Positions 1 to 64,000 of a stretch of DNA of 64,000 bases are shown piece after piece. The translations under genes and the position numbers were made by a program. The notes beneath the pieces were generated by a model. It ran no database searches. It was not told where the DNA came from and saw nothing but the letters and a program-made list of their open reading frames with translations. Source of the stretch: Longibacter salinarum (lineage in GTDB: Bacteria > Bacteroidota > Rhodothermia > Rhodothermales > Salinibacteraceae). Within the stretch, counting starts at the first letter, position 1, and every line of letters begins with the position of its first letter. The stretch lies in NCBI RefSeq assembly GCF_002554795.1, contig NZ_PDEQ01000003.1, forward strand, positions 124,001 through 188,000, written 5' to 3'.

Positions 1-1950
1 AGCACCGCACTCGGAACGAGCGGCCAGGGTCTTGTCGTGGGCGTCCTCTCCGACTCGTATGACAACTACGACGGCTCCCAGCCGGGTCAGGCGACGGCGA
101 GCGATGACGTGTCGACCGGCGATCTGCCCGGAGGCGGGCGTGTCCAGATTCTTCAGGATTCGAGCACGCCGGCGAGCGACGAGGGCCGAGCGATGATGCA
201 GATTGTTCATGATGTCGCGCCGGGTGCGGACCTTGCCTTCCATACGGCGACGGGCGGCCGCGCAGCTTTCGCAGATGCGATCCGTAGTCTCGCTGCTTCT
301 GGATCACGGGTCGTTGTCGATGATATTCTGTACTTAAACGAACCGGCGTATCAGGATGGGATAGTGACAAGGGCGATCGATGAGGTCGTCCGGCAGGATG
401 ATGTCGTCTACGTAAGTGCAGCAGGCAACACGGGGCGGGACGCGTTCGAGAGCCCGTTTCGCGGGTCGGGGACCGAGGGGCCGCTCGGCGGAGAAATGCA
501 CGATTTTGACCCGGGCCCCGATGTCGATCCTATTCAGCAGATTTCAATTTCGGACGACAGCCAGTTTCAGATCGCTTTTCAATGGTCGCAGCCTTATGCC
601 TCTACGGGAGGTCCAGCTGCGATATCGGATCTCGAAATTTACCTCGTAGACAAGCGGGGTCGACTCCTTCCGTCTGTCCAACCGGAGCGCAGGGATAATG
701 TCGGTGGCGACCCGTTCGAGTTTATCAACGTTCAGGATCTCAGTGTGGACGCAGATGGGGATGGCACGGACGATACGGAGTTTGGCCTCGTCATCGAGCG
801 CATATCAGGGCCCGCACCGGAGCGAATTCGCTACGTTCCGTTCCAGCAACGGGGAGAGATATCCGTCGAGGAATACGCGACCCGTTCGCCGAGTCTGTAT
901 GGCCACCCGAATGCTGAAAGTGCTATCACCGTGGGGGCGACGGCATGGTTCGATACGCCGGAGGCAAATGGAGATCTCACCGCCCCGCTCGTTCACACGT
1001 TCTCTGCGGTAGGGGGAACACCGGTTCTGTTCGATGCTCTCGGACAGGAGATTCCTCCGGTGGTACGGCAGAAACCGGACGTGACGGGGCCCGATGGCAC
1101 GAACACGACCTTTTTCGGTCAACCGCTCAATGATGGAGACGACTTTCCGAACTTTTTTGGCACCTCGGCCGCCGCTCCGCATGTGGCCGCCCTGGCAGCG
1201 ATTATCCGCTCTGGACGTCCAGACGCGACTGCTGAAGTTGTGAAGCGCGCCATCATTGCTTCCGCCGAAGATATCTCTAGCACCCGCGATGACGTGGAAA
1301 CGACGATTGCGGGAGAAGATGCGCAGGGATTCGACTTCTTCAGCGGCACCGGTCTGGTCAGGGGCGATCAGGTGACCGTTTCGGCCTTCCCCGTGCGCGC
1401 GTTTCAAGCACGGGCGACCGAACGTGCGCCCGGCGGACGTGTGATCGTGTCGTGGGAGGAGAAAGAGGCAGCTGGAATTGATACGTACCGTGTCGAACAG
1501 AGCTACGTCGGTCAACCGTTCAACGAGATTGCGTCGGTGCCCAGTTCGGGAGGCGGGGCGTATGAGCAGGCGATTTCGGATGTACGCCCGGGGACGCACA
1601 CCTTCCGGCTCACGTGGACCACCTCAAGCGGAGACCAGATTCGCGGACCAGAAACACAGGTCATGGTTTCCGTTAAGGGTGAGGCTGTCGTCACGAAGCA
1701 GCCGTTTCCGAATCCGACCCGCTCCTCCTTTCGACTAGAGCTGACGGCGAGTCAGTCGCAGAACGTCGTCTTGGCGATGTATGATGTGCTCGGGCGATAC
1801 ATTCGGACGGTCTATACGGGACGGTTGCGAGCAGGCCAGCCCTCACTCATTCAGGTCAATCGCGTTAGTCAGACAGCGAGCGGGCAGCACTTCATTCGCA
1901 TCATTGGGGAGACGTTCGAAACAGTGGTCCCTGTGACGGTCCTGCGGTGA
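1..1950 (+). CDS. Subtilisin-like (S8) secreted peptidase with T9SS sorting domain, 5' end missing
   Basis: The reading frame is open from base 1, so the N-terminus and signal peptide lie outside the window; 649 codons remain. The subtilase fold shows as the Asp motif VGVLSDSYD (first D at residue 18), the oxyanion-type AAGN (N143) and the Ser motif GTSAAAPH (S389). The usual HGT histidine motif is absent. At its place stands DEGRAMMQIVHD (E61, H70), as in a group of planctomycete/Bacteroidota subtilases I recall. The C-terminus has PNPT at about bases 1708–1719, then YDVLGR and a final VLR. This is a type-A sorting domain for outer-membrane T9SS export. It is probably an extracellular protease or protease-like surface protein. 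Activity is uncertain because of the catalytic His question. Confidence 0.85.
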   Translation, partial: STALGTSGQGLVVGVLSDSYDNYDGSQPGQATASDDVSTGDLPGGGRVQILQDSSTPASDEGRAMMQIVHDVAPGADLAFHTATGGRAAFADAIRSLAASGSRVVVDDILYLNEPAYQDGIVTRAIDEVVRQDDVVYVSAAGNTGRDAFESPFRGSGTEGPLGGEMHDFDPGPDVDPIQQISISDDSQFQIAFQWSQPYASTGGPAAISDLEIYLVDKRGRLLPSVQPERRDNVGGDPFEFINVQDLSVDADGDGTDDTEFGLVIERISGPAPERIRYVPFQQRGEISVEEYATRSPSLYGHPNAESAITVGATAWFDTPEANGDLTAPLVHTFSAVGGTPVLFDALGQEIPPVVRQKPDVTGPDGTNTTFFGQPLNDGDDFPNFFGTSAAAPHVAALAAIIRSGRPDATAEVVKRAIIASAEDISSTRDDVETTIAGEDAQGFDFFSGTGLVRGDQVTVSAFPVRAFQARATERAPGGRVIVSWEEKEAAGIDTYRVEQSYVGQPFNEIASVPSSGGGAYEQAISDVRPGTHTFRLTWTTSSGDQIRGPETQVMVSVKGEAVVTKQPFPNPTRSSFRLELTASQSQNVVLAMYDVLGRYIRTVYTGRLRAGQPSLIQVNRVSQTASGQHFIRIIGETFETVVPVTVLR

Positions 1951-2007
1951 ACCGAGCGAGTGTGAAGGCCACTCATAGCACCTGTACATGACGTCGTAGC
2001 AAAAAAA

Positions 2008-2040
2008 AGAGGTGGAAGCGACCCGGTCGCTTCCACCTCT
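2008..2040 (-). terminator. Rho-independent terminator of gyrA
   Basis: A perfect 15-bp inverted repeat (2008–2022 with 2026–2040, 3-nt loop) is followed, in the minus-strand transcript, by eight uridines (A-run at 2001–2008 on +). It lies 30 bases past the gyrA stop. Only this orientation has a T-tract, but the stem may also slow transcripts leaving the subtilase gene. Confidence 0.93.
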
Positions 2041-2069
2041 TCATGTAGATACCTCATAGACGCGACAGA

Positions 2070-4793
2070 TCAGGCGTCATCTGCCTGGCCATTGGCGCCT
2101 GGCTCCTCCGATGCAGCTTCGCTTGTTGCGTCGTCGCCCTCGGCGGTCACGTCCGCTTCTTCAGCAGCGCCGTCGCCTGACGTTGCCTCGTCGTCGATCA
2201 CGACGCGGGTGACATCAGCGATGGAGTCGCCATCCTTGAGGTTGATCACGCGGACACCCTGAGTGTTGCGTCCCATCGTCGAGATCTCGTCGACCGACGT
2301 ACGGATCATGATCCCATTTTCGGTGATGATCATGAGATCCTCGCCGTTGTATACGCCTTTGATCGCAACGAGCTGTCCGGTGCGGTCCGTGCAGTTCATT
2401 GTAATCAGGCCTTTCCCGCCACGGCCCTGGACGCGGTAATTTTCCAGGTGCGTGCGCTTGCCATATCCTTTCTCGGCAATAGCGAGGACATCGACATCGT
2501 CGCGGGCTTCCGGCGGAACGCTGATCATGCCGACCAGCTCCTCGCCGTCCTCCAGACGCATGCCGCGGACGCCACGCGTATTTCGACCCATCGGGCGGGC
2601 GTCTTCCTCGTCGAAGTGAACGGCGCGGCCCCCAGATGATGCAACGACGACCGTGTTCTCTCCACCGGTGAGTGCGGCTTCCAGCAATTCGTCGCCGTCC
2701 TCGATGGAGATTCCAATGATGCCGTCGGTACGCGGACGACTGAATGCTTCGAGCTCCGTTTTCTTCACTTGTCCCTGTCGCGTGGCCATCAGGACATAGT
2801 GGGACGTGAGGAAATCCTCATCCTCAAAGTCATCTTTGGTGACGTTGAGCACCGTACGGATGCTGTCCTCCTTGTCGATCTGGATGTAGTTCCGGATCGA
2901 GCGACCCCGCGCTGTACGGCTTCCTTCCGGAATTTCGAACGGTCGCAGCCAGTAGCACTGGCCGTGGTCGGTGAAGAAGAGCAATACGTCGTGCGAGTGG
3001 CAAACGAACAGGTGTTCGATGTAGTCGTCGTCACGCTTGCCCGAGCCGCGCATGCCGACCCCGCCGCGGCCCTGAGAGCGATATTCGTCCACGCTGGTCC
3101 GTTTCACGAGGCCCTGGTGGGTGACCGTCACGACGACGTGCTCCCGCTCGATCAGGTCCTCGATGATGATGTCGCCACCGGTCTTGTCGATCTCCGTGCG
3201 GCGCTCATCGTTGAACGAATCTTTGACTTCCAGCAACTCATCTTTGATGATCTGCATCCGGAGCTCCTTGCTACCGAGGATGCTCTGGTAGCGCTGAATC
3301 TCCTGGATGATGTCGCGGTACTCACCGGCAATCTTCTCCCGCTCCAAGCCCGTAAGGCGGCTCAGCGTGAGGCGAAGGATCGCACGCGCCTGATCTTCCG
3401 TGAGCCAGTGTCCTTCTTGAGGACGACGTGCAAGGGTTTCGTATTCATCGTCCAGCATGTCCTTGACCGTCGTCTGCGACTTGTCGCTTTCGACGGGCGG
3501 AATCAGCGGGACGCCGAGTTCGCGGAGGTCATCCTCCGTGAGTTGCGACGGATACCGGCCCAGCATCAGGTTTTCGCGAGCGGCGTCCGTATCCGGAGAA
3601 TGGCGGACGATGGTGATCACCGCGTCGAGGTTGTCGAGCGCGAGCGTAAGGCCCTCCAGCACGTGAGCACGCTCCTGCGCTTTCCGCAGGTCGTACTCCG
3701 TCCGGCGAACGACGATCTCGTGCCGGTGATTGACGTAGTGCCGAATCGCGTCCTTGAGCGTGAGTACCTTCGGGCGGCCGTCCACGAGGGCGACCATGTT
3801 GACGCCGAAGGTATCCTGCAGGCGCGAGTTCTTGTAGATCTGGTTCTTGACGATGTCCGGCACCGCGTCCTGCTTCAGCTCCACAACGATGCGCATACCG
3901 TTGCGGTCGCTCTCGTCGCGGAGGTCGGACACGCCTTCGATCCGGTCCTGGCGGACGCGTTCGGCGATCCGCTCCAGCTCCCTCGACTTGTTGACCTGGT
4001 ACGGAATCTCCGTGATCACGAGAGCTTCGCGACCCTTGCGGACCTCCTCCACGTGCATCTTCGCACGCATGACGACGCGTCCGCGGCCCGTGTGGTAGGC
4101 CTCGTAGACGCCGGAATAGCCGTAGATGATGCCTCCCGTCGGAAAGTCCGGAGCGGGAAGATGCTCCATCAGGCCGTCAATGGTTATTTCCGGGTCGTCG
4201 ATGTACGCTACTGTCGCATCGATGGCCTCCCCAAGGTTGTGCGGCGGAATCTTCGTCGCCATTCCGACCGCGATGCCGTCCGCGCCGTTGACGAGCATGT
4301 TCGGGAAAGCCGCTGGGAGAACCGTCGGCTCTTCGAGCGTGCCGTCGAAGTTTTCGCGCGTGTCGACCGTTTCCTTGTCCAGGTCGGCCAGCATCTCTTC
4401 GGCGATCTTCGTCATGCGTGCCTCGGTATACCGCATCGCTGCAGCCGAGTCGCCGTCGATCGAGCCGAAGTTGCCCTGCCCGTCCACGAGCGGGTAGCGC
4501 ATCGAAAAGTCCTGCGCCAGGCGGACGAGCGTGTCGTACACCGACGAGTCGCCGTGAGGGTGGTACTTACCCAGCACCTCCCCGACGATACGAGCGCTCT
4601 TTTTGTAGGCAGCTCCAGCCGTCAGGTTGAGTTCGCTCATGCCGAACAGCACACGACGGTGCACCGGCTTGAGGCCGTCCCGCACATCCGGTAGGGCGCG
4701 GCTGACGATCACCGACATGGAGTAGTCGATGTAGGAGGACTTCATCTCCTCCTCAATATTAATCGGAATGATGCGGCTTTCTTCCGCTACCAT
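2070..4793 (-). CDS. gyrA: DNA gyrase subunit A
   Basis: Type IIA topoisomerase subunit that cuts and rejoins DNA and, with GyrB, introduces negative supercoils. The 907 residues include the N-terminal breakage-reunion domain with catalytic Tyr122 in the [11 protein letters not shown] context, a coiled-coil region, and a C-terminal beta-pinwheel with the gyrase-specific GyrA box QGRGGKG. The box points to gyrase rather than topoisomerase IV. Numbering matches E. coli: the quinolone-determining positions are Ser83 and Asp87 (GDSSVYD), the sensitive type. The last ~45 residues form an acidic, disordered tail, longer than usual and in keeping with an acidic proteome. The ATG at 4793 gives [10 protein letters not shown], the expected GyrA start. 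It is a single transcription unit ended by the hairpin at 2008–2040. Confidence 0.98.
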
Positions 4794-5274
4794 GCTCGCT
4801 TTAGATTATTTCAGGCACTCATCCCGCGCCCGGTTGCTCCGTGGATTCGGCGTGTCCGCTCCGTGCTCTCGTTCGCTGGCAGGGCGGAACACGTTAGCCC
4901 CGATCTCCCGGGCAGCGTGCGCGTTTCACTATCACAGTAATGTACCATTGAGACGGGAGAAACTCCACTTCTGAGCGCCCTGAATGGCCTCCTCAAGGGG
5001 CCTCCGTAGAGGTTTCACAGGGTGCGCAAAATCAACGACGAAAGGGTTTCCCTTACGGGTGGATTTTCATGCAGAGATGGCCTGTTTGGCGGATGGATCG
5101 GGCGCCGTCATGGCACGGAGGTCGCCCGGTGGAAGCGTCGCACGACCGTGGGGCGCTCAGGGCATGAGAAACGGTATGCGCGCCTAGAATGGACCGACAT
5201 CGCGTCATCGAAGTTGATGTCGATGCCACGTGTCGTCCCGATTTCGACGAAATGATGCCGACGCTTCTCCGAAT
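4794..5274. other. Intergenic region between divergent gyrA and phosphodiesterase genes
   Basis: These 481 bases separate two divergent genes and must hold both promoters. Several short frames cross it, but none has a convincing start, composition or domain. I see no clean Bacteroidota -33/-7 pair, no strong hairpin and no phased 7/8-nt array. Confidence 0.6.
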
Positions 5275-6255
5275 ATGACTTTGAGTCGCTTTTCGACTGC
5301 TCTCTCACTTCTGCCGCTGGCCCTCGTTATGCTTTCTCCGACCCAACGATCGCCACTGTACACCCCGCAGGATCACGGTGCGTCTCGCGCGGCCGACACC
5401 TCGGCGCTCGTTCCAGACGGATTGGACTTGCAGGGGCATCGCGGAGCACGGGGACTCGCGCCGGAAAACACGATACCTGCGTTCAAAAAGGCTCTCGACC
5501 TCGGCGTCACCACGCTGGAGCTGGATGTCGTGATCAGTGGAGACGGCCAGGTCGTCGTCTCGCACGAACCGTGGATGTCCAATGTCATCTGCACGCAGCC
5601 GATCGGCACGCCGGTGCAAGAAGGGACGGAGCGTGAGCATAACATCTACGAAATGACGTACGACGAGGTGAAATCGTACGACTGTGGCACGCGCATGCAT
5701 CCGCGCTTTCCGGAGCAGGTGCGGCAGCCCGCGCAGAAGCCGTTGCTCGGGGACGTCATCGAGATGGCAGAGGCGTACGCTGCCAATCACAGCCGCGGAC
5801 CCGTCTTTTACAACATCGAGACGAAAATCCGTCCGAAGTGGGAGGGGACATTCACACCGGGACCGGAGGAGTTTACGGATGCGGTCCTCAGTGTCATCGA
5901 CGAAAATGGTGTGTCCAGGCGAGCGACCCTGCAGTCGTTTGATCCACGAACGCTCATCGTCGCTCATGCGCGGCAGTATCCGGGTCGCCTCGCCTTACTG
6001 GTGGCAGCGTCCGCAGACAATGGCGTATCCGGAAACCTGGAGATGCTGCCGTTTACGCCCGACATCTACAGTCCGGACCATGAGCTCGTGACCGATGCGT
6101 TGCTGACGGAGGCGCATGGCCGCGGGATGGAGGTGATTCCGTGGACCGTAAACGATCCGTCGAGAATGACGGCGCTCGTCGAGCTGGGGGTCGACGGTCT
6201 AATCACGGACTATCCCGACCGGGCCGTCGCGGTGCTGCCCTCGTGGGCACGATAG
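5275..6255 (+). CDS. Secreted glycerophosphodiester phosphodiesterase
   Basis: GDPD-family enzyme that hydrolyses glycerophosphodiesters to glycerol-3-phosphate and an alcohol, probably periplasmic. The ATG at 5275 puts a hydrophobic signal peptide (residues 1–25) at the N-terminus; the in-frame GTG at 5230 would bury it behind a polar leader. The TIM-barrel metal and catalytic residues are visible: HRGARG (H55, R56), ENT just after, LELDV (E82, D84) and SHEPW (H97). The C-terminal VIPWTVNDP and DGLITDYPD strands are typical of the family. At 326 residues it is close to GlpQ length. The hybrid kinase on the opposite strand ends 54 bp away. Confidence 0.9.
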   Translation: MTLSRFSTALSLLPLALVMLSPTQRSPLYTPQDHGASRAADTSALVPDGLDLQGHRGARGLAPENTIPAFKKALDLGVTTLELDVVISGDGQVVVSHEPWMSNVICTQPIGTPVQEGTEREHNIYEMTYDEVKSYDCGTRMHPRFPEQVRQPAQKPLLGDVIEMAEAYAANHSRGPVFYNIETKIRPKWEGTFTPGPEEFTDAVLSVIDENGVSRRATLQSFDPRTLIVAHARQYPGRLALLVAASADNGVSGNLEMLPFTPDIYSPDHELVTDALLTEAHGRGMEVIPWTVNDPSRMTALVELGVDGLITDYPDRAVAVLPSWAR

Positions 6256-6309
6256 CAGGTGCGGAGGGTTACTGCCGATCTCGCCTACGGCACCTGATCG
6301 TGGTGGCTG

Positions 6310-8478
6310 CTACCGATCGGAGGCGAGGACCTGATCGACCATGTCGAGAAGTTGATCCGACGTGAATGGCTTGCCGAGGTAGGCATCGAAGCCGGCCTCG
6401 ATGAAGCGCTCCCGGTCGCCCGAGAGAGCAAACGCTGTCAGCGCGATGATTGGGGTTTGCGCATAATTTGGCAGGGCACGCAACTGTGGCAGCAGGTCCA
6501 GTCCGCTGCCGCCCCCTTCCAGGTTGATGTCGAGGATGATGACATCGTAGGCGGCTTTGCCGAAGGAGCGATTCTCCTGTGCGGCCTGCAGCGCGTCGTC
6601 GGCTGCATTGACGATCGTAACGTCGTGGTAGGTAGAGAGAATTCGGTCGATGAGCGCCTGCGTCTCGGGGTTGTCTTCCGCGACCAGGATGCGGTGCCCC
6701 TGCTGATGTCGTGCGAGTCTGGAGTGGGGCGACGGTTCGGCACCATTCGCGCCTCGTACCGTCGGAAAGGTGACGACGAACGTACTGCCTTTATTTTTGC
6801 TGCTCCGAACGCTGATTTGTCCCGAGAGATGATCCACGAGGTGTTTGGTGATGGCGAGCCCGAGGCCGCTCCCTTCATGCGTCCGCTTCATCCCCGCGCT
6901 TTCCTGTTTGAACACATCGAACAGCTGCGGTAGGAACTCCTCGCTGATTCCGACGCCGGTGTCCTTGACGCGAATCTCGATGCCGCCATTGGGCGACGGT
7001 TGGACCTCCTGCTCATCCTCGTCGTCTGAAAACGGCGTTGGGTTGGGGAAGGGGGCGTCTCGAACGACGACGGTAATCTCGCCGCTATCGGTAAACTTGA
7101 TCGCGTTGCCGATGAGGTTCGAAAGAATGCGGTCCAGGGCGCCCTCATCGAGCATGGCATACCGCGATTCCGGGAGCCGCTCGATACGCAGCGTCAGGTT
7201 TTTATTGTCGGCCAGGGGCTGCATGAGGTCGACGTGATCCTCCACATGCTGCGGAACGTCGATCATCTGGAGGTTGAGCTCCATTTCGCCCGATTCCAGC
7301 ATGGAGAGATCCAGCACAGAATTGAGCGTATCCAGGAGTCGTTTTCCGCTCTGCTCGATGAGCTGCGGAATCCGACGCTGCGTGCTCGGGAGTTCGTCGG
7401 TGAGAATGTCTGCGAATCCGATAATCGCGGTTAGGGGTGTGCGGATTTCGTGGCTCATGTTGGCGAGAAAGGCAGACTTCAACTGGTTCATCGTTTCTGC
7501 CTCGTCGCGAGCCTCGATGAGCTGCTGCTCGTACCGACGGCGTTCGGTGATATCCTCCACGATGCCGACACCGCCCATCACCTCACCGGCCTCCGATCGG
7601 ATACTGTTGAACAGGCAGCGGACGGGCGTCACCTTGTCCGCCGTGACGGATTCGTAATCCCCCTCGTAGGCCCCGCTTCCGTGCTCAAGAGCGTCTTTGA
7701 CCGCTCGGATCATCTTCGAGTCGTGGAGATCTTCGAGCATGTTCAGCCCGATCAACTGCTCACGCGAAGAGCCAATGATCCGAACAAAGTTGTTGTTGCA
7801 CTGCGTGATGCATCCGTTCGCATCGAAGTGTAAAATGCCGAGCGGGGACTGGTTGAAGATATGCTTGTACTTCATCCGGTTGGCCCGCATGGCCTGGTCA
7901 TAGCGGCGCTCAAACGTAATCTCACGGAGGGCGCCGTGAACGCGACGCACCCCACCCGGACCGTGAATCGGTTGTCCGTAGTCGCATACCCACCGGACAT
8001 GGTCGGACCGCGACTGGATTCTGTATTCGGTCACCATTCGCGAGCCGCTGGCGAGGTGCTCTCGGTGGCGGCGGACGAGCATGCGGTCGGCCGGATGAAC
8101 GTGATCGAGCCAGTCACCATCCGCGAGCAGACGTCCTTGGGAGATTCCAATCATTCGGGAGAACGAGGAGGAGGCCCACGTCAGCTTGAACGTCGGTGAG
8201 TCGGAATCCCCATGCGTCAACTCAAGATCATACGCGGCATCTGTGGTCAGATCGACCAACGACCGATATCGCTTCGCGGCCTCGCGGAGACTCTGGACCT
8301 CTTGTTTAAGCGAGTCGATTTCAGCCCGCAGAGCCGCAGGATTGTCCGACTCGACGGCGGACGAATTGCGATTGCTCGCCTCAGAAGACGTTTCGTCGTC
8401 ATCGACGGGCTCATCAGAGTCGTTCCCGTTGGCCGCGCCGGGAGGACGGGCGTCCGAGCTGGGGGCGCTGGCATCCAT
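6310..8478 (-). CDS. Hybrid sensor histidine kinase/response regulator with two PAS domains
   Basis: A 722-residue soluble signalling protein with no membrane segment. Order: a charged, low-complexity N-terminus (1–50), a short coiled coil (50–70), PAS 1 (about 75–190), PAS 2 (about 200–315), a second coiled coil, HisKA with MSHEIRTPL (phospho-acceptor H343), HATPase_c with the N box (N458), G1 DTGVGI and G2 GSGLGLAI, then a C-terminal receiver domain with acidic EDN (601–603), phospho-acceptor D650 and K703. It should sense a cytoplasmic cue such as redox state or a small ligand and phosphorylate its own receiver. No output regulator sits next to it, so the target is unknown. ATG start at 8478. 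Confidence 0.93.
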   Translation of the reverse strand: MDASAPSSDARPPGAANGNDSDEPVDDDETSSEASNRNSSAVESDNPAALRAEIDSLKQEVQSLREAAKRYRSLVDLTTDAAYDLELTHGDSDSPTFKLTWASSSFSRMIGISQGRLLADGDWLDHVHPADRMLVRRHREHLASGSRMVTEYRIQSRSDHVRWVCDYGQPIHGPGGVRRVHGALREITFERRYDQAMRANRMKYKHIFNQSPLGILHFDANGCITQCNNNFVRIIGSSREQLIGLNMLEDLHDSKMIRAVKDALEHGSGAYEGDYESVTADKVTPVRCLFNSIRSEAGEVMGGVGIVEDITERRRYEQQLIEARDEAETMNQLKSAFLANMSHEIRTPLTAIIGFADILTDELPSTQRRIPQLIEQSGKRLLDTLNSVLDLSMLESGEMELNLQMIDVPQHVEDHVDLMQPLADNKNLTLRIERLPESRYAMLDEGALDRILSNLIGNAIKFTDSGEITVVVRDAPFPNPTPFSDDEDEQEVQPSPNGGIEIRVKDTGVGISEEFLPQLFDVFKQESAGMKRTHEGSGLGLAITKHLVDHLSGQISVRSSKNKGSTFVVTFPTVRGANGAEPSPHSRLARHQQGHRILVAEDNPETQALIDRILSTYHDVTIVNAADDALQAAQENRSFGKAAYDVIILDINLEGGGSGLDLLPQLRALPNYAQTPIIALTAFALSGDRERFIEAGFDAYLGKPFTSDQLLDMVDQVLASDR

Positions 8479-8789
8479 GATGAAATGGGCTCGCGGAGGA
8501 AATACGTAAACCGGAAGTTATGCTCCTGATAAAGATACACCGCGCCCTATGAGGGCCCTTAAAGCCAAAGCTACAAGAGAGGGCGGTACAGAGCGTCCTT
8601 TCCCGTCACACTTTTTTCTAAATATATGCAAGCCATTGCGGATAGTCACATGTCCACGCCACAAGAAAATGTGTCACACCTTGGGAAAAGGTATGTCAGC
8701 GGAGCGAGGATCGATGATCAGGCCGAACGAACCTGTACGCGTGTAGGTATTGACATCCGATGGTTTTAATTCTCAATGCCTGAAGTCGC
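8479..8789. other. Intergenic region, nothing clear
   Basis: These 311 bases lie between the divergent kinase gene and a small membrane-protein gene. There is an AT-rich patch around 8610–8640 and a weak 5-bp hairpin near 8675. Neither is strong enough to name. No credible ORF. Confidence 0.5.
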
Positions 8790-9047
8790 ATGTCAAATCG
8801 CGAGTCTGCCGATGTCGTCCGAAACTACAACACGTGGAAACGTCTAGCACCGCTCGGGCTGCTGGGCGTGGGACTTGGAGCGAGCCTTCTCGGACATGCT
8901 ACGCTGAAGAAGGCCACCTGCGACCGAACGTGGCCCTGGGTCGTCACGGGAACGCTGAGTCTGGTCGTGCTGAATGCAGGACTGAGCATGTTCGGCGATG
9001 CTGTCAAACATCGAACGATTTATGAGATCCGAACCGGTGCGGACTGA
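8790..9047 (+). CDS. Small two-helix membrane protein, unknown function
   Basis: An 85-residue protein with a short polar N-terminus (MSNRESADVVRNYNTWKR), a first membrane helix at about residues 19–37, a short loop with one Cys, a second helix at about 49–66, and a polar tail. I do not recognise the family. The hydrophobic pattern, the ATG and its position before the TonB receptor gene (75 bp gap, same strand) favour a real gene. No clear ribosome-binding site is visible, which is normal for this phylum. Confidence 0.6.
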   Translation: MSNRESADVVRNYNTWKRLAPLGLLGVGLGASLLGHATLKKATCDRTWPWVVTGTLSLVVLNAGLSMFGDAVKHRTIYEIRTGAD

Positions 9048-9121
9048 ACTGGCGCGGACCATCATCGACTGAAAAAAGCTCATTCCGCCCTACAGGGGGG
9101 ATCTCTCGCCATCACGACCAT

Positions 9122-11476
9122 ATGGAAGTCGCCTTCCCAACATTTTTCCGTCGTGCAAACGCGTCTTCCGGCAAGCAGGTGGATGTTCGTGGTCGCACCG
9201 ACTGGTCGCTATGTTCGATAACCCTTCTACTGGCGCTTACGCTGATCCATTTCTTTCTCCCAGCGCCGGGGGCTGTTGGACAAACATCATCGGACGAGAT
9301 CGTCACAGGCGTCGTCGTTGATGCTCAGACGGGAGCACCGCTTTCGCTGGCAAACGTGCTCATTGTAGGCGAAAATAGAGGGGCGACGACCGGCGACAAC
9401 GGGCGATTTACTCTTCGAGATGTCTCTACGGGAGCGCAGACGCTGCTCGTATCCTACGTCGGGTTTGAGACTGCGAGAAAAGAGATCAACGTGCAGAGGG
9501 GAGAGCGGCTCGACGTACGCGTCGAACTTCGCCCGGTGGAGATGGAAGTGGAAGGTGTGATGGTTACCGGGCGTCGTGTAGAAGAACGTGCGCTGGGAAC
9601 GGAGACGATCACGCCGGACGACGTGCAAAATCTACCCACGGTGCTGGAGCCCGATCTCTTCCGAACGCTTCAGTTGCTGCCCGGCGTCAAGTCCGCCTCG
9701 GATTTCTCGACCGGATTGTACATTCGGGGAGGTTCTCCCGATCAGACGCTCATCCGGCTCGACGAGGCGACGATTTACAATCCTACGCACGTCTTTGGAT
9801 TTTTCTCGACGTTCAACCCGGACGCTGTTGGGGATGTTGTGTTGTACAAAGGCGGCTACCCGGCGCAGTATGGAGGGCGACTCGGGGCCGTCGTTGACAT
9901 CGCGAATCGGCGAGGCGAGAAGAGTGCAACGCGCGGTGGAGCGAGCCTGGGACTGTTGGCGTCGCGAGCATATGGCACCGGCCCGTACGAAATCGGCGGT
10001 CGGTCCGGAACGTGGATGGCGGCTGCCCGGCGATCCACGATCGAACCGCTGCTCTCAGGCCTGCAGGCAGCTGAGGTACAAGACATCCCGGAAGGATTCT
10101 ACTTCTGGGACATCAATGTTGCGACCCGTGTGAATCTTACGGAGCGCGACCAGCTGTTCGTTTCCCTCTACGCCGGACGGGACCAGCTCGATTTTCCGTT
10201 TTTACGTGACGTCGTGTTCGATATCGGATACGGGAATCGTGCTGGAACGGTATCGTGGCGGCGTGTGATCGGTCAGAATCTGACGACGCGCCTTTCCGTT
10301 ACGGGATCACACTACTTCGCCGATCCTCGGGCAGATATCGCAAATACCCAGTTCGTCCGGGACAACGATGTGTTCGATTTCGCCACGGACGCCCGAGCTA
10401 CGCTCTCGGCCGGCGACCACACGGTGGAGGCAGGATTCCGGGCCGGCCGTTTCGTCTCGCGGCTGCGAAACTATTTCAACGGTGATAGAAACTACAGCCC
10501 GAGCTTTCGCACCCCATACGGCAGTTTGTATCTGCAGGACACGTACCGCCCTACGAGCGACTGGACGCTCACAGGTGGGATGCGAGCGAGCTATTTTGGG
10601 CAGGGGAAAAACGTTCGGTTTGCGCCCAGACTCTCGCTCGAGCATCGACTCTCCGACTGGCTTTGGCTTCAGGCGGGATACGGGCGCTATTACCAGTACC
10701 TGACGGCCGCCTCGACGGAGCTCTTCTCAGCCTTCGACTTCTGGCTCACCACGGATGATCAGGTCCCGCCCGCGTACGGTGACCAGTTCGTAGCTGGAGT
10801 AAAGACGGAGCCGAAGGACAATCTTCGGGTTGACCTCGAACTGTACTATCGCACGCTCCGCGACCTCTTCGAATTCGACCGACTGTACACCGATTACACC
10901 GGGCTCGACTATCCCGAGGTTTTCCGTTTCGGAAACGGATACGCCGCCGGTGCAGAGCTCATGATTCGCCGGGACGCCGGGACGGTCAACGGCTTTATCA
11001 GTTACGCGCTCAGCCGCACACGACGTGAGTTTGACCGCTTTGAGGGAGGACGGGCGTTTTCGCCAAAATACGATCGCCTGCACGACTTGACGACCGTACT
11101 GCGGTACGATGTATCCGAAAACTGGCGTGCAACGGCGGTTTTTACCTACGCGACCGGGCAGGCCTACACCGAACCGAGCGGGTACTACAAGCTCGTCGAC
11201 GATCCGACGCTGAGTCGTCCCCGTGATGTTTTTCAGGCCGAGTACAATGCCTCTCGACTTCCGGCATATCATCGTCTCGATCTCGGCGTTCGTCGAAAAG
11301 GTGACTTCTTCGGAGTCGGCACATATGAGGCACGGATGCAGGTTGTCAACGTCTATGGGCGTCGAAATATCTGGTTTGTGATTTTCGAACCGACGCAGGG
11401 AAATACGATCGAGCGCAACATCGTCCCACAGATCCCGGTGCCCCTTCCGAACCTTTCGCTTACCGTCTCTTTTTGA
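9122..11476 (+). CDS. TonB-dependent outer-membrane receptor with carboxypeptidase-like N-terminal domain
   Basis: 784 residues. After a hydrophobic segment (about 31–52, preceded by an unusually long polar stretch for a signal peptide) comes a CarboxypepD_reg-like beta-sandwich (about 60–135: VTGVVVDAQTGAPL ... LLVSYVGFE). A plug domain follows (about 145–260), with LYIRGGSPDQT and YPAQYGGRLG. The rest is a 22-strand barrel rich in aromatic turns, ending in LTVSF. It imports an unidentified large substrate across the outer membrane using TonB energy; the ligand cannot be read from sequence. No SusD partner lies next to it, so glycan uptake is not indicated. A tonB-type gene occurs in this window at 37913. 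Confidence 0.92.
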   Translation: MEVAFPTFFRRANASSGKQVDVRGRTDWSLCSITLLLALTLIHFFLPAPGAVGQTSSDEIVTGVVVDAQTGAPLSLANVLIVGENRGATTGDNGRFTLRDVSTGAQTLLVSYVGFETARKEINVQRGERLDVRVELRPVEMEVEGVMVTGRRVEERALGTETITPDDVQNLPTVLEPDLFRTLQLLPGVKSASDFSTGLYIRGGSPDQTLIRLDEATIYNPTHVFGFFSTFNPDAVGDVVLYKGGYPAQYGGRLGAVVDIANRRGEKSATRGGASLGLLASRAYGTGPYEIGGRSGTWMAAARRSTIEPLLSGLQAAEVQDIPEGFYFWDINVATRVNLTERDQLFVSLYAGRDQLDFPFLRDVVFDIGYGNRAGTVSWRRVIGQNLTTRLSVTGSHYFADPRADIANTQFVRDNDVFDFATDARATLSAGDHTVEAGFRAGRFVSRLRNYFNGDRNYSPSFRTPYGSLYLQDTYRPTSDWTLTGGMRASYFGQGKNVRFAPRLSLEHRLSDWLWLQAGYGRYYQYLTAASTELFSAFDFWLTTDDQVPPAYGDQFVAGVKTEPKDNLRVDLELYYRTLRDLFEFDRLYTDYTGLDYPEVFRFGNGYAAGAELMIRRDAGTVNGFISYALSRTRREFDRFEGGRAFSPKYDRLHDLTTVLRYDVSENWRATAVFTYATGQAYTEPSGYYKLVDDPTLSRPRDVFQAEYNASRLPAYHRLDLGVRRKGDFFGVGTYEARMQVVNVYGRRNIWFVIFEPTQGNTIERNIVPQIPVPLPNLSLTVSF

Positions 11477-11664
11477 AAACGTGAGGCGTAACGGTGGGCA
11501 GGGGCGGCAGGTTGGAAAGGTGGCCGGTTCGAGAGGTTTTGTTGCTTGTATTCGGGGCGGGTTGAACGTATCTTCATGGTTGCCCTCAGCGCCTCGCCGA
11601 TTGCTAGCGGTCGACCTCGCGACATGGCGCTCGCTCTGTTCGTTGTCCGTACCGTCCCCCGATC

Positions 11665-12180
11665 ATGTCACTCCAGATCCGTCCGACCTTTCAGGAGGTC
11701 ATCCCATGCGCTCCGGCCAAGGTTATCCGCTACCTGAAACGAGAAGTTATTCAGCAACAGGCGCCGTGCACGGGCAATTTTTACGACCAGCACGCCATCC
11801 TAAACGTGCGGGAGGAGGACCAACATTTCTGGTCGCCCCAGCTCAGTCTCGATTTTGAGTCCCACCGCGATGGTACGCTCGTCCGAGGGCTCTTCGCCCC
11901 GCGTCCGTCCGTGTGGACGATGTACGTCGCAGCGTACGCGATCCTCGGTTTTAGTGGCATTATTGCACTTCTTTTCGGGACGTCGCAGATGAGTCTCGGA
12001 ATGAGTGCGACCGCTCTGTGGGTGATTCCATTCGCTGGCATACTGGCTGCTTTTGTTTACGGAACGGCGTGGATCGGCCAGCGACTGAGCCGGTCGCAGA
12101 TGGTGGAGTTGCGGGCGTTTATTGATCGGGCCTTGAGCGATTGCGCCCTACGCGAAGCAGAGTCGACGCCCACACCATAA
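11665..12180 (+). CDS. Two-helix membrane protein with N-terminal soluble domain, unknown
   Basis: 171 residues. An N-terminal, probably beta-rich domain (about 1–88; FWSPQLSLDFES, GTLVRGLFAPRPSVWTMY) is followed by two membrane helices (about 90–110 and 119–141) and a short helical tail. The layout matches small proteins of unknown function that I have seen repeatedly in Bacteroidota, but I cannot assign a role. Its 3' end lies 23 bp before the start of the following lipoprotein methyltransferase gene, on the same strand, so co-transcription is likely. Confidence 0.7.
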   Translation: MSLQIRPTFQEVIPCAPAKVIRYLKREVIQQQAPCTGNFYDQHAILNVREEDQHFWSPQLSLDFESHRDGTLVRGLFAPRPSVWTMYVAAYAILGFSGIIALLFGTSQMSLGMSATALWVIPFAGILAAFVYGTAWIGQRLSRSQMVELRAFIDRALSDCALREAESTPTP

Positions 12181-12203
12181 CTCGGCCACGATCTTCTTTC
12201 CTT

Positions 12204-12992
12204 ATGCGCCGAATCGAACGCGGACAAGCGCAACTTTTCATCTCGCTGCTGTGCTTGCTTCTCGCCTGGTCAGGGTGCCGCGTCTCCACCGATAATGAGC
12301 AGTGGCGGCAACCAGATTCGCTGTCGGCACAATCCAATGGCGTGTACACGCGCACCGCGCCGAGCCGGGATGGGATCGGAAAGGTGTACATGGGACGGGA
12401 GATTTCTCAGGTGATGGGACATCGCGGTGCAGATTGGCTGGAACGAGGGGATCGTGAATCGGAGGAACAACCGGGGCTTGTGGTCGACAGTCTCGATTTG
12501 GACCAGGACGACGTTGTTGCCGACATCGGAGCGGGAACTGGCTATTTTACTTTTCGCATCGCTCCTCGTGTGCCGGAAGGGCGCGTGTTCGCTGTCGACA
12601 TTCAGCCGGAGATGCTGGATGTCATGCGTGCACGGATCAAGAGAGATGCCATCTCCAACGTCACGCTCGTTCGTGGCACCGAACGCAATCCAAAGCTACC
12701 GGCCGATTCCATCGACGTCGTGCTCATGGTCGACGCATACCACGAATTCGCGTACCCATGGGAAATGATGCAGAGCCTTCGCAAGAGCCTCGTCCCGGGC
12801 GGACGAGTTGTTCTGGTGGAGTACCGACAGGAAGATCCCTCGGTACCGATCAAGCAGCTACACACGATGACCGAGGCGCAGGTGAAGCGGGAGATGGAAG
12901 CCGTCGGCTTCGAATGGGAGAAAACGCTCGACATGCTGCCGCAACAGCATTTTATCGTCGTGAAAAACCCGACGCGCAAACACACGCCGTAG
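12204..12992 (+). CDS. Lipoprotein class I SAM-dependent methyltransferase
   Basis: 262 residues. The ATG at 12204 gives a signal peptide ending in the lipobox AWSGC (Cys25). The upstream in-frame TTG at 12141 would overlap the previous gene and bury the signal. The catalytic fold is class I: motif I DIGAGTGY (107–114), the acidic end of strand 2 at VDIQP (D132), and LMVDAYHEF further on. A methyltransferase behind a lipobox is odd, since SAM is cytoplasmic. Similar 'lipoprotein methyltransferases' recur in Bacteroidota and Planctomycetes. The substrate is unknown. Confidence 0.82.
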   Translation: MRRIERGQAQLFISLLCLLLAWSGCRVSTDNEQWRQPDSLSAQSNGVYTRTAPSRDGIGKVYMGREISQVMGHRGADWLERGDRESEEQPGLVVDSLDLDQDDVVADIGAGTGYFTFRIAPRVPEGRVFAVDIQPEMLDVMRARIKRDAISNVTLVRGTERNPKLPADSIDVVLMVDAYHEFAYPWEMMQSLRKSLVPGGRVVLVEYRQEDPSVPIKQLHTMTEAQVKREMEAVGFEWEKTLDMLPQQHFIVVKNPTRKHTP

Positions 12993-13048
12993 GATTGAAC
13001 CAAGGATGTGGGAAAGAGTCTGTCGGCGTATATTCGTAGATCGTGGTT

Positions 13049-13056
13049 TATCTTTG
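13049..13056 (+). promoter_or_regulatory. Possible Bacteroidota -7 element (TATCTTTG)
   Basis: The octamer fits the Bacteroidota TAnnTTTG -7 consensus. It lies in the 200-bp gap before the amidase gene, about 140 bp before the preferred start. No well-placed -33 TTG is visible, so this is a weak call. Confidence 0.25.
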
Positions 13057-13195
13057 TAAAAGATTCTGTCTTGAAATATACGCGTTGTATGGGTTGGTTG
13101 AGGGTGGCGAGAGGTGGTAATCTCTTTGGGCGGCGATCGGGATGTCCACCTTGTCGCCGTCTGCGTTCTGTTCCGCGAATCGATTTTGCATTCAC

Positions 13196-15709
13196 ATGCA
13201 TCGCTTCTTGTTACGGCATTCCTCGACCGAGCCGACGGCGTTTGCCACGGCTTTTTTCATGCTAATGGGTCTCTTTTTCGCCGGGTCCGCAGTTCATGCC
13301 TTCGCGCAGGAGGCGGTCCCATCTAGCGACGACGTTCAGCGACATCATCTCGACCTCGGTGCAAAAGACTTACAGATGGCGGCAAAGTCGGAGCCCGGCC
13401 TCCGGGTTGATGATCGCGTATCGCTCAAAAGCAACGTCGATCGGGCGACTCTGACCTCGTCGGTGATCGAGGCGCCCTTTGCTTTTAATGGACTTGCACC
13501 GCACTGGCGAGCCGAGACGCCGTCCGACGCCCACATCCACGTCGAGGTGCGCACCAGCCGGGACGGCTCATCCTGGACGCGCTGGACCCCGACCGGACAC
13601 GCGGCGCCCGTCGAACCGACGATCAAGCGCACGGGTGAGCCGAATCCGTACGCCGGCGACATGGCCACCGGATATGTGCTCACCGAGCTCGGTAGCCGGT
13701 ACGTTCAGTTTCGCGTCACCCTCGAGCGCGGTGCCGACACCCCACAGCTAGACCGCATCTCGATGTACCTGGTCAACTCTACCGGCGGCCCCTCCGAGCC
13801 GAGTGCCGAACAGAATGACGCGTACAACGAGCGGATCGAACAGGATATGAAGTCCGCCAACCCGGCGAAGGCCGTGTCGAAGCCACGCATTTACACGCGC
13901 AGTGAGTGGGGGGCGCAGGCTCCCAGCGGCGGATACCGCTATTACACCGCCGATCATCTCGGCATGCATCACAGCGCTTCGACGTCCGACGGTAATGCAG
14001 ATACCTGGAGTGAGTGTGCTGCCGCTGTCCGCGGGATCCAGGACTTCCACATGTACACCAACGGTTGGACCGATATCGGCTACAACTACGTCGTCTGCCA
14101 GACCGGTCACATTTTCCAGGGCCGAGAAGATGGCGACGACGGGTCTGACATCGTCGGTGCACACGATGGTGCAAACACCGGAAGTGTCGGTGTGGACGGG
14201 CTCGGCTACTTTCACGCGCCGTACGACCAGACGCCGACCAACGCGATGCTGGACGGCTTCGCAGAGCTCTTCGCGTGGATCGCAGACCGTCGCGGCATCG
14301 ACCCGAGTTCGGCCAGTTACTATTACGGTTACGGCGGCACCGTCGATAACGTCTACGGCCACCGGGATGTATCCGCGACGGCCTGCCCTGGAGATAATCT
14401 GTACACGGAGATCCCGACCGTGATTTCGAAAACAAACACGATTCTTGATGGCGGCGGGTCCGTCACGCTTACGAGCGATTGGCAGCGGAACGGTGCATCC
14501 GGTGGGCGTCCCTCGTGGTTCTCCAGTACGGCAAGCACGGAGCGCGGGTTGGCGTATGGCGTTGTCGGCGGCAAAGAGCGCGTCTATGCCGTGAGCCGAA
14601 CCGGCGGCCTCTCGGTTCAAGTAATGCGCGCCTCTGACGGTGCCGATGTCACCACGCTGTCGACCTCTGGCATCTCCGGAGGAGTGTATGCGCTGAACGA
14701 TATCGAAGCCTCGTCCGACGGCGTCCTCTTCGCTGCAAATCTTACCACCGATGCCTCACAGAGCGCGTTCAAGGTGTACCGATGGGATAGCGAATCCGAC
14801 ACGCCCACGGAGGTGGTTTCGTACAGCGGCGCAGCGCTTCGTCTCGGCGATCACATCACCGTCACCGGTTCCACCGCCGACAACTCGATCGAGATCTGGG
14901 CGCCGGGGAGTGGAAGCAACAACGTCGTTCGCTTCGCCACGTCCACGAACGGGCAATCGTTTACGGCATCCACGATTACGGTGGGCTCGATGGGCTCGAC
15001 CCCGTCGGTGGGAGCGTTCAGCCAGTACTTCTTTCTCAGCTCCGCGGGCGTTGGGGCTGGGTCGTATAACGACAGCGGATCGCAGCGAGGCACTGTTCCT
15101 GCATCGGTCATTCCGTCAACGACCGGCAGCCTGAAGACATACGCCGACTTTTCGGGGCCGTCCATGCGGAAGTACGCGGCGGCGTACGACTACGTTAGCG
15201 GGAGCGCGCACGGCGGCAAGCTGCGCCTCGTCGACGTGACCGATGGGGCCTCGAGCGCTACGCTCCAGGATGAAACACCCTGGCTCGGCGGTGCGGATAA
15301 CCCGAATGGAACCGGCGACGTTGCGGTGAAGAGCAATGGCGACGGGACATTCACCATCTTCGTACTGGCGACGAACAACGGGCTTGCCGCTTATTCCACC
15401 AGCACCGTGAACGGACTGGCTGCGTCGGGTACAGAGGCGTCGGAAGAGGAGTGGGAGACGCCGACAGCCTACCCAAATCCAACGAGCGAAAGCGTTCGTA
15501 TCGACGTCTCGCTCACGGAAGCATCTGCTGTCCGCGTGGAGGTATTCGATATTCTGGGGCGGCGCGTGCTGTCTCGCGACTATGGGCGCATCGGAGGTGG
15601 GGAGCGCACGTTCACGGTCCCGGTGCAGAACCTGGCAAGCGGTGCATACCTCTATCGTGTAAAGGCTGGTGAGCGTACGGCAGAAGGTTCGATCCGCATC
15701 GTGAAGTGA
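13196..15709 (+). CDS. Secreted N-acetylmuramoyl-L-alanine amidase (PGRP fold) with T9SS sorting domain
   Basis: 837 residues from the ATG at 13196, which places a good signal peptide (to about residue 37, HAFAQ) at the start; an ATG at 13142 adds 18 residues. A beta-rich N-terminal region is followed by a peptidoglycan-recognition/amidase-2 domain. Zinc ligands appear as MHHS (H258, H259), GYNYVV and YGHRDVSATACPG (H389, C397), the complete catalytic set. A beta-propeller-like region follows. The C-terminus has YPNPTSES, VFDILGRRVL and GAYLYRVKAGE, a type-A sorting domain. It is therefore probably exported by T9SS and acts outside the cell on foreign or environmental peptidoglycan rather than on the cell's own wall. 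Confidence 0.9.
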   Translation: MHRFLLRHSSTEPTAFATAFFMLMGLFFAGSAVHAFAQEAVPSSDDVQRHHLDLGAKDLQMAAKSEPGLRVDDRVSLKSNVDRATLTSSVIEAPFAFNGLAPHWRAETPSDAHIHVEVRTSRDGSSWTRWTPTGHAAPVEPTIKRTGEPNPYAGDMATGYVLTELGSRYVQFRVTLERGADTPQLDRISMYLVNSTGGPSEPSAEQNDAYNERIEQDMKSANPAKAVSKPRIYTRSEWGAQAPSGGYRYYTADHLGMHHSASTSDGNADTWSECAAAVRGIQDFHMYTNGWTDIGYNYVVCQTGHIFQGREDGDDGSDIVGAHDGANTGSVGVDGLGYFHAPYDQTPTNAMLDGFAELFAWIADRRGIDPSSASYYYGYGGTVDNVYGHRDVSATACPGDNLYTEIPTVISKTNTILDGGGSVTLTSDWQRNGASGGRPSWFSSTASTERGLAYGVVGGKERVYAVSRTGGLSVQVMRASDGADVTTLSTSGISGGVYALNDIEASSDGVLFAANLTTDASQSAFKVYRWDSESDTPTEVVSYSGAALRLGDHITVTGSTADNSIEIWAPGSGSNNVVRFATSTNGQSFTASTITVGSMGSTPSVGAFSQYFFLSSAGVGAGSYNDSGSQRGTVPASVIPSTTGSLKTYADFSGPSMRKYAAAYDYVSGSAHGGKLRLVDVTDGASSATLQDETPWLGGADNPNGTGDVAVKSNGDGTFTIFVLATNNGLAAYSTSTVNGLAASGTEASEEEWETPTAYPNPTSESVRIDVSLTEASAVRVEVFDILGRRVLSRDYGRIGGGERTFTVPVQNLASGAYLYRVKAGERTAEGSIRIVK

Positions 15710-15739
15710 CACTCAGTCCGATGCGATCCATCGTGCGCG

Positions 15740-15819
15740 ATGTGAACGTGTGGAGGAATGGAAGTGTGGAAGTATGAAGGTGTGAAGGTGTGAACGTGTG
15801 TGGGTATGAATGTGGGTGT
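15740..15819 (+). repeat. Phased octamer array A (GTRTGRAN), downstream of the amidase gene
   Basis: Ten consecutive 8-nt units in exact phase, such as GTGTGAAG and GTATGAAT. Consensus GTRTGRAN on the + strand. It starts 31 bases after the amidase stop and runs away from that gene. No coding frame explains it. Confidence 0.85.
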
Positions 15820-15820
15820 T

Positions 15821-15867
15821 TTGGTCGTTATGCTGCCTTAACGACCAACGTATTGATGCCTCAATAC
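15821..15867. repeat. Two adjacent perfect hairpins where array A meets a short opposing array
   Basis: The arms TTGGTCGTTA (15821–15830) and TAACGACCAA (15839–15848) form a 10-bp stem. GTATTGA (15850–15856) and TCAATAC (15861–15867) form a second, 7-bp stem with a 4-nt loop. There is no T-tract on either side, so this is not a standard terminator. On the minus strand the sequence reads like the CGTTGGTC/GTTAAGGC units seen at 36573–36604. Confidence 0.75.
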
Positions 15868-15882
15868 TCCAGCACAGGGACG

Positions 15883-16608
15883 CTATTTCGACCGGTTGGC
15901 TTCTGGGAGCCCGAGTTCATCAACGATGTCGGCAATGCCGTTGGTAAACTTGGTGGCTCCGCCCTGTGATGGATGGCGGACGTACGTGACGTCAACGCCG
16001 ATCTCTTTCACGGCACGCTCCGCCTTGCGTCCGATGCCCACGACGCGCTCCGGCTGCAGAATGTCGATGATGTCTTTCGTTAGCGACTCCCATCGAGCGA
16101 CTTCACTCCGGCGCGGGTTGCGGATCGAAAGTGGTTCTCCGGGATTGTGCGGGTGGAGAGGCACGCTATTCCACACAAAGAATTGCGGGAAGACCGGCTG
16201 GAGCACGCGCCAGAAGATGTTGGCACTGTACTCGGTGTGCGGCTCCTCCTCAAGGCTCGTCGGCACTCCGTCAATCGGAAACTCGGGGTCGACGAGTTGA
16301 GCCTCCGCCGTGATCGGCACGCCAGAAAATCGGCAGCCCCACGGTCCGGGTGCTTCCGCGAGCAAGAAGAGCGAGGGTTTCTCCTCGTACGCAGAGAGGT
16401 ACGCATGAACATTTTTGCGACGGATCGCAGCCGCATCGTCCACATCGAGATGAGAGACCTCATCCCCGTAGAGGTTGAACAGTTCATCCGTGGATAAGAC
16501 GTCGAACAGGTCATGCGAAAATAAATCGTAAACGGGCTGCAGAAGCATTCGAGCTGCGTCAGATAAAATAGAGAGGAGAGAATACGGGTGGATGCTGTCC
16601 CGCCGCAT
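15883..16608 (-). CDS. Uracil-DNA glycosylase-superfamily protein
   Basis: 241 residues. Motif A appears as AEAPGPWGCRFSG and motif B as VRHPSQGG, near the C-terminus. This pattern is of the UDG-like superfamily (related to families 4/5 and SMUG). The enzyme would remove uracil or a damaged base from DNA. The region VWNSVPLHPHNPG resembles the family's N-S-V substrate-binding stretch. The catalytic Asp of family 1 (GQDPYH) is not present, so it is not an Ung orthologue. The ATG at 16608 gives MRRDSIHPY. It lies 53 bp downstream of the ion-channel stop on the same strand. Confidence 0.75.
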   Translation of the reverse strand: MRRDSIHPYSLLSILSDAARMLLQPVYDLFSHDLFDVLSTDELFNLYGDEVSHLDVDDAAAIRRKNVHAYLSAYEEKPSLFLLAEAPGPWGCRFSGVPITAEAQLVDPEFPIDGVPTSLEEEPHTEYSANIFWRVLQPVFPQFFVWNSVPLHPHNPGEPLSIRNPRRSEVARWESLTKDIIDILQPERVVGIGRKAERAVKEIGVDVTYVRHPSQGGATKFTNGIADIVDELGLPEANRSK

Positions 16609-16661
16609 CGGGGCTCAAAAGGAGCCGTCGACGGCCGATGCAAAGTGGAATTGTTGGGTGA

Positions 16662-17465
16662 TCAGGCATGCAGTTTCGTCCCGCAGAACTTGCAGTAATC
16701 TGCGTCGATGGTGTGGTCATCCCGCTTGCAATTCGGGCAGCGTACAGGTTGCTGGTCTTGCGTTCGGGTCAGTTCGGCTGTCACGATTCCGGTGGGCACA
16801 GCGATGATTGCGTAGCCGATGATCATGATAATCGCCGAGAGGAAGCGCCCCGTGGTTGTCTGTGGCGAAATGTCGCCGTAGCCAACGGTGGTAAGCGTCA
16901 CGACCGCCCAGTACATGCTCGTCGGGATGGACGTGAAGCCGTTCTTCGGCCCTTCGACCAGGTACATGAGGGAGCCGATGATGACGATGAGTGTCGTCAC
17001 CGCGAGAAGGAAGACCGATATCTTCTTCCGACTGGAGCGGAGGGCCCGTGCGAGGACATCGGCCTCTTCGAGATATTCCGCGAGCTTCAGAACACGGAAA
17101 ACACGGAGCGTGCGCAGCAGCCGGACGACGAGGAAATACTGTGCTCCGGGGAAGAGAAGACTCACGTACGTTGGCAAGATGGCGAGCAGGTCCACGATGC
17201 CGTAGAAGCTCTTGGCGTAGCGACGCCAGCTTTTTGCGCAGTAGAGCCGAACGGCGTACTCGATGGTAAAGAGAAGGGTGAAGGCCCACTCCAAAGCGTA
17301 CAACTCCGACGCATAATCCGCCCGGACCGACGGCATCGTCTCCAGCATGACCGCCAGAACGCTTGCTATAATCGCGCCGATCAGAACGACGTCGAACAGC
17401 TTCCCGGAGGGGGAGTCCGACTTGAAAATGACGACGTACAGGCGATTGCGAAGGGGAGAGCGCAC
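16662..17465 (-). CDS. Voltage-gated potassium channel with C-terminal zinc ribbon
   Basis: 267 residues, six-helix Kv-type channel. S1–S3 cover about residues 22–100. S4 carries regularly spaced arginines (RLLRTLRVFRVLK), and the pore loop has the K+ selectivity filter TVGYGD between S5 and S6. After S6 the protein ends in a small CxxC...CxxC zinc ribbon (CPNC ... CKFCG), an add-on absent from classic KvAP/Kch but common in bacterial 'ion transporter' genes. The start is a GTG at 17465. No upstream ATG exists in this frame for at least 12 codons. Role: K+ flux and membrane-potential control. Confidence 0.9.
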   Translation of the reverse strand: MRSPLRNRLYVVIFKSDSPSGKLFDVVLIGAIIASVLAVMLETMPSVRADYASELYALEWAFTLLFTIEYAVRLYCAKSWRRYAKSFYGIVDLLAILPTYVSLLFPGAQYFLVVRLLRTLRVFRVLKLAEYLEEADVLARALRSSRKKISVFLLAVTTLIVIIGSLMYLVEGPKNGFTSIPTSMYWAVVTLTTVGYGDISPQTTTGRFLSAIIMIIGYAIIAVPTGIVTAELTRTQDQQPVRCPNCKRDDHTIDADYCKFCGTKLHA

Positions 17466-17513
17466 AGAATCGTCGGTCCGTAGGATAAGAGTGAAACTCG
17501 ATGCCTTGTTGGG

Positions 17514-18653
17514 TCAGGTATTGGTGGGGAAGGCAAAGTCGGCGTATGCTCGCTCCGCGGTACCGAACCACCGATAGCTGTCGGAACGCGCCGCTTTGTA
17601 GGACTCGTAGATCTTCCGGTACTGTGCGTTGCCTGCGGCTTCGTCCTCCAGGAGTTGTTGCGTGACGTCTTGCGCTTTGGACATAACGTCCTCGGGAAAC
17701 TTGCGGAGTTCGGTTCCCTGCTCGAGGAGCCGTTCGAGTGCCGCCGGATTCTTGTGATCGTAGGACGCCAGCATATTCACGTTCGCCTCCGAGGCCGCGA
17801 CGGCGAGAGCGTGTTGATACGTGGCCGGGAGCTTATCGTAGGCATCCTGATTAACGTAGAACGTGAGGGCGGGGCCGGGCTCCCACCATCCAGGATAATA
17901 GTAGTACGGAGCGACCTCGTGAAAGCCGAGTTTCTCATCGTCATACGGCCCCACCCACTCGGCGGCATCGATGGCGCCGCGCTCAAGGGCCGGATAAATC
18001 TCGCCGCTGGGATAAACCTGTGTGTTGACGCCCATCTCATTCATTACCTGGCCACCGAGTCCAGGGATGCGCATTTTTAAGCCGTTCAGGTCGCTAAGCG
18101 ATTCGACGGCGACCCGGAACCATCCGCCCATCTGCATCCCGGTATTCCCGCCGGGAAAGTTGATCACGTTGAAATCAGAGAACAGGTCGCGCATCAGATC
18201 CATTCCGCCGCCGTGATACAACCACGCGTTGTACTGCCGGGCGGTCAGCCCGAAGGGCACAGTCGCATCGAACGCAAGCGCAGGATTTTTCCCGATGAAG
18301 TAGTAACTCGCCGCGTGCCCCATCTGCACGGTCCCCGTCTGCACGTTGCTCAGCACCTCAAGCGACGGGATGAGTTCGCCGCCCGGGTAGCAACGAATGT
18401 CGAACTTGCCCTCCGTCAGATCTGCGACGCGTTGGGCCATGACCTCAGCGGCGCCGTAGATCGTGTCGAGTGAACGGCTAAAGCTCGAGGCAAGTCGCCA
18501 CCGGATCGAGGGGCCGGTGATCACGTTCGGGCCACCGTCGGCATCGCTGGATGAGTCATCAGATCCACTTCCTGAATCGTCTCCGCAGGCCGTGAGCATG
18601 CCGGCTCCCACCGCACCGAGAAGAGCCGTTCGGGTAAAGTCGCGACGGTTCAT
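17514..18653 (-). CDS. TRAP transporter solute-binding lipoprotein (DctP/TakP type), Tat signal
   Basis: 379 residues from the ATG at 18653 (MNRRDFTRTALLG). The N-terminus combines a twin-arginine RRDF motif with a lipobox LTAC, so it is probably a folded, Tat-exported, lipid-anchored binding protein. A Ser/Asp-rich linker leads to the DctP fold: WRLASSF, GKFDIRCYPGGEL, LKMRIPGLGGQV (the carboxylate-binding Arg region) and AAEWVGPYDD. The WVGPYDDEKLGFHEVA stretch resembles TakP-type 2-oxoacid binders. The matching DctQ/DctM membrane subunits are not in the window; neighbours are an ion channel and an integrase relative. The in-frame start at 18767 is rejected because it buries the signal. Confidence 0.88.
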   Translation of the reverse strand: MNRRDFTRTALLGAVGAGMLTACGDDSGSGSDDSSSDADGGPNVITGPSIRWRLASSFSRSLDTIYGAAEVMAQRVADLTEGKFDIRCYPGGELIPSLEVLSNVQTGTVQMGHAASYYFIGKNPALAFDATVPFGLTARQYNAWLYHGGGMDLMRDLFSDFNVINFPGGNTGMQMGGWFRVAVESLSDLNGLKMRIPGLGGQVMNEMGVNTQVYPSGEIYPALERGAIDAAEWVGPYDDEKLGFHEVAPYYYYPGWWEPGPALTFYVNQDAYDKLPATYQHALAVAASEANVNMLASYDHKNPAALERLLEQGTELRKFPEDVMSKAQDVTQQLLEDEAAGNAQYRKIYESYKAARSDSYRWFGTAERAYADFAFPTNT

Positions 18654-18853
18654 ACAGAAAAAGGGTCGGGTCGAAGAATGTACGAGGACCTGCAGGCATA
18701 ACCCGTCTCCGAGCCGTGTCCCATACAGGCGCTTGTGAGTATACGGGAATCGGGGGAGAGATCGCAACTGTGGAGCGGGCTCTTTCCGTCGAAGTGCACA
18801 GCGGGACAGCGCATGGTCCGACTCTTGCGCTATGTAGAATCAACCGTTGAGTA

Positions 18854-18920
18854 CCTGTTCGTCGGACAGCCTTCGGCGATTCAACGATACGGACCTCTCG
18901 GTGGTCGGTCCTCGTGCCGC
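18854..18920. repeat. Copy 1 of a 67-bp dispersed intergenic element
   Basis: By hand alignment, 52 of 67 positions match 44792–44858 with no gaps, including an identical block CGGACAGCCTTCGGC. The minus-strand frames of the two copies also align (EDRP ... AEGCP), but copy 1 has a stop. It could be a decayed coding fragment or a structured DNA/RNA element. Confidence 0.65.
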
Positions 18921-19059
18921 TTGAAATACACGGCGTGGTTGAACTCGCGCACCAGGTCTACGTCGTCATCGTGAACGGCCCCCTCAGGTCTGCGAATAGA
19001 CATCAACGGCCGCGCTTACGTTTTTCGCCGCCTACCCGCCAAACAGGTTGTGATGCCGA

Positions 19060-19067
19060 TACATTTG
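19060..19067 (+). promoter_or_regulatory. Possible Bacteroidota -7 element (TACATTTG)
   Basis: Exact fit to TAnnTTTG, about 195 bp before the integrase-like gene. No -33 TTG at normal spacing. Weak call. Confidence 0.25.
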
Positions 19068-19068
19068 T

Positions 19069-19156
19069 GTTACACGACCGTGATTTGGCGTCTCCGGGCA
19101 CTGACCAATTGCGTTTGTACCAAAGAAACGGTTACATCTAGTATATAGCGGTTACA
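19069..19156 (+). promoter_or_regulatory. Three GTTACA words upstream of the integrase-like gene
   Basis: GTTACA occurs at 19069, 19131 and 19151. The last two are the 8-mer CGGTTACA spaced by exactly 20 bp, about two helical turns, which suits two protomers binding the same DNA face. The next gene begins 107 bp further on. Operator function is inferred only. Confidence 0.35.
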
Positions 19157-19262
19157 ATCCTGGCCGGATCGTTTGGAGCGCACACACGGATGTGCCATCT
19201 GAGTTGCCGGGAACGACCGCGAACTCTCTCATCCGTGCTATGGGCAAGGCCCATCATTTTCT

Positions 19263-20264
19263 ATGAGTGGATTAGTAACATCGCGGTCGGCAGGCCCTCC
19301 TGCGAGCGAGGCCGGACGGCTCCTGAAGGTCGCGCGCATGCTCAGTGATTTCCCGGATCTCGAGAAGCGGCAGAAGCAGATCTATAGCCTGTGGATTATG
19401 GGCTACCTGCGCTATGTGGATGCGAACGATCTCGGGGAGCCTGAGCCCCCGCATATCAACCGGTTTCTCGATCGACTGACGGAGAAGAAGGGCATTGACG
19501 ACGCGATGCGGCAGCAGGCCGCTGAAGCGCTCGTGTTCTTTCACGAATGCGTTCTGGACCAGAGCGTAAGCGAGATGCATGGCCGGCTTTCCATGTTGAG
19601 CCGGGACGAGCGCCAGCGAATCCTCAGCCAACTCTCCGGGCCGGAGAAGCTGCTGGCCCGCATCGTCTTTCACACCGAGCTCGACCTGACGGAGGCACTT
19701 CGCCTCCGGGTTGGAGATGTTGATCTAACACGTGGTCAGATCACGGTGTCCGATGCGCAGGGCTGTAGCGATCGGTTCGTGACGCTGTCGAGTGAACTCA
19801 CCGTCGCGCTCGAACGTCATCTCAAGCGTGTACAGGAGATGCACGAGCGTGACCTCGCCGAAGGACATGGAAGCGTCGACCTCCCGGTTTCGATTCGCGA
19901 CCAGTTTCCCGGGGCAGGCTCTGCATGGATGTGGCAGTATGTTTTTCCGTCACCACGGCGAACGGTCGATCTGCATTCGGGACGCGAGCGACGGTATCCG
20001 ATGCAACCAAATAACCTGATGGAGGCGATCGAGATGCTGACGGAGCCTCGCACGAGGCACTTCATCTCGGCCGTCTCGCGTGGGCCAGCCCCTGGACAGC
20101 GTGACGAGAAGAAGCCTGCGGCATCTACGCGACCGAACGAGTCGGCCAGTGAGCCTGAGCCTACACCTGAGCCCGATGAGCCCGTACCAGCACAAGAAAA
20201 TGGCCCCACCGATGAAGGTGAGGCCGAGCAGAGCCACAGCGAGTGGAAGTCCGTTTTTTCCTGA
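19263..20264 (+). CDS. Integron-integrase-like protein lacking all catalytic residues
   Basis: 333 residues. The N-terminal SAM-like, core-binding domain (about 35–100; YSLWIMGYLRYVD, HINRFLDRL) and the first half of the tyrosine-recombinase catalytic domain (about 110–255) are clear. It even keeps the insertion found only in IntI-type integrases: DLPVSIRDQFPGAG, WMWQYVFP, then DLHSG-RERR. However, catalytic Arg I is Asp141 (TELDLTEALRL in place of TGLRxxEALRL), the catalytic Lys is Ser169, and the protein stops before the HxLRH box and the nucleophile Tyr. A Pro/Glu-rich tail (about 275–333) replaces them. The frame is intact and coding-like. It is likely a DNA-binding protein derived from an integrase. 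No attC sites or cassettes were found. Confidence 0.8.
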   Translation: MSGLVTSRSAGPPASEAGRLLKVARMLSDFPDLEKRQKQIYSLWIMGYLRYVDANDLGEPEPPHINRFLDRLTEKKGIDDAMRQQAAEALVFFHECVLDQSVSEMHGRLSMLSRDERQRILSQLSGPEKLLARIVFHTELDLTEALRLRVGDVDLTRGQITVSDAQGCSDRFVTLSSELTVALERHLKRVQEMHERDLAEGHGSVDLPVSIRDQFPGAGSAWMWQYVFPSPRRTVDLHSGRERRYPMQPNNLMEAIEMLTEPRTRHFISAVSRGPAPGQRDEKKPAASTRPNESASEPEPTPEPDEPVPAQENGPTDEGEAEQSHSEWKSVFS

Positions 20265-20321
20265 CAACTCCGGTCCAACAGCCCAAATCCCTGTGGCACG
20301 TTTACCGCGAGTAACCGTGCG

Positions 20322-21041
20322 TTACCCTCGAGGACGGAGCGGGCGCATGACGACTTCGGAGATCAGGTAATTCTCCGGGCTCTCGATCACGTGCATGACG
20401 GTTGAGGATACGTCTTCGGGCTTCATGGGATGATCGGTCATATCGACACCGGCCACGTCGAAGAAGTCCGTCTCGATCGATCCGGGGTAGACGCACGTGA
20501 CTTTAATGCCATCGTCACGGAGCTCCTTCATGATGGACTCACTGAAGCCGCGGACGCTGAACTTGGATGCGTTGTAGGCGCTGATATTCGGATTCCCCAG
20601 GAGTCCGGCGATCGACGCAATATTGACGATGTGGCCCCCGAAGCCGGATTCATCATTCTGGGCTCTCATGGTCGGAACGGCATTGCGCGTGCAGAAAAAC
20701 ACGCCCCGAACGTTGGTTTCCATGAGCGTGTCCCAGTGCTCTGTGGAGAACTCGTCGACCGGTCCGAATTTACCGAGTCCGGCGTTGTTGATCAGAACGT
20801 CAATCCGCCCGGCCGCGTCGACGGCTGTGTCGAAAGCGTCGGATACAGACTCTTCGTCTCGAACATCGCACCGGACCGGGTGAAATGAGTCCCCGAGTTC
20901 ATTTCGGAGGTCCTCCATCACGTCGAGACTTCGTGCAAGGCCGAAGACGGTGGCGCCCCGGTCGATTAGGTCCGAAACGAACCGTTGCCCGATGCCGCTG
21001 CTGGCTCCGGTGACGACGGCGACGCGATCAGTGAAGTCCAT
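20322..21041 (-). CDS. Short-chain dehydrogenase/reductase
   Basis: 239 residues, classical SDR. It has the NAD(P) glycine motif TGASSGIG at the N-terminus, NNAG after strand 4, the catalytic Ser in NIASIAG, and YNASK for the Tyr/Lys pair, followed by YPGSIETDFF. The Arg in LARSLD after strand 2 and the absence of an Asp at the end of that strand favour NADPH. Substrate unknown; the family covers 3-oxoacyl, sugar and steroid-like ketones. It ends 57 bp from the convergent integrase-like gene. Confidence 0.9.
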   Translation of the reverse strand: MDFTDRVAVVTGASSGIGQRFVSDLIDRGATVFGLARSLDVMEDLRNELGDSFHPVRCDVRDEESVSDAFDTAVDAAGRIDVLINNAGLGKFGPVDEFSTEHWDTLMETNVRGVFFCTRNAVPTMRAQNDESGFGGHIVNIASIAGLLGNPNISAYNASKFSVRGFSESIMKELRDDGIKVTCVYPGSIETDFFDVAGVDMTDHPMKPEDVSSTVMHVIESPENYLISEVVMRPLRPRG

Positions 21042-21373
21042 GGTAGCGTTGTGGTGTGGTCGGCGATTGGATGTCGTATGCGTAAACCAGTTTTAGCATA
21101 CGGAGCGGCAGGGCCCATGATCACGAGCCGGGTGATCGTCCGGTAACGTTCACCGGCTCAATGCTGAATTCACAGCCGAATGCATTGTCAGCTCGAGGAG
21201 AAATAGACTTCGCTGCCCTTCCGTCTCCAGTGCTCAACGGCGGTTTCACATGAACGCATGCCACCAGCGGACGGCGTCCGCGTATGTGGTTGGGGTTGGA
21301 CCGTACGGATCCCCTTACGGCGCGCCGTTCGTACAAGCCACCCACTCTGCTCGCACGAATTCTATTTTTTGCT
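21042..21373. other. Intergenic region between divergent SDR and trmH genes
   Basis: 332 bases with no supportable gene. Just upstream of the SDR start (21042–21085) the + strand is G/T-rich in a way that recalls the phased arrays, but I cannot show a convincing period. Nothing else stands out. Confidence 0.45.
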
Positions 21374-22234
21374 ATGCCGTCCTCCGAAACCGGTTCAGGC
21401 GACACCGCTCGCCCGGATGTTCAGCCCCCAGATACGTCGTTGCCTTTCGAGGGGCGGGACCGAAACGACGTCGACCCGGATCGAGCGATGCAGCAACTGT
21501 TGGCTGCGGGAGGCCGCCCGCCCCACCGTGATCGTCCGTTTGACATCGCGGGACGGGAGCTCTCACCGACGCGCATTATCGAATTGCTTACGCCATTCAT
21601 GACGGAGCGGCGTATGCGTCGGATTCGAGAGGTCGTCGGTGAGCGGACACGAACGGTGCTGCCGGTCGTGGAGGGATTGGTAAACACAGGCAACGTGAGT
21701 GCTGTCATGCGTAGCGCGGAAGCGCTGGGCTACCAGGATGTTCACGTCGTCAAAGGCTCCAACGAAAAGCGCTACAAGCACTCGAAGCGCACAACGCAGG
21801 GAGCGCAGCACTGGCTTGATGTGTGGCGCTGGCCGGATGCTGATGCCTTCGTTCGAGCCATGCACGACTCCGGGTATCGGGTCGTGGTGACGGCTCTGAG
21901 GGAAGACGCGAAGTCGATTCGCGAGGTCGACTTCACACGCCCGACGGCTCTGGTTGTGGGAAATGAGCTGGAGGGAGCGAGCGACGCCATGCTCGAGCTT
22001 GCCGATGAAGCCGCGATCATCCCGTTGAACGGGTTCACGGAGAGCTTCAACGTGTCCGTGGCTGCGTCTATTGGTCTGTACCATGCCCGGGAGGATCGCA
22101 TTCGGCGACAGGGGCATCATGCGGACCTCTCACAGGAGGAGCAGGAAGCGCTCGTCGCCCGATTCTGCCTGCGGAGCGTGACGAACGCAGAGTCGATCAT
22201 CGAGCGCGTCTTGTCCGACCTACAGAGCAGCTAA
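21374..22234 (+). CDS. trmH: TrmH-family tRNA 2'-O-ribose methyltransferase
   Basis: 286 residues, SPOUT superfamily. Motif 1 is NTGNVSAVMRSAEALG (with the conserved Asn and Arg), motif 2 LVVGNELEG, motif 3 IPLNGFTESFNVSVAAS. The GSNEKRYKHSKRTTQGAQHW stretch, followed by W-containing sequence, is like TrmH, which makes Gm18 in tRNA. The ATG at 21374 is preferred; an upstream in-frame start at 21284 adds 30 unsupported residues. An N-terminal ~50-residue acidic extension is present. The stop overlaps the convergent downstream gene by 15 bp. A different SpoU target (rRNA) cannot be excluded. Confidence 0.87.
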   Translation: MPSSETGSGDTARPDVQPPDTSLPFEGRDRNDVDPDRAMQQLLAAGGRPPHRDRPFDIAGRELSPTRIIELLTPFMTERRMRRIREVVGERTRTVLPVVEGLVNTGNVSAVMRSAEALGYQDVHVVKGSNEKRYKHSKRTTQGAQHWLDVWRWPDADAFVRAMHDSGYRVVVTALREDAKSIREVDFTRPTALVVGNELEGASDAMLELADEAAIIPLNGFTESFNVSVAASIGLYHAREDRIRRQGHHADLSQEEQEALVARFCLRSVTNAESIIERVLSDLQSS

Positions 22235-22744
22235 ATCGGTGTCGTTTGCGGCGTACGATGGGAGGTCGCGAGCGATCATTGGCGTGGTGCTTAGGCGTTC
22301 CCCGAACCGCACGGCCGACCAGAGGAGTGGGCGCCGAATGACGGTTCCGTCGGTCGGGTGGAGTGGAACGCGAAACTGGGTGCCCTCGGCGTCCGAACGT
22401 GGCTCCCCCGCGCAGTTGCCGCCGATGTAGCAGACCGTCCGTTCGGTCGGCGTATTCGCTCGGATCGTACCGAGAACCGCCAGGGGAACGAGGTCTCCAG
22501 CTTTCTTTTTGGCCTCAAACAGGGCTCGGCTCCGGTGGAACGTGTCAGCCGGAAGCGGCATGCGGACGAAAATTCGGGACTTCACGAACGCCACGTGCTC
22601 TCGGAAAACCCATTCGAACTGACGGTTGAGCCCACGCGACGCGACGACGTCCCGCAGCGCCGTCACGGCCTCCGTAAACGAGGCCGTTCTCAGTCCGGTT
22701 GGATGAAGCTCATTCCATCCGTCAATGTCGAGCGTCGCACTCAT
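22220..22744 (-). CDS. Conserved hypothetical protein
   Basis: 174 residues, no signal peptide or membrane helix. Visible features are QFEWVFREHVAFVKSRIFVR, CYIGGNCAG and RRPLLWSAVRFGERL, which look like a small globular alpha/beta protein. I do not recognise the family. Its last 15 bp overlap the end of trmH on the other strand. It lies 66 bp after the TPR protein gene, probably in the same transcript. Confidence 0.6.
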   Translation of the reverse strand: MSATLDIDGWNELHPTGLRTASFTEAVTALRDVVASRGLNRQFEWVFREHVAFVKSRIFVRMPLPADTFHRSRALFEAKKKAGDLVPLAVLGTIRANTPTERTVCYIGGNCAGEPRSDAEGTQFRVPLHPTDGTVIRRPLLWSAVRFGERLSTTPMIARDLPSYAANDTDLAAL

Positions 22745-22810
22745 GAGACGTCACGTCTGCACGTACATGGCATGATGGGCGGTTGCGACCGCCCGATGGG
22801 TTGGGTGTGC

Positions 22811-24424
22811 TTACTCCGACGCAGCGGTGGTTGCGATTCCGTCAAGGTGCTCTCGAACCGCCGGGTCGGCGTCATCCCAGATCGATCGGAGATGAGCTTC
22901 CGCCTCGCGAGCCGTCTCTGTATTGCCGGCACGCGCCGCCGCTCTGGCTTTGCCGAGGAGAGACAGGGCCCGGGCCGGATACCGATCGAGCGACGCGTCG
23001 AATTGCTGTTGCGCCTCTGCCGGGCGATCGAGTTGGAGGAGGACCTCTCCAAACAATTCGTGCGCGGGCTTCAGCGGCCAGGCGGGCCCGAACTGTAGAG
23101 GCATCTCATCTTCGAGGTCTGTGGCTTGTGTAAGAGTCGCTACGGCAGACTCGGAATCACCGGCATCTAGCTGAAGAAGCCCTTCGAGCTGCAACACCGG
23201 GATCTGGAGACGGCCTTTCTTTCCTTCGACCGATGCTTTTGCGTCTGCCAGTTTCTTCTCGGCCCCCGGACGGTCACCTGTGTTGAGTGCCGCCATGCCC
23301 TGAACGGTGAGGGCGGACACTTTCAGCCGCGGCGAAAGCCCCGTCGTGTCGATTGCGAAGTCATCCATCTCACTCCAGCGCTCGGTCTCTACGATATAGC
23401 TGGCCGGGTAGGCCGAGAGGATGTAGCGTTCGTATCCGGTAGCATGGCCATCGCTTTCTCGAGCGTGCTTGATGCCCCGGTCTGTCACCTCGCGGGCATC
23501 GTCGTAGCGTCCTTGCTGGGCGCGGGCGTAGGCAAGCCAGTGCAGTGCGTGATAGCCACCTCCGCCGAGCGGGTCGCCGTTTTCGTTTGCCTGGCTACGT
23601 TCCGCTTCGTACGAATCGACGTTCGATGCCGCTCCGCGGTCCCACATGCCGAGCGCGAAGAAAATGTGTGAGGGCATGTGGAGCGCATGAGATGCCTTCG
23701 GGGCGATCTCCGCGTAGATGCGAGCCGGTCGAAGTCCCAGCGGTGCATGGACGGGATCGTCGTACGCGTGGATCAGATAATGCGCGGCGCCAGGGTGCTT
23801 CGGGTTGGCGTCGAAGACCTCCTCCGCGATGGCAGCCGATCGCATGTAGGTGCTGAAGTCGCGTCCCTCATGGGCCGTCCCAAGAATTGAGAGGGCGTGG
23901 AAGGCCTGTGCGTCCAGATCGTCGGGGAAGCTGGTGGCCAGTCCGGCCATTGCCTCCGCGTACTCGTCATCGCGCGTTTCCTTCGACGCCGGCTCGTCCG
24001 TTCCGGCGCCGTACAGTACGTGGAGCGTTCGCAGGTAGTGTCTCTCGCGCTCGGTGGATGCGGCGGCGAGTTGCTCGTCGGGCGTTTCACCAAGCTTCGC
24101 CAGAGCATCCAGTGCTGCCTCCCGGTCTTGCTCCATCCAGATCGGATGGTTGTGGGTCATCGCCTCTCCCCAGATTGCCATGACGAAGTCTGAATCGACC
24201 TCCTGGGCTTTCTGAAAGGCCTCCCTAGCCTCGGGGTACTCGAAGCTGTGAAGCATCAAGAGTCCATTTAGAAACGGCTTCTGGGCCTCTTCAGCGCCTG
24301 AGTTTTCGAACGACGTTTCACCGTAGTCCTGTGCCGTGGCGGCGGGTGTGGTGATGGCCAGAATCAGCAACACGGTTGTGAGTGTGTGCCGAATCGTAGA
24401 CCAGCGGAGAATGGGTGCGTGCAT
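22811..24424 (-). CDS. Secreted TPR protein with conserved histidines
   Basis: 537 residues with a signal peptide (cut near residue 31, ATAQD). Tetratricopeptide-like helical pairs run through the whole length (for example LLMLHSFEYPEAREAFQKA near the start, and the C-terminal LGKARAAARAGNTE). The middle contains histidine-rich blocks: HPGAAHYLIHAYDDPVHA, LHMPSHIFFALGMWD and GGYHALHWLAYARAQQG. These are more conserved-looking than scaffold residues need to be, so metal binding or catalysis is possible. The family is common in Bacteroidota and unassigned. Likely operon: 25129–24518, this gene, then 22744–22220. Confidence 0.8.
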   Translation of the reverse strand: MHAPILRWSTIRHTLTTVLLILAITTPAATAQDYGETSFENSGAEEAQKPFLNGLLMLHSFEYPEAREAFQKAQEVDSDFVMAIWGEAMTHNHPIWMEQDREAALDALAKLGETPDEQLAAASTERERHYLRTLHVLYGAGTDEPASKETRDDEYAEAMAGLATSFPDDLDAQAFHALSILGTAHEGRDFSTYMRSAAIAEEVFDANPKHPGAAHYLIHAYDDPVHAPLGLRPARIYAEIAPKASHALHMPSHIFFALGMWDRGAASNVDSYEAERSQANENGDPLGGGGYHALHWLAYARAQQGRYDDAREVTDRGIKHARESDGHATGYERYILSAYPASYIVETERWSEMDDFAIDTTGLSPRLKVSALTVQGMAALNTGDRPGAEKKLADAKASVEGKKGRLQIPVLQLEGLLQLDAGDSESAVATLTQATDLEDEMPLQFGPAWPLKPAHELFGEVLLQLDRPAEAQQQFDASLDRYPARALSLLGKARAAARAGNTETAREAEAHLRSIWDDADPAVREHLDGIATTAASE

Positions 24425-24517
24425 AGCAAAAACGGTTCAGGTTCGGCGAGAAAAGGCGAAGCAATTCCACGTAGAGAATAATGAGCCCGGGTTTGTGCAT
24501 CAACAGGAGAGCAGAAG

Positions 24518-25129
24518 TCACTCATCCAGGACAAAGAGGCGCTGGGCATCCCCCCATTTCCAGATATACAGCCAGGCCGGACCGGTGCCTTCCGCATAGA
24601 GATCTACGCGATTCCTCCAGAGAAGCGGATACACGTTCATCTGGCTTAGTCCGTCGACGTTTGCTGATTTTGGGACCGCAGACGCCCAAAGCAGTCGGCC
24701 GTTGACTTGGTAGGCAATGGCAGCGGTCCGTTCTTCTGTGCGGCGAAAGCTGAGCAGAAATCCGTCCTCGTAGCGGATACTGTCCGATGCGGCTTCCGTT
24801 GAGAGCGCGTCGAGCGAGGCCGGTGGCATTCCACGCATGTCGAACGAGGTACCGCCGGTGAGGACCCCGTGAGTTAGCAGGCCGAGGGGGATCGTCACGA
24901 ATCCGATGAACGCAAGCCCGCCCCAGAGAAGGCGCCGGAAGGGGAGGGAAGAGATGGTCAGGTGAGCCGAACCGGCCGCCACGGCAACCACGAGGGGAGC
25001 GAAGAGAGGATGGGCCGCGGCAGCGAGGGAGGCACCCACGGCCAGAAGAAATAGCGCCGTCATCACGCCAGCGAAGGCAACGGGCATCGGTACGATGATA
25101 TTGGGCAAATTGGGCAGGCTCGTACCCAT
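24518..25129 (-). CDS. Membrane protein with extracytoplasmic domain, unknown
   Basis: 203 residues. Three hydrophobic helices (about 13–35, 40–60 and 68–90) precede a soluble C-terminal domain of about 110 residues with a propeller-blade look (GFLLSFRRTEERTAAIAYQV, YPLLWRNRVDLYAEG, WLYIWKWGDAQRLFV). No family recognised. It precedes the TPR gene by 93 bp on the same strand. Confidence 0.6.
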   Translation of the reverse strand: MGTSLPNLPNIIVPMPVAFAGVMTALFLLAVGASLAAAAHPLFAPLVVAVAAGSAHLTISSLPFRRLLWGGLAFIGFVTIPLGLLTHGVLTGGTSFDMRGMPPASLDALSTEAASDSIRYEDGFLLSFRRTEERTAAIAYQVNGRLLWASAVPKSANVDGLSQMNVYPLLWRNRVDLYAEGTGPAWLYIWKWGDAQRLFVLDE

Positions 25130-25367
25130 TTTCCTCTCAATCGTTCGCTGAGGAGACGCTCAAAGAGATGGGTCGTCATATCGACCGTAATGTGCTGATG
25201 TCTACGTTCGGTACCACCACGTTCATTGACGTAAACTGCGTTCGAGGAATGTGATAATGCACGGAAGCAGCCGTACGGTGATCGTCGACAAGCCGAGGCA
25301 CGGTCAACACGGAGAAGGGGAATGGTTGTCTGAATGCGCCTTACGCCCTAAGGCGACAAAAAATAAA

Positions 25368-25400
25368 AGAGGCGGCATCCTGGGCAAGGATACCGCCTCT
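25368..25400 (-). terminator. Rho-independent terminator of the SQR operon
   Basis: Stem 25368–25380 with 25388–25400 (13 bp, one G-U pair in the minus transcript), 7-nt loop, followed in the minus transcript by a U-rich tract. It sits 24 bp past the SQR stop. Confidence 0.9.
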
Positions 25401-25424
25401 TGCGTTTTCAAACCTAGGTGATGT

Positions 25425-26624
25425 TTACATTCGACCGCGGAGCATCCCATTCCAGTACATTCGCGGTAGGCCGTACGCTTTCAGTGCGTACATGGAGTAC
25501 CGTTCCTGAGATTGGTCGAAGGGGAAGCTCTCCATCGGGTTCTTATCATAGTCGAACTCCGCGAGAACGAGCTTCCCGTATCCGGTGACGAGCGGACACG
25601 AGGTGTAGCCGGTATACCGGCCGTTCAGTGGTTTTCGATTCTGCAGCGCCGCGAGCAGATGATCGACAACAACCGGCGCCTGCTTGCGAATGGCAGCTCC
25701 CGTCTTCGAGGTCGGGAGGTTCGAATTGTCACCGAGGCCGAATACGTTTTCGTATCGGTTGTGGCGAAGCGTGCCTGGATCCACGTCAACCCAGCCTTCA
25801 TTGTCTGCAAGCGGGCTCTGAGAGATGAAGTCGGGGGCTATCATCGGGGGCACGACGTGAATCATGTCGTAGTGCTCGGTGTGCTCCTCGCCCGTCTCCA
25901 GATTCTTGAACACAGCCTCGTTCTGGTCGGCTCGAAGCTCGATCAGCTCCGTCATGAGGTTGAGTTCGATGTCTTTCCGTTTCACCACATCGTAGAGCGT
26001 TCGCTCGTACTTCGGCGAGGAGAAGAGCTTGCCCTTCGCTTTCATGAACGCGATGCGACTGCCGTCCCGAACCCCGTTGCGCCGGAAGGCGTCGTCAGCA
26101 AGATACATGATTTTCTGTGGAGCACCGCCGCACTTGACACCGGTGGTTGGCTCTGTAAAGATCGCAGTGCCACCCTGTGGAAAGGCCTCGATCGCTTCCC
26201 ATGTTTTCTCGCACGTGTCATATAGATAGTTTGAGACCACCCCATTCCCGGGTTGGTGAAGGGCTTCGGTGACGCCGGGAATGGCATCCCAGTCGAGCTT
26301 GATCCCGGCGGCCATTACGAGGAAGTCGTATCCGACGCTTTCGCCTCCTTTTAGCGTGACACGGTTCTCGTCCGGATGCAGCTCTGTGACTGCATCCTGG
26401 ATCCATTCGGCGCCGTCTGGGATAAAGTCCGCTTCATCGCGCTCTGATTCCTCTTTTGGGAAAACGCCGCCGCCGATGAGCGTCCAGAGTGGCTGGTAGT
26501 AGTGCTTGTCGGATGGTTCAATGATAGCGATGTCGAGGTCGTCCTCGTGTTGCATAAGCTGCGAGGCGACCATGAGTCCGCCGGTGCCACCACCGACGAC
26601 GAGTACGCGATAATGATCTTTCAT
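25425..26624 (-). CDS. sqr: Sulfide:quinone oxidoreductase, type II
   Basis: 399-residue flavoprotein. An N-terminal FAD-binding GGGTGG follows VLVVG. The two redox cysteines appear in TGVKCGGAPQKIMYL and GYTSCPLVTGYGKLVLAEFDY, nearly identical to the human/Cupriavidus SQR contexts. There is no third N-terminal Cys, as expected of this type. It oxidises sulfide at the membrane face, passes electrons to quinone and gives polysulfide or a persulfide. It is the last gene of a likely operon with the DUF1641 protein and the heme lipoprotein upstream. ATG at 26624. Confidence 0.9.
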   Translation of the reverse strand: MKDHYRVLVVGGGTGGLMVASQLMQHEDDLDIAIIEPSDKHYYQPLWTLIGGGVFPKEESERDEADFIPDGAEWIQDAVTELHPDENRVTLKGGESVGYDFLVMAAGIKLDWDAIPGVTEALHQPGNGVVSNYLYDTCEKTWEAIEAFPQGGTAIFTEPTTGVKCGGAPQKIMYLADDAFRRNGVRDGSRIAFMKAKGKLFSSPKYERTLYDVVKRKDIELNLMTELIELRADQNEAVFKNLETGEEHTEHYDMIHVVPPMIAPDFISQSPLADNEGWVDVDPGTLRHNRYENVFGLGDNSNLPTSKTGAAIRKQAPVVVDHLLAALQNRKPLNGRYTGYTSCPLVTGYGKLVLAEFDYDKNPMESFPFDQSQERYSMYALKAYGLPRMYWNGMLRGRM

Positions 26625-26729
26625 GGGATCAGAGCAGTCAGGTCAGATGAGTCAGGCGAAGTAAGCGAAGAAGTAGGCGCTGAAGGCGTCCAGAGGTGTG
26701 CGTTGGGGCCGCGGCGCATGGAGGACGAT

Positions 26730-27653
26730 TTACGAGCGGAGCTGGCGGCCGAATCGTTTAGCGAAGCTGGTGAGGAAGCCGACGGCATGCTGAACGTCGG
26801 GGTCGCGAAGAGCACGCAGGAGCCCGAACATGCCGCGCTCTGGCGTTTCGCCGCGAGATGCTTCTTTCTGGCTTTCGACGAGAGCTGTGCCGAGGCTGCC
26901 GATGACCCGGAGCGCCTCGGGATCGAGAACGCCGGAATCGAGAAGGGCGCGAAACTCGTCTGTGCGGAAGACTTCGGAGAGCTTTCCAAGGGCGGAGGCG
27001 GCGTCGCGGAGCGCGCGTTCCGGGTCGAATCCCGCATTCATGGCACGCGCGTATTCCGAATCAAGGATGTCGACCACGGTAGCGATCGCCTGGGGGGCAT
27101 GCTCAGCGAGCTTCGCGAGTTCGGCAATCTGGTCTGTTCGGCCGGCGAGTTCGCCGAGTGCCTGCGCCGTCTTCGGCTCGGTGAGGGTCTCAAGTAGCAT
27201 GAGACCTTCGCGAACGCGCTCGTCCAGAACGACTCCACGATCGGCGGCGCGGGTCAGCGCCTCGTCGAGGGTATCGACGGTCATGGCTGCGGCACCCGGC
27301 ACGTGGTCAGCCAGGTCAGCAATCTGCTCGATTCGGTCCAGCCGGTCGATCAGGCGCGTCAGCGTTTCGACCGTCTTCGGCTCGGTTAGCTTTTCAGCGA
27401 GCCGCAGTGCTTCACCGGCGCGTTCGTCAAGGACGACGCCGCGCTCAGCTGCTCGCGTAAGTTCGTCGTCCAGCACATCTGCAGCCGTACTCATCGCCAT
27501 CGGTAACTGATGCTCCAGACGCTCCAGCGCATCTACGGCTCGCTCGATGGTATCCAGGCGGTCTAACAGGTGGTTGAGCTTTTCAACGGTTTGAGGTTCG
27601 TGTAGACGCTCTTCCAAGGACGGAGCGCCGTTGGTCATGGCGGTGGATTCCAT
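26730..27653 (-). CDS. DUF1641-type repeat protein linked to SQR
   Basis: 307 residues from the ATG at 27653 (MESTAMTNGAPSLEERLH). Three near-repeats of about 65 residues (about 20–90, 90–160 and 160–225) share LTEPKT, a RLDRIEQIA-like heptad stretch and RAADRGVVLDERV. They predict long amphipathic, partly coiled-coil helices. The C-terminus (LLRALRDPDVQHAVGFLTSFAK) is the DUF1641 signature. DUF1641 genes are often next to SQR or formate dehydrogenase genes, so a role as a membrane or electron-transfer partner of SQR is inferred. The SQR start lies 105 bp downstream. Confidence 0.85.
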   Translation of the reverse strand: MESTAMTNGAPSLEERLHEPQTVEKLNHLLDRLDTIERAVDALERLEHQLPMAMSTAADVLDDELTRAAERGVVLDERAGEALRLAEKLTEPKTVETLTRLIDRLDRIEQIADLADHVPGAAAMTVDTLDEALTRAADRGVVLDERVREGLMLLETLTEPKTAQALGELAGRTDQIAELAKLAEHAPQAIATVVDILDSEYARAMNAGFDPERALRDAASALGKLSEVFRTDEFRALLDSGVLDPEALRVIGSLGTALVESQKEASRGETPERGMFGLLRALRDPDVQHAVGFLTSFAKRFGRQLRS

Positions 27654-27924
27654 AGCAGATTCGGATGGTGAATGGGTGACGTACTCGGTACCGAGGAGGA
27701 GCGGGCGTATCCCGGGCGGAAGCAGTCCGTTTAAATTTCCGTCCGATGGGACACGGACAAACGACACGCGGGTAGCACGTTTAATACGTTAGAACCTGTA
27801 AAGGCAAGTTGCATGAGGATAGATTTTCATTGTCTATCAGGGAATTCCCCTTGGAGTTGTAGGTCAAACCCGGCGATTTGCTTTCGTCCCGCGTGGAGGT
27901 TCGACCGTGTGCACGTCCTTTGCG

Positions 27925-28605
27925 CTACGGCCGCTCGCTGTCGGGACGATCCGTTGACGGTTCCGGTGCGGCATCCGGTACGAAGACAGCGTACAGTCCG
28001 CGGAGGTCGCCGGAATCGAAATCGTAGGCTTTGTCGTCGGGATACCCCGCCTTGATAAAGTCGGGGCGGCTCTCCTTCGGGCCGTGACACGCCAGACAAC
28101 TCGGCTCGACGGTGATCCGGTGAAAGTAGCGCCATCCCTCGGTGCCGTTGAGCGTCGTGCGCCGCCAGAATGATGTTTCTTGGGGATTCGACTCGAATCG
28201 TGAGTGGGCTTGTGCAGCGATCGAGTCCAGGGTGTGAGCTGGATTACGGTATTTCTCAGCGAGCTGCTGGACGACCCATCCGCTGTCCTGTGCAACGGAT
28301 TTTGCTCGCCGACCGACGGGCTTGCAGACACGCTCAAACGTCTCGGCGGTGACGTTATCCGGATCGAACGTGGTTGCAAGTTGCGAGCGCATTTGGTCGA
28401 TGCCACGGACAGCCGTTACGACCGATGTACGGATGCTATCCGGAGGGGCGACGGCCGATGTGCTGACCGAGTCCCCTGAGGCGCTCGTATCATCATCGCC
28501 GCCGTTGTCGGTCTGGCATCCTGCCACCACAGCAAGGCCGAATGCGAGCGCGAGAAAAACCGTGGCTCGGGTGTGGCGAGGAATGTCACTGGAAGAGAAG
28601 ATCAT
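27925..28605 (-). CDS. Tll0287-like (DUF3365) c-type heme lipoprotein
   Basis: 226 residues from the ATG at 28605. The signal peptide ends in a lipobox VAGC, then an Asp/Ser-rich linker. The body matches the Tll0287/DUF3365 heme-sensor fold: an N-terminal long helix, CKPVG...AKSVAQDSG, the E-K-Y-R-N-P-A-H block, GWRYFHRITVEPSCLACHG with the CxxCH heme site, and the glycine-rich FDSGDLRGLYAVFVP end. It is anchored outside the cytoplasmic membrane. Placed 271 bp before the DUF1641–SQR pair on the same strand, it may sense redox or carry electrons for sulfide oxidation; this is inference. Confidence 0.87.
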   Translation of the reverse strand: MIFSSSDIPRHTRATVFLALAFGLAVVAGCQTDNGGDDDTSASGDSVSTSAVAPPDSIRTSVVTAVRGIDQMRSQLATTFDPDNVTAETFERVCKPVGRRAKSVAQDSGWVVQQLAEKYRNPAHTLDSIAAQAHSRFESNPQETSFWRRTTLNGTEGWRYFHRITVEPSCLACHGPKESRPDFIKAGYPDDKAYDFDSGDLRGLYAVFVPDAAPEPSTDRPDSERP

Positions 28606-28801
28606 CGTTGGGGCCACACCTGTCTGAATAACCGAAGTATCACTTGTTACTACAGGATCATACAACAGAGTGGTCCGTTTTTCCAGCGTTTTCTCCCCGG
28701 CTCATCCTGTAGGGAATGTCCCCACACGGGAACCGACTTGCTATCCTCGTCAGGGCGTGCCTGTTTTATTATCACCGGAATCTCTTTACCCGTCTCTGAG
28801 C

Positions 28802-29608
28802 ATGACTATGGTTTATCCTTTGCGTCTCATCCTCTTCACGGTCATCTCAGCGATCGTTGCAACGGCTCACATCCCAACCGCTTCGGCAGAGCATTCCGTG
28901 CGGGTCGATACAGCGGGGGTGCCCACCACGGTGACCGTGCGGGTGCTGTCGAATGATGCGAAACTGCTTCAGGACCCTGTTGGGGGCGCACGCATCGAAA
29001 TTCGCCACGCCGAGACCGGGGACGTTCTGGCGGAAGGTGTGCAGACGGGCGATTCTGGGAGCACGGACAAGATCATGCGAGAACCGCACACACGGGGAGA
29101 AACGATCTACGACGTGGAAGGAGCCGCGTCATTTCAGACGACCCTCTCGCTTAATGGTCCGACGCCGGTCGTCGTCCATGCGGAGGGACCGCTCGATTAT
29201 CCCGAATCGATGCAGTCGGCCTCGGCATCCGTCACGCTCATTCCTGGTCAAGATATCGAGGGAGACGGGCTGATCCTCACCCTGCACGGCTACATTGTGG
29301 AGATGCTTTCTCCTACCGAGAACGAGGAGACAGCAGATGGGGAGATGACAGTTCGAGCGCGCGTCCGCATGCTCTGCGGATGCCCAACGGAGCCCGACGG
29401 ACTCTGGGATGCCAACCGCTATGACATCCGCGCCAAACTCATCGGTAGCAAGGGAGAGGTGATCGACGAGGTACCGATGACGTTTACGGGAACGACGAAC
29501 GAGTACGAAGCGACCGTGGAGGTGCCGGATCGCGGTGCAGAACGTATTCGTGTCACCGTTTCGGATGCAGAGCGCGTCAACTTCGGTGTGGCGGAACGGG
29601 AGATATAA
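28802..29608 (+). CDS. Secreted beta-sandwich protein, unknown
   Basis: 268 residues from the ATG at 28802. A signal peptide ends near residue 26 (PTASAEHS). Two Ig-like or carboxypeptidase-regulatory-like domains seem likely: VTVRVLSNDAKLLQDPVGGARIEIR (about 40–125), then a second from about 150 with MLCGCPTEPDGLWD in the middle. The C-G-C-P motif could bind metal or form a disulfide. No sorting domain and no family assignment. The upstream frame to 28670 lacks support. Confidence 0.65.
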   Translation: MTMVYPLRLILFTVISAIVATAHIPTASAEHSVRVDTAGVPTTVTVRVLSNDAKLLQDPVGGARIEIRHAETGDVLAEGVQTGDSGSTDKIMREPHTRGETIYDVEGAASFQTTLSLNGPTPVVVHAEGPLDYPESMQSASASVTLIPGQDIEGDGLILTLHGYIVEMLSPTENEETADGEMTVRARVRMLCGCPTEPDGLWDANRYDIRAKLIGSKGEVIDEVPMTFTGTTNEYEATVEVPDRGAERIRVTVSDAERVNFGVAEREI

Positions 29609-29663
29609 TCGTCCCGGCAAGCACCTGCCGAGGTTTCTAATTCAAAAATTGCCTTTTTTATTT

Positions 29664-30278
29664 ATGGCCAACATCGAGTTCTGGGACGAGCGATACGACA
29701 CCGATGAGTTCGTGTACGGCACCGCTCCCAATGCCTTTTTGGCAAATGCAGTCATGGACTATTTTCCATCTCCTCCGGCTACGATCCTGGATCTGGGCGC
29801 GGGAGAAGGCCGAACAGCAGTTTTCCTCGCTACGCGGGGCTACGATGTTGTCGCGGTGGACGCGTCAGCGGTCGGGCTTCGCAAGGCGAATCAGTTGGCA
29901 TCAAAGCATGGTGTCCAAATTGCGACGGAGGAGAAGGATATCACGGAATGGCAGGACGAGGAGCGTTTTGATGGGATCGTCTGCTCATTCCTTCACTTTG
30001 CACCGGCGGATCGGCCGCGGCTGTACCGCATGATGCAACGTGCCGTGCGACCCGGAGGAATCGTGGCAGCCGAATGGTTTCGGCCGGAGCAACGCACGGA
30101 AGGCTACACCAGCGGCGGGCCGCCTCACGTTGAACTCATGATTGACAAGGCGGAGCTTCGAGCGAATTTCCCGGAGGAGGGTCTTCTTCTACTCGAGGAC
30201 GCGTCGCCCATGCTCGAAGAAGGGGATCACCACAGCGGACCTGGCGCGACCGTCCGACTCGTCTGGCGGAAAGGATGA
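29664..30278 (+). CDS. Class I SAM methyltransferase, TehB-like
   Basis: 204 residues. The ATG at 29664 gives MANIEFWDERYDTDEFVYG, the standard start of this family. Motif I is LDLGAGEGRTAVFLA and motif II VVAVDAS. The motif IV region is CSFLHFAPADRPR. The C-terminus shows the HxGxGATVRLVWRK pattern. It is related to tellurite-resistance and thiopurine-type methyltransferases; the substrate is not evident. No link to tellurite genes here. Confidence 0.85.
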   Translation: MANIEFWDERYDTDEFVYGTAPNAFLANAVMDYFPSPPATILDLGAGEGRTAVFLATRGYDVVAVDASAVGLRKANQLASKHGVQIATEEKDITEWQDEERFDGIVCSFLHFAPADRPRLYRMMQRAVRPGGIVAAEWFRPEQRTEGYTSGGPPHVELMIDKAELRANFPEEGLLLLEDASPMLEEGDHHSGPGATVRLVWRKG

Positions 30279-30283
30279 GGAAA

Positions 30284-30315
30284 GTATTCGGGTGTTTTTG
30301 TATTTACGTGTTAGC
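30284..30315 (+). repeat. Phased octamer array K, downstream of the methyltransferase gene
   Basis: Four octamers in phase (GTATTCGG, GTGTTAGC type; consensus GTRTTNNN), beginning 6 bases past the stop. The G-rich strand points away from the gene and converges on array G. Confidence 0.65.
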
Positions 30316-30365
30316 GCTGCTTCGCAGTTATCCCCTGGAGGTCAAAGGAAGCTTGATTCCATCAA

Positions 30366-30413
30366 CTCCTGAGCACATAAACACTCGAGCACGTTAACAC
30401 CTGAACACGTTGT
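30366..30413 (-). repeat. Phased octamer array G, ending at the start codon of the hydroxylase gene
   Basis: Six octamers in exact phase (CACCTGAA, CACGTTAA on +; GTGTTNAN on -). The array stops 3 bases before the ATG at 30417, inside the expected 5' leader. Confidence 0.8.
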
Positions 30414-30416
30414 CCC

Positions 30417-31325
30417 ATGCCTGATCTATCGTTTGAAGCGCCAAATTTGATTCACTTCGCGATTCCGGCGTTCATTCTGCTGCTGATCGTCGAGGCGATC
30501 GTCAGCACGCTCGATCAGTTCGATGAGCACGATCTGTTCGAAGGAAAGGATACCGCGGCTAGTCTTGCGATGGGCGTGGGTAACGTCCTCACGAATCTGG
30601 GGGCGAAGGCGGTCGTCATCGCTGCGTTCTTTATTGCCTATGAGTACACCGGCTTCTTCAAAGAAACGATTCACCCCGGCTGGTGGGCAACCTGGGTGAT
30701 CCTGTTTTTCGCTGAGGACTTTTCATATTACTGGTTCCACCGGAAGTCGCACGAGATCCGCTTCTTTTGGGCCTCACACGTCGTTCATCACTCGTCCGAG
30801 AAATACAATCTGTCGACGGCCCTGCGGCAGACGTGGACCGGCAACATCACCGGCTCCTTCATTTTCTGGATGTGGCTCCCCGTTCTCGGATTTCATCCGT
30901 TGATGGTCGTTACGATGCAGTCGGTCAGTCTGCTATATCAGTTTTGGATCCACACGGAGACCATCGGCAAGTTGCCTCGGCCCGTGGAGTTTTTCTTCAA
31001 CACGCCATCGCATCATCGCGTGCATCACGGGTCGGACATCAAGTATCTTGATCGCAATCACGCCGGCATTCTGATCATCTGGGACCGGATGTTCGGCACG
31101 TTTCAGGAGGAAGAGGAGCGCCCGACGTACGGCCTCACGAAGAACATCGAGACGTACAACCCCTTCCGGATCGCCTTTCACGAGTGGATGGACATCTGGC
31201 GGGATGCGACGCGCCCGGGTCTTGCGCTCCGTGAACGTTTCGGATACATTTTCGGACCGCCCGGCTGGAGCCACGACGGCAGCCGTATGACGACGGAGGA
31301 GATGAGGGAGAAGGTGGATCGTTGA
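30417..31325 (+). CDS. Fatty acid hydroxylase/sterol desaturase-family membrane enzyme
   Basis: 302 residues, di-iron integral membrane hydroxylase. The histidine clusters are HRKSH, HVVHHSS and HHRVHH, in the order and spacing of the superfamily. They lie between membrane helices at about 12–30, 50–72, 85–102 and 135–170. It uses O2 to hydroxylate a lipid or carotenoid side chain; the substrate is not decidable from sequence. The ATG at 30417 abuts an octamer array, and its stop TGA is embedded in a heptamer array, so both ends of the gene touch repeats. Confidence 0.9.
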   Translation: MPDLSFEAPNLIHFAIPAFILLLIVEAIVSTLDQFDEHDLFEGKDTAASLAMGVGNVLTNLGAKAVVIAAFFIAYEYTGFFKETIHPGWWATWVILFFAEDFSYYWFHRKSHEIRFFWASHVVHHSSEKYNLSTALRQTWTGNITGSFIFWMWLPVLGFHPLMVVTMQSVSLLYQFWIHTETIGKLPRPVEFFFNTPSHHRVHHGSDIKYLDRNHAGILIIWDRMFGTFQEEEERPTYGLTKNIETYNPFRIAFHEWMDIWRDATRPGLALRERFGYIFGPPGWSHDGSRMTTEEMREKVDR

Positions 31326-31356
31326 TTGTAGATGGTTAATAGTTTTTGGTTGATTG
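31322..31356 (+). repeat. Phased heptamer array H, containing the hydroxylase stop codon
   Basis: Five 7-nt units in phase (TTGATTG occurs twice, 28 bases apart). The stop TGA at 31323–31325 lies inside the first unit. The G/T-rich strand points away from the gene. Confidence 0.75.
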
Positions 31357-31431
31357 GATTTCAGTCGATCGTGATCGATGCGATTCTGGCATTTAAGCTT
31401 GAATCAGCACGACGGAGATGCGGTGATCCGA

Positions 31432-31466
31432 TCCACAATTCACAACCTACCATCGTCGATTCTACA
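31432..31466 (-). repeat. Phased heptamer array I, containing the stop codon of the minus-strand gene
   Basis: Five 7-nt units in phase (TTGTGGA, TTGTGAA on -). The stop TAG of the gene at 31462–31959 falls within the unit TGTAGAA. Mirror image of array H across the spacer. Confidence 0.75.
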
Positions 31467-31959
31467 GCCTCGTCACGTCCCCGACCCGCGTCCACGTCAC
31501 GTCGGTGAAGTCGATGTCGATCCGCCCCTTCGAGTCGATAAACCGTTCTCCGGCGTCATCGGGGAAGCAGATGAGATCGAATGGAGCTTCGCGATCAACC
31601 TCAGCCACGGCATTCTCCACGATCTTGAGAAACGGATCCAGGCGGGTGTCCCATTTCGCCATCGCAAAGTGCGTGTCTGCATAGCGCCGGACCAGCGAGC
31701 CAATCTTGTCGGGTCCGACCTGGCCGGCCTCGCCCCAGAAGACCGGTCGCCCGCGCAGAGCATCCATTTGCACGACATCGGGTTTGTACTTGTCGCCAAT
31801 CTTGACTTCCACCGACAGGTCCGGATACTGCGGGAGGTACAGCGCCCAGAGAAACGCCTTCATCCAGACGTGCTCGATGCGCTCGTGCTGGTTCTTGACG
31901 AACACGACCTGCTCGCCATGAGCGCGCAGCGTGAGTTTGCGGCGGAGGGGAGACGGCAT
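31462..31959 (-). CDS. PD-(D/E)XK-like conserved protein, unknown
   Basis: 165 residues from the ATG at 31959 (MPSPLRRKLTLR). The pattern SVEVKIGDKYKPDVVQ ... FWGEAGQV (Asp then a Glu-x-x-Gln strand) resembles the PD-(D/E)XK nuclease core, and WMKAFLWALYLPQYPD recalls YaeQ-like proteins. HFAMAKWDTRLDPF and the C-terminal FTDVTWTRVGDV look globular. Nuclease activity is not established. A longer frame to 32136 would translate the upstream heptamer array and is rejected. Confidence 0.6.
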   Translation of the reverse strand: MPSPLRRKLTLRAHGEQVVFVKNQHERIEHVWMKAFLWALYLPQYPDLSVEVKIGDKYKPDVVQMDALRGRPVFWGEAGQVGPDKIGSLVRRYADTHFAMAKWDTRLDPFLKIVENAVAEVDREAPFDLICFPDDAGERFIDSKGRIDIDFTDVTWTRVGDVTRL

Positions 31960-32021
31960 TGTTGAGTGCGAAGGGCGAAGTGGGGAATGCGAAGTGTGGA
32001 GGGCGAAGGGTGAAGGGCGAG
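31959..32021 (+). repeat. Phased heptamer array E, starting at the start codon of the PD-(D/E)XK-like gene
   Basis: Nine 7-nt units in exact phase (GGGCGAA twice, GGGTGAA, ATGCGAA). The first base is the last base of the complementary start codon, so the array fills the leader of that gene. The G-rich strand points away from the gene. Confidence 0.82.
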
Positions 32022-32085
32022 ATCCGGTGTAGTACTTGAGGGAGGATCGGGTCCTCTTTAGGTCGCCGGAACGGAAGGAAACATA

Positions 32086-32121
32086 AGAACGGCCGGGGCT
32101 TGGAGTTGCCCCGGCCGTTCT
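32086..32121 (-). terminator. Terminator-like hairpin after the repeat adhesin gene
   Basis: A perfect 14-bp stem (32086–32099 with 32108–32121), very GC-rich, 8-nt loop, followed in the minus transcript by UUAUGUUU. It lies 36 bp past the stop. Confidence 0.8.
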
Positions 32122-32156
32122 CTGGTGGTCCACCATCTTTGCCAGCAGAGGGCGTT

Positions 32157-34595
32157 TTAGCGGACAATCGTCAGGCGCTGCGTTTTCCGTTCGCCGTCCG
32201 CCGTCAGGACGAGGAGGTAGGTGCCACTGGAGATTCCACGTGACGACATCGAGTAGGTTTTGCGTCCCGCCGTCTCGCGGCCATTGACGAGGGTGGCCAC
32301 GCGCCGACCCAGCATGTCGAATACCTCCAGTCGGATATCGGTCGCTTTCGGAAGCGTGTAGACAACCTCGGCCTGGGTGTGCACCGGGTGCGGAGCTGCA
32401 CCGAGTAGCTTGAGATCCGATGGCGTTCCACGACTCACTTCGATGGGGTCGGAGAGGGTCGATGTGCCGTCCACATCAATCTGCTTGAGACGATACGACG
32501 CGGTTTCCGCGGTAAAGGGCAGTTCATCGCTAAATCGGTACTCTTGCGCCTCCGACGTGGTGCCTGCACCCTGAACGGCGCCGATGCGTTTGAAGGGGCC
32601 GTCGTCACCGACCTTGCGCTGAATTTCGAACCGGTCGTTGTTTTTCTCACTGAGGGTCGTCCACGTTAGCACGACGCGATCTTCGTCCGATGATGCTTCG
32701 AGGTTGGCTAGCTCGACGGGAAGTACCGCATCATCCGCCACGACGATCTCAACAGTTGTGCTACTCGCGGCGTAATTCCCCTGGCTGTCCTGGATGGAGT
32801 AGGTGAATGAGTCTGTGCCGGTGAAGCCGGCGTTCGGTGTATAGGTGATGGCGCCGGCCGTGTTTAGCGATAGCGAGCCATTCGACGGAGACGAGTAGCT
32901 GGTCGCGATTATGTCGTCGCCGTCGCCGTCGGCGTCATAGTCATTGGCCAGGAGGCCGGGGGCCGCGATGTCGAGTGTGCGGCCTTCAAAGACGGAGTAT
33001 CGGTCTGTTGCCCCCACAGGCCGACGGTTTGGATCGGGTTGTACCTCGAAGGTCACAGTGGCAGTACTCGTTGGACTATCGTTTTCATCCGCCATGGTAT
33101 AGGTAAACGAATCCGATCCGGTAAAGCCAGCGTCGGAGGTATACGTGGCCTCTCCGGCGACCGTCAGCGAGAGCGATCCATTGGCTGGCTGGAAAAAGCT
33201 TCGGGCCGTGATGGCGTCACCATCGGGGTCGTAGTCGTTCTGCAAGACACCGGGTGCCGGGATGGTCGTCTGCTGACCTTCGATCGCGAGGAATGTGTCA
33301 TCGTGAGCCTCCGGCGGTCGATTCGGGTTATAGACGGTGATCGTCACGGTACCAGTATCCGTATTGCCGTTTCCGTCGCGGAGGGTATACGTAAACGAGT
33401 CACTGCCCGTAAATCCTGCATCCGGCGTGTACGCGAACTCTCCGTTCGTAACCACAGATACCGAACCGTTCGGGGGATTAAAGTAGCTCGCGACAATCCG
33501 GCTGCTACTATTCGGAGCCAGGTCATTACCGAGCAGGCCCGGGGCTGCGACCGTGAGCGTGCTGTCCATCTTTGTCCGGTAGAGGTCGTCTCCGGCAAGA
33601 GGTTGGGTTTGCGACGCCGGGATCACCGTGATTTCGACACGACCAGAAGAGGCTGACGTCGCCCCGTTCGCGTCGCGAGCCGAATACTTGAAGGAGTCCG
33701 TTCCGGTAAACCCGGGATCCGGGGTGTACGTGAACTCGCCGGCTGTATTGAGCGATAGACTGCCGTTAGATGGCGAAATATAACTGCTGGCGATGATGTC
33801 GTCATCATCCGGATCGTAGTCATTTGCCAGTACAGCCGGTGCCGATACGTTTAGCGTTTGCCCCTCCACGACGGTATAAGCATCGTCCAGAGTAACGGGC
33901 GGGCGGTTCGCCGGTGGTTTTACATATAGCGTTACGGTGCCCGTGCTGACTGTGCCGCCGTTTTCGTCGCGCATGTTGTACGTGAATGAGTCCGTGCCGG
34001 AAAATCCGGAATCAGGCGTGTACGTGAACTCTCCGCCGGTTGTCAGGGAGACCGTTCCATTGGCCGGTTGAAAGAAGCTTGCGGCGATGATGTCGTCGCC
34101 GTCGGGGTCATAATCGTTTTCCAGAACACCGGGACTACTGACTGTGAGGGTTTCGCCCTTCATTGTCACATAATGGTCGTCGATGGCCACGGCCTCGCGG
34201 TCGGCGTCTGGCTGGACGGTGATGGTTACCGTCGTCGTGGACGCAAGCGTACCCGCGGCATCGCGGATGGTGTACGAGAAGCTGTCTGTTCCTGAAAACC
34301 CACCGTCAGGTGTGTAGGAGAACGAGCCGTCCGTGGAAATCGACACGGTGCCGTCGCCTGGGTCCGAAAAGCTCACAACGGAAAGGGCGTCGCCATTCGG
34401 GTCGTAGTCGTTGGAGAGTACGCCCGGGGCATCGATGGACAATGTTTCTCCCATCTCAACCACGTAGTCGTCATCGAGACCGACCGGTGCAGCGTTCTGA
34501 GCGAAGGTTGGGCTTGCCGTCATCCATAGGGTGATACAGCCGAGAATGAGGCCGATATATCGTGGGATAGAGCGATACAGTAGCGGTTCGGGCAT
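32157..34595 (-). CDS. Surface protein with six cadherin-like (tandem-95) repeats and T9SS-like sorting domain
   Basis: 812 residues from the ATG at 34595, giving a signal peptide that ends near PTFAQ (about residue 32). Six repeats of about 95 residues follow, each with a VLxNDYDPDGD calcium-type loop and GFxGTDSFTYxxxD. The fourth is divergent (GNDLAPNSSS). After PVELANLEASSDEDRVVLTW comes a fibronectin-like stretch, then a sorting domain with VFDMLGRRVATL and a final TIVR. The usual PNPT is PHPV here. Probably a Ca2+-stabilised adhesin or cell-surface stalk. The repeats are similar at DNA level, so recombination could change their number. Confidence 0.88.
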   Translation of the reverse strand: MPEPLLYRSIPRYIGLILGCITLWMTASPTFAQNAAPVGLDDDYVVEMGETLSIDAPGVLSNDYDPNGDALSVVSFSDPGDGTVSISTDGSFSYTPDGGFSGTDSFSYTIRDAAGTLASTTTVTITVQPDADREAVAIDDHYVTMKGETLTVSSPGVLENDYDPDGDDIIAASFFQPANGTVSLTTGGEFTYTPDSGFSGTDSFTYNMRDENGGTVSTGTVTLYVKPPANRPPVTLDDAYTVVEGQTLNVSAPAVLANDYDPDDDDIIASSYISPSNGSLSLNTAGEFTYTPDPGFTGTDSFKYSARDANGATSASSGRVEITVIPASQTQPLAGDDLYRTKMDSTLTVAAPGLLGNDLAPNSSSRIVASYFNPPNGSVSVVTNGEFAYTPDAGFTGSDSFTYTLRDGNGNTDTGTVTITVYNPNRPPEAHDDTFLAIEGQQTTIPAPGVLQNDYDPDGDAITARSFFQPANGSLSLTVAGEATYTSDAGFTGSDSFTYTMADENDSPTSTATVTFEVQPDPNRRPVGATDRYSVFEGRTLDIAAPGLLANDYDADGDGDDIIATSYSSPSNGSLSLNTAGAITYTPNAGFTGTDSFTYSIQDSQGNYAASSTTVEIVVADDAVLPVELANLEASSDEDRVVLTWTTLSEKNNDRFEIQRKVGDDGPFKRIGAVQGAGTTSEAQEYRFSDELPFTAETASYRLKQIDVDGTSTLSDPIEVSRGTPSDLKLLGAAPHPVHTQAEVVYTLPKATDIRLEVFDMLGRRVATLVNGRETAGRKTYSMSSRGISSGTYLLVLTADGERKTQRLTIVR

Positions 34596-34848
34596 AGAAT
34601 CCGAGAGGGATGTTAGAGGGGAATGACCGTCACCACGGACATAGGTAACGTGCAAAAACCGGTCGGGGACATAGCCGGTGTATATTTATATGCGCAGAGA
34701 CGCTGGCGGTAAGGACAGAAGCGGCGAGAAGCCGGGATGAATCGACGCCGGGATGGTCGCTCACCGAAAGTGCACGAAAACAAACCGGGAGGAGGGCGTA
34801 CATCGGAGTGGATATTTGCAACCGCTCTCCCTCGATTCTCTGCGTTTG

Positions 34849-36192
34849 ATGAAAGATCTCACTACCGTTTCTCCGTCCCGTTTCCACGCGTTTCAGAACC
34901 TGGAGCGCATCGATACCACGGATGCGTTTGTCGGACGGCTGCAGATTGATGAGGCGGATCAGCGAGAGCGGCGGCAGGCGCGCGAACTCGTGGCAGGCGT
35001 CACCCGCTGGCAACGACGGCTCGATTTTCTGCTGTCGGAGTTTTACAACGGCGACTTCGAGGACATGGAGCTGCGGCTTCAGGTCATTCTCCGTCTCGGT
35101 CTGTACGAGATTTTGTACCAGGACACACCGCCGCACGCCGCCGTCGATCAGTACGTCGAGCTTGCCAAAGAGGTGATTCGACCGGGGGCCGGTGGTCTGA
35201 CGAATGGAATCCTGCGAGCGATTCTACGGAAGAAAGATGCGCTTCCCCAACCGCGAACGGGGGATACAGCAGAAGATCTGGCGATCCGGCACTCGCACCC
35301 GACATGGATGGTTCGCCGGTGGCTGGATCGTTTCGGAGACATCGATACGGCGGCGCTTCTGACGTGGAATAATCAGCGGCCCATGTTCGGTCTGCGCGTC
35401 AACACCGCGAAGACCACGGTCGAGGACGTCACAGCCTGGCTCGACGAGAACGAGGTTGCATGGACGCCGTCGCCATACCTGAAGGATGTCGTTCGCGTAC
35501 AGCGCTTGCAGCCCATCATTCACGGCTCGTTGCTCGACGAAGGGAAGGTTGCCATACAGGACGAGAGCGCGAGCCTCATCGTCCGGTGCCTCGATCCGCA
35601 GCCCGGGGAGACCATTTTCGATCTGTGTTCGGCACCGGGCGGCAAGACCATTTATGCCGCTCAGCGTATGCACGGGGAGGGACGCATCATCGCGTTCGAC
35701 ATCCACGAGGGACGTCTCGGTCTGGTGAAGGAGGCCGCGGAGACGCACGGATTTGGCGACTTGATCTGGAGGCAGCCGGCGGACGCTCGGGATCTCCCCG
35801 GCCGCGACGATCTCCCGACGGCTGACCGCGTGCTGCTGGACGCTCCGTGTTCCGGACTTGGCGTGCTCTCGAAACGCGCGGATCTGCGCTGGCAACGCAA
35901 GGAGTCGGACCTCGAAGAACTGACCCAGCTACAGGCAGAACTACTCGACGCCGCAGCTGACCTCGTCCGCCCGGGCGGCGTACTCGTTTACAGCACATGT
36001 ACGATCGAGCCGGAGGAAAATGAGGCCCAGGTCGACCGCTTCCTCGCGGAGCACGAAGACTTCGAACTGGAGTCCGTCGAGGGGTTGATCGCGGATGAAC
36101 TGGTTACGAGCGACGGGGCGTTTGCGTCGCTACCCCACCGCGATGCTATCGACGGTGCGTACTGCGCGCGGCTCCGACGGGTTGAGGGGTGA
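34849..36192 (+). CDS. rsmB: 16S rRNA m5C967 methyltransferase RsmB
   Basis: 447 residues. An N-terminal NusB-like RNA-binding domain (about 10–135; LDFLLSEFY, RLGLYEILYQD, AVDQYVELAK) is fused to an RNA m5C methyltransferase. The SAM site is DLCSAPGGKT. The two cysteines are in DAPCSGLGV and YSTCTIEPEENE, the latter giving the nucleophile arrangement of the family. The ATG at 34849 (MKDLTTVSPSRF) is chosen; the frame back to 34753 has no matching sequence. The stop TGA opens a repeat array. Confidence 0.93.
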   Translation: MKDLTTVSPSRFHAFQNLERIDTTDAFVGRLQIDEADQRERRQARELVAGVTRWQRRLDFLLSEFYNGDFEDMELRLQVILRLGLYEILYQDTPPHAAVDQYVELAKEVIRPGAGGLTNGILRAILRKKDALPQPRTGDTAEDLAIRHSHPTWMVRRWLDRFGDIDTAALLTWNNQRPMFGLRVNTAKTTVEDVTAWLDENEVAWTPSPYLKDVVRVQRLQPIIHGSLLDEGKVAIQDESASLIVRCLDPQPGETIFDLCSAPGGKTIYAAQRMHGEGRIIAFDIHEGRLGLVKEAAETHGFGDLIWRQPADARDLPGRDDLPTADRVLLDAPCSGLGVLSKRADLRWQRKESDLEELTQLQAELLDAAADLVRPGGVLVYSTCTIEPEENEAQVDRFLAEHEDFELESVEGLIADELVTSDGAFASLPHRDAIDGAYCARLRRVEG

Positions 36193-36244
36193 AGGTATGG
36201 ATGTTTGAAAGTATGGACGTGGGAAAAGGTGAGAGTGTGTGAGT
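36190..36244 (+). repeat. Phased octamer array B, beginning in the rsmB stop codon
   Basis: The stop TGA (36190–36192) runs straight into five octamers and one 10-mer (GTATGGAT, GTTTGAAA type). Consensus GTRTGRAN. The G-rich strand points away from rsmB. Confidence 0.75.
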
Positions 36245-36516
36245 GGAGTTACCCCGATTTGGTGGACTCCTCTACGCTTGCATGAAGCAAGGATGCTGCA
36301 TCCGTTCGCAGGTGATCGGCGAACGGTAGCCGAGTGGAGTCGGCACCGGCTGTTTATCCATCCGGCATACATGCTCTACCGGATACAAAGTTGAGGCAAT
36401 TCCACACGGCTGGCTGTCGCATCGAGCCTCCGGTTTAGCTGCATTCATTCGGCTCGTGGATGTGCTCGAGAGTGTCGGCGAATACAAGCCGCCTTCCTGG
36501 TTCAGGCCTGCCGGGA

Positions 36517-36604
36517 AATCCCTTAACCTCCAAATCCACAATCCATAATTCCCAATCCAGAATGCTATAACGGACCAACGTCTAACGACTCAACGCACAA
36601 ACGT
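36517..36604 (-). repeat. Mixed heptamer/octamer array J upstream of the PorV-like gene
   Basis: Eight 7-nt units (CAAATCC, ACAATCC, CCAATCC type) switch at 36573 to four 8-nt units (each carrying AACG). This is the only array seen to change period. The G-rich strand is minus, away from the downstream gene. The rest of 36246–36516 holds no clear feature. Confidence 0.75.
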
Positions 36605-36703
36605 AAAAAACTGGATCTTTGCGGCACAGCGATTGTAGGTTTGCGAGGACACCATGTCACCTCCCGGCGATATTTCGTACGCCCCCACCCGTCTTCTGAA
36701 CGT

Positions 36704-37849
36704 ATGTTGTCTTGCCGTTTCCCTCGCGTCTTTATTCTGACGGTCCTACTCCTGTTTCTGATGGGAGGGCGTCCGGCAAACGGGCAGCGGATTGCGAAAT
36801 ACGGCGCTGACTTTTTAGCAGGCGGTGTGGATGCGCGCGCGCTCGGCATGGGCGGTGCCTACGTTGCGCACGCGTCTGAAATTACGGCGGGTTACTGGAA
36901 TCCGGCTGGCTTGTACCACATCAGTTCGACGCAGGTCTCATACATGCATGTGAGCCGCTTTTCCGGAGCGGTCACGTTTGATTACGGTGGCGTCGCCGTT
37001 CCCCTCGATGAGCGGTCGGCCCTCGGCATCAGCTTCTTCCGGAGTGGCGTCAACGACATCGTGAACACGCTCAACGCCTGGGATCCCGTCCTGCAACAGC
37101 CCAGAGCGAACTATGAGAGTCTTATCACGACGTTCTCCGCAGCAGACTGGGCGCTCTTCTTGAGCTACAGCCGAAAGATTAACGAACGGCTCTCAGCGGG
37201 CGTAAACTTCAAAGGCATTCGCCGCTCGATTGGGGATTTTGCTCAGGCCTACGGTTACAGCATGGACGCCGGCGCGCAGTATCGCGTCGGTGTGTATCGC
37301 TTTGGCGTAAACATTCAGGACCTATCCACGATGCTCCAGAGCTGGAGCGTGAACCGAGAGGAGTTTCAACTCAACGGCGACGAGATCAACCCCGACACCG
37401 GACAACCCTACACGTTTTCTGAGGTGTTCGGCCAGGATTTGCCGCAAGGAGGCACGGAGCTCGTTCTTCCGGTCGTCCGCCTTGGATCGGGTGCTGTCTG
37501 GCCTGTCGGAGATCGACACTCGGCGACCGCCGGGTTCGATGTCGATGTCGCATTCGATGGGCAGCGAGCCTTCGTGCCCAATATGGGCGACGTATCCTTT
37601 CATCCGCGCGTCGGCGGCGCCTTCAACTACGCCGGTGTGGCGGAAGTGCGTGCTGGCCTTCAGCGGATCCAGACGGGAGGCGACCTCGGCGGCATCACAG
37701 CTTCTCCGACGGTTGGGGCCGGCGTGCGGCTGGATCGCATTTCGCTCGATCTCAGCTTCGGCGACTTCGTAGGAATCACCGCGGAGGATCTTGGGTTCAC
37801 CTACAGACTGTCGGCCATCATTCGCCTACAGCCGCCGGATCAGCAATAA
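36704..37849 (+). CDS. PorV/PorQ-family outer-membrane protein
   Basis: 381 residues. The ATG at 36704 provides a signal peptide cut near RPANGQ; the longer frame from 36641 does not. It begins KYGADFLAGGVDARALGMGGAYVA and AGYWNPAGLY, the N-terminal signature of UPF0164/PorV-type FadL-like barrels, and ends with a strand to IIRLQP. PorV shuttles T9SS cargo from the translocon to the attachment complex. With four sorting-domain proteins in this window, that role is plausible, but PorQ or another paralogue cannot be excluded. A TonB gene follows by 63 bp. Confidence 0.82.
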   Translation: MLSCRFPRVFILTVLLLFLMGGRPANGQRIAKYGADFLAGGVDARALGMGGAYVAHASEITAGYWNPAGLYHISSTQVSYMHVSRFSGAVTFDYGGVAVPLDERSALGISFFRSGVNDIVNTLNAWDPVLQQPRANYESLITTFSAADWALFLSYSRKINERLSAGVNFKGIRRSIGDFAQAYGYSMDAGAQYRVGVYRFGVNIQDLSTMLQSWSVNREEFQLNGDEINPDTGQPYTFSEVFGQDLPQGGTELVLPVVRLGSGAVWPVGDRHSATAGFDVDVAFDGQRAFVPNMGDVSFHPRVGGAFNYAGVAEVRAGLQRIQTGGDLGGITASPTVGAGVRLDRISLDLSFGDFVGITAEDLGFTYRLSAIIRLQPPDQQ

Positions 37850-37912
37850 GCGTCCGTCCTCGGCCGTTGTCTTCGGCCCCTCGCTTCGATTCTGATTCTC
37901 CAGGACTCCGCT

Positions 37913-38641
37913 ATGGACCAGAATGACTACATCGGGATCGGCACCAGTGTGGTGCTTCACCTGTTGCTCGGGATCCTGTTCTCGTTTCTGACCGCCTCCC
38001 GCCCTGTGCCGCCTCAGTTGGGATACGTGGAGGTCGAGTTCGGGGAGTTTCAGTCGGGGCGGCCCGTCGAAGCGGTCGACGAGGCACCGGAGGCATCCGC
38101 ACCGGAGGAAGAACAACCGGAACCCGAGACGCCCACCGAGCCGGAGCCGGAGCCCGAAGAGGTCACGGAGCCGGAGCCTGAACCTGTCGAGGCGCCGCAG
38201 GAAGACCCGCAATCCGAAGAAACCGTTCCGCCGACGGAGGAAGAGACCACAACCCCAGAGCCTCAACCGGAACCGCAACCAGAAGAAGGCGCGGACGAAC
38301 AGGAATCCGACGACGAATCGGGAGCAGAGACCGGGGATCCGGGCGAAGGCGCCGACGAACAAAAGTCCGCGCCGTACAATATCGAAGGCCTGAATCGGGA
38401 TCCGATCACTGCGCCTCTTCCGCAGTACACCGAGAAGGTCGACGCAACCATCAGTTTCATCATTCGCGTCGGCCCGGACGGTCGCGTCGTTGGGCTCATC
38501 CCCGCCAGAATGGGGGGCAGCCCTGAGCTTCAGAATGAGGTGAAGCGTGTGCTGAATCGCTGGCGTTTTAACGCTCTCCCACCCGCAGCACCGCAGGAAG
38601 TTCAGCGTGGCACGATCACATTCACGTTCCGGCTGGAATAG
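37913..38641 (+). CDS. TonB-family energy transducer with Glu/Pro-rich spacer
   Basis: 242 residues. One N-terminal membrane helix (about 9–28, TSVVLHLLLGILFSFL), a long Glu/Pro periplasmic spacer (about 55–155), and a C-terminal TonB domain of about 80 residues (ISFIIRVGPDGRV ... VKRVLNRWRFNALPP ... GTITFTFRLE). The domain is family-typical, though the usual YP at its start is replaced by PQYTEK. It transmits proton-motive energy to outer-membrane receptors such as that at 9122. Probably co-transcribed with the PorV-like gene. The acidic spacer (Glu/Pro rather than Lys/Pro) suits a salt-adapted periplasm. Confidence 0.87.
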   Translation: MDQNDYIGIGTSVVLHLLLGILFSFLTASRPVPPQLGYVEVEFGEFQSGRPVEAVDEAPEASAPEEEQPEPETPTEPEPEPEEVTEPEPEPVEAPQEDPQSEETVPPTEEETTTPEPQPEPQPEEGADEQESDDESGAETGDPGEGADEQKSAPYNIEGLNRDPITAPLPQYTEKVDATISFIIRVGPDGRVVGLIPARMGGSPELQNEVKRVLNRWRFNALPPAAPQEVQRGTITFTFRLE

Positions 38642-38689
38642 AAAGGAAGGTGTGAACGTGTGAAAGTGTGGACGTGTTAAGGTGTTTGA
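38642..38689 (+). repeat. Phased octamer array C after the tonB-type gene
   Basis: Five clear octamers (GTGTGAAC, GTGTTAAG type), plus one weak leading unit that begins directly after the TAG stop. Consensus GTGTGRAN. Runs away from tonB. Confidence 0.82.
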
Positions 38690-38748
38690 CCGCTTAGAAT
38701 TGGGCTCCTCCCGTAGAGTGGGCGGAATCGTTTACACGAAAAGCCACG

Positions 38749-38797
38749 CTCCTTTCCCCCCTCTCACCCCCTCTCTCTTTTTCTCCCTTTCCCCCTT
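38749..38797 (-). repeat. Polypyrimidine heptamer-spaced tract L before the E1 gene
   Basis: Seven units of 7 nt, nearly all C and T on +. Similar words (TCCTTTCCCCC-like) recur at a distance divisible by 7. It ends 10 bases before the ATG at 38808. The purine strand points away from that gene, as in the other arrays. Confidence 0.6.
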
Positions 38798-38807
38798 CAG
38801 CACACCT

Positions 38808-40814
38808 ATGCCGCAAGTCGATACGCCGCCCTCGCTCGATGTTCATGCTCTCTATCGGGCGATGCTCGTACCGCGCGTTATTGAGGAGAAGATGCTCCGT
38901 CTAATTCGACAGGGGCGCATCTCCAAGTGGTTTAGCGGTTATGGTCAAGAAGCAATTGCCGTGGGAACGACGTGGGCGCTACGGGACGACGACTACATTC
39001 TACCCATGCACAGGAATCTGGGCGTCTGGACCACGCGCGGGGTAGAACTGCGCCCGCTCTTCTGCCAGCTCATGGGGAAGGAAGGCGGCTTTACGAAGGG
39101 GCGCGATCGAACCTTCCATTTCGGTCTGCCGGAGAAGCACATCATCGGGATGATCTCCCACATGGCGGCCATGATGCCCGTCGCGTGCGGACTCGGACAG
39201 GCCTTTCGCTACCGGGATGAAGACCGCGTGGCGGTGACGTTCTGTGGAGACGGCGGCTCCCGAGAGGGCGACTTTCACGAGGCGCTCAACCTTGCATCGG
39301 TCTGGGATCTGCCAGTCGTCTTTCTGGTGGAGAACAACGGATACGGTCTTTCGACGCCGACTACAGATGCCCTTGGCACGACGAATATTGCCGAAGCGGC
39401 ACGTGGATACGGCATGCCGGGCGAGGCCGTGGACGGTAACGACGTTCTTGAGGTCATTGACCACGTGGAGTCCGCGGCGGAGTACGCTCGAAGCAACGGG
39501 CCAGTACTGCTGGAAATGAAGACGTTCCGTGTCCGGGGGCACGAGGAGGCGTCAGGTACGAAATACGTCCCGGACGATTTGATCGAGACGTGGGAGGATC
39601 GCGACCCCGTCGATCGCCTTACACGCCATGCGCTCGCAAACGGGCACATGAAGCAGGCCGACATTGAGGCGCTGCGCGAGGAATTGGAGCAGGAGATCAA
39701 TGAGATCGCCGAATGGGCACTCGATCAGCCGGAGGTCGAAAGTACCGTTGAAGCCGAGAGGGCGGACCTCTTCGCTCCATTCTCCGACGATTCGCCCCTC
39801 GCGTTCGACCTGTCGCTCGTAGCGCCGAATGATGAGCCGAAAAGCGAGAAACGGTTTATCGATGCCATCCAGGATGGGCTGCGTCAGGCGATGGAAGCCG
39901 ACGAGACGTCGCTGGTCATGGGACAGGACGTTGCAGAGTACGGCGGCGTGTTTAAGGTGACGGAGGGCTTCCTTGACCAATTTGGTCCGAAGCGCGTCCG
40001 CAACACGCCGATCATCGAAAGCGGTGCAATCGGAGCGTCGCTCGGCCTGGCGGTCGAGGGATTGAATCCGGTCGTCGAGATGCAGTACGGTGACTTCATC
40101 ACGTGTGGATTCAACCAGACGGTGAACAACCTGGCGACCACGCACTACCGCTGGGCACAGGAGGTCGGCGTTACGATTCGCGCCCCGATCGGCGGAGGCA
40201 TTGGCGCGGGCCCGTTTCACTCGCAGTCGATGGAAGCCTGGTTCGCGCATGCCCCGGGCTTGAAGGTCGTTCTTCCTAGCTCTCCCGCTGATGCGAAAGG
40301 GTTGCTTATTGCTGCAATGGCCGACCCGAATCCAGTTCTCTTTTTCGAGCACAAAAAGCTGTACCGCTCGATTCGCGAGGACGTGCCCGACGCGCCGTAC
40401 CGCCTGCCTCTCGGGACGGCTCGCGTCGCCCGGACGGGAGCAGACGCGACGATCGTGAGCTGGGGCGTTGGTGTGCACTGGGCGCTCGAAGCTGCGGAAG
40501 CCTGGCAGGAGGAGGGCGTCGATCTGGAGGTGATCGACCTACGGACGATCGTGCCGTGGGACCGCGATATCGTACTCCAGTCACTGGCGAAAACAAACCG
40601 TCTCCTCGTTCTACACGAAGCGACACGAACCGGAGGCTTTGGAGCCGAGGTGGCCGCGGAAATAACGGAGGAAGGGTTCAAGGAACTGGACGCACCACCG
40701 ATTCGCGTTGGTGCAGAGGATCTGCCGGTACCGTTTGCCCGGAATCTTGAACGCGATATTTTCAGCGCGAAATCGAAGCTCGACGATGCACTGGATCGTC
40801 TGCTCACATTTTGA
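38808..40814 (+). CDS. Fused 2-oxoacid dehydrogenase E1 alpha/beta (branched-chain type)
   Basis: 668 residues from the ATG at 38808. The first half is the E1 alpha subunit with the thiamine-diphosphate motif GDGGSREGDFHEALN ... VENNGYGLSTP. After a linker (about 340–370) comes the E1 beta half: GQDVAEYGGVFKVTEGF, IIESGAIGASLGLA, MQYGDFITCGFNQ and a C-terminal transketolase domain. It decarboxylates a branched-chain or related 2-oxoacid for transfer to lipoyl E2. E2 and E3 are not nearby. The alpha-beta fusion is common in Bacteroidota. The frame back to 38682 would translate the array and polypyrimidine tract and is rejected. Confidence 0.9.
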   Translation: MPQVDTPPSLDVHALYRAMLVPRVIEEKMLRLIRQGRISKWFSGYGQEAIAVGTTWALRDDDYILPMHRNLGVWTTRGVELRPLFCQLMGKEGGFTKGRDRTFHFGLPEKHIIGMISHMAAMMPVACGLGQAFRYRDEDRVAVTFCGDGGSREGDFHEALNLASVWDLPVVFLVENNGYGLSTPTTDALGTTNIAEAARGYGMPGEAVDGNDVLEVIDHVESAAEYARSNGPVLLEMKTFRVRGHEEASGTKYVPDDLIETWEDRDPVDRLTRHALANGHMKQADIEALREELEQEINEIAEWALDQPEVESTVEAERADLFAPFSDDSPLAFDLSLVAPNDEPKSEKRFIDAIQDGLRQAMEADETSLVMGQDVAEYGGVFKVTEGFLDQFGPKRVRNTPIIESGAIGASLGLAVEGLNPVVEMQYGDFITCGFNQTVNNLATTHYRWAQEVGVTIRAPIGGGIGAGPFHSQSMEAWFAHAPGLKVVLPSSPADAKGLLIAAMADPNPVLFFEHKKLYRSIREDVPDAPYRLPLGTARVARTGADATIVSWGVGVHWALEAAEAWQEEGVDLEVIDLRTIVPWDRDIVLQSLAKTNRLLVLHEATRTGGFGAEVAAEITEEGFKELDAPPIRVGAEDLPVPFARNLERDIFSAKSKLDDALDRLLTF

Positions 40815-40848
40815 TTCCCGTAATGTCTTGGTCCGTCAACAGTGAAGA

Positions 40849-40879
40849 GCGAGGCTCGTCGTGATGCGGCGGGCCTCGT
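40849..40879 (+). terminator. Possible terminator after the E1 gene
   Basis: A 6-bp GC stem (CGAGGC with GCCTCG), a long loop, and a downstream T-rich tract. Weak stem; 35 bp past the stop. Confidence 0.45.
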
Positions 40880-40958
40880 TATGTTTTGTTTGCACGAACG
40901 CGACGATCCCAAAGGCACTCTGGAAACCTGAGCGATCCCGCGGTGTGTCAAGGTTGTG

Positions 40959-41453
40959 ATGAGAAAACGTCTTCCATATCGTCTAGTCGCTGCGACACTC
41001 AGCCTCCTCCTGGTGGCGGGTGTCGCCGTGCCCGTTGTTCAAGCGGCGTGCGCGGCCCACATGCGGATCGATGCAGATGTTCATCATGCGTCCGTGGTAC
41101 CACCTGATGCGTCTGACGATATAATGGCCATGCAGGTGGTTGCATCGCACGTACGTGATGGCGATCACGTCTCCTCCGCACAGAGTGAAAGTGAACCCTG
41201 TGAAGCGGCTCCGTCTCCATGTGCCAGCGACTGTGCGTCCTGCTGTATGGTCGAGACCCCATCTTCGACGTGGACAAGCATCCGTGTCGTCGATCAGGTC
41301 TCGTGGAAAGGCGACGTACCGTCACGGTACGATGTGGTGACGATCATCCTGCCGCGCGACGGCAATGAATCGCCGAGGCATCGCGCGTCGGACGCTTCTC
41401 CTCCCATTTCTCCTGTTCGCCTCCACGTCTGGACGGCGACATTTCTGACGTAA
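40959..41453 (+). CDS. Small secreted His/Cys-rich protein leading a metal-efflux operon
   Basis: 164 residues from the ATG at 40959 (GTG three bases earlier also possible). Signal peptide to about residue 29 (VQAAC). The mature part has scattered His and Met (HMRIDADVHHASV, MAMQVVASH) and a Cys cluster (PCEAAPSPCASDCASCC) suited to soft-metal binding. No known family with certainty; small secreted proteins of this kind commonly head Cus/Czc operons. The TolC-type gene starts 187 bp downstream on the same strand. Confidence 0.7.
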   Translation: MRKRLPYRLVAATLSLLLVAGVAVPVVQAACAAHMRIDADVHHASVVPPDASDDIMAMQVVASHVRDGDHVSSAQSESEPCEAAPSPCASDCASCCMVETPSSTWTSIRVVDQVSWKGDVPSRYDVVTIILPRDGNESPRHRASDASPPISPVRLHVWTATFLT

Positions 41454-41640
41454 ATCTGGATCCGTACGTGAGCCGCGCGGTCGCGTGATGCTCATGTGTG
41501 CTTCTGTCGATTGTCGGTCTCCCGCCCGACACTACTGCACGCCTTCTGGGTGGTGACGTGTGTCTGATTGGACCGGGTCGGCAAACTGATTCTCTCAGCT
41601 TCCATCTGCGAGGCATCCGTTCCAGATTTCCGGATTCTCT

Positions 41641-42945
41641 ATGTCCCACCCGTTGACCCGCATCGGTGTGGTGCTCATCGCGAGCATCGCCCTGGTTTTG
41701 TTCTCTCCTGTGCAGGCGCAACCTTCGACCGATGGTTCCGTGCCGTCCGCCGATTCATTGCGCCTCTCTGATCTCGTTCAGCAGGCCGTGTCGGCCAACC
41801 CTGATTTGCAGGCGGCCCGTCTCGAAGCCGCCGCGCGAGCGGAGAAGGTCGCTCAGGCCCGGTCGTGGCCCGAGCCTACCGTCGGAGCCACGTATTTCCC
41901 ACGCTCGATTGTGACCGCACGCGGGGCTCAGCGCTCGCAGTGGCGCGTCCAGCAGACGCTTCCCGTCCCGGGGTCTCGGTCGCTTCGCGGCGAAGTTGCC
42001 GAGCTCGGCGCGGACGTGGTCCATCGCCAGACGGAGGCGTTGCAGCAGGAGGTTGCACTGAACGTGCGTCGCGCCTACTACACGCTGTATCGCGTGCAGC
42101 GGCAGGAGCAGCTCATCCGCCGCTTTCAGGACGACCTCCGACAGGCCGAGGACGTCGCTCTCGCGCAGTACGAGGTGGGAGAGGAGGGACAACCGGCCGT
42201 CCTGAAGGCGCAGATCGAGCGTGAACGTCTCCAGGTGCGGCTTGAATCGCTCGACGCCGCTCGTCAGCGGACGGTCCAGACCCTTGCACGCCTTACCGGA
42301 AACGCGTCCCTGGCGACCGACGGAGCCATCTACGTGCAGGCGCCGCGCCGCGAACGGGTCGTCTCTGCACGGGTGGAGGACGCGCTCGCTCAGCGACCCG
42401 AAGTTGCAGCGCTTCAGCAGAGCGTGAAGCAGGCCGAGCGGAAAGTCGACCTGGTGCAGCGCGAGAAGTGGCCCGATGTGACGGTGGGCGCGCAGTACTT
42501 CGATATCGAAAGTACGGGTCTGACACCGATGATGGACGGACGCGATGCGCTTGCTCTCTCCGTCGGGGTCAAAATTCCGCTCTGGCGTGGGGCCGAGCGG
42601 GCACAGGTCGATGAGGCCGTGCTCCAGCGCCGGGCCGCGGAGTCTCGCCTCGATGCGCTCGCGCTGGACGTCCGTACGGATCTGCAACGTCTCGAAGCCA
42701 CCCTCGATCGCCAGGAACGACAGCTCCGCATTCTGGACGCGACCCTCATTCCTCGGGCTGAAACCGCCCTCGAAGCAACGCTCAGCGCGTATCGAACCGG
42801 CCAGAGTGATTTCCTCGATCTCCTGGACGCCGAGCGCACGCTGTTCCAGTTGCAACTCGATCGCGCCACCATCTTCTCTCGACTCCTGACCACTCAGGCC
42901 GAACAGGACCGGGTCGCCGGTCGGACAGCCGTGTCCGATCGCTGA
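41641..42945 (+). CDS. TolC-family outer-membrane efflux protein (CusC/CzcC type)
   Basis: 434 residues with a signal peptide (cut near VQAQP). It contains two outer-membrane efflux protein repeats: LVQQAVSANPDLQAARLEAAARAEKVAQA for the first, and ALAQRPEVAALQQSVKQAERKVDLVQ for the second, each with long coiled-coil helices. It forms the outer-membrane exit duct for the RND pump encoded by the next two genes. The ATG at 41641 is supported by the signal peptide. The gap to the adaptor gene is 41 bp. Confidence 0.92.
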   Translation: MSHPLTRIGVVLIASIALVLFSPVQAQPSTDGSVPSADSLRLSDLVQQAVSANPDLQAARLEAAARAEKVAQARSWPEPTVGATYFPRSIVTARGAQRSQWRVQQTLPVPGSRSLRGEVAELGADVVHRQTEALQQEVALNVRRAYYTLYRVQRQEQLIRRFQDDLRQAEDVALAQYEVGEEGQPAVLKAQIERERLQVRLESLDAARQRTVQTLARLTGNASLATDGAIYVQAPRRERVVSARVEDALAQRPEVAALQQSVKQAERKVDLVQREKWPDVTVGAQYFDIESTGLTPMMDGRDALALSVGVKIPLWRGAERAQVDEAVLQRRAAESRLDALALDVRTDLQRLEATLDRQERQLRILDATLIPRAETALEATLSAYRTGQSDFLDLLDAERTLFQLQLDRATIFSRLLTTQAEQDRVAGRTAVSDR

Positions 42946-42986
42946 TACCGATCTCCCTGTCTGCCTGACAATTTTCTCTGCTGAAC

Positions 42987-44735
42987 ATGTCTACGACAAG
43001 CTTTTCTCGCACAACTGCTGTATTGATCGCCGTCGCGCTTCTGGTCGGCGTCGGGCTCGGTGTCACGGCCATGACGGTGTTTTCGGACAATAGCGACGTC
43101 GAGGCAACGGCCGGATCGCCGCCGGCGTCCGATTCTGCTGCTTCAGCCGCATCCGGCGCGACCGGACTGGCTGCCTACGACAAGGATGGGGACGGCACCG
43201 TTTATCAGGGGGGAATGCACCCCGAGGTGATTCAGGACGAGCCCGGCAACTGCCCGATTTGCGGCATGGCGCTCACGCCGACGCCCGTGAACGGGCAGGC
43301 ACCGGAGGGGACGGTTCAGATTTCTCCGACGACGCTTCAGAACATTGGTGTCAAGACGGCTCCGGTTCGGACGGAGTCGCTCGCACGACGGGTACGCACG
43401 ACCGGGCGCTTTGAGGTAAATGAGCGGCGCACGACCGCCGTCGCTCCGAAAGTGGGCGGATGGGTCGACAAGCTGTACGTCGATTACGAAGGCGCGCGGG
43501 TCGGAACAGGGCAGCCGCTTATCGAACTGTACAGCCCGGAGCTCGTCGCCACGCAGGAGGAGTACCTGAGCGCTCTCCGCGCGGCCGAACGTCTCGATGA
43601 TGCCTCCTCCCAGCGACTCGTGGAGGCAGCGCGTCGACGGCTCGCGTACTGGGACATCTCCGACGCCCAGATCGAGCGTCTGAAGGAGACCCGAGAGCCG
43701 ATGCGTACGCTCACGTTCTATGCGCCCTCGGCCGGGACCGTGACGAAGAAGTCGATCACCGAAGGGGAGAAGTTCTCTCCGGGTGAGACGCTCATGCAGA
43801 TTGCCAACCTGAGTTCGCTCTGGCTGATGGCTGATATTTACGAGCAGGACCTCGCCTGGATTGATACGGGCAGCAAGGCGCGGGTCCGTCTGCCGTACGA
43901 TCCCACAGCGGAGGTTGAAGCTGAAGTCGACTACATTTACGACGAGGTCGATGGACAGACTCGCACGGTACGCGCTCGCGTGTCGGTTCCGAACCCGGAC
44001 CGTAATCTGCGTCCCGGAATGTACGCGGTTGTTATGATCGAGGGCGACGAGACGGAGCCCTACCCGGTCGTCCCGCAGGAGTCGATCGTCGACTCCGGAG
44101 ACCGCGACATTGTGATTCTTGCCGAGGGGAATGGGCGATTCCGTCCGGTGCCCGTCCAGACGGGGCGCACGGCGGATGGAAAGGTGCAGGTCGTCGAGGG
44201 TCTGCGTGGAAACGAGACCGTGGTGACGAGCGCGCAATTCCTGATCGACTCTGAAGCCCGGCTTCAGGGCGCGCTGTCGGCGATGACGATGCCGGGGCAT
44301 GACCACGGTTCATCCGATGCGATGTCGAATGACCGGGAGGAGTCACGTGCAGACCACGAGCCGGCAAATCACTCGGCTAGCGACCACGCAGAGATGTCGG
44401 CCGAGCAGATGCCGTCTGAGTCTCACGACATGACCGGCGGTCAGATGACCACTCGGGACACCGTCGACATTCGCGTCACGAAAAGCGGGTTTGAGCCGTC
44501 GATGGTCCACGTGAAGAAGGGGGATCAGACCGTGTTTCGCTTCATCCGTCAGACCGAGTCCACCTGCGCAACCAATGTTCAGATTCCTGCGCTCGATGTG
44601 AAACCGACGGATCTGCCCATGAACGAGGCCGTCGCGATCGAGGTGACGCCGGAGAAGACGGGATCATTCACATTTGCCTGCGGAATGGACATGATCGAAG
44701 GTACGGTCATGGTCGAACGGGCATCCAAGGGGTGA
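42987..44735 (+). CDS. RND periplasmic adaptor with heavy-metal and cupredoxin domains
   Basis: 582 residues. N-terminal membrane anchor (about 9–30), then a heavy-metal-binding domain (YQGGMHPE, NCPICGMAL: H78, C89, C92, M94). The membrane-fusion core (barrel, lipoyl and alpha-hairpin; TGRFEVNERR ... PVVPQESIV) runs to about residue 430. A His/Met-rich linker leads to a C-terminal cupredoxin-like domain (about 490–582) with C527, C565, M567 and M569 in a CATN ... CGMDM pattern. The metal-handling ends point to Cu(I)/Ag(I), as in CusB. The cupredoxin fusion is unusual for an adaptor. Confidence 0.92.
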   Translation: MSTTSFSRTTAVLIAVALLVGVGLGVTAMTVFSDNSDVEATAGSPPASDSAASAASGATGLAAYDKDGDGTVYQGGMHPEVIQDEPGNCPICGMALTPTPVNGQAPEGTVQISPTTLQNIGVKTAPVRTESLARRVRTTGRFEVNERRTTAVAPKVGGWVDKLYVDYEGARVGTGQPLIELYSPELVATQEEYLSALRAAERLDDASSQRLVEAARRRLAYWDISDAQIERLKETREPMRTLTFYAPSAGTVTKKSITEGEKFSPGETLMQIANLSSLWLMADIYEQDLAWIDTGSKARVRLPYDPTAEVEAEVDYIYDEVDGQTRTVRARVSVPNPDRNLRPGMYAVVMIEGDETEPYPVVPQESIVDSGDRDIVILAEGNGRFRPVPVQTGRTADGKVQVVEGLRGNETVVTSAQFLIDSEARLQGALSAMTMPGHDHGSSDAMSNDREESRADHEPANHSASDHAEMSAEQMPSESHDMTGGQMTTRDTVDIRVTKSGFEPSMVHVKKGDQTVFRFIRQTESTCATNVQIPALDVKPTDLPMNEAVAIEVTPEKTGSFTFACGMDMIEGTVMVERASKG

Positions 44736-44791
44736 TTGCCTGAACGCCTCCGCCGTCACCCCCTTTGCTATTGAGGACCGAATGACCAAAA

Positions 44792-44858
44792 CCTGTTTGG
44801 CGGACAGCCTTCGGCCACCCCAAGGTACGAACCTCCCGACGGCCGGTCCTCGCGGCGC
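44792..44858. repeat. Copy 2 of the 67-bp dispersed intergenic element
   Basis: See 18854–18920. Here it lies between the adaptor and pump genes, 134 bp before the pump start. Most differences between copies are transitions. Confidence 0.65.
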
Positions 44859-44991
44859 GCGCACGATTTTGACGTCGTGGATCGCGCTCACCGAGCCGAC
44901 TGCGTCCGTACCAAAGTTTGACCTTCAGCCCTACCTGAGACGCGACCGTCTGCCCTTCCTTATTCGCGATTCATCCACCGAACAGGTTATC

Positions 44992-47900
44992 ATGCTTTCT
45001 TCTGTTATCGAATGGAGCGCCCGAAACCGGCTTCTCGTCGGCATGCTGACGCTTCTTCTCGCGGCTGCGGGAACGTGGGCGACTCTGAGCATTCCGATCG
45101 ACGCCTTTCCGGACCTGTCGCCCACACAGGTGATCGTGAAGACGGAATACCCCGGACAGGGGCCGCAGATTGTCGAGCAGCAGGTCACGTATCCGCTGAC
45201 GACATCGCTGATGTCCGTTCCGTTTGCGAAGACGGTGCGCGGCTATTCGATGTTTGGGACGTCGTTCGTCTACGTCATTTTTGAGGATGGGACGGACATG
45301 TACTGGGCGAGAAGCCGGGTGCTCGAGTACCTGAACACGGTTTCCGAGGATCTCCCGGCGTCGGCCAAGCCGGCACTCGGTCCGGACGCGAGCGGGGTTG
45401 GATGGGTCTATCAGTACACGTTGCGGGACACGACCGGGCAGCACGATCTCGCCGAGCTTCGCTCGATCCAGGATTTCTTCCTGCGATATGAGTTGCAGGG
45501 TGTGGACGGAGTGTCGGAGGTCGCGTCGGTGGGCGGATTTAAGAAGCAGTACCAGGTCGTCGTCGATCCGCAGAAGCTGTCGGCCTATGGCGTGCCGTTA
45601 CAGCATGTCAAAATGGCGCTCAAACGATCCAATCAGGATGTCGGCGGGCGCCTGCTCGAGATGGGGGAGCGCGAGTTCATCGTGCGAGGAAAAGGCTATC
45701 TGGAGGGCGTTGACGATATCCGTTCGGTGGGTCTCACGTCGAGCAACGGGACGCCGCTCACGATCGGAGATATCGCCCGCGTTCAGGTAGGCCCAGAGCT
45801 TCGCCGCGGAATTGCCGAGGTGGACGGCGTGGGCGAGGTGGTCGGGGGAATCGTCGTGATGCGAAGTGGCGAGAACGCGATGGAAGTCATCGAGCGGACG
45901 GAGGCGCGACTCGATGAACTATCTGCCAGCTTGCCGAGCGGAGTCGAGATTGTCACGCAATACAACCGTCGTCCACTCATCGAGCGCGCGATCGACACGC
46001 TGACCACGCAGCTCATCGAGGAAATGATCGTCGTTGCGCTGGTCGTGCTGCTCTTTCTCCTGCATGCGAGAAGTGCTGTTGTTGCGCTGATTACCGTACC
46101 GGTCGGGATCGTCGTGTCCTTGCTCGTGATGCACCTACTGGGCATCAACGCGAACGTGATGAGTCTCGGCGGGATCGCGATCGCCATCGGCGTGATGGTG
46201 GATGCGTCGCTCGTGATGGTGGAGAACGCCCACAAGCATCTGGAGCGAATACGCGAGGCCCGATACGCAGAAGCGACCGGTGACGGAGCAGGGGATGGTG
46301 CTTCAGGGGAAGAGCCTGAGATCGACAACGGCGAGCGGATTGAGGCTGTAATCGCTGCGGCAAAAGAGGTCGGGCCGAGCCTGTTCTTTTCGCTGCTGAT
46401 CATTACGGTCAGCTTCCTGCCGGTATTCACGCTGCAGCAGGTGGAAGGAAGACTTTTCCGGCCGCTGGCGTTCACCAAGACCTTTGCGATGGCCGCGGCC
46501 TCGCTGCTTGCGGTGACGCTCGTTCCCGCACTCATGGTCACGTTCGTGAAAGGGCGGATCCGGAAGGAGTCGGAGAACCCGATCGCCCGATTTTTCATCG
46601 GCGCGTACCGCCCGGTTATCCGGCATGTGCTCCGCCGACCCGTGACGGTGCTCGTTGGTGCCACGGCCTTGCTTCTGATTACGCTGCTTCCGATTCAGCG
46701 GATGACGCTTGGGACGGCGTACGTTCCGTTCCCGCAGATCGGGTCGGAATTTATGCCCCCACTAAACGAGGGCGATCTTCTGTACATGCCGACCACGCTG
46801 CCCGGCGTGTCTCCGCAGAAGGCTAAGGAATTGCTCCAGCAGACGGATCGCATCATCGCGCAATTCCCCGAAGTCGAATCGGTGTTTGGAAAAGCAGGGC
46901 GTGCGGAAACCGCGACGGATCCCGCACCGCTATCGATGCTGGAAACCACGATCCAGCTTAAGCCGAAGGACGAGTGGCGAGACGGCATGACGCGGCAGAA
47001 GCTGATCCGCGAAATGGATGCGGCCCTGCAGATTCCGGGGCTCACGAACGCCTGGACGCAGCCAATCGAGGCGCGAACGGACATGCTCGCGACGGGAATC
47101 AAAACGCCGGTCGGGATTAAGGTTGCCGGTGAGGATCTGAAAACGCTCGAACAGATCGGCGAGCAACTCGAAGCGGTGCTCGCGCCCCTGTCCGGCACGC
47201 AATCGGTGTACGCCGAGCGCGTGATGGGCGGGACGTTTTTGGACATCGAGGTCGATCGCCGCGAAGTCGCGAGGTATGGCCTCACGACCGGCGACGTGCA
47301 GGATGTGATCCAGACGGCCATTGGCGGCATGCCCGTGACGACGACGGTCGAGGGACTGGAGCGGTACTCGGTCAATGTGCGCTATCCGCGTGGACTCCGC
47401 GATAATCTACCGGCGCTACGCGACGTTCGCGTTCCCCTTCCGAGGGGCGGAGAGATTCCGCTGGGACAGGTCGCCACGTTCGAGCGCGTCGAAGGCCCGC
47501 CGATGATCAAAAGCGAGCAGGCAAGGCCCAACGCGTGGGTCTTCGTCGACATCACGGATCGCACCGACGTCGGAACGTATGTCCAGAATGCGAAGGAGGT
47601 CGTTCGCGAGCAGATCGACCTTCCGGCCGGATACGCACTCACATGGAGCGGTCAGTATCAGTACATGGAGCGAGCGAATGAACGACTGCAGCTTCTTGTG
47701 CCGATCACGATCGCCATCATTTTCCTACTGCTCCTGATTCATTTTCGGAGCGCGATGAAATCGGCCCTTCTCCTCGGGCTGTTGCCTTTTTGCGCCGTTG
47801 GCGCGATCTGGCTGATGTGGATGCTCGACTTCAACATGAGCATCGCCGTCGGCGTCGGGTTCATCGCCGTGGCAGGACTCGCCGCGGAAACGGGCGTCGT

Positions 47901-48258
47901 GATGCTGGTCTACCTCGACGAGGCGATCGAGCGATACCGCGATCGAGGCGACCTCGGTTCTATCGAGGCTCTGCGCAGCGCCCTCGAAGCCGGATCCGTG
48001 ATGCGCGTGCGACCGCTGCTAATGACGGTGTTCACGACGTTCTTCGGCCTGCTTCCGTTGATGTTCAGCACCGGCACGGGGGCACAGGTCATGCAGCGTC
48101 TCGCTACGCCGATGGTGGGAGGATTGGCGAGTGCTGCAATGCTCACGCTGGTCGTGCTTCCGGCGGCGTACATGGTCGTTCACCGGCGACGTCTGGAACC
48201 GGCACCCGTAGATGGATCGCGGACCGTTGACGCTGTGGCGGATAGTATGGAGGTGTGA
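44992..48258 (+). CDS. Heavy-metal efflux RND pump (CusA/CzcA family)
   Basis: 1088 residues, 12 membrane helices. The ATG at 44992 (MLSSVIEWSARNR) is the canonical HME-family start; the frame from 44782 adds 70 residues covering a repeat and is rejected. Helix 1 leads into PIDAFPDLSPTQVIVKTEYPGQGPQIVEQQVTYPL. Helix 4 has IAIGVMVDASLVMVENAHKHLE, with the proton-relay Asp and Glu of CusA. A repeated half-molecule follows. It exports periplasmic or cytoplasmic metal through the adaptor and TolC-type duct. The adaptor's copper-type domains favour Cu/Ag. The last four codons and stop lie inside octamer array D. Confidence 0.94.
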   Translation: MLSSVIEWSARNRLLVGMLTLLLAAAGTWATLSIPIDAFPDLSPTQVIVKTEYPGQGPQIVEQQVTYPLTTSLMSVPFAKTVRGYSMFGTSFVYVIFEDGTDMYWARSRVLEYLNTVSEDLPASAKPALGPDASGVGWVYQYTLRDTTGQHDLAELRSIQDFFLRYELQGVDGVSEVASVGGFKKQYQVVVDPQKLSAYGVPLQHVKMALKRSNQDVGGRLLEMGEREFIVRGKGYLEGVDDIRSVGLTSSNGTPLTIGDIARVQVGPELRRGIAEVDGVGEVVGGIVVMRSGENAMEVIERTEARLDELSASLPSGVEIVTQYNRRPLIERAIDTLTTQLIEEMIVVALVVLLFLLHARSAVVALITVPVGIVVSLLVMHLLGINANVMSLGGIAIAIGVMVDASLVMVENAHKHLERIREARYAEATGDGAGDGASGEEPEIDNGERIEAVIAAAKEVGPSLFFSLLIITVSFLPVFTLQQVEGRLFRPLAFTKTFAMAAASLLAVTLVPALMVTFVKGRIRKESENPIARFFIGAYRPVIRHVLRRPVTVLVGATALLLITLLPIQRMTLGTAYVPFPQIGSEFMPPLNEGDLLYMPTTLPGVSPQKAKELLQQTDRIIAQFPEVESVFGKAGRAETATDPAPLSMLETTIQLKPKDEWRDGMTRQKLIREMDAALQIPGLTNAWTQPIEARTDMLATGIKTPVGIKVAGEDLKTLEQIGEQLEAVLAPLSGTQSVYAERVMGGTFLDIEVDRREVARYGLTTGDVQDVIQTAIGGMPVTTTVEGLERYSVNVRYPRGLRDNLPALRDVRVPLPRGGEIPLGQVATFERVEGPPMIKSEQARPNAWVFVDITDRTDVGTYVQNAKEVVREQIDLPAGYALTWSGQYQYMERANERLQLLVPITIAIIFLLLLIHFRSAMKSALLLGLLPFCAVGAIWLMWMLDFNMSIAVGVGFIAVAGLAAETGVVMLVYLDEAIERYRDRGDLGSIEALRSALEAGSVMRVRPLLMTVFTTFFGLLPLMFSTGTGAQVMQRLATPMVGGLASAAMLTLVVLPAAYMVVHRRRLEPAPVDGSRTVDAVADSMEV

Positions 48259-48300
48259 AGGTGTTGAGGTGTTAAAGTTTGGAGGTGGGGACGTAGGGAG
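48245..48300 (+). repeat. Phased octamer array D, overlapping the end of the RND pump gene
   Basis: Seven octamers in exact phase (GTATGGAG, GTGTGAAG, GTGTTGAG type). The last codons and the stop TGA (48256–48258) are part of it. The G-rich strand points away from the gene. Confidence 0.87.
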
Positions 48301-48337
48301 TCGGGATCAGGGCGGGCAGGCGAGCCGACTCTGCAAC

Positions 48338-48407
48338 CCCCGATCCCCAATCCTAAATCCCCAACCCTCACTTCGAACTTCACCCTTCCACCTTCGCATT
48401 TCGCACT
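48338..48407 (-). repeat. Phased heptamer array F, facing array D
   Basis: Ten 7-nt units in exact phase. On + they drift from CCCCAAT-type to TCGCACT-type units. Ends 5 bases before the stop of the minus-strand RND gene. CCCCRAT resembles a cyanobacterial STRR heptamer. Confidence 0.85.
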
Positions 48408-48411
48408 GTCG

Positions 48412-51534
<3,123 letters not shown>

Positions 51535-51600
51535 AGCAGAAGTGGATCGAGCCCGTCAGGAGCGGGGCAGCGCGAGGACAGAGCGGAGGATGCGGGATCG

Positions 51601-52845
51601 TTACCGCGACGGATCGGGGAGACGTTTCTCGTCGGACGTATCACTTGTGTCCGAGGCGAGACGGAGGGGCGCTCCTTCGCGCACAGTGGCGAGCGTCGAC
51701 GTAATAATGCGGTCGTTCTCTTCGATGCCGTCGCGGACGTACGCGTAGACGGCATCTTTGAGTACCACGTCAACATTCTCGATTCGGAGTGTATCGGCAT
51801 CCATAATCCAGACCGTATCGTCTGCTCGCAGGAAGTCGCGATTCAGGCGGATGACATCAGGAAGCGGCTCGGCCGGGATTTGTGCCTCCACATACGAGCC
51901 AAGCATGAGTGGAGGAGCATCCTGGTGCTCCGGACGCGTGGCTCCGGGGTCCGGAACAGAAATCAGCACGCGAGCCATGCGGGTCCGATCTTCCAGTGCC
52001 CCGATGCGCCGGGCCAGGTATCCGGTGCGGTACTGATCATCCATCCAGGCCGTCCGATTACGAATGCGTACCGCAGACCCGTTCGCCGTCGCTTCTTCCA
52101 TGGAGGTAGAGGTGGATAGCCACTGCAGGTGAGAGAGTGGAACGGTGGCTTCGACCCAGTATCGATCGCGCCCGACGAGACTCGCGATCGGGTCGCTTGG
52201 CTGGACCTGCGATCCGACGCTCACATTGCGCTCCAGAACGTGGGCGTCGAAGGGCGCCCGGATCGTGGTTCGGTTGAGCGCGAGGCGTGCCTGTTGCACG
52301 GCGGCGCGGGCAGACTCGACCTCCGACTGGGCCGCCTGTAGCTGCGGCCTGCGGAGGACGAGATCCTGGTTTTCCTCGGCAAGCGTATCGTCGAGCAGTT
52401 TGTAATCCTGCCGGGCGACATTTTGCCGTCCCATTTCGAGCTTCAGATCCGACTCTGCCTGTTGAAGCTCGCTCTGTCGTTGCTGAAGAGCATTTCGGTA
52501 GTCCGAGGGATCGATTTGCACGAGGATGTCGCCCTCCTGGACATCGCGGCCCGGATCGAAGGCGGCCGATCGATCGATGATCTGGCCTTCGACGCGTGGA
52601 CTGAGGACGATCTCATCCACCGGACGAACGGTGCCCATTGCGCGGATGGTGGGACGAATGGTGTCGCGTTCGAGTGTGATCACGTCCACCAGCATGGCAC
52701 TTTCTTTCGTCGCGCCGGAGGTCTGTGCCGTTGGCTCGGTCGAGAAAATGAGCGCCATGAGGACGGCTGCACCGGCGATGATACCTGCACAAATGAGCAC
52801 CGTGTGCATCCATCCGCTGGAAGAGTTCGGGAGCGAAAGAGACAT
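51601..52845 (-). CDS. RND periplasmic adaptor (membrane fusion protein)
   Basis: 414 residues. N-terminal membrane helix (about 15–34), barrel segments VRPVDEIVLSPRVEGQI, a lipoyl half with EGDILVQIDPSDY, a coiled-coil hairpin (about 118–190), and the second lipoyl half TTIRAPFDAHVLERNVSVGSQV. It bridges the pump at 48412 and the duct at 52894. A Ser/Thr/Asp-rich C-terminal tail is of unknown use. ATG at 52845. Confidence 0.92.
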   Translation of the reverse strand: MSLSLPNSSSGWMHTVLICAGIIAGAAVLMALIFSTEPTAQTSGATKESAMLVDVITLERDTIRPTIRAMGTVRPVDEIVLSPRVEGQIIDRSAAFDPGRDVQEGDILVQIDPSDYRNALQQRQSELQQAESDLKLEMGRQNVARQDYKLLDDTLAEENQDLVLRRPQLQAAQSEVESARAAVQQARLALNRTTIRAPFDAHVLERNVSVGSQVQPSDPIASLVGRDRYWVEATVPLSHLQWLSTSTSMEEATANGSAVRIRNRTAWMDDQYRTGYLARRIGALEDRTRMARVLISVPDPGATRPEHQDAPPLMLGSYVEAQIPAEPLPDVIRLNRDFLRADDTVWIMDADTLRIENVDVVLKDAVYAYVRDGIEENDRIITSTLATVREGAPLRLASDTSDTSDEKRLPDPSR

Positions 52846-52893
52846 GTCGGAGGCGAGGGAGGTCAGAGAGAATGCTTAATCGGAATGCCGAAG

Positions 52894-54306
52894 CTACGTG
52901 TCGTCTCGTTCGCGCTCGGTCGTGAAGGCCCCGGCGAGTGCGCGGTAAAGCGCTATTCGGTCTTCCGCCAGGATGCGACGGGCCGCGAGAAGGTCGCGCT
53001 GGAGCCGTTGCACATCGCGTAGGGCCGTCAGCACGTCCAGGTACGAGCCGGAGCCATTCAGGTACTGCACGCGCAGCTGCTCGTACGCCTGCTGGGCGAG
53101 TTCTTCCTGCTGGATCAGTTTTTCGACCTGTTTGCGCTGGCTCGTTTCGAGCACCAGGGCATCCTCGACGTCCCGAAATGCCTGGAGAACGGTCTGCCCA
53201 TACGCGTATACCAACTCTCGCTTGCGTGCCTCGGCACGGTCGACCTCCGCCTGTAGCGCTCCACCGTAGAAAATCGGCGCGAGAAGGTCGCCTGCCACGC
53301 GTGCCACCCAGTCGTCGAACAGGTTTTCCGCCGCCTGCGCGGACGTGGCGGCCGATGCCGTGAGGGTAAGACGAGGGTAGCGATCGCTCATCGCCGCGGC
53401 GAGGTCACGATCGGCTGCTGCGACGCGGAAGCGTGCCGCTCGAACATCCGGGCGGCGGCGAATCAGCTCGGCTGGCACGCCAGTTTCAGGTGCAGGAGGA
53501 AGGTCGGGCAGTGAATCCGGCCCCGCAACAGGCTGGCGAGGCGGAGAGGTGCCGAGAAGGACGGCGAGCTGGTGTTCGAGCACGCCTACGCGAGCCCGAG
53601 CGGCAGATCGGTCCTGCTCCGAGGCAGCGATGAGTTGGCGTTGCCGGAGGATGTCGACGCTGCGTATCTGCCCGGTCCCGAACCGTTCACGGAGGAGGCT
53701 GAGGACCTGTTGGTTTGTCTGAACCTGCTGTTCTGTGAGGTCGAGCTGACGCCTCGCTTCGGCCAGCTGCATCCATGCACGAGTTACTTCTGCCGCAATC
53801 GAAAGGCTCGCTGCGCGGTAGTCTGACAGGGTTGCCTCGGCACGGGCCTGTTCGGCATTTGCACGGGCGCGAATGCGGCCCCAGAGATCGATCTCGTAAG
53901 ATGCAGCAGCCCCTAGTTCGAGGTCGCGCTCGCTGGGATTGCGTCCAGCTCCATCTTCGGATCGACGCTCGGTTACGGCGGAAGCTGATGCGTCGATCTG
54001 GGGGAAAAGCCCTGCTTGCTCCTGGTCTACGATCGCGCGGGCCTCCTGCAAGCGAGCCCAGGCTGCGCGGAGCGTGAAGTTTGCCGATAGGGCCGTGTCG
54101 ATGGCTGCATTGAGGGAGTCGTCACCGAAGGCGGTCCACCATCGGTCGATTTGGTCGGCTGAGCCCTGCTGCGAAAACGACGCGGGTGCCTCGACGGGCT
54201 CAGGTACACTTCGTTCAGGACTGCAGGCGCTTATCACGCTCGCGACGAGAACACATACGACGACGGCGGTTGATCCAAACGAAGCGGCGCTTGTGGAATC
54301 CGGCAT
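52894..54306 (-). CDS. NodT-type outer-membrane efflux lipoprotein
   Basis: 470 residues with a lipobox VISAC at residue 28, then the TolC fold: WWTAFGDDSLNAAIDTAL, AAASYEIDLWGRIRARANAEQ and the second repeat IRRRPDVRAARFRVAAADRDLAAA. The coiled-coil segments and GGALQAEVDRAEA are family-typical (OprM/NodT). It is the first gene of this minus-strand RND operon and gives the drug-efflux duct. Confidence 0.92.
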   Translation of the reverse strand: MPDSTSAASFGSTAVVVCVLVASVISACSPERSVPEPVEAPASFSQQGSADQIDRWWTAFGDDSLNAAIDTALSANFTLRAAWARLQEARAIVDQEQAGLFPQIDASASAVTERRSEDGAGRNPSERDLELGAAASYEIDLWGRIRARANAEQARAEATLSDYRAASLSIAAEVTRAWMQLAEARRQLDLTEQQVQTNQQVLSLLRERFGTGQIRSVDILRQRQLIAASEQDRSAARARVGVLEHQLAVLLGTSPPRQPVAGPDSLPDLPPAPETGVPAELIRRRPDVRAARFRVAAADRDLAAAMSDRYPRLTLTASAATSAQAAENLFDDWVARVAGDLLAPIFYGGALQAEVDRAEARKRELVYAYGQTVLQAFRDVEDALVLETSQRKQVEKLIQQEELAQQAYEQLRVQYLNGSGSYLDVLTALRDVQRLQRDLLAARRILAEDRIALYRALAGAFTTERERDDT

Positions 54307-54461
54307 GCGACAGCGTTCTTTGTCAGCTAGGGAAGCATGAAACGTCGCGGTACATATCCAGAAGATACCGAACGACGCGCCGTTCCTCCAGAGATCAGAT
54401 CGTCACACATGAATGTACGGGCGGCTTGGTTGATAAAATCGACGGTACGATACACAAAAAA

Positions 54462-54491
54462 GCGTCCCACACCTAGGCAGGCGTGGGACGC
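54462..54491 (-). terminator. Rho-independent terminator of the HhH gene
   Basis: Stem GCGTCCCAC (54462–54470) with 54483–54491, extendable inward with one G-U pair, followed in the minus transcript by a run of U. 27 bp past the stop. Confidence 0.92.
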
Positions 54492-54517
54492 GAGATTCCG
54501 GCAGAAATAGCAGCGCG

Positions 54518-55033
54518 CTACTCGTCGGAAAAGTCTCTGTGTCCGAAGTAGTGCAGCACGTACTTGATTTTTGACGCTTTGCCTTTCCCGAAGCCCGGGA
54601 ATTTGCGAATTCGCTTCTCGATGGTGTCGATGTCCACTCCGTCGTTCCAGATATTGGCGGCATTGCCGTCGTACTCTTCGACGAGCATCGCAGCGACCTT
54701 CTGCGTGTTCTCCGCCATCTTGTTGGTGAAGCGGTGCACCGCCGGTTTCTGAGCGAAGAGCTCCTGGAATTCGTCGAAGTCCATTGCCGCGATCTTCTTC
54801 ATGTCCAGATGACCGAGCCGGTCCTTCAGGCGAAGGGGGCCGGTGAATGCGAATTCGGCTCGGACACGCTGGTCGTACAGGAGGCCGAGAAGCGCGGCGT
54901 TGGGGTCTTCGCGAAGCCGGTCGTCGTCTTCAGGCTCCCCCGTTAGGGTGCCTTCCTCTTTGAAGCGTTCCATCATGCGGACGAGACCGCCCTTTAGATC
55001 GCCGTAGTCGATGTGTGTAACTTCGATCGCCAT
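54518..55033 (-). CDS. HhH-GPD-like base-excision-repair family protein
   Basis: 171 residues. DPNAALLGLLYDQRVRAEFAFTGPLRL matches the N-terminal signature of a small HhH-GPD-type family best known from Actinobacteria. The helix-hairpin-helix near the C-terminus is FPGFGKGKASKIKYVLHYFG. The Lys/Asp that act in endonuclease III-type glycosylases are not visible after the hairpin, since the protein ends 7 residues later. It may bind DNA without cleaving, or use other residues. ATG at 55033; own terminator. Confidence 0.7.
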   Translation of the reverse strand: MAIEVTHIDYGDLKGGLVRMMERFKEEGTLTGEPEDDDRLREDPNAALLGLLYDQRVRAEFAFTGPLRLKDRLGHLDMKKIAAMDFDEFQELFAQKPAVHRFTNKMAENTQKVAAMLVEEYDGNAANIWNDGVDIDTIEKRIRKFPGFGKGKASKIKYVLHYFGHRDFSDE

Positions 55034-55194
55034 ATGCTATTTCGTTCAGTATAATTTCCGGAAGCAGTGAACGGTCCAGGGCAGAAGGTAGTAGCGCGCT
55101 ATCGGAAATGACAAGCCGCACATCAGAGTTTGCAAGATCTGGCGACTCTTCCGCGCTTGTCGGAGCCGGAAAGATACAGCGAGGGAAATAAAAA

Positions 55195-55225
55195 ACGGAC
55201 CCCGACTGTGGCAGCCAGGGTCCGT
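55195..55225 (-). terminator. Rho-independent terminator of the barrel gene
   Basis: 8-bp stem ACGGACCC (55195–55202) with GGGTCCGT (55218–55225), 15-nt loop, then U-rich in the minus transcript. 36 bp past the stop. Confidence 0.85.
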
Positions 55226-55261
55226 CAAATTGCGCAGGGCAGGAGAGTCCTCGTTCACTGA

Positions 55262-55807
55262 TTAACGCATGGCAGGGCGATCCGGGATGTACGCCGGTCC
55301 ACCATTTACACCGACATACGTGAAGTCGTCCCCCTCGGTAAACACGACGTTGTACTTCAGGTTGAGGTCGAGGTCGAAGCCGCGGGAGAGCGGGATTCGA
55401 AGACCCAGCCGGGGCGCAACGCCGAAGTTCGTCTCATCCGTCGCGCCGCTGACGAACGTTGGACCGCCTTCTACGCCGATGTACGGCTGAATACCCGTCA
55501 GGCGGAAGTTATACTTCGCGGCAACGTGGACGGGGATGATGTCGACATCGGCGACGTTTCCTTCACCTGAAAACTGGTGATACCCACCGGCGACGCCAAT
55601 GAAGAAGGCGTCGGCCGCACGGTAATAGTACCCGCCATCGATTGCCAGTCCGGTTTTGTAACCGTCGGAGGCGTCACCCGTTACGAACTGCGGACCGGAG
55701 TTGAAATAGATCTGGTGCTTCCAGGCTGGCGTCTGCGCCTGGGTGACGTCCGGGCTCGACGCCGCTAGGAAAAGGAGTAGAGCCGCAAAGATACCGAGGC
55801 GTTTCAT
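55262..55807 (-). CDS. Small outer-membrane beta-barrel protein
   Basis: 181 residues with a signal peptide (cut near TQAQT). The mature part is eight alternating strands rich in aromatic and Gly residues (QIYFNSGPQFV, GVAGGYHQFSG, VHVAAKYNFRL, GIQPYIGVEGGPTF, APRLGLRIPL, LDLNLKYNVVF, FTYVGVNGGPAY). This is an OmpA/OmpW-like outer-membrane fold without a peptidoglycan-binding tail. Function unknown; likely a structural barrel. Confidence 0.85.
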   Translation of the reverse strand: MKRLGIFAALLLFLAASSPDVTQAQTPAWKHQIYFNSGPQFVTGDASDGYKTGLAIDGGYYYRAADAFFIGVAGGYHQFSGEGNVADVDIIPVHVAAKYNFRLTGIQPYIGVEGGPTFVSGATDETNFGVAPRLGLRIPLSRGFDLDLNLKYNVVFTEGDDFTYVGVNGGPAYIPDRPAMR

Positions 55808-55977
55808 CGTAGCGTGGTGTCAGTGAGCAAAATATGTTCGCCCCCGCCAAACGAGTGGTGTCACGCTCGGTTGTTACGCTGATGTGTGTTGCGGAAAATG
55901 GAAATTACGCCGTTTTCTGCGCCACAAAAGAGGGGGAACGCTATCACTCGGTAGCCGGGACGAGAATTCGGCAACGG

Positions 55978-56982
55978 TCAAGACTCGCTGATCCACTGCG
56001 CCACTTGCTTGGCGAAGTACGTCAGAATGACATCGGCACCTCCACGGTGAATCGCCGTCAGGGCTTCGAGGGCTCCGGCTTTCTCATCGAGCCAGCCGTT
56101 TGCAGACGCAGCTTTGATCATCGCGTACTCGCCGCTCACGTGATACGCCACGACGGGGACATCGCTGTGATCTTTGACGCGGCGGATGACATCGAGGTAC
56201 GGAAGCGCCGGCTTCACCATGACGAAGTCTGCCCCTTCCTGTAGGTCTAACCGAAGCTCACGGAGGGCCTCGTCGCTGTTGGCCGGGTCCATCTGGTACG
56301 TCGCCTTGTCGACCGGCACACCTTCGCGGCGGCGCGGGGCAGAGTCGAGGGCATCCCGGAATGGGCCGTAGTAGGCCGACGCGTACTTGGCCGTGTACGA
56401 CATCAGCGCCGTCGACGTGTGACCCGCATCGTCCAGGGCATCCCGAATGGCTCCAATGCGCCCGTCCATCATGTCCGAGGGGGCGACGATATCCGCTCCC
56501 GCTTCGGCATGTGCCACGGCGATCTTGCGCATCACGTCGAGCGTCGCGTCGTTATCGATGTCCCCATCCCGTACGATGCCGTCATGGCCATCACTGTTGT
56601 ACGGGTCGAGTGCCGTATCGGTGATGACGAGAAGATCGGGTACCTCCGATTTCAGAGCGCGAATCGCACGCGGATAGAGGCCGTCTGCATCCGTAGCATA
56701 CTTGGCATCCGGCGTCTTTCGATCGTCCGGAATCTTCGGGAAGAGGGCGACGCCGGGGATGCCGAGCGCGTCGAGTTCACGCGCTTCTTCGACGAGTTGG
56801 TCAACGGTGAGGCGATACTGGCCGGGCATCGAGCCGATTTCCTGACGATCATTCGTTCCGGCCTTGACGAAGAGCGGGTGGATCAGGTTGTCCGTGGACA
56901 GGCGCGTTTCGCGCGACAGCCGTCGAATGTTTTCGGTGCGACGGAGGCGACGCGGACGCTCGGGTAGATCGTAAAGCGACAT
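55978..56982 (-). CDS. hemB: Porphobilinogen synthase (delta-aminolevulinic acid dehydratase)
   Basis: 334 residues. It joins two 5-aminolevulinates to give porphobilinogen in heme synthesis. The Schiff-base lysines are in MSYTAKYASAYYGPF and MVKPALPYLD. At the metal site the zinc-type cysteine triad is replaced by DTALDPYNSDGHDG, the Mg2+/K+-dependent class. The ATG at 56982 gives MSLYDLPERPRRLRR; the frame extending to 57333 overlaps the small gene at 57104 and is rejected. Other heme genes are not present here. Confidence 0.96.
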   Translation of the reverse strand: MSLYDLPERPRRLRRTENIRRLSRETRLSTDNLIHPLFVKAGTNDRQEIGSMPGQYRLTVDQLVEEARELDALGIPGVALFPKIPDDRKTPDAKYATDADGLYPRAIRALKSEVPDLLVITDTALDPYNSDGHDGIVRDGDIDNDATLDVMRKIAVAHAEAGADIVAPSDMMDGRIGAIRDALDDAGHTSTALMSYTAKYASAYYGPFRDALDSAPRRREGVPVDKATYQMDPANSDEALRELRLDLQEGADFVMVKPALPYLDVIRRVKDHSDVPVVAYHVSGEYAMIKAASANGWLDEKAGALEALTAIHRGGADVILTYFAKQVAQWISES

Positions 56983-57103
56983 CGGGGAGGAAGATGGGGG
57001 AAATGACAACGTATCTTTGATGTGGCGGGTGCGCGCGGGGCAGAGTACGAACACGTCCCGGCGCATCCTGGCGGAGCACCCGTGATCGGGCACGACGCGC
57101 GCT

Positions 57104-57286
57104 TCAGGATTCCTCCCGGCGCCAGGTTGTTTCTCCATCGTCGTCCATAACGACAATGCCGAGGTTGTCGAGCTTTTCTCGGATGGCATCGGCGCGTTCA
57201 TAGTTGCCTTCCGCTCGGGCCTGTTCGCGCTCTTCGACGAGAGATTCGACGATTTCTGTAAAGTCGTTCGTGGCTTCGTCAGACAT
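57104..57286 (-). CDS. Stand-alone copy of the cysteinyl-tRNA synthetase C-terminal tail
   Basis: 60 residues from the ATG at 57286 (MSDEATNDF). Residues 7–60 align without gaps to the last ~54 residues of the adjacent CysS. About half are identical, including VEERxxARAxGNYxRADAIR, a helical hairpin of the tRNA-synthetase tail, and TTWRR at the end. It lies 95 bp downstream of cysS on the same strand. It looks like a partial tandem duplication kept as a separate small gene. It could bind tRNA-Cys or CysS, or may simply be a recent duplicate. Confidence 0.75.
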   Translation of the reverse strand: MSDEATNDFTEIVESLVEEREQARAEGNYERADAIREKLDNLGIVVMDDDGETTWRREES

Positions 57287-57381
57287 AGGTGGTCTTCGTT
57301 CTTCGTTGAGATAAATGCTATCATCGCGGGCAAGTGGGCCAGGCGACTGGTCCAAATCCCGCGGTCAGATCCTGGTGTGCA

Positions 57382-58920
57382 TTAGAGGCCTTTTCGCTCC
57401 CACGTCGTGCCATCCGCGCTGTCTTTGACGTCTACGCCCATCGCGTCGAGTTCGTCCCGGATCGCGTCTGCCCGATCGTAATTACCGTCTGCGCGGGCAT
57501 CTGCGCGCTCTTCGATGAGCGCCTCGACGCGTTCGGCGAACTCGTCGTCTTCGTCTTTACCGTCTGTGCGCTCTGATGCCTCGTGCTCCGGCTGCACGAT
57601 GCCAAGCAAATCGTTGATGTCACTCAGCCACGCACGCGCCGCGCGTGCATCCGTGGCCGTGAACGTATCGACCTGCTCGAGTGCTTTTACGCCCTGGAGC
57701 GCCGCGGCGAGTGCACCCGGCGTGTTAAGGTCGTCGCACATTGCATCCAGCGTGGCTTCATAACTCTCGCGAAGCTTCGACGTGAGATCGGACTCGCCGG
57801 TACCATCGGGCTCCGCAGCCAGTGCTTCCTCGACTCGCTCCTGGATATCCTGGTAGCGTTTGACGGCGCGCGAGCTGTCGCGCAGCGTTTTGAGCGTGAA
57901 GTTGAACGGCTTGCGGTACTGACCGCTGAGAAGCGCGTAGCGGAGGGCAAGTGGGTCGACGCCGCCCTGCTGACGGATGGCCTCCGGCACGTGCTCGTCG
58001 TTGGGGTCTGGCGCGATGAGGTCGCGTACCGTGTAGAAGTTGCCTTTCGACTTCGACATCTTCTCGCCCTCGACCTGCAGGAAGCGGGTGTGCACCCAGT
58101 AGGGGATAACCTCGTGGCCGGCCAGCGCTTCGTTCTGTGCCACCTCGCACTCGTGGTGGGGGAAAATAAGGTCTTCGCCTCCAGCGTGTAGATCGAAGCG
58201 GTCGCCGAGATATCGCATTCCCATGACGCTGCATTCGATGTGCCAGCCGGGATAGCCCCAGCCCCATGGGCTGTGCCACTTCATCAGATGGTCGTCGTCC
58301 AGCTTCCAGAGCGCAAAGTCGCGCGGGTCGCGTTTGCCTTCGTCCTCCACTACCTCGCGTTCGGTCGCCTGCAACTGCTCGGCTTCGCGATTCCCACTCA
58401 GTTTGCCGTAATCGGGAGCGGACTCGACCGAGAAGTACACGCCCTTGTCCGTCGCGTACGCATGTCCACTTTCGACGAGACAGATTACGGCCTCGAGCTG
58501 ATCGGTGACGTGCTCGGTGGCACGCGGGCGGACGTTCGGATCTCGCAGGTTGAGTGCGTGCCAGTCACGTAGGAGTGCGTCGCTATAGTAGCGGGCAAGG
58601 TCATAGATATTGGCGAATCGCTCGCCTTCCCGTTCCAGGGCCTCGGCCATTCGGTCTTCCCCGGACGGGTCGACGAGGTCGTCCTGCGTCAGATGTCCGA
58701 CGTCGGTAATGTTGCTGACGTATGTCGTGTCCCAGCCGATCGCTCGCGCGGTACGGAGAATCAGGTCGGCCGTCAAAAACGACCGAAAGTTGCCGATGTG
58801 CGCGTAGTTGTACACCGTGGGGCCGCAACTGTAAAAACGGAGGTGTCCTTCCTCTATGGGCTCGACAGATTCGGTCTCACGAGTGAGCGTATTGTAGAGG
58901 CGAAGCGTACGTTCGGCCAT
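57382..58920 (-). CDS. cysS: Cysteinyl-tRNA synthetase
   Basis: 512 residues, class I aminoacyl-tRNA synthetase. HIGH motif as AHIGNFRSF after [10 protein letters not shown], and KMSKSKGN for KMSKS. The zinc ligands are the SCGPTVY Cys, HIECSVM and [11 protein letters not shown]. The DALR-like anticodon domain (about 370–450) ends in a charged helical tail (about 455–512). The ATG at 58920 ([14 protein letters not shown]) is the family start; the frame to 59130 runs into the AT-rich spacer and is rejected. A second copy of the tail is the small gene downstream. Confidence 0.96.
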
Positions 58921-59290
58921 GCGGTGCTGGAATCGGCGGTGTGGGAGAAAAATCGTCGCGTACGTCGAGACGGACAGCGATAGAACCGTACACGGCGCGC
59001 CCGGGATTGTGCCGCCATCGAACGGTGCATTTTTGACCGAAACGAGGCAACCCGTTCGCCCGATGGCCCGCGTGGGTAAACCCACGCACGTGGATGTGTC
59101 AAGGCGTTTGGAAAGGTGGTGCACATACATGTGGGCTCTAATCTCATGTTACTATAACGTAAATAAACACTTTATATCTTTATATAAATAAATAAATACA
59201 TATAGTGTGTACCAGATAAATGGATAGGGTCTGGTGGGTGCACGTATGCAGCAGTGGAAATGCAGAGCGAAATGGTGGAGGGCTCGCTGT
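58921..59290. other. Intergenic region with AT-rich island between divergent genes
   Basis: 370 bases. From about 59145 to 59225 the sequence is mostly A and T (AAATAAATAAATACATATA), in sharp contrast to its surroundings. It contains TATCTTTA (59175–59182), one base off the TAnnTTTG -7 element. It probably holds the promoters of cysS (-) and the protease (+), although no full -33/-7 pair is seen. No gene called. Confidence 0.6.
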
Positions 59291-61894
59291 ATGTGGGAAA
59301 AGCACGTCGCCCTGGTTTTCGGCGCCATGCTCGTCTTTCTGGGATTAGGTACCGCGAGCAAAACGTTCGCTCAGAGCGGGCCAACGCATCACGGTCGTGG
59401 AAGTGACACGCATATTCGGCACGTCACAGCGGACCTCATTCGCGCATCGGATTACAGCCGGGTTCAGGCGCACATCAAGCGTCTACGCAAGCAAGCCGTT
59501 CGTCCCAAGACTCGTCTTGATACAGATACTCGCACCTTTCGCGTCCGAAATATACTCGATCAGTCGGAGTGGGCGGATGTCGAGGCCCGGCGACTCGCTT
59601 CGACGCCGGAGACAAATGTATGGATGGAGGTGGCCGAGGCCAATCGCTTCCGGCGACGGGGCATACTCGGTTCGGTGGTGCAGCAGATTCAAACTACGTT
59701 GAGCTATCGGACCTCGGTAGCGTCCCTCGACTCGACGCTTGGGGTTCTGTCGTTGCTCCATCGGTATTTCGGTCACCCACCCGACGTGGATCGGGATGGT
59801 CGCGTCGACATCCTCCTGCTAGACATTCACGATCAGTTTGAGGAAACCGGGGCTTTCGTAGCGGGCTTTTTCGACCCCAATGACCTCACTTCTAACGCGA
59901 ACTCAAATCGCCGCGATCTGCTCTATATCGACACGCGCCCGACGATACTCCGCGACGGATCTGTTGATGTATCGACCGCGACAGCAACCATAGCGCACGA
60001 ATATCAGCACCTCGTCCACGCCAACTACGAGGGCCGAGAGGTGGAAACGACCTTCGTCAACGAGGGGCTATCTGAGCTAGCAGAGATCGTCTGTGGCTTC
60101 GAGCCCCGATCTGCCGGCGCATACTTCGCGGATCCAGTCCGGCCGCTATTTAGCTGGTCGTACGGAAATCCGCTACCGGACTATGCGCGTGCGAGTCTCT
60201 TCCTGCATTACCTCGCCGAACAGATCGGGTATGAGCATGTCTCTGATCTCGTGCAGACGCCTAACCGTCACGGTGAGAGGGCGGTCCGCGCCGTTCTGCA
60301 GCAAACGAATGCGGGACGCTTCGAAGAGGTGTTCGAGGATTGGGGCCAGGCCACCCTGCTTGCGGCACCCGACTCGCGAGTTGGATATCGGCATCCCGAT
60401 CGAGTAGCGGTAGGAAAGGGTGCACCCGGTGTGGAAATACGAACCCTGCCGGAACTTAGAAACGGCGAGCTCGGGGCATGGAGTCACGGTCGATTCGACG
60501 TGCCGCTGGTTCGCGACGCAACCGTCCATATTCGAAGTCAGGCTGCCGTTCAACTACATGGTCAAGTGGTGCATCCATCCGGCCGATCGAGGTCGGTTCA
60601 GATGCAGTCAGGGCAGAAGATACGGGTTGATGATGGCGGACAAGCGACTCTGCAGGTTCTGGTCTCTAACGTAGAATCGGGACCTGATTCTTCGATGCCC
60701 CGGGTACAGGTCGTATTCAACGGCCGTCGTAGCCTAACGCAGACTACGCTTCGACATGACGACGGGGTGGCGGATGCGTTTGGACTCGGTGCCCGATATC
60801 TGCTCCTGGAGCGCGCACACGAGCAGGCCGGATTGAAGTTTGACCCGCTAACCGAGTTCTGGATGCGATCAATCGATCTGGACGTGGTTTTTCTCAGCGA
60901 GATCGAAGGCTCTGGAATCTCGAATCAAACCCCCAAACGTCTGGAGGTCGAAATTCGAAGCGTAGAGGATGGGCTTCCCGGCGCACGTGTCGCCGGACCC
61001 GAAACATTTGAGATCACCCGAGAGGAAGGTCAGATCGGGAGTGTGACTGTGTCGTTGGGACGTTTTTATGACCAGCTCTCTCAAATGAATGAACCGGTCT
61101 ATGTCCTCATTGGCTCCGGCCTCGATTCCAATCCAGTCGCGATCGCGCTCGACAACAGCCCGTCTGACGCGAAGGTGCGGGGCGTTCACCATAGGGGGGG
61201 ATGGCGTCCAATGGCACATGTTCGCGTGGACGGTCAGTCGCTGGAAGGGTACCGGCCGATGATCCGAGCAAATGTCGCCTGGCCCAATCGCCGTGACGCC
61301 TTCAGTCGACTAAACATTCAGCCCGTGTATCACGGAGATCACATCTGGGTGAGTGTCTCGTCCGATGTAGAGATGAAGCCGGAAACATCCAGAATCGTGG
61401 CGCAGATGCCGTCCGGACGGTATCTGCAGGCGCTTACGCCGATTCCGATGGACAGTCTGGAGGCTGACGTCAGAGAGGCGGTGCCTCCAAACGCCGGGGC
61501 GATATTCAACTTCCCCGTCGAAACCGGCGGTCCATATGTGCTGCACGCACGCGTCGAGACGGTGGATTACGGTATTCTAAAGACGGGTGTACGCTGGCAG
61601 GGGCCCGATCTGTCGTCTGCAGAGGTACGCTCGCCCTATCCAAATCCGACCCGTCAGTCGGCTACCCTTCCGATCGTTCTTCGCGAGCCGGCTGATGTAC
61701 GCGTGAGCCTTTTTGATGTGCTCGGACGCCGAGTGCGCAAACATCCTTCGCGACGCACGAATGTCGGATCCTTTGCTCTTCCCATTGACCTGCGTTCACT
61801 CGCATCTGGAATGTACTTCGTCCGCGTCACGATGCGGCGGCTGCGAGATGGGCACACGACTCGGGACGTCCGAAAGGTCGTCCTCATTCGATGA
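59291..61894 (+). CDS. Secreted HEXXH zinc metalloprotease with T9SS sorting domain
   Basis: 867 residues from the ATG at 59291, which gives a clean signal peptide (cut near KTFAQ); starts at 59234 (GTG) and 59246 (ATG) add a polar leader. A propeptide-like region is followed by the catalytic site AHEYQHLVHA (H236, E237, H240) and, 18 residues on, the third ligand in NEGLSELAE (E258). This is a gluzincin-type arrangement close to M30/M6-like peptidases. A DRDGRVD calcium-type loop precedes it. A large beta-rich region follows. The C-terminus has PYPNPTRQS, LFDVLGRRVRK and a final VVLIR, the type-A sorting domain. Probably an extracellular protease exported by T9SS. Confidence 0.87.
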   Translation: MWEKHVALVFGAMLVFLGLGTASKTFAQSGPTHHGRGSDTHIRHVTADLIRASDYSRVQAHIKRLRKQAVRPKTRLDTDTRTFRVRNILDQSEWADVEARRLASTPETNVWMEVAEANRFRRRGILGSVVQQIQTTLSYRTSVASLDSTLGVLSLLHRYFGHPPDVDRDGRVDILLLDIHDQFEETGAFVAGFFDPNDLTSNANSNRRDLLYIDTRPTILRDGSVDVSTATATIAHEYQHLVHANYEGREVETTFVNEGLSELAEIVCGFEPRSAGAYFADPVRPLFSWSYGNPLPDYARASLFLHYLAEQIGYEHVSDLVQTPNRHGERAVRAVLQQTNAGRFEEVFEDWGQATLLAAPDSRVGYRHPDRVAVGKGAPGVEIRTLPELRNGELGAWSHGRFDVPLVRDATVHIRSQAAVQLHGQVVHPSGRSRSVQMQSGQKIRVDDGGQATLQVLVSNVESGPDSSMPRVQVVFNGRRSLTQTTLRHDDGVADAFGLGARYLLLERAHEQAGLKFDPLTEFWMRSIDLDVVFLSEIEGSGISNQTPKRLEVEIRSVEDGLPGARVAGPETFEITREEGQIGSVTVSLGRFYDQLSQMNEPVYVLIGSGLDSNPVAIALDNSPSDAKVRGVHHRGGWRPMAHVRVDGQSLEGYRPMIRANVAWPNRRDAFSRLNIQPVYHGDHIWVSVSSDVEMKPETSRIVAQMPSGRYLQALTPIPMDSLEADVREAVPPNAGAIFNFPVETGGPYVLHARVETVDYGILKTGVRWQGPDLSSAEVRSPYPNPTRQSATLPIVLREPADVRVSLFDVLGRRVRKHPSRRTNVGSFALPIDLRSLASGMYFVRVTMRRLRDGHTTRDVRKVVLIR

Positions 61895-61972
61895 CGATCT
61901 ACTTCTGATTGTCATCGGTCCCGGTGTGATTGCATCGGGACGTATCCACATCAATCATATCATCTATGACCC

Positions 61973-62905
61973 ATGTTTATAACCAACCGTACGAAGCGGC
62001 TTGGCTGGAGCATCATCATCATGGCAGCGCTGGCCGGTACCGTGATTGTTCTTAGCGGATGCGACACTTCTGGCATCGATGCATCGACGGGTCCCCCGGA
62101 AGGTGGGGGCGCGACGGATCTCGGGCCAAATGTTCGCTTGCAAATCTCCTTCGACGAAACGGATGCGACGTACTCGTCCGTTTGGCCAGATGTGATTGTC
62201 GGCAATGAGTCGAAGTCAGCCAAATCCGAAGGAACCGTTTACATGACGGAGTACGAAGAGACGAGTCAGGTGCGATCATACGATCGCGAAGGCTACCTGA
62301 CCTCGTCATCCAGGTTCATCGAAGGCCATCCTGGAATGAATATGCCGGCTGATCTGTACGCGGAGCTTCAGAATGACATGCCGTACGATCCAGAGGATGA
62401 GAATCCCGTCGTGCGATCTGAGGTGAAAAACGGCCGCCTCACGGCATATCATGCTGACGGCTCCGTGGCGCGACAGCGATCGGTCGATCCAGAAGCGTTT
62501 CGGTTGAGCCCAGAAGCGATGGATAGTCTAGAGGCTCGGTCTACAGTATCTGCGTCCGTCGATGAGCGTCGAGAGCAGACCCTTACATCTCTTCGATCTC
62601 GGGGTGTATCCTTCAGGCAGTTGGACGACAATCGTGTCTCATTCACCAAATCCGTGTCGAGTTCGGAGGGTGCCCCGACCGTCGAAACCGTCGTTGACCT
62701 CCGAATTGGCGAACCGATTTACCTGAAGTATCGCCTCAAGAATGGCAACGTAGACATGGTGCAGACACGCAGGTACGGGATGTACAGCGGAATGCCGTTT
62801 CCAGAGCGTATTGTCACCTACAAGTATGACGATCGGAAGGGAGAATGGGGAGTTGTCTCCCGATCTGAGACTATTCGTAGCAATATCAACGTGCGCTTTA
62901 ACTGA
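61973..62905 (+). CDS. Lipoprotein of unknown function
   Basis: 310 residues with a lipobox VLSGC (Cys30), then a Gly/Pro linker. The rest is beta-rich and acidic (LQISFDETDATYSSVW, VYMTEYEETSQVRSYDREGYL, YLKYRLKNGNVDMVQTRRY, IVTYKYDDRKGEWGVVSRS). No recognisable domain. It lies 78 bp after the protease gene and 92 bp before the hydrolase gene, all on +, so the three may form one secreted-protein unit. Confidence 0.75.
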   Translation: MFITNRTKRLGWSIIIMAALAGTVIVLSGCDTSGIDASTGPPEGGGATDLGPNVRLQISFDETDATYSSVWPDVIVGNESKSAKSEGTVYMTEYEETSQVRSYDREGYLTSSSRFIEGHPGMNMPADLYAELQNDMPYDPEDENPVVRSEVKNGRLTAYHADGSVARQRSVDPEAFRLSPEAMDSLEARSTVSASVDERREQTLTSLRSRGVSFRQLDDNRVSFTKSVSSSEGAPTVETVVDLRIGEPIYLKYRLKNGNVDMVQTRRYGMYSGMPFPERIVTYKYDDRKGEWGVVSRSETIRSNINVRFN

Positions 62906-62980
62906 CTCCTCTGAACGTCGAGCAGAACTCAGGTCCTGGAAATCAAACCCGCCGGATCTGGGAAAAAACACTTCTCAAAT

Positions 62981-62989
62981 AAGGAAAGG
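62981..62989 (+). promoter_or_regulatory. Purine-rich ribosome-binding site of the hydrolase gene
   Basis: AAGGAAAGG lies 8 bases before the ATG at 62998. Such a clear Shine-Dalgarno-like tract is uncommon in this window and supports the chosen start. Confidence 0.55.
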
Positions 62990-62997
62990 TCAGTACC

Positions 62998-64000
62998 ATG
63001 CGATTAATCAAAGGTTTAGCGAGGCCCATCGGCGTTCTTGCCGTGTTGCTCATCGTGATGAGTGGACTTCAGGACGTCCAGGCCCAGTCCCGATACGCAG
63101 CTTTCGTTCATGGTTTTACGTTCGGAGATGATCGCCCTCAGTCGGGGGCAACCGCTCAGGACATTCTGAATGCGAAGGGACAGAGATGGAAAGCGAGTGG
63201 AACCATCGACTATCTTCAAAACCAGGTTGGTGTCATTGACGGTCACGTCATGCTGAAATATTTCGACCGGGATCTCTACGGTGGAAGCCGAGACCGAACG
63301 CTCGATAACACGCGCCAGGCGATGATGGAACGGTTCGTTCGCAAAATGAAGAATACCGCTCCGAACGCGGAGTGGCTGCTGATTGGCCACAGTCAGGGCG
63401 GAATCGTCGTTCGGCTTTTACGCGAGCACGTCCGGAAGTACGCACCTGAGCTCAACGTGTCCACGGTGATTGCGATTGCATCGCCGATGCAGGGTGCGAA
63501 GCCGACGACCGTGTCCTATGGGAAACGATCCGGGTACAAGAACGCGAAGCCCAAGGTCAATGGTTTTTTGAAGGACATCTTGAAAGCTCCGCTTGCCGAG
63601 GCCGGGGAGGGACTGGTGGAATTTTGGGTTCCGTGGGGTCACATGCCGATAAATATCATCTCAAACTTTTGGGATCCGTACGAATACGCAGCGGAACGGA
63701 TCATACGGTTGCAGGAAGAGGACATCGCCCAGTCGCTGAATGGCATGGCAGTGGAAAAGCGAGCGAAGGACGCCATTGGTCCCGATGGTTATCTGATTGA
63801 GGAGATCAATAATGCACCCGATCCGGAAAACTATCGCGCTCTTTTAGGGATCGAGCGCGCACCTGCATTTGCTCGCGTTGCTAGCGGTGCGAGCACAGAA
63901 GCCGTGAACACGATAGGATTCTCCCCCTTCGAGCGATTTGGCATTCTTGAGGACATGGCGGCGTTAGGAAATCCACGCTACGCTACGTTTAGAAATGTCT
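62998..64000 (+). CDS. Secreted alpha/beta-hydrolase (lipase/PGAP1-like), 3' end missing
   Basis: The frame is open to the end of the window (334 codons seen). Signal peptide to about residue 29 (DVQAQ), then YAAFVHGFTFGDDRP, an oxyanion-hole strand. The nucleophile elbow is LLIGHSQGGIVV (Ser132). AIASPMQGAKP follows, with the S-P-x-x-G-A pattern of esterases and PGAP1-like enzymes that act on a large or lipid substrate. The catalytic Asp and His are probably beyond or near the end and cannot be placed. Preceded by a good ribosome-binding site. Confidence 0.85.
   Translation, partial: MRLIKGLARPIGVLAVLLIVMSGLQDVQAQSRYAAFVHGFTFGDDRPQSGATAQDILNAKGQRWKASGTIDYLQNQVGVIDGHVMLKYFDRDLYGGSRDRTLDNTRQAMMERFVRKMKNTAPNAEWLLIGHSQGGIVVRLLREHVRKYAPELNVSTVIAIASPMQGAKPTTVSYGKRSGYKNAKPKVNGFLKDILKAPLAEAGEGLVEFWVPWGHMPINIISNFWDPYEYAAERIIRLQEEDIAQSLNGMAVEKRAKDAIGPDGYLIEEINNAPDPENYRALLGIERAPAFARVASGASTEAVNTIGFSPFERFGILEDMAALGNPRYATFRNV

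Follow-up and report, generated by a model that had tools for sequence, protein, structure and literature searches.

A gene derived from an integron integrase (IntI), encoding a protein whose catalytic domain is cut off after its first half, was found at one chromosomal locus in five species of three genera. It very probably represents an exaptation of the integrase to some new function. The window analyzed was a stretch of 64,000 nucleotides of Longibacter salinarum (contig NZ_PDEQ01000003.1, positions 124,001 to 188,000), the genome of which (G000) comprised 4,406,485 bases in 22 contigs. The same locus and truncation in three genera, the single clade formed by the sequences and the purifying selection acting on them argue for exaptation instead of decay. 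The exaptation from an integron integrase proposed in an earlier sequence-only reading was thus well supported. The features of the locus were as follows:

17514 to 18767, minus strand: DctP-type solute-binding protein, divergent neighbour (synteny comparison)
19131 to 19158, plus strand: sigma-70-like promoter match containing the GTTACA copies (consensus match only)
19263 to 20264, plus strand: dead IntI-derived coding sequence, 333 aa, intact (open reading frame, TIGR02249 and 2a3v matches, orthologues)
19308 to 19562, plus strand: N-terminal core-binding (SAM-like) domain of four helices, residues 16–100 (PF13495, AlphaFold2)
19563 to 19586, plus strand: shortened interdomain linker, residues 101–108, with the RA(R/K)xP stretch deleted (alignments)
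19587 to 20042, plus strand: first half of the catalytic domain, residues 109–260, without the HxLRH/Tyr half, well modelled (2a3v alignment, AlphaFold2, structure search)
19683 to 19685, plus strand: Asp141, aligned with Arg I; each of the five orthologues has D or N (alignments, tree alignment)
19758 to 19760, plus strand: Gln166, aligned with the catalytic Lys; orthologues have Q, S or T (2a3v alignment, clade comparison)
19845 to 19952, plus strand: IntI-specific insertion region, residues 195–230, with QFPGAG and WMWQYVFP (alignments)
20049 to 20261, plus strand: Pro/Glu-rich tail, predicted disordered, residues 263–333 (pLDDT, dN/dS, orthologue alignment)
20322 to 21041, minus strand: short-chain dehydrogenase (SDR), convergent neighbour, conserved beside the dead gene in genera g1, g3, and g6 (synteny comparison)
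21284 to 22234, plus strand: SpoU-type rRNA methylase, syntenic beyond the SDR in g1 and g3 (synteny comparison)

The 333-aa protein matched the integron integrase profile TIGR02249 (E = 9.4e-43; residues 34–256 on profile positions 15–246 of 315) and the PDB entry of IntI4, 2a3v (E = 3.8e-20; residues 35–257 on 20–252). Its profile score of 146.7 bits was under the curated cut-off of 265, which places it outside the IntI family as that profile defines it. The insertion between both catalytic boxes, which marks IntI, was present and aligned with 2a3v with a one-residue gap; W224, Q225, Y226, F228, and P229 of this insertion were retained in all five dead sequences. These two comparisons confirmed the alignment with IntI that had been made by eye through the N-terminal domain, the start of the catalytic domain and the IntI-only insertion. 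The similarity ended at residue 256 in the first and 257 in the second, with no match past that point. The N-terminal domain also matched PF13495 (E = 1.3e-4, under the Pfam cut-off). The RA(R/K)xP motif, conserved in the linker of canonical IntI, was deleted in five of five dead orthologues.

The protein terminated ahead of the HxLRH...Tyr half. The open reading frame was intact over 333 aa, as had been read from the DNA, and when a hidden frameshift was sought, the other frames downstream of it carried no missing catalytic half. The base composition of the gene was near that of its neighbours. A Pro/Glu-rich tail in place of the missing half was present in the window protein, but the two g3 orthologues simply ended. 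The tail was at least 61 aa long in both g1 species, where it terminated in HSEW(K/T)SVF, short in g6, and lacking in g3, and is therefore not the conserved part of the protein.

The catalytic set of IntI (R, K, H, R, H/W, and Y) was absent from all five orthologues, which carried D or N at Arg I and Q, S or T at the Lys, the remainder being missing. The canonical IntI compared have R in the column of Asp141, in agreement with the earlier assignment. The Lys of the GKG motif is the catalytic Lys of IntI. In the 2a3v alignment its column was occupied by Gln166, and Ser169, which had been taken for the replaced catalytic Lys, aligned with the second Lys of GKGGK; that assignment was wrong. The acid Glu144 was the sole active-site residue left. 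The claim that all catalytic residues had been lost held for Arg I, the Lys, and the HxLRH/Tyr half and was slightly overstated with respect to this acid. Judged from these alignments, recombinase activity of the protein cannot be expected.

A structure was predicted with AlphaFold2 from an alignment with one orthologue and 38 canonical IntI in truncated form. The mean pLDDT was 78.5, and 171 residues, mostly between 41 and 250, reached 90 or more; dips occurred at the linker and near residues 161–170, and much of the tail was below 50. The helices of the N-terminal domain were placed at residues 16–29, 35–54, 62–76, and 80–97. Prediction from two dead sequences alone gave a poor model (mean pLDDT 47.7), so the fold is claimed on the basis of homology, and no claim is made on the stability of the half-domain. 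The best structural match of the model was IntI4 (Z 17.7 over 237 residues). The overall rmsd of 14 suggests that the two domains are arranged differently from those of IntI4.

A profile built from the five dead orthologues was searched against 27 genomes of the family, 114 of the order, and 394 drawn from across the phylum. Scores of 482–516 bits were obtained in exactly five genomes, and every other IntI-like match in the three sets scored at most 158 bits, under one third of these values. The carriers were, in genus g1, G000 and its nearest relative G001 (contig JAAAOT010000072.1 of the metagenome bin GSL.Bin3), G003 (about 3.7 Mb in about 40 contigs) and G010 in g3, and G006 in g6. They shared the truncation, the deleted linker motif and the convergent SDR neighbour. 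The orthologue in G006, a fragmented draft of 370 contigs, contained one in-frame TAG (L009, about 2083–2085, minus strand), a candidate nonsense codon that is either real or an assembly error; the coding sequence was conserved on either side of it. Among the phage, plasmid, and viral matches listed, only IntI-like proteins of about 26–33% identity occurred; the dead profile detected no relative in viral contigs, and no defence-system model matched.

In a tree of the shared region that also took in 24 canonical IntI, including the intact IntI of G000, the five dead sequences formed one clade with support of 100/100 and a long stem. Conservation of the dead form across species, the check by phylogeny that had been suggested, was thus observed. 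Twenty-five residues were invariant in the clade and rare or absent among the canonical IntI. This indicated that the family is under constraints of its own. In the former active-site region, Gly167-Cys168, Asp/Asn141, and Tyr-Pro-Met 245–247 were invariant in the clade. The intact IntI of G000 (L002, C2:756029-756937, minus strand; also C2:756233, 344 aa) retained HTLRH and the Tyr and was located near the end of contig C2. IntI-like copies with stops or a partial profile match were observed in several family genomes (L012, L029, L032, L035, and other loci of g8, g4, and g5), and IntI decay seems frequent in the family.

The immediate neighbours of the dead gene, encoding the SDR, the SpoU methylase, DctP, and an ion channel, were ordinary chromosomal genes. 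Since the SDR gene is convergent and the DctP gene divergent, the dead gene belongs to no operon. The SDR gene was found in all nine family genera searched, and beside it no relative of the dead gene was detected in the family genomes outside the five carriers. In five Salinibacter-group (g8) genomes the site was empty, with an SDR-to-DctP gap of 0.13–0.52 kb. The RpoB tree placed g1 outside ((g4,g3),(g6,g8)), with carriers on both sides of Salinibacter. Two histories were considered: the simplest given this topology is one old origin in the common ancestor followed by loss in g4 and g8; the alternative is that the gene moved from genus to genus and landed in the same spot. Two further open reading frames in the window (22220-22744 and 24518-25129, both minus strand) had no Pfam match, and the second was 61% identical to its G001 counterpart.

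The dead gene was under purifying selection comparable with that on its neighbours, and relaxed selection was not what was seen. Between the two g1 species, dN/dS was 0.018 for the core (residues 1–272; bootstrap 0.009–0.032; pS 0.69, pN 0.03), 0.009 for the half-catalytic part, and 0.13 for the tail (273–333), and the values of seven neighbouring genes (0.044–0.137) were all above that of the core. Between the two g3 species it was 0.071 for the dead gene, compared with 0.029 for the SDR, 0.040 for another neighbour, and 0.070 for SpoU. Codon-model omega across the five species was 0.031, with 0.037 for the SDR and 0.029 for SpoU, and the exact values in such comparisons are rough, dS being saturated between genera. 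The suggested dN/dS check thus indicated constraint in g1 and across all five species. The view that the gene is not simply decaying stood as well: the copy was not unique, selection was not relaxed, and no restoring frameshift was present.

The residues by which IntI handles DNA were largely replaced. In VchIntIA, eight residues that touch the extrahelical attC bases are P232, H240, H241, Q145, W157, K209, Y210, and W219 (PMC3053210). Six of these were replaced in the window protein (P232 by L237, H240 by Y245, H241 by P246, Q145 by G151, W157 by S163, and K209 by Q214); the change of Y210 to F215 was conservative, and W219 was kept as W224. Eight of the 12 conserved basic positions of IntI were lost in all five dead sequences, and of the 41 conserved hydrophobic positions, 17 were kept in all five and 12 were lost. 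The net charge of the shared region ranged from −6 to +4 in the dead clade, against +5 to +27 in the 24 canonical IntI. Canonical IntI of the same halophile family (L013 and others of g8) keep a basic net charge, so that the loss in the dead clade stands out. The IntI-type DNA interface is thus predicted to be largely dismantled. Both g3 proteins retained a net charge of +4, which leaves room for DNA binding, and binding by the core-binding domain is possible. Short linkers occur in other tyrosine recombinases, and the shortening of the linker was not taken to disprove a DNA clamp.

Upstream of the dead gene lies a divergent intergenic region of 0.5 kb (18768-19262) with some conserved blocks. 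It contained two copies of GGTTACA, at 19130 and 19150. An array of GTTACA as a conserved operator was considered and rejected, since only one degenerate copy was visible upstream of the gene in G001, the closest species, and the copies overlapped the promoter match. Two short blocks in this region, around GTGTTACACGA (nearly palindromic) and CAATTGCGTTTGT, were conserved between the g1 species (L037 upstream of 3839 in the counterpart). The carrier genomes contained no set of sites matching CGTGTTACACGA, a conserved palindrome-like block. At 19240-19254, just short of the start codon, the window has a perfect inverted repeat, ATGGGCAAGGCCCAT, with a T-run behind it; the repeat was not evident in G001.

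As for what the protein does, we tentatively prefer a non-catalytic adaptor that would dock a partner protein through the half-catalytic domain. On this reading, a chromosomal integron integrase was truncated in the middle of its catalytic domain in an ancestor of a halophilic lineage including Longibacter, Longimonas, and Salinibacter, and the truncated protein was kept for a new, non-recombinase function. The retained half-catalytic domain, consisting of the beta-sheet and the IntI insertion, would provide the docking surface, and the N-terminal core-binding domain would make weak contact with DNA at most. The erosion of IntI-like DNA recognition together with the constraints specific to the dead clade favours the adaptor; the gene neighbours suggest no partner protein for it. 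A comparable case is TnsF of Tn6022-like Tn7 transposons, an inactivated tyrosine recombinase that selects a target and whose partial catalytic domain binds TniQ (PMC10293859). Both proteins combine a core-binding domain with a partial catalytic domain. However, TnsF carries a second core-binding domain and a zinc-finger region at its N-terminus and belongs to a transposon, whereas the dead gene is chromosomal, is inherited at one locus, and has an IntI ancestor; no such zinc-finger region was found in the 333 aa, and the immediate neighbours were not a Tn7 context.

A second explanation, somewhat disfavoured and rather unlikely, is a transcription regulator that binds specific double-stranded sites at neighbouring or distant targets through both retained domains. 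Its precedent is MrpR of phage SPbeta, in which a tyrosine-recombinase fold that has lost catalysis acts as a DNA-binding repressor (PMC10516654). Structural alignment of the model gave Z 7.4 with MrpR (8a0a) and Z 8.2 with SroF (9rgl), another phage repressor, the fold match extending over residues 19–263; the core-binding domain is retained, and the divergent intergenic region upstream has some conserved blocks. However, Z values of 7–8 are near background for the structure-search tool. In MrpR, which serves a phage, the catalytic domain is complete and includes Lys169 and Tyr304, whereas the dead protein is without the half that gives a major DNA contact in XerH (helix K; PMC10293859). The loss of conserved basic and attC-contact residues also speaks against a regulator, as does the lack of a recurring set of CGTGTTACACGA sites. 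In particular, the GTTACA sites through which the protein had been proposed to act were not supported: the repeats are not conserved and fit a promoter better, and the IntI DNA interface is largely dismantled by the alignments.

It is improbable that the protein modulates active recombinases by pairing with XerC/XerD or the resident IntI, whether as an accessory or a dominant-negative subunit. G000 does possess suitable targets, namely the intact canonical IntI of 344 aa and several Xer-like recombinases. However, no intact IntI was found in the carriers G006 and G010, both incomplete drafts, and the gene neighbours are ordinary chromosomal genes. Subunits of tyrosine recombinases normally link through a helix in the C-terminal part, and the part that was lost contains this helix.

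It is more improbable still that the gene is a decaying pseudogene whose frame is open by chance. In favour of decay, roughly one intI gene in three is a pseudogene (PMC2426708), the G006 orthologue is interrupted by a stop codon, and several Salinibacter-group genomes hold broken IntI copies. However, intI pseudogenes are generally not common to related species (PMC2426708), which makes a conserved dead form unusual for IntI; here the truncation and locus were identical across three genera, with dN/dS of 0.018 in g1 and 0.031 across the five species. A split recombinase whose Tyr half is encoded elsewhere, although suggested by a break located between the two catalytic boxes, has a negligible chance, since Arg I and the Lys are replaced too, so that a completed enzyme would still be inactive, and a free-standing IntI C-terminal half was absent from the five carrier genomes, within the limits of draft genomes.

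Exapted dead tyrosine recombinases are already known, as MrpR and TnsF show. With IntI (TIGR02249; VchIntIA/IntI4, 2a3v), the dead protein shares fold and sequence over residues 34–257, including the insertion with Trp224 and the QYVFP block. It differs in the absence of Arg I, Lys, His, Arg, His, and Tyr, in the deleted linker motif, in the replacement of six of eight attC contacts, and in its ordinary chromosomal surroundings. MrpR/YopR (8a0a, 8bj6) and SroF (9rgl) resemble it as tyrosine-recombinase folds without recombinase function, which has been shown for MrpR; no relation to the three was found at the sequence level. Plant ALOG regulators contain a non-catalytic domain descended from the N-terminal domain of a DIRS1-type tyrosine recombinase (PMC3537659), and differ in being eukaryotic, DIRS1-derived, and limited to that domain. 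A search of open-licence papers returned reports of IntI pseudogenes and no domesticated or exapted integron integrase.

On a single occasion, IntI may have become a stable chromosomal gene of halophiles with a new non-recombinase function, either a docking adaptor or a ligand- or DNA-responsive regulator, in which the remodelled active-site region would form a new functional surface; we hold this reading a little more tentatively than the adaptor itself. Annotation may label such genes as integron integrase, and integrons may then be inferred where none exist. IntI is known as the mover of gene cassettes, and copies of it that are broken are usually taken for short-lived pseudogenes. A truncated IntI common to three genera and conserved like its neighbours suggests that domestication is possible, and it offers a small example of half a recombinase becoming a non-enzymatic protein.
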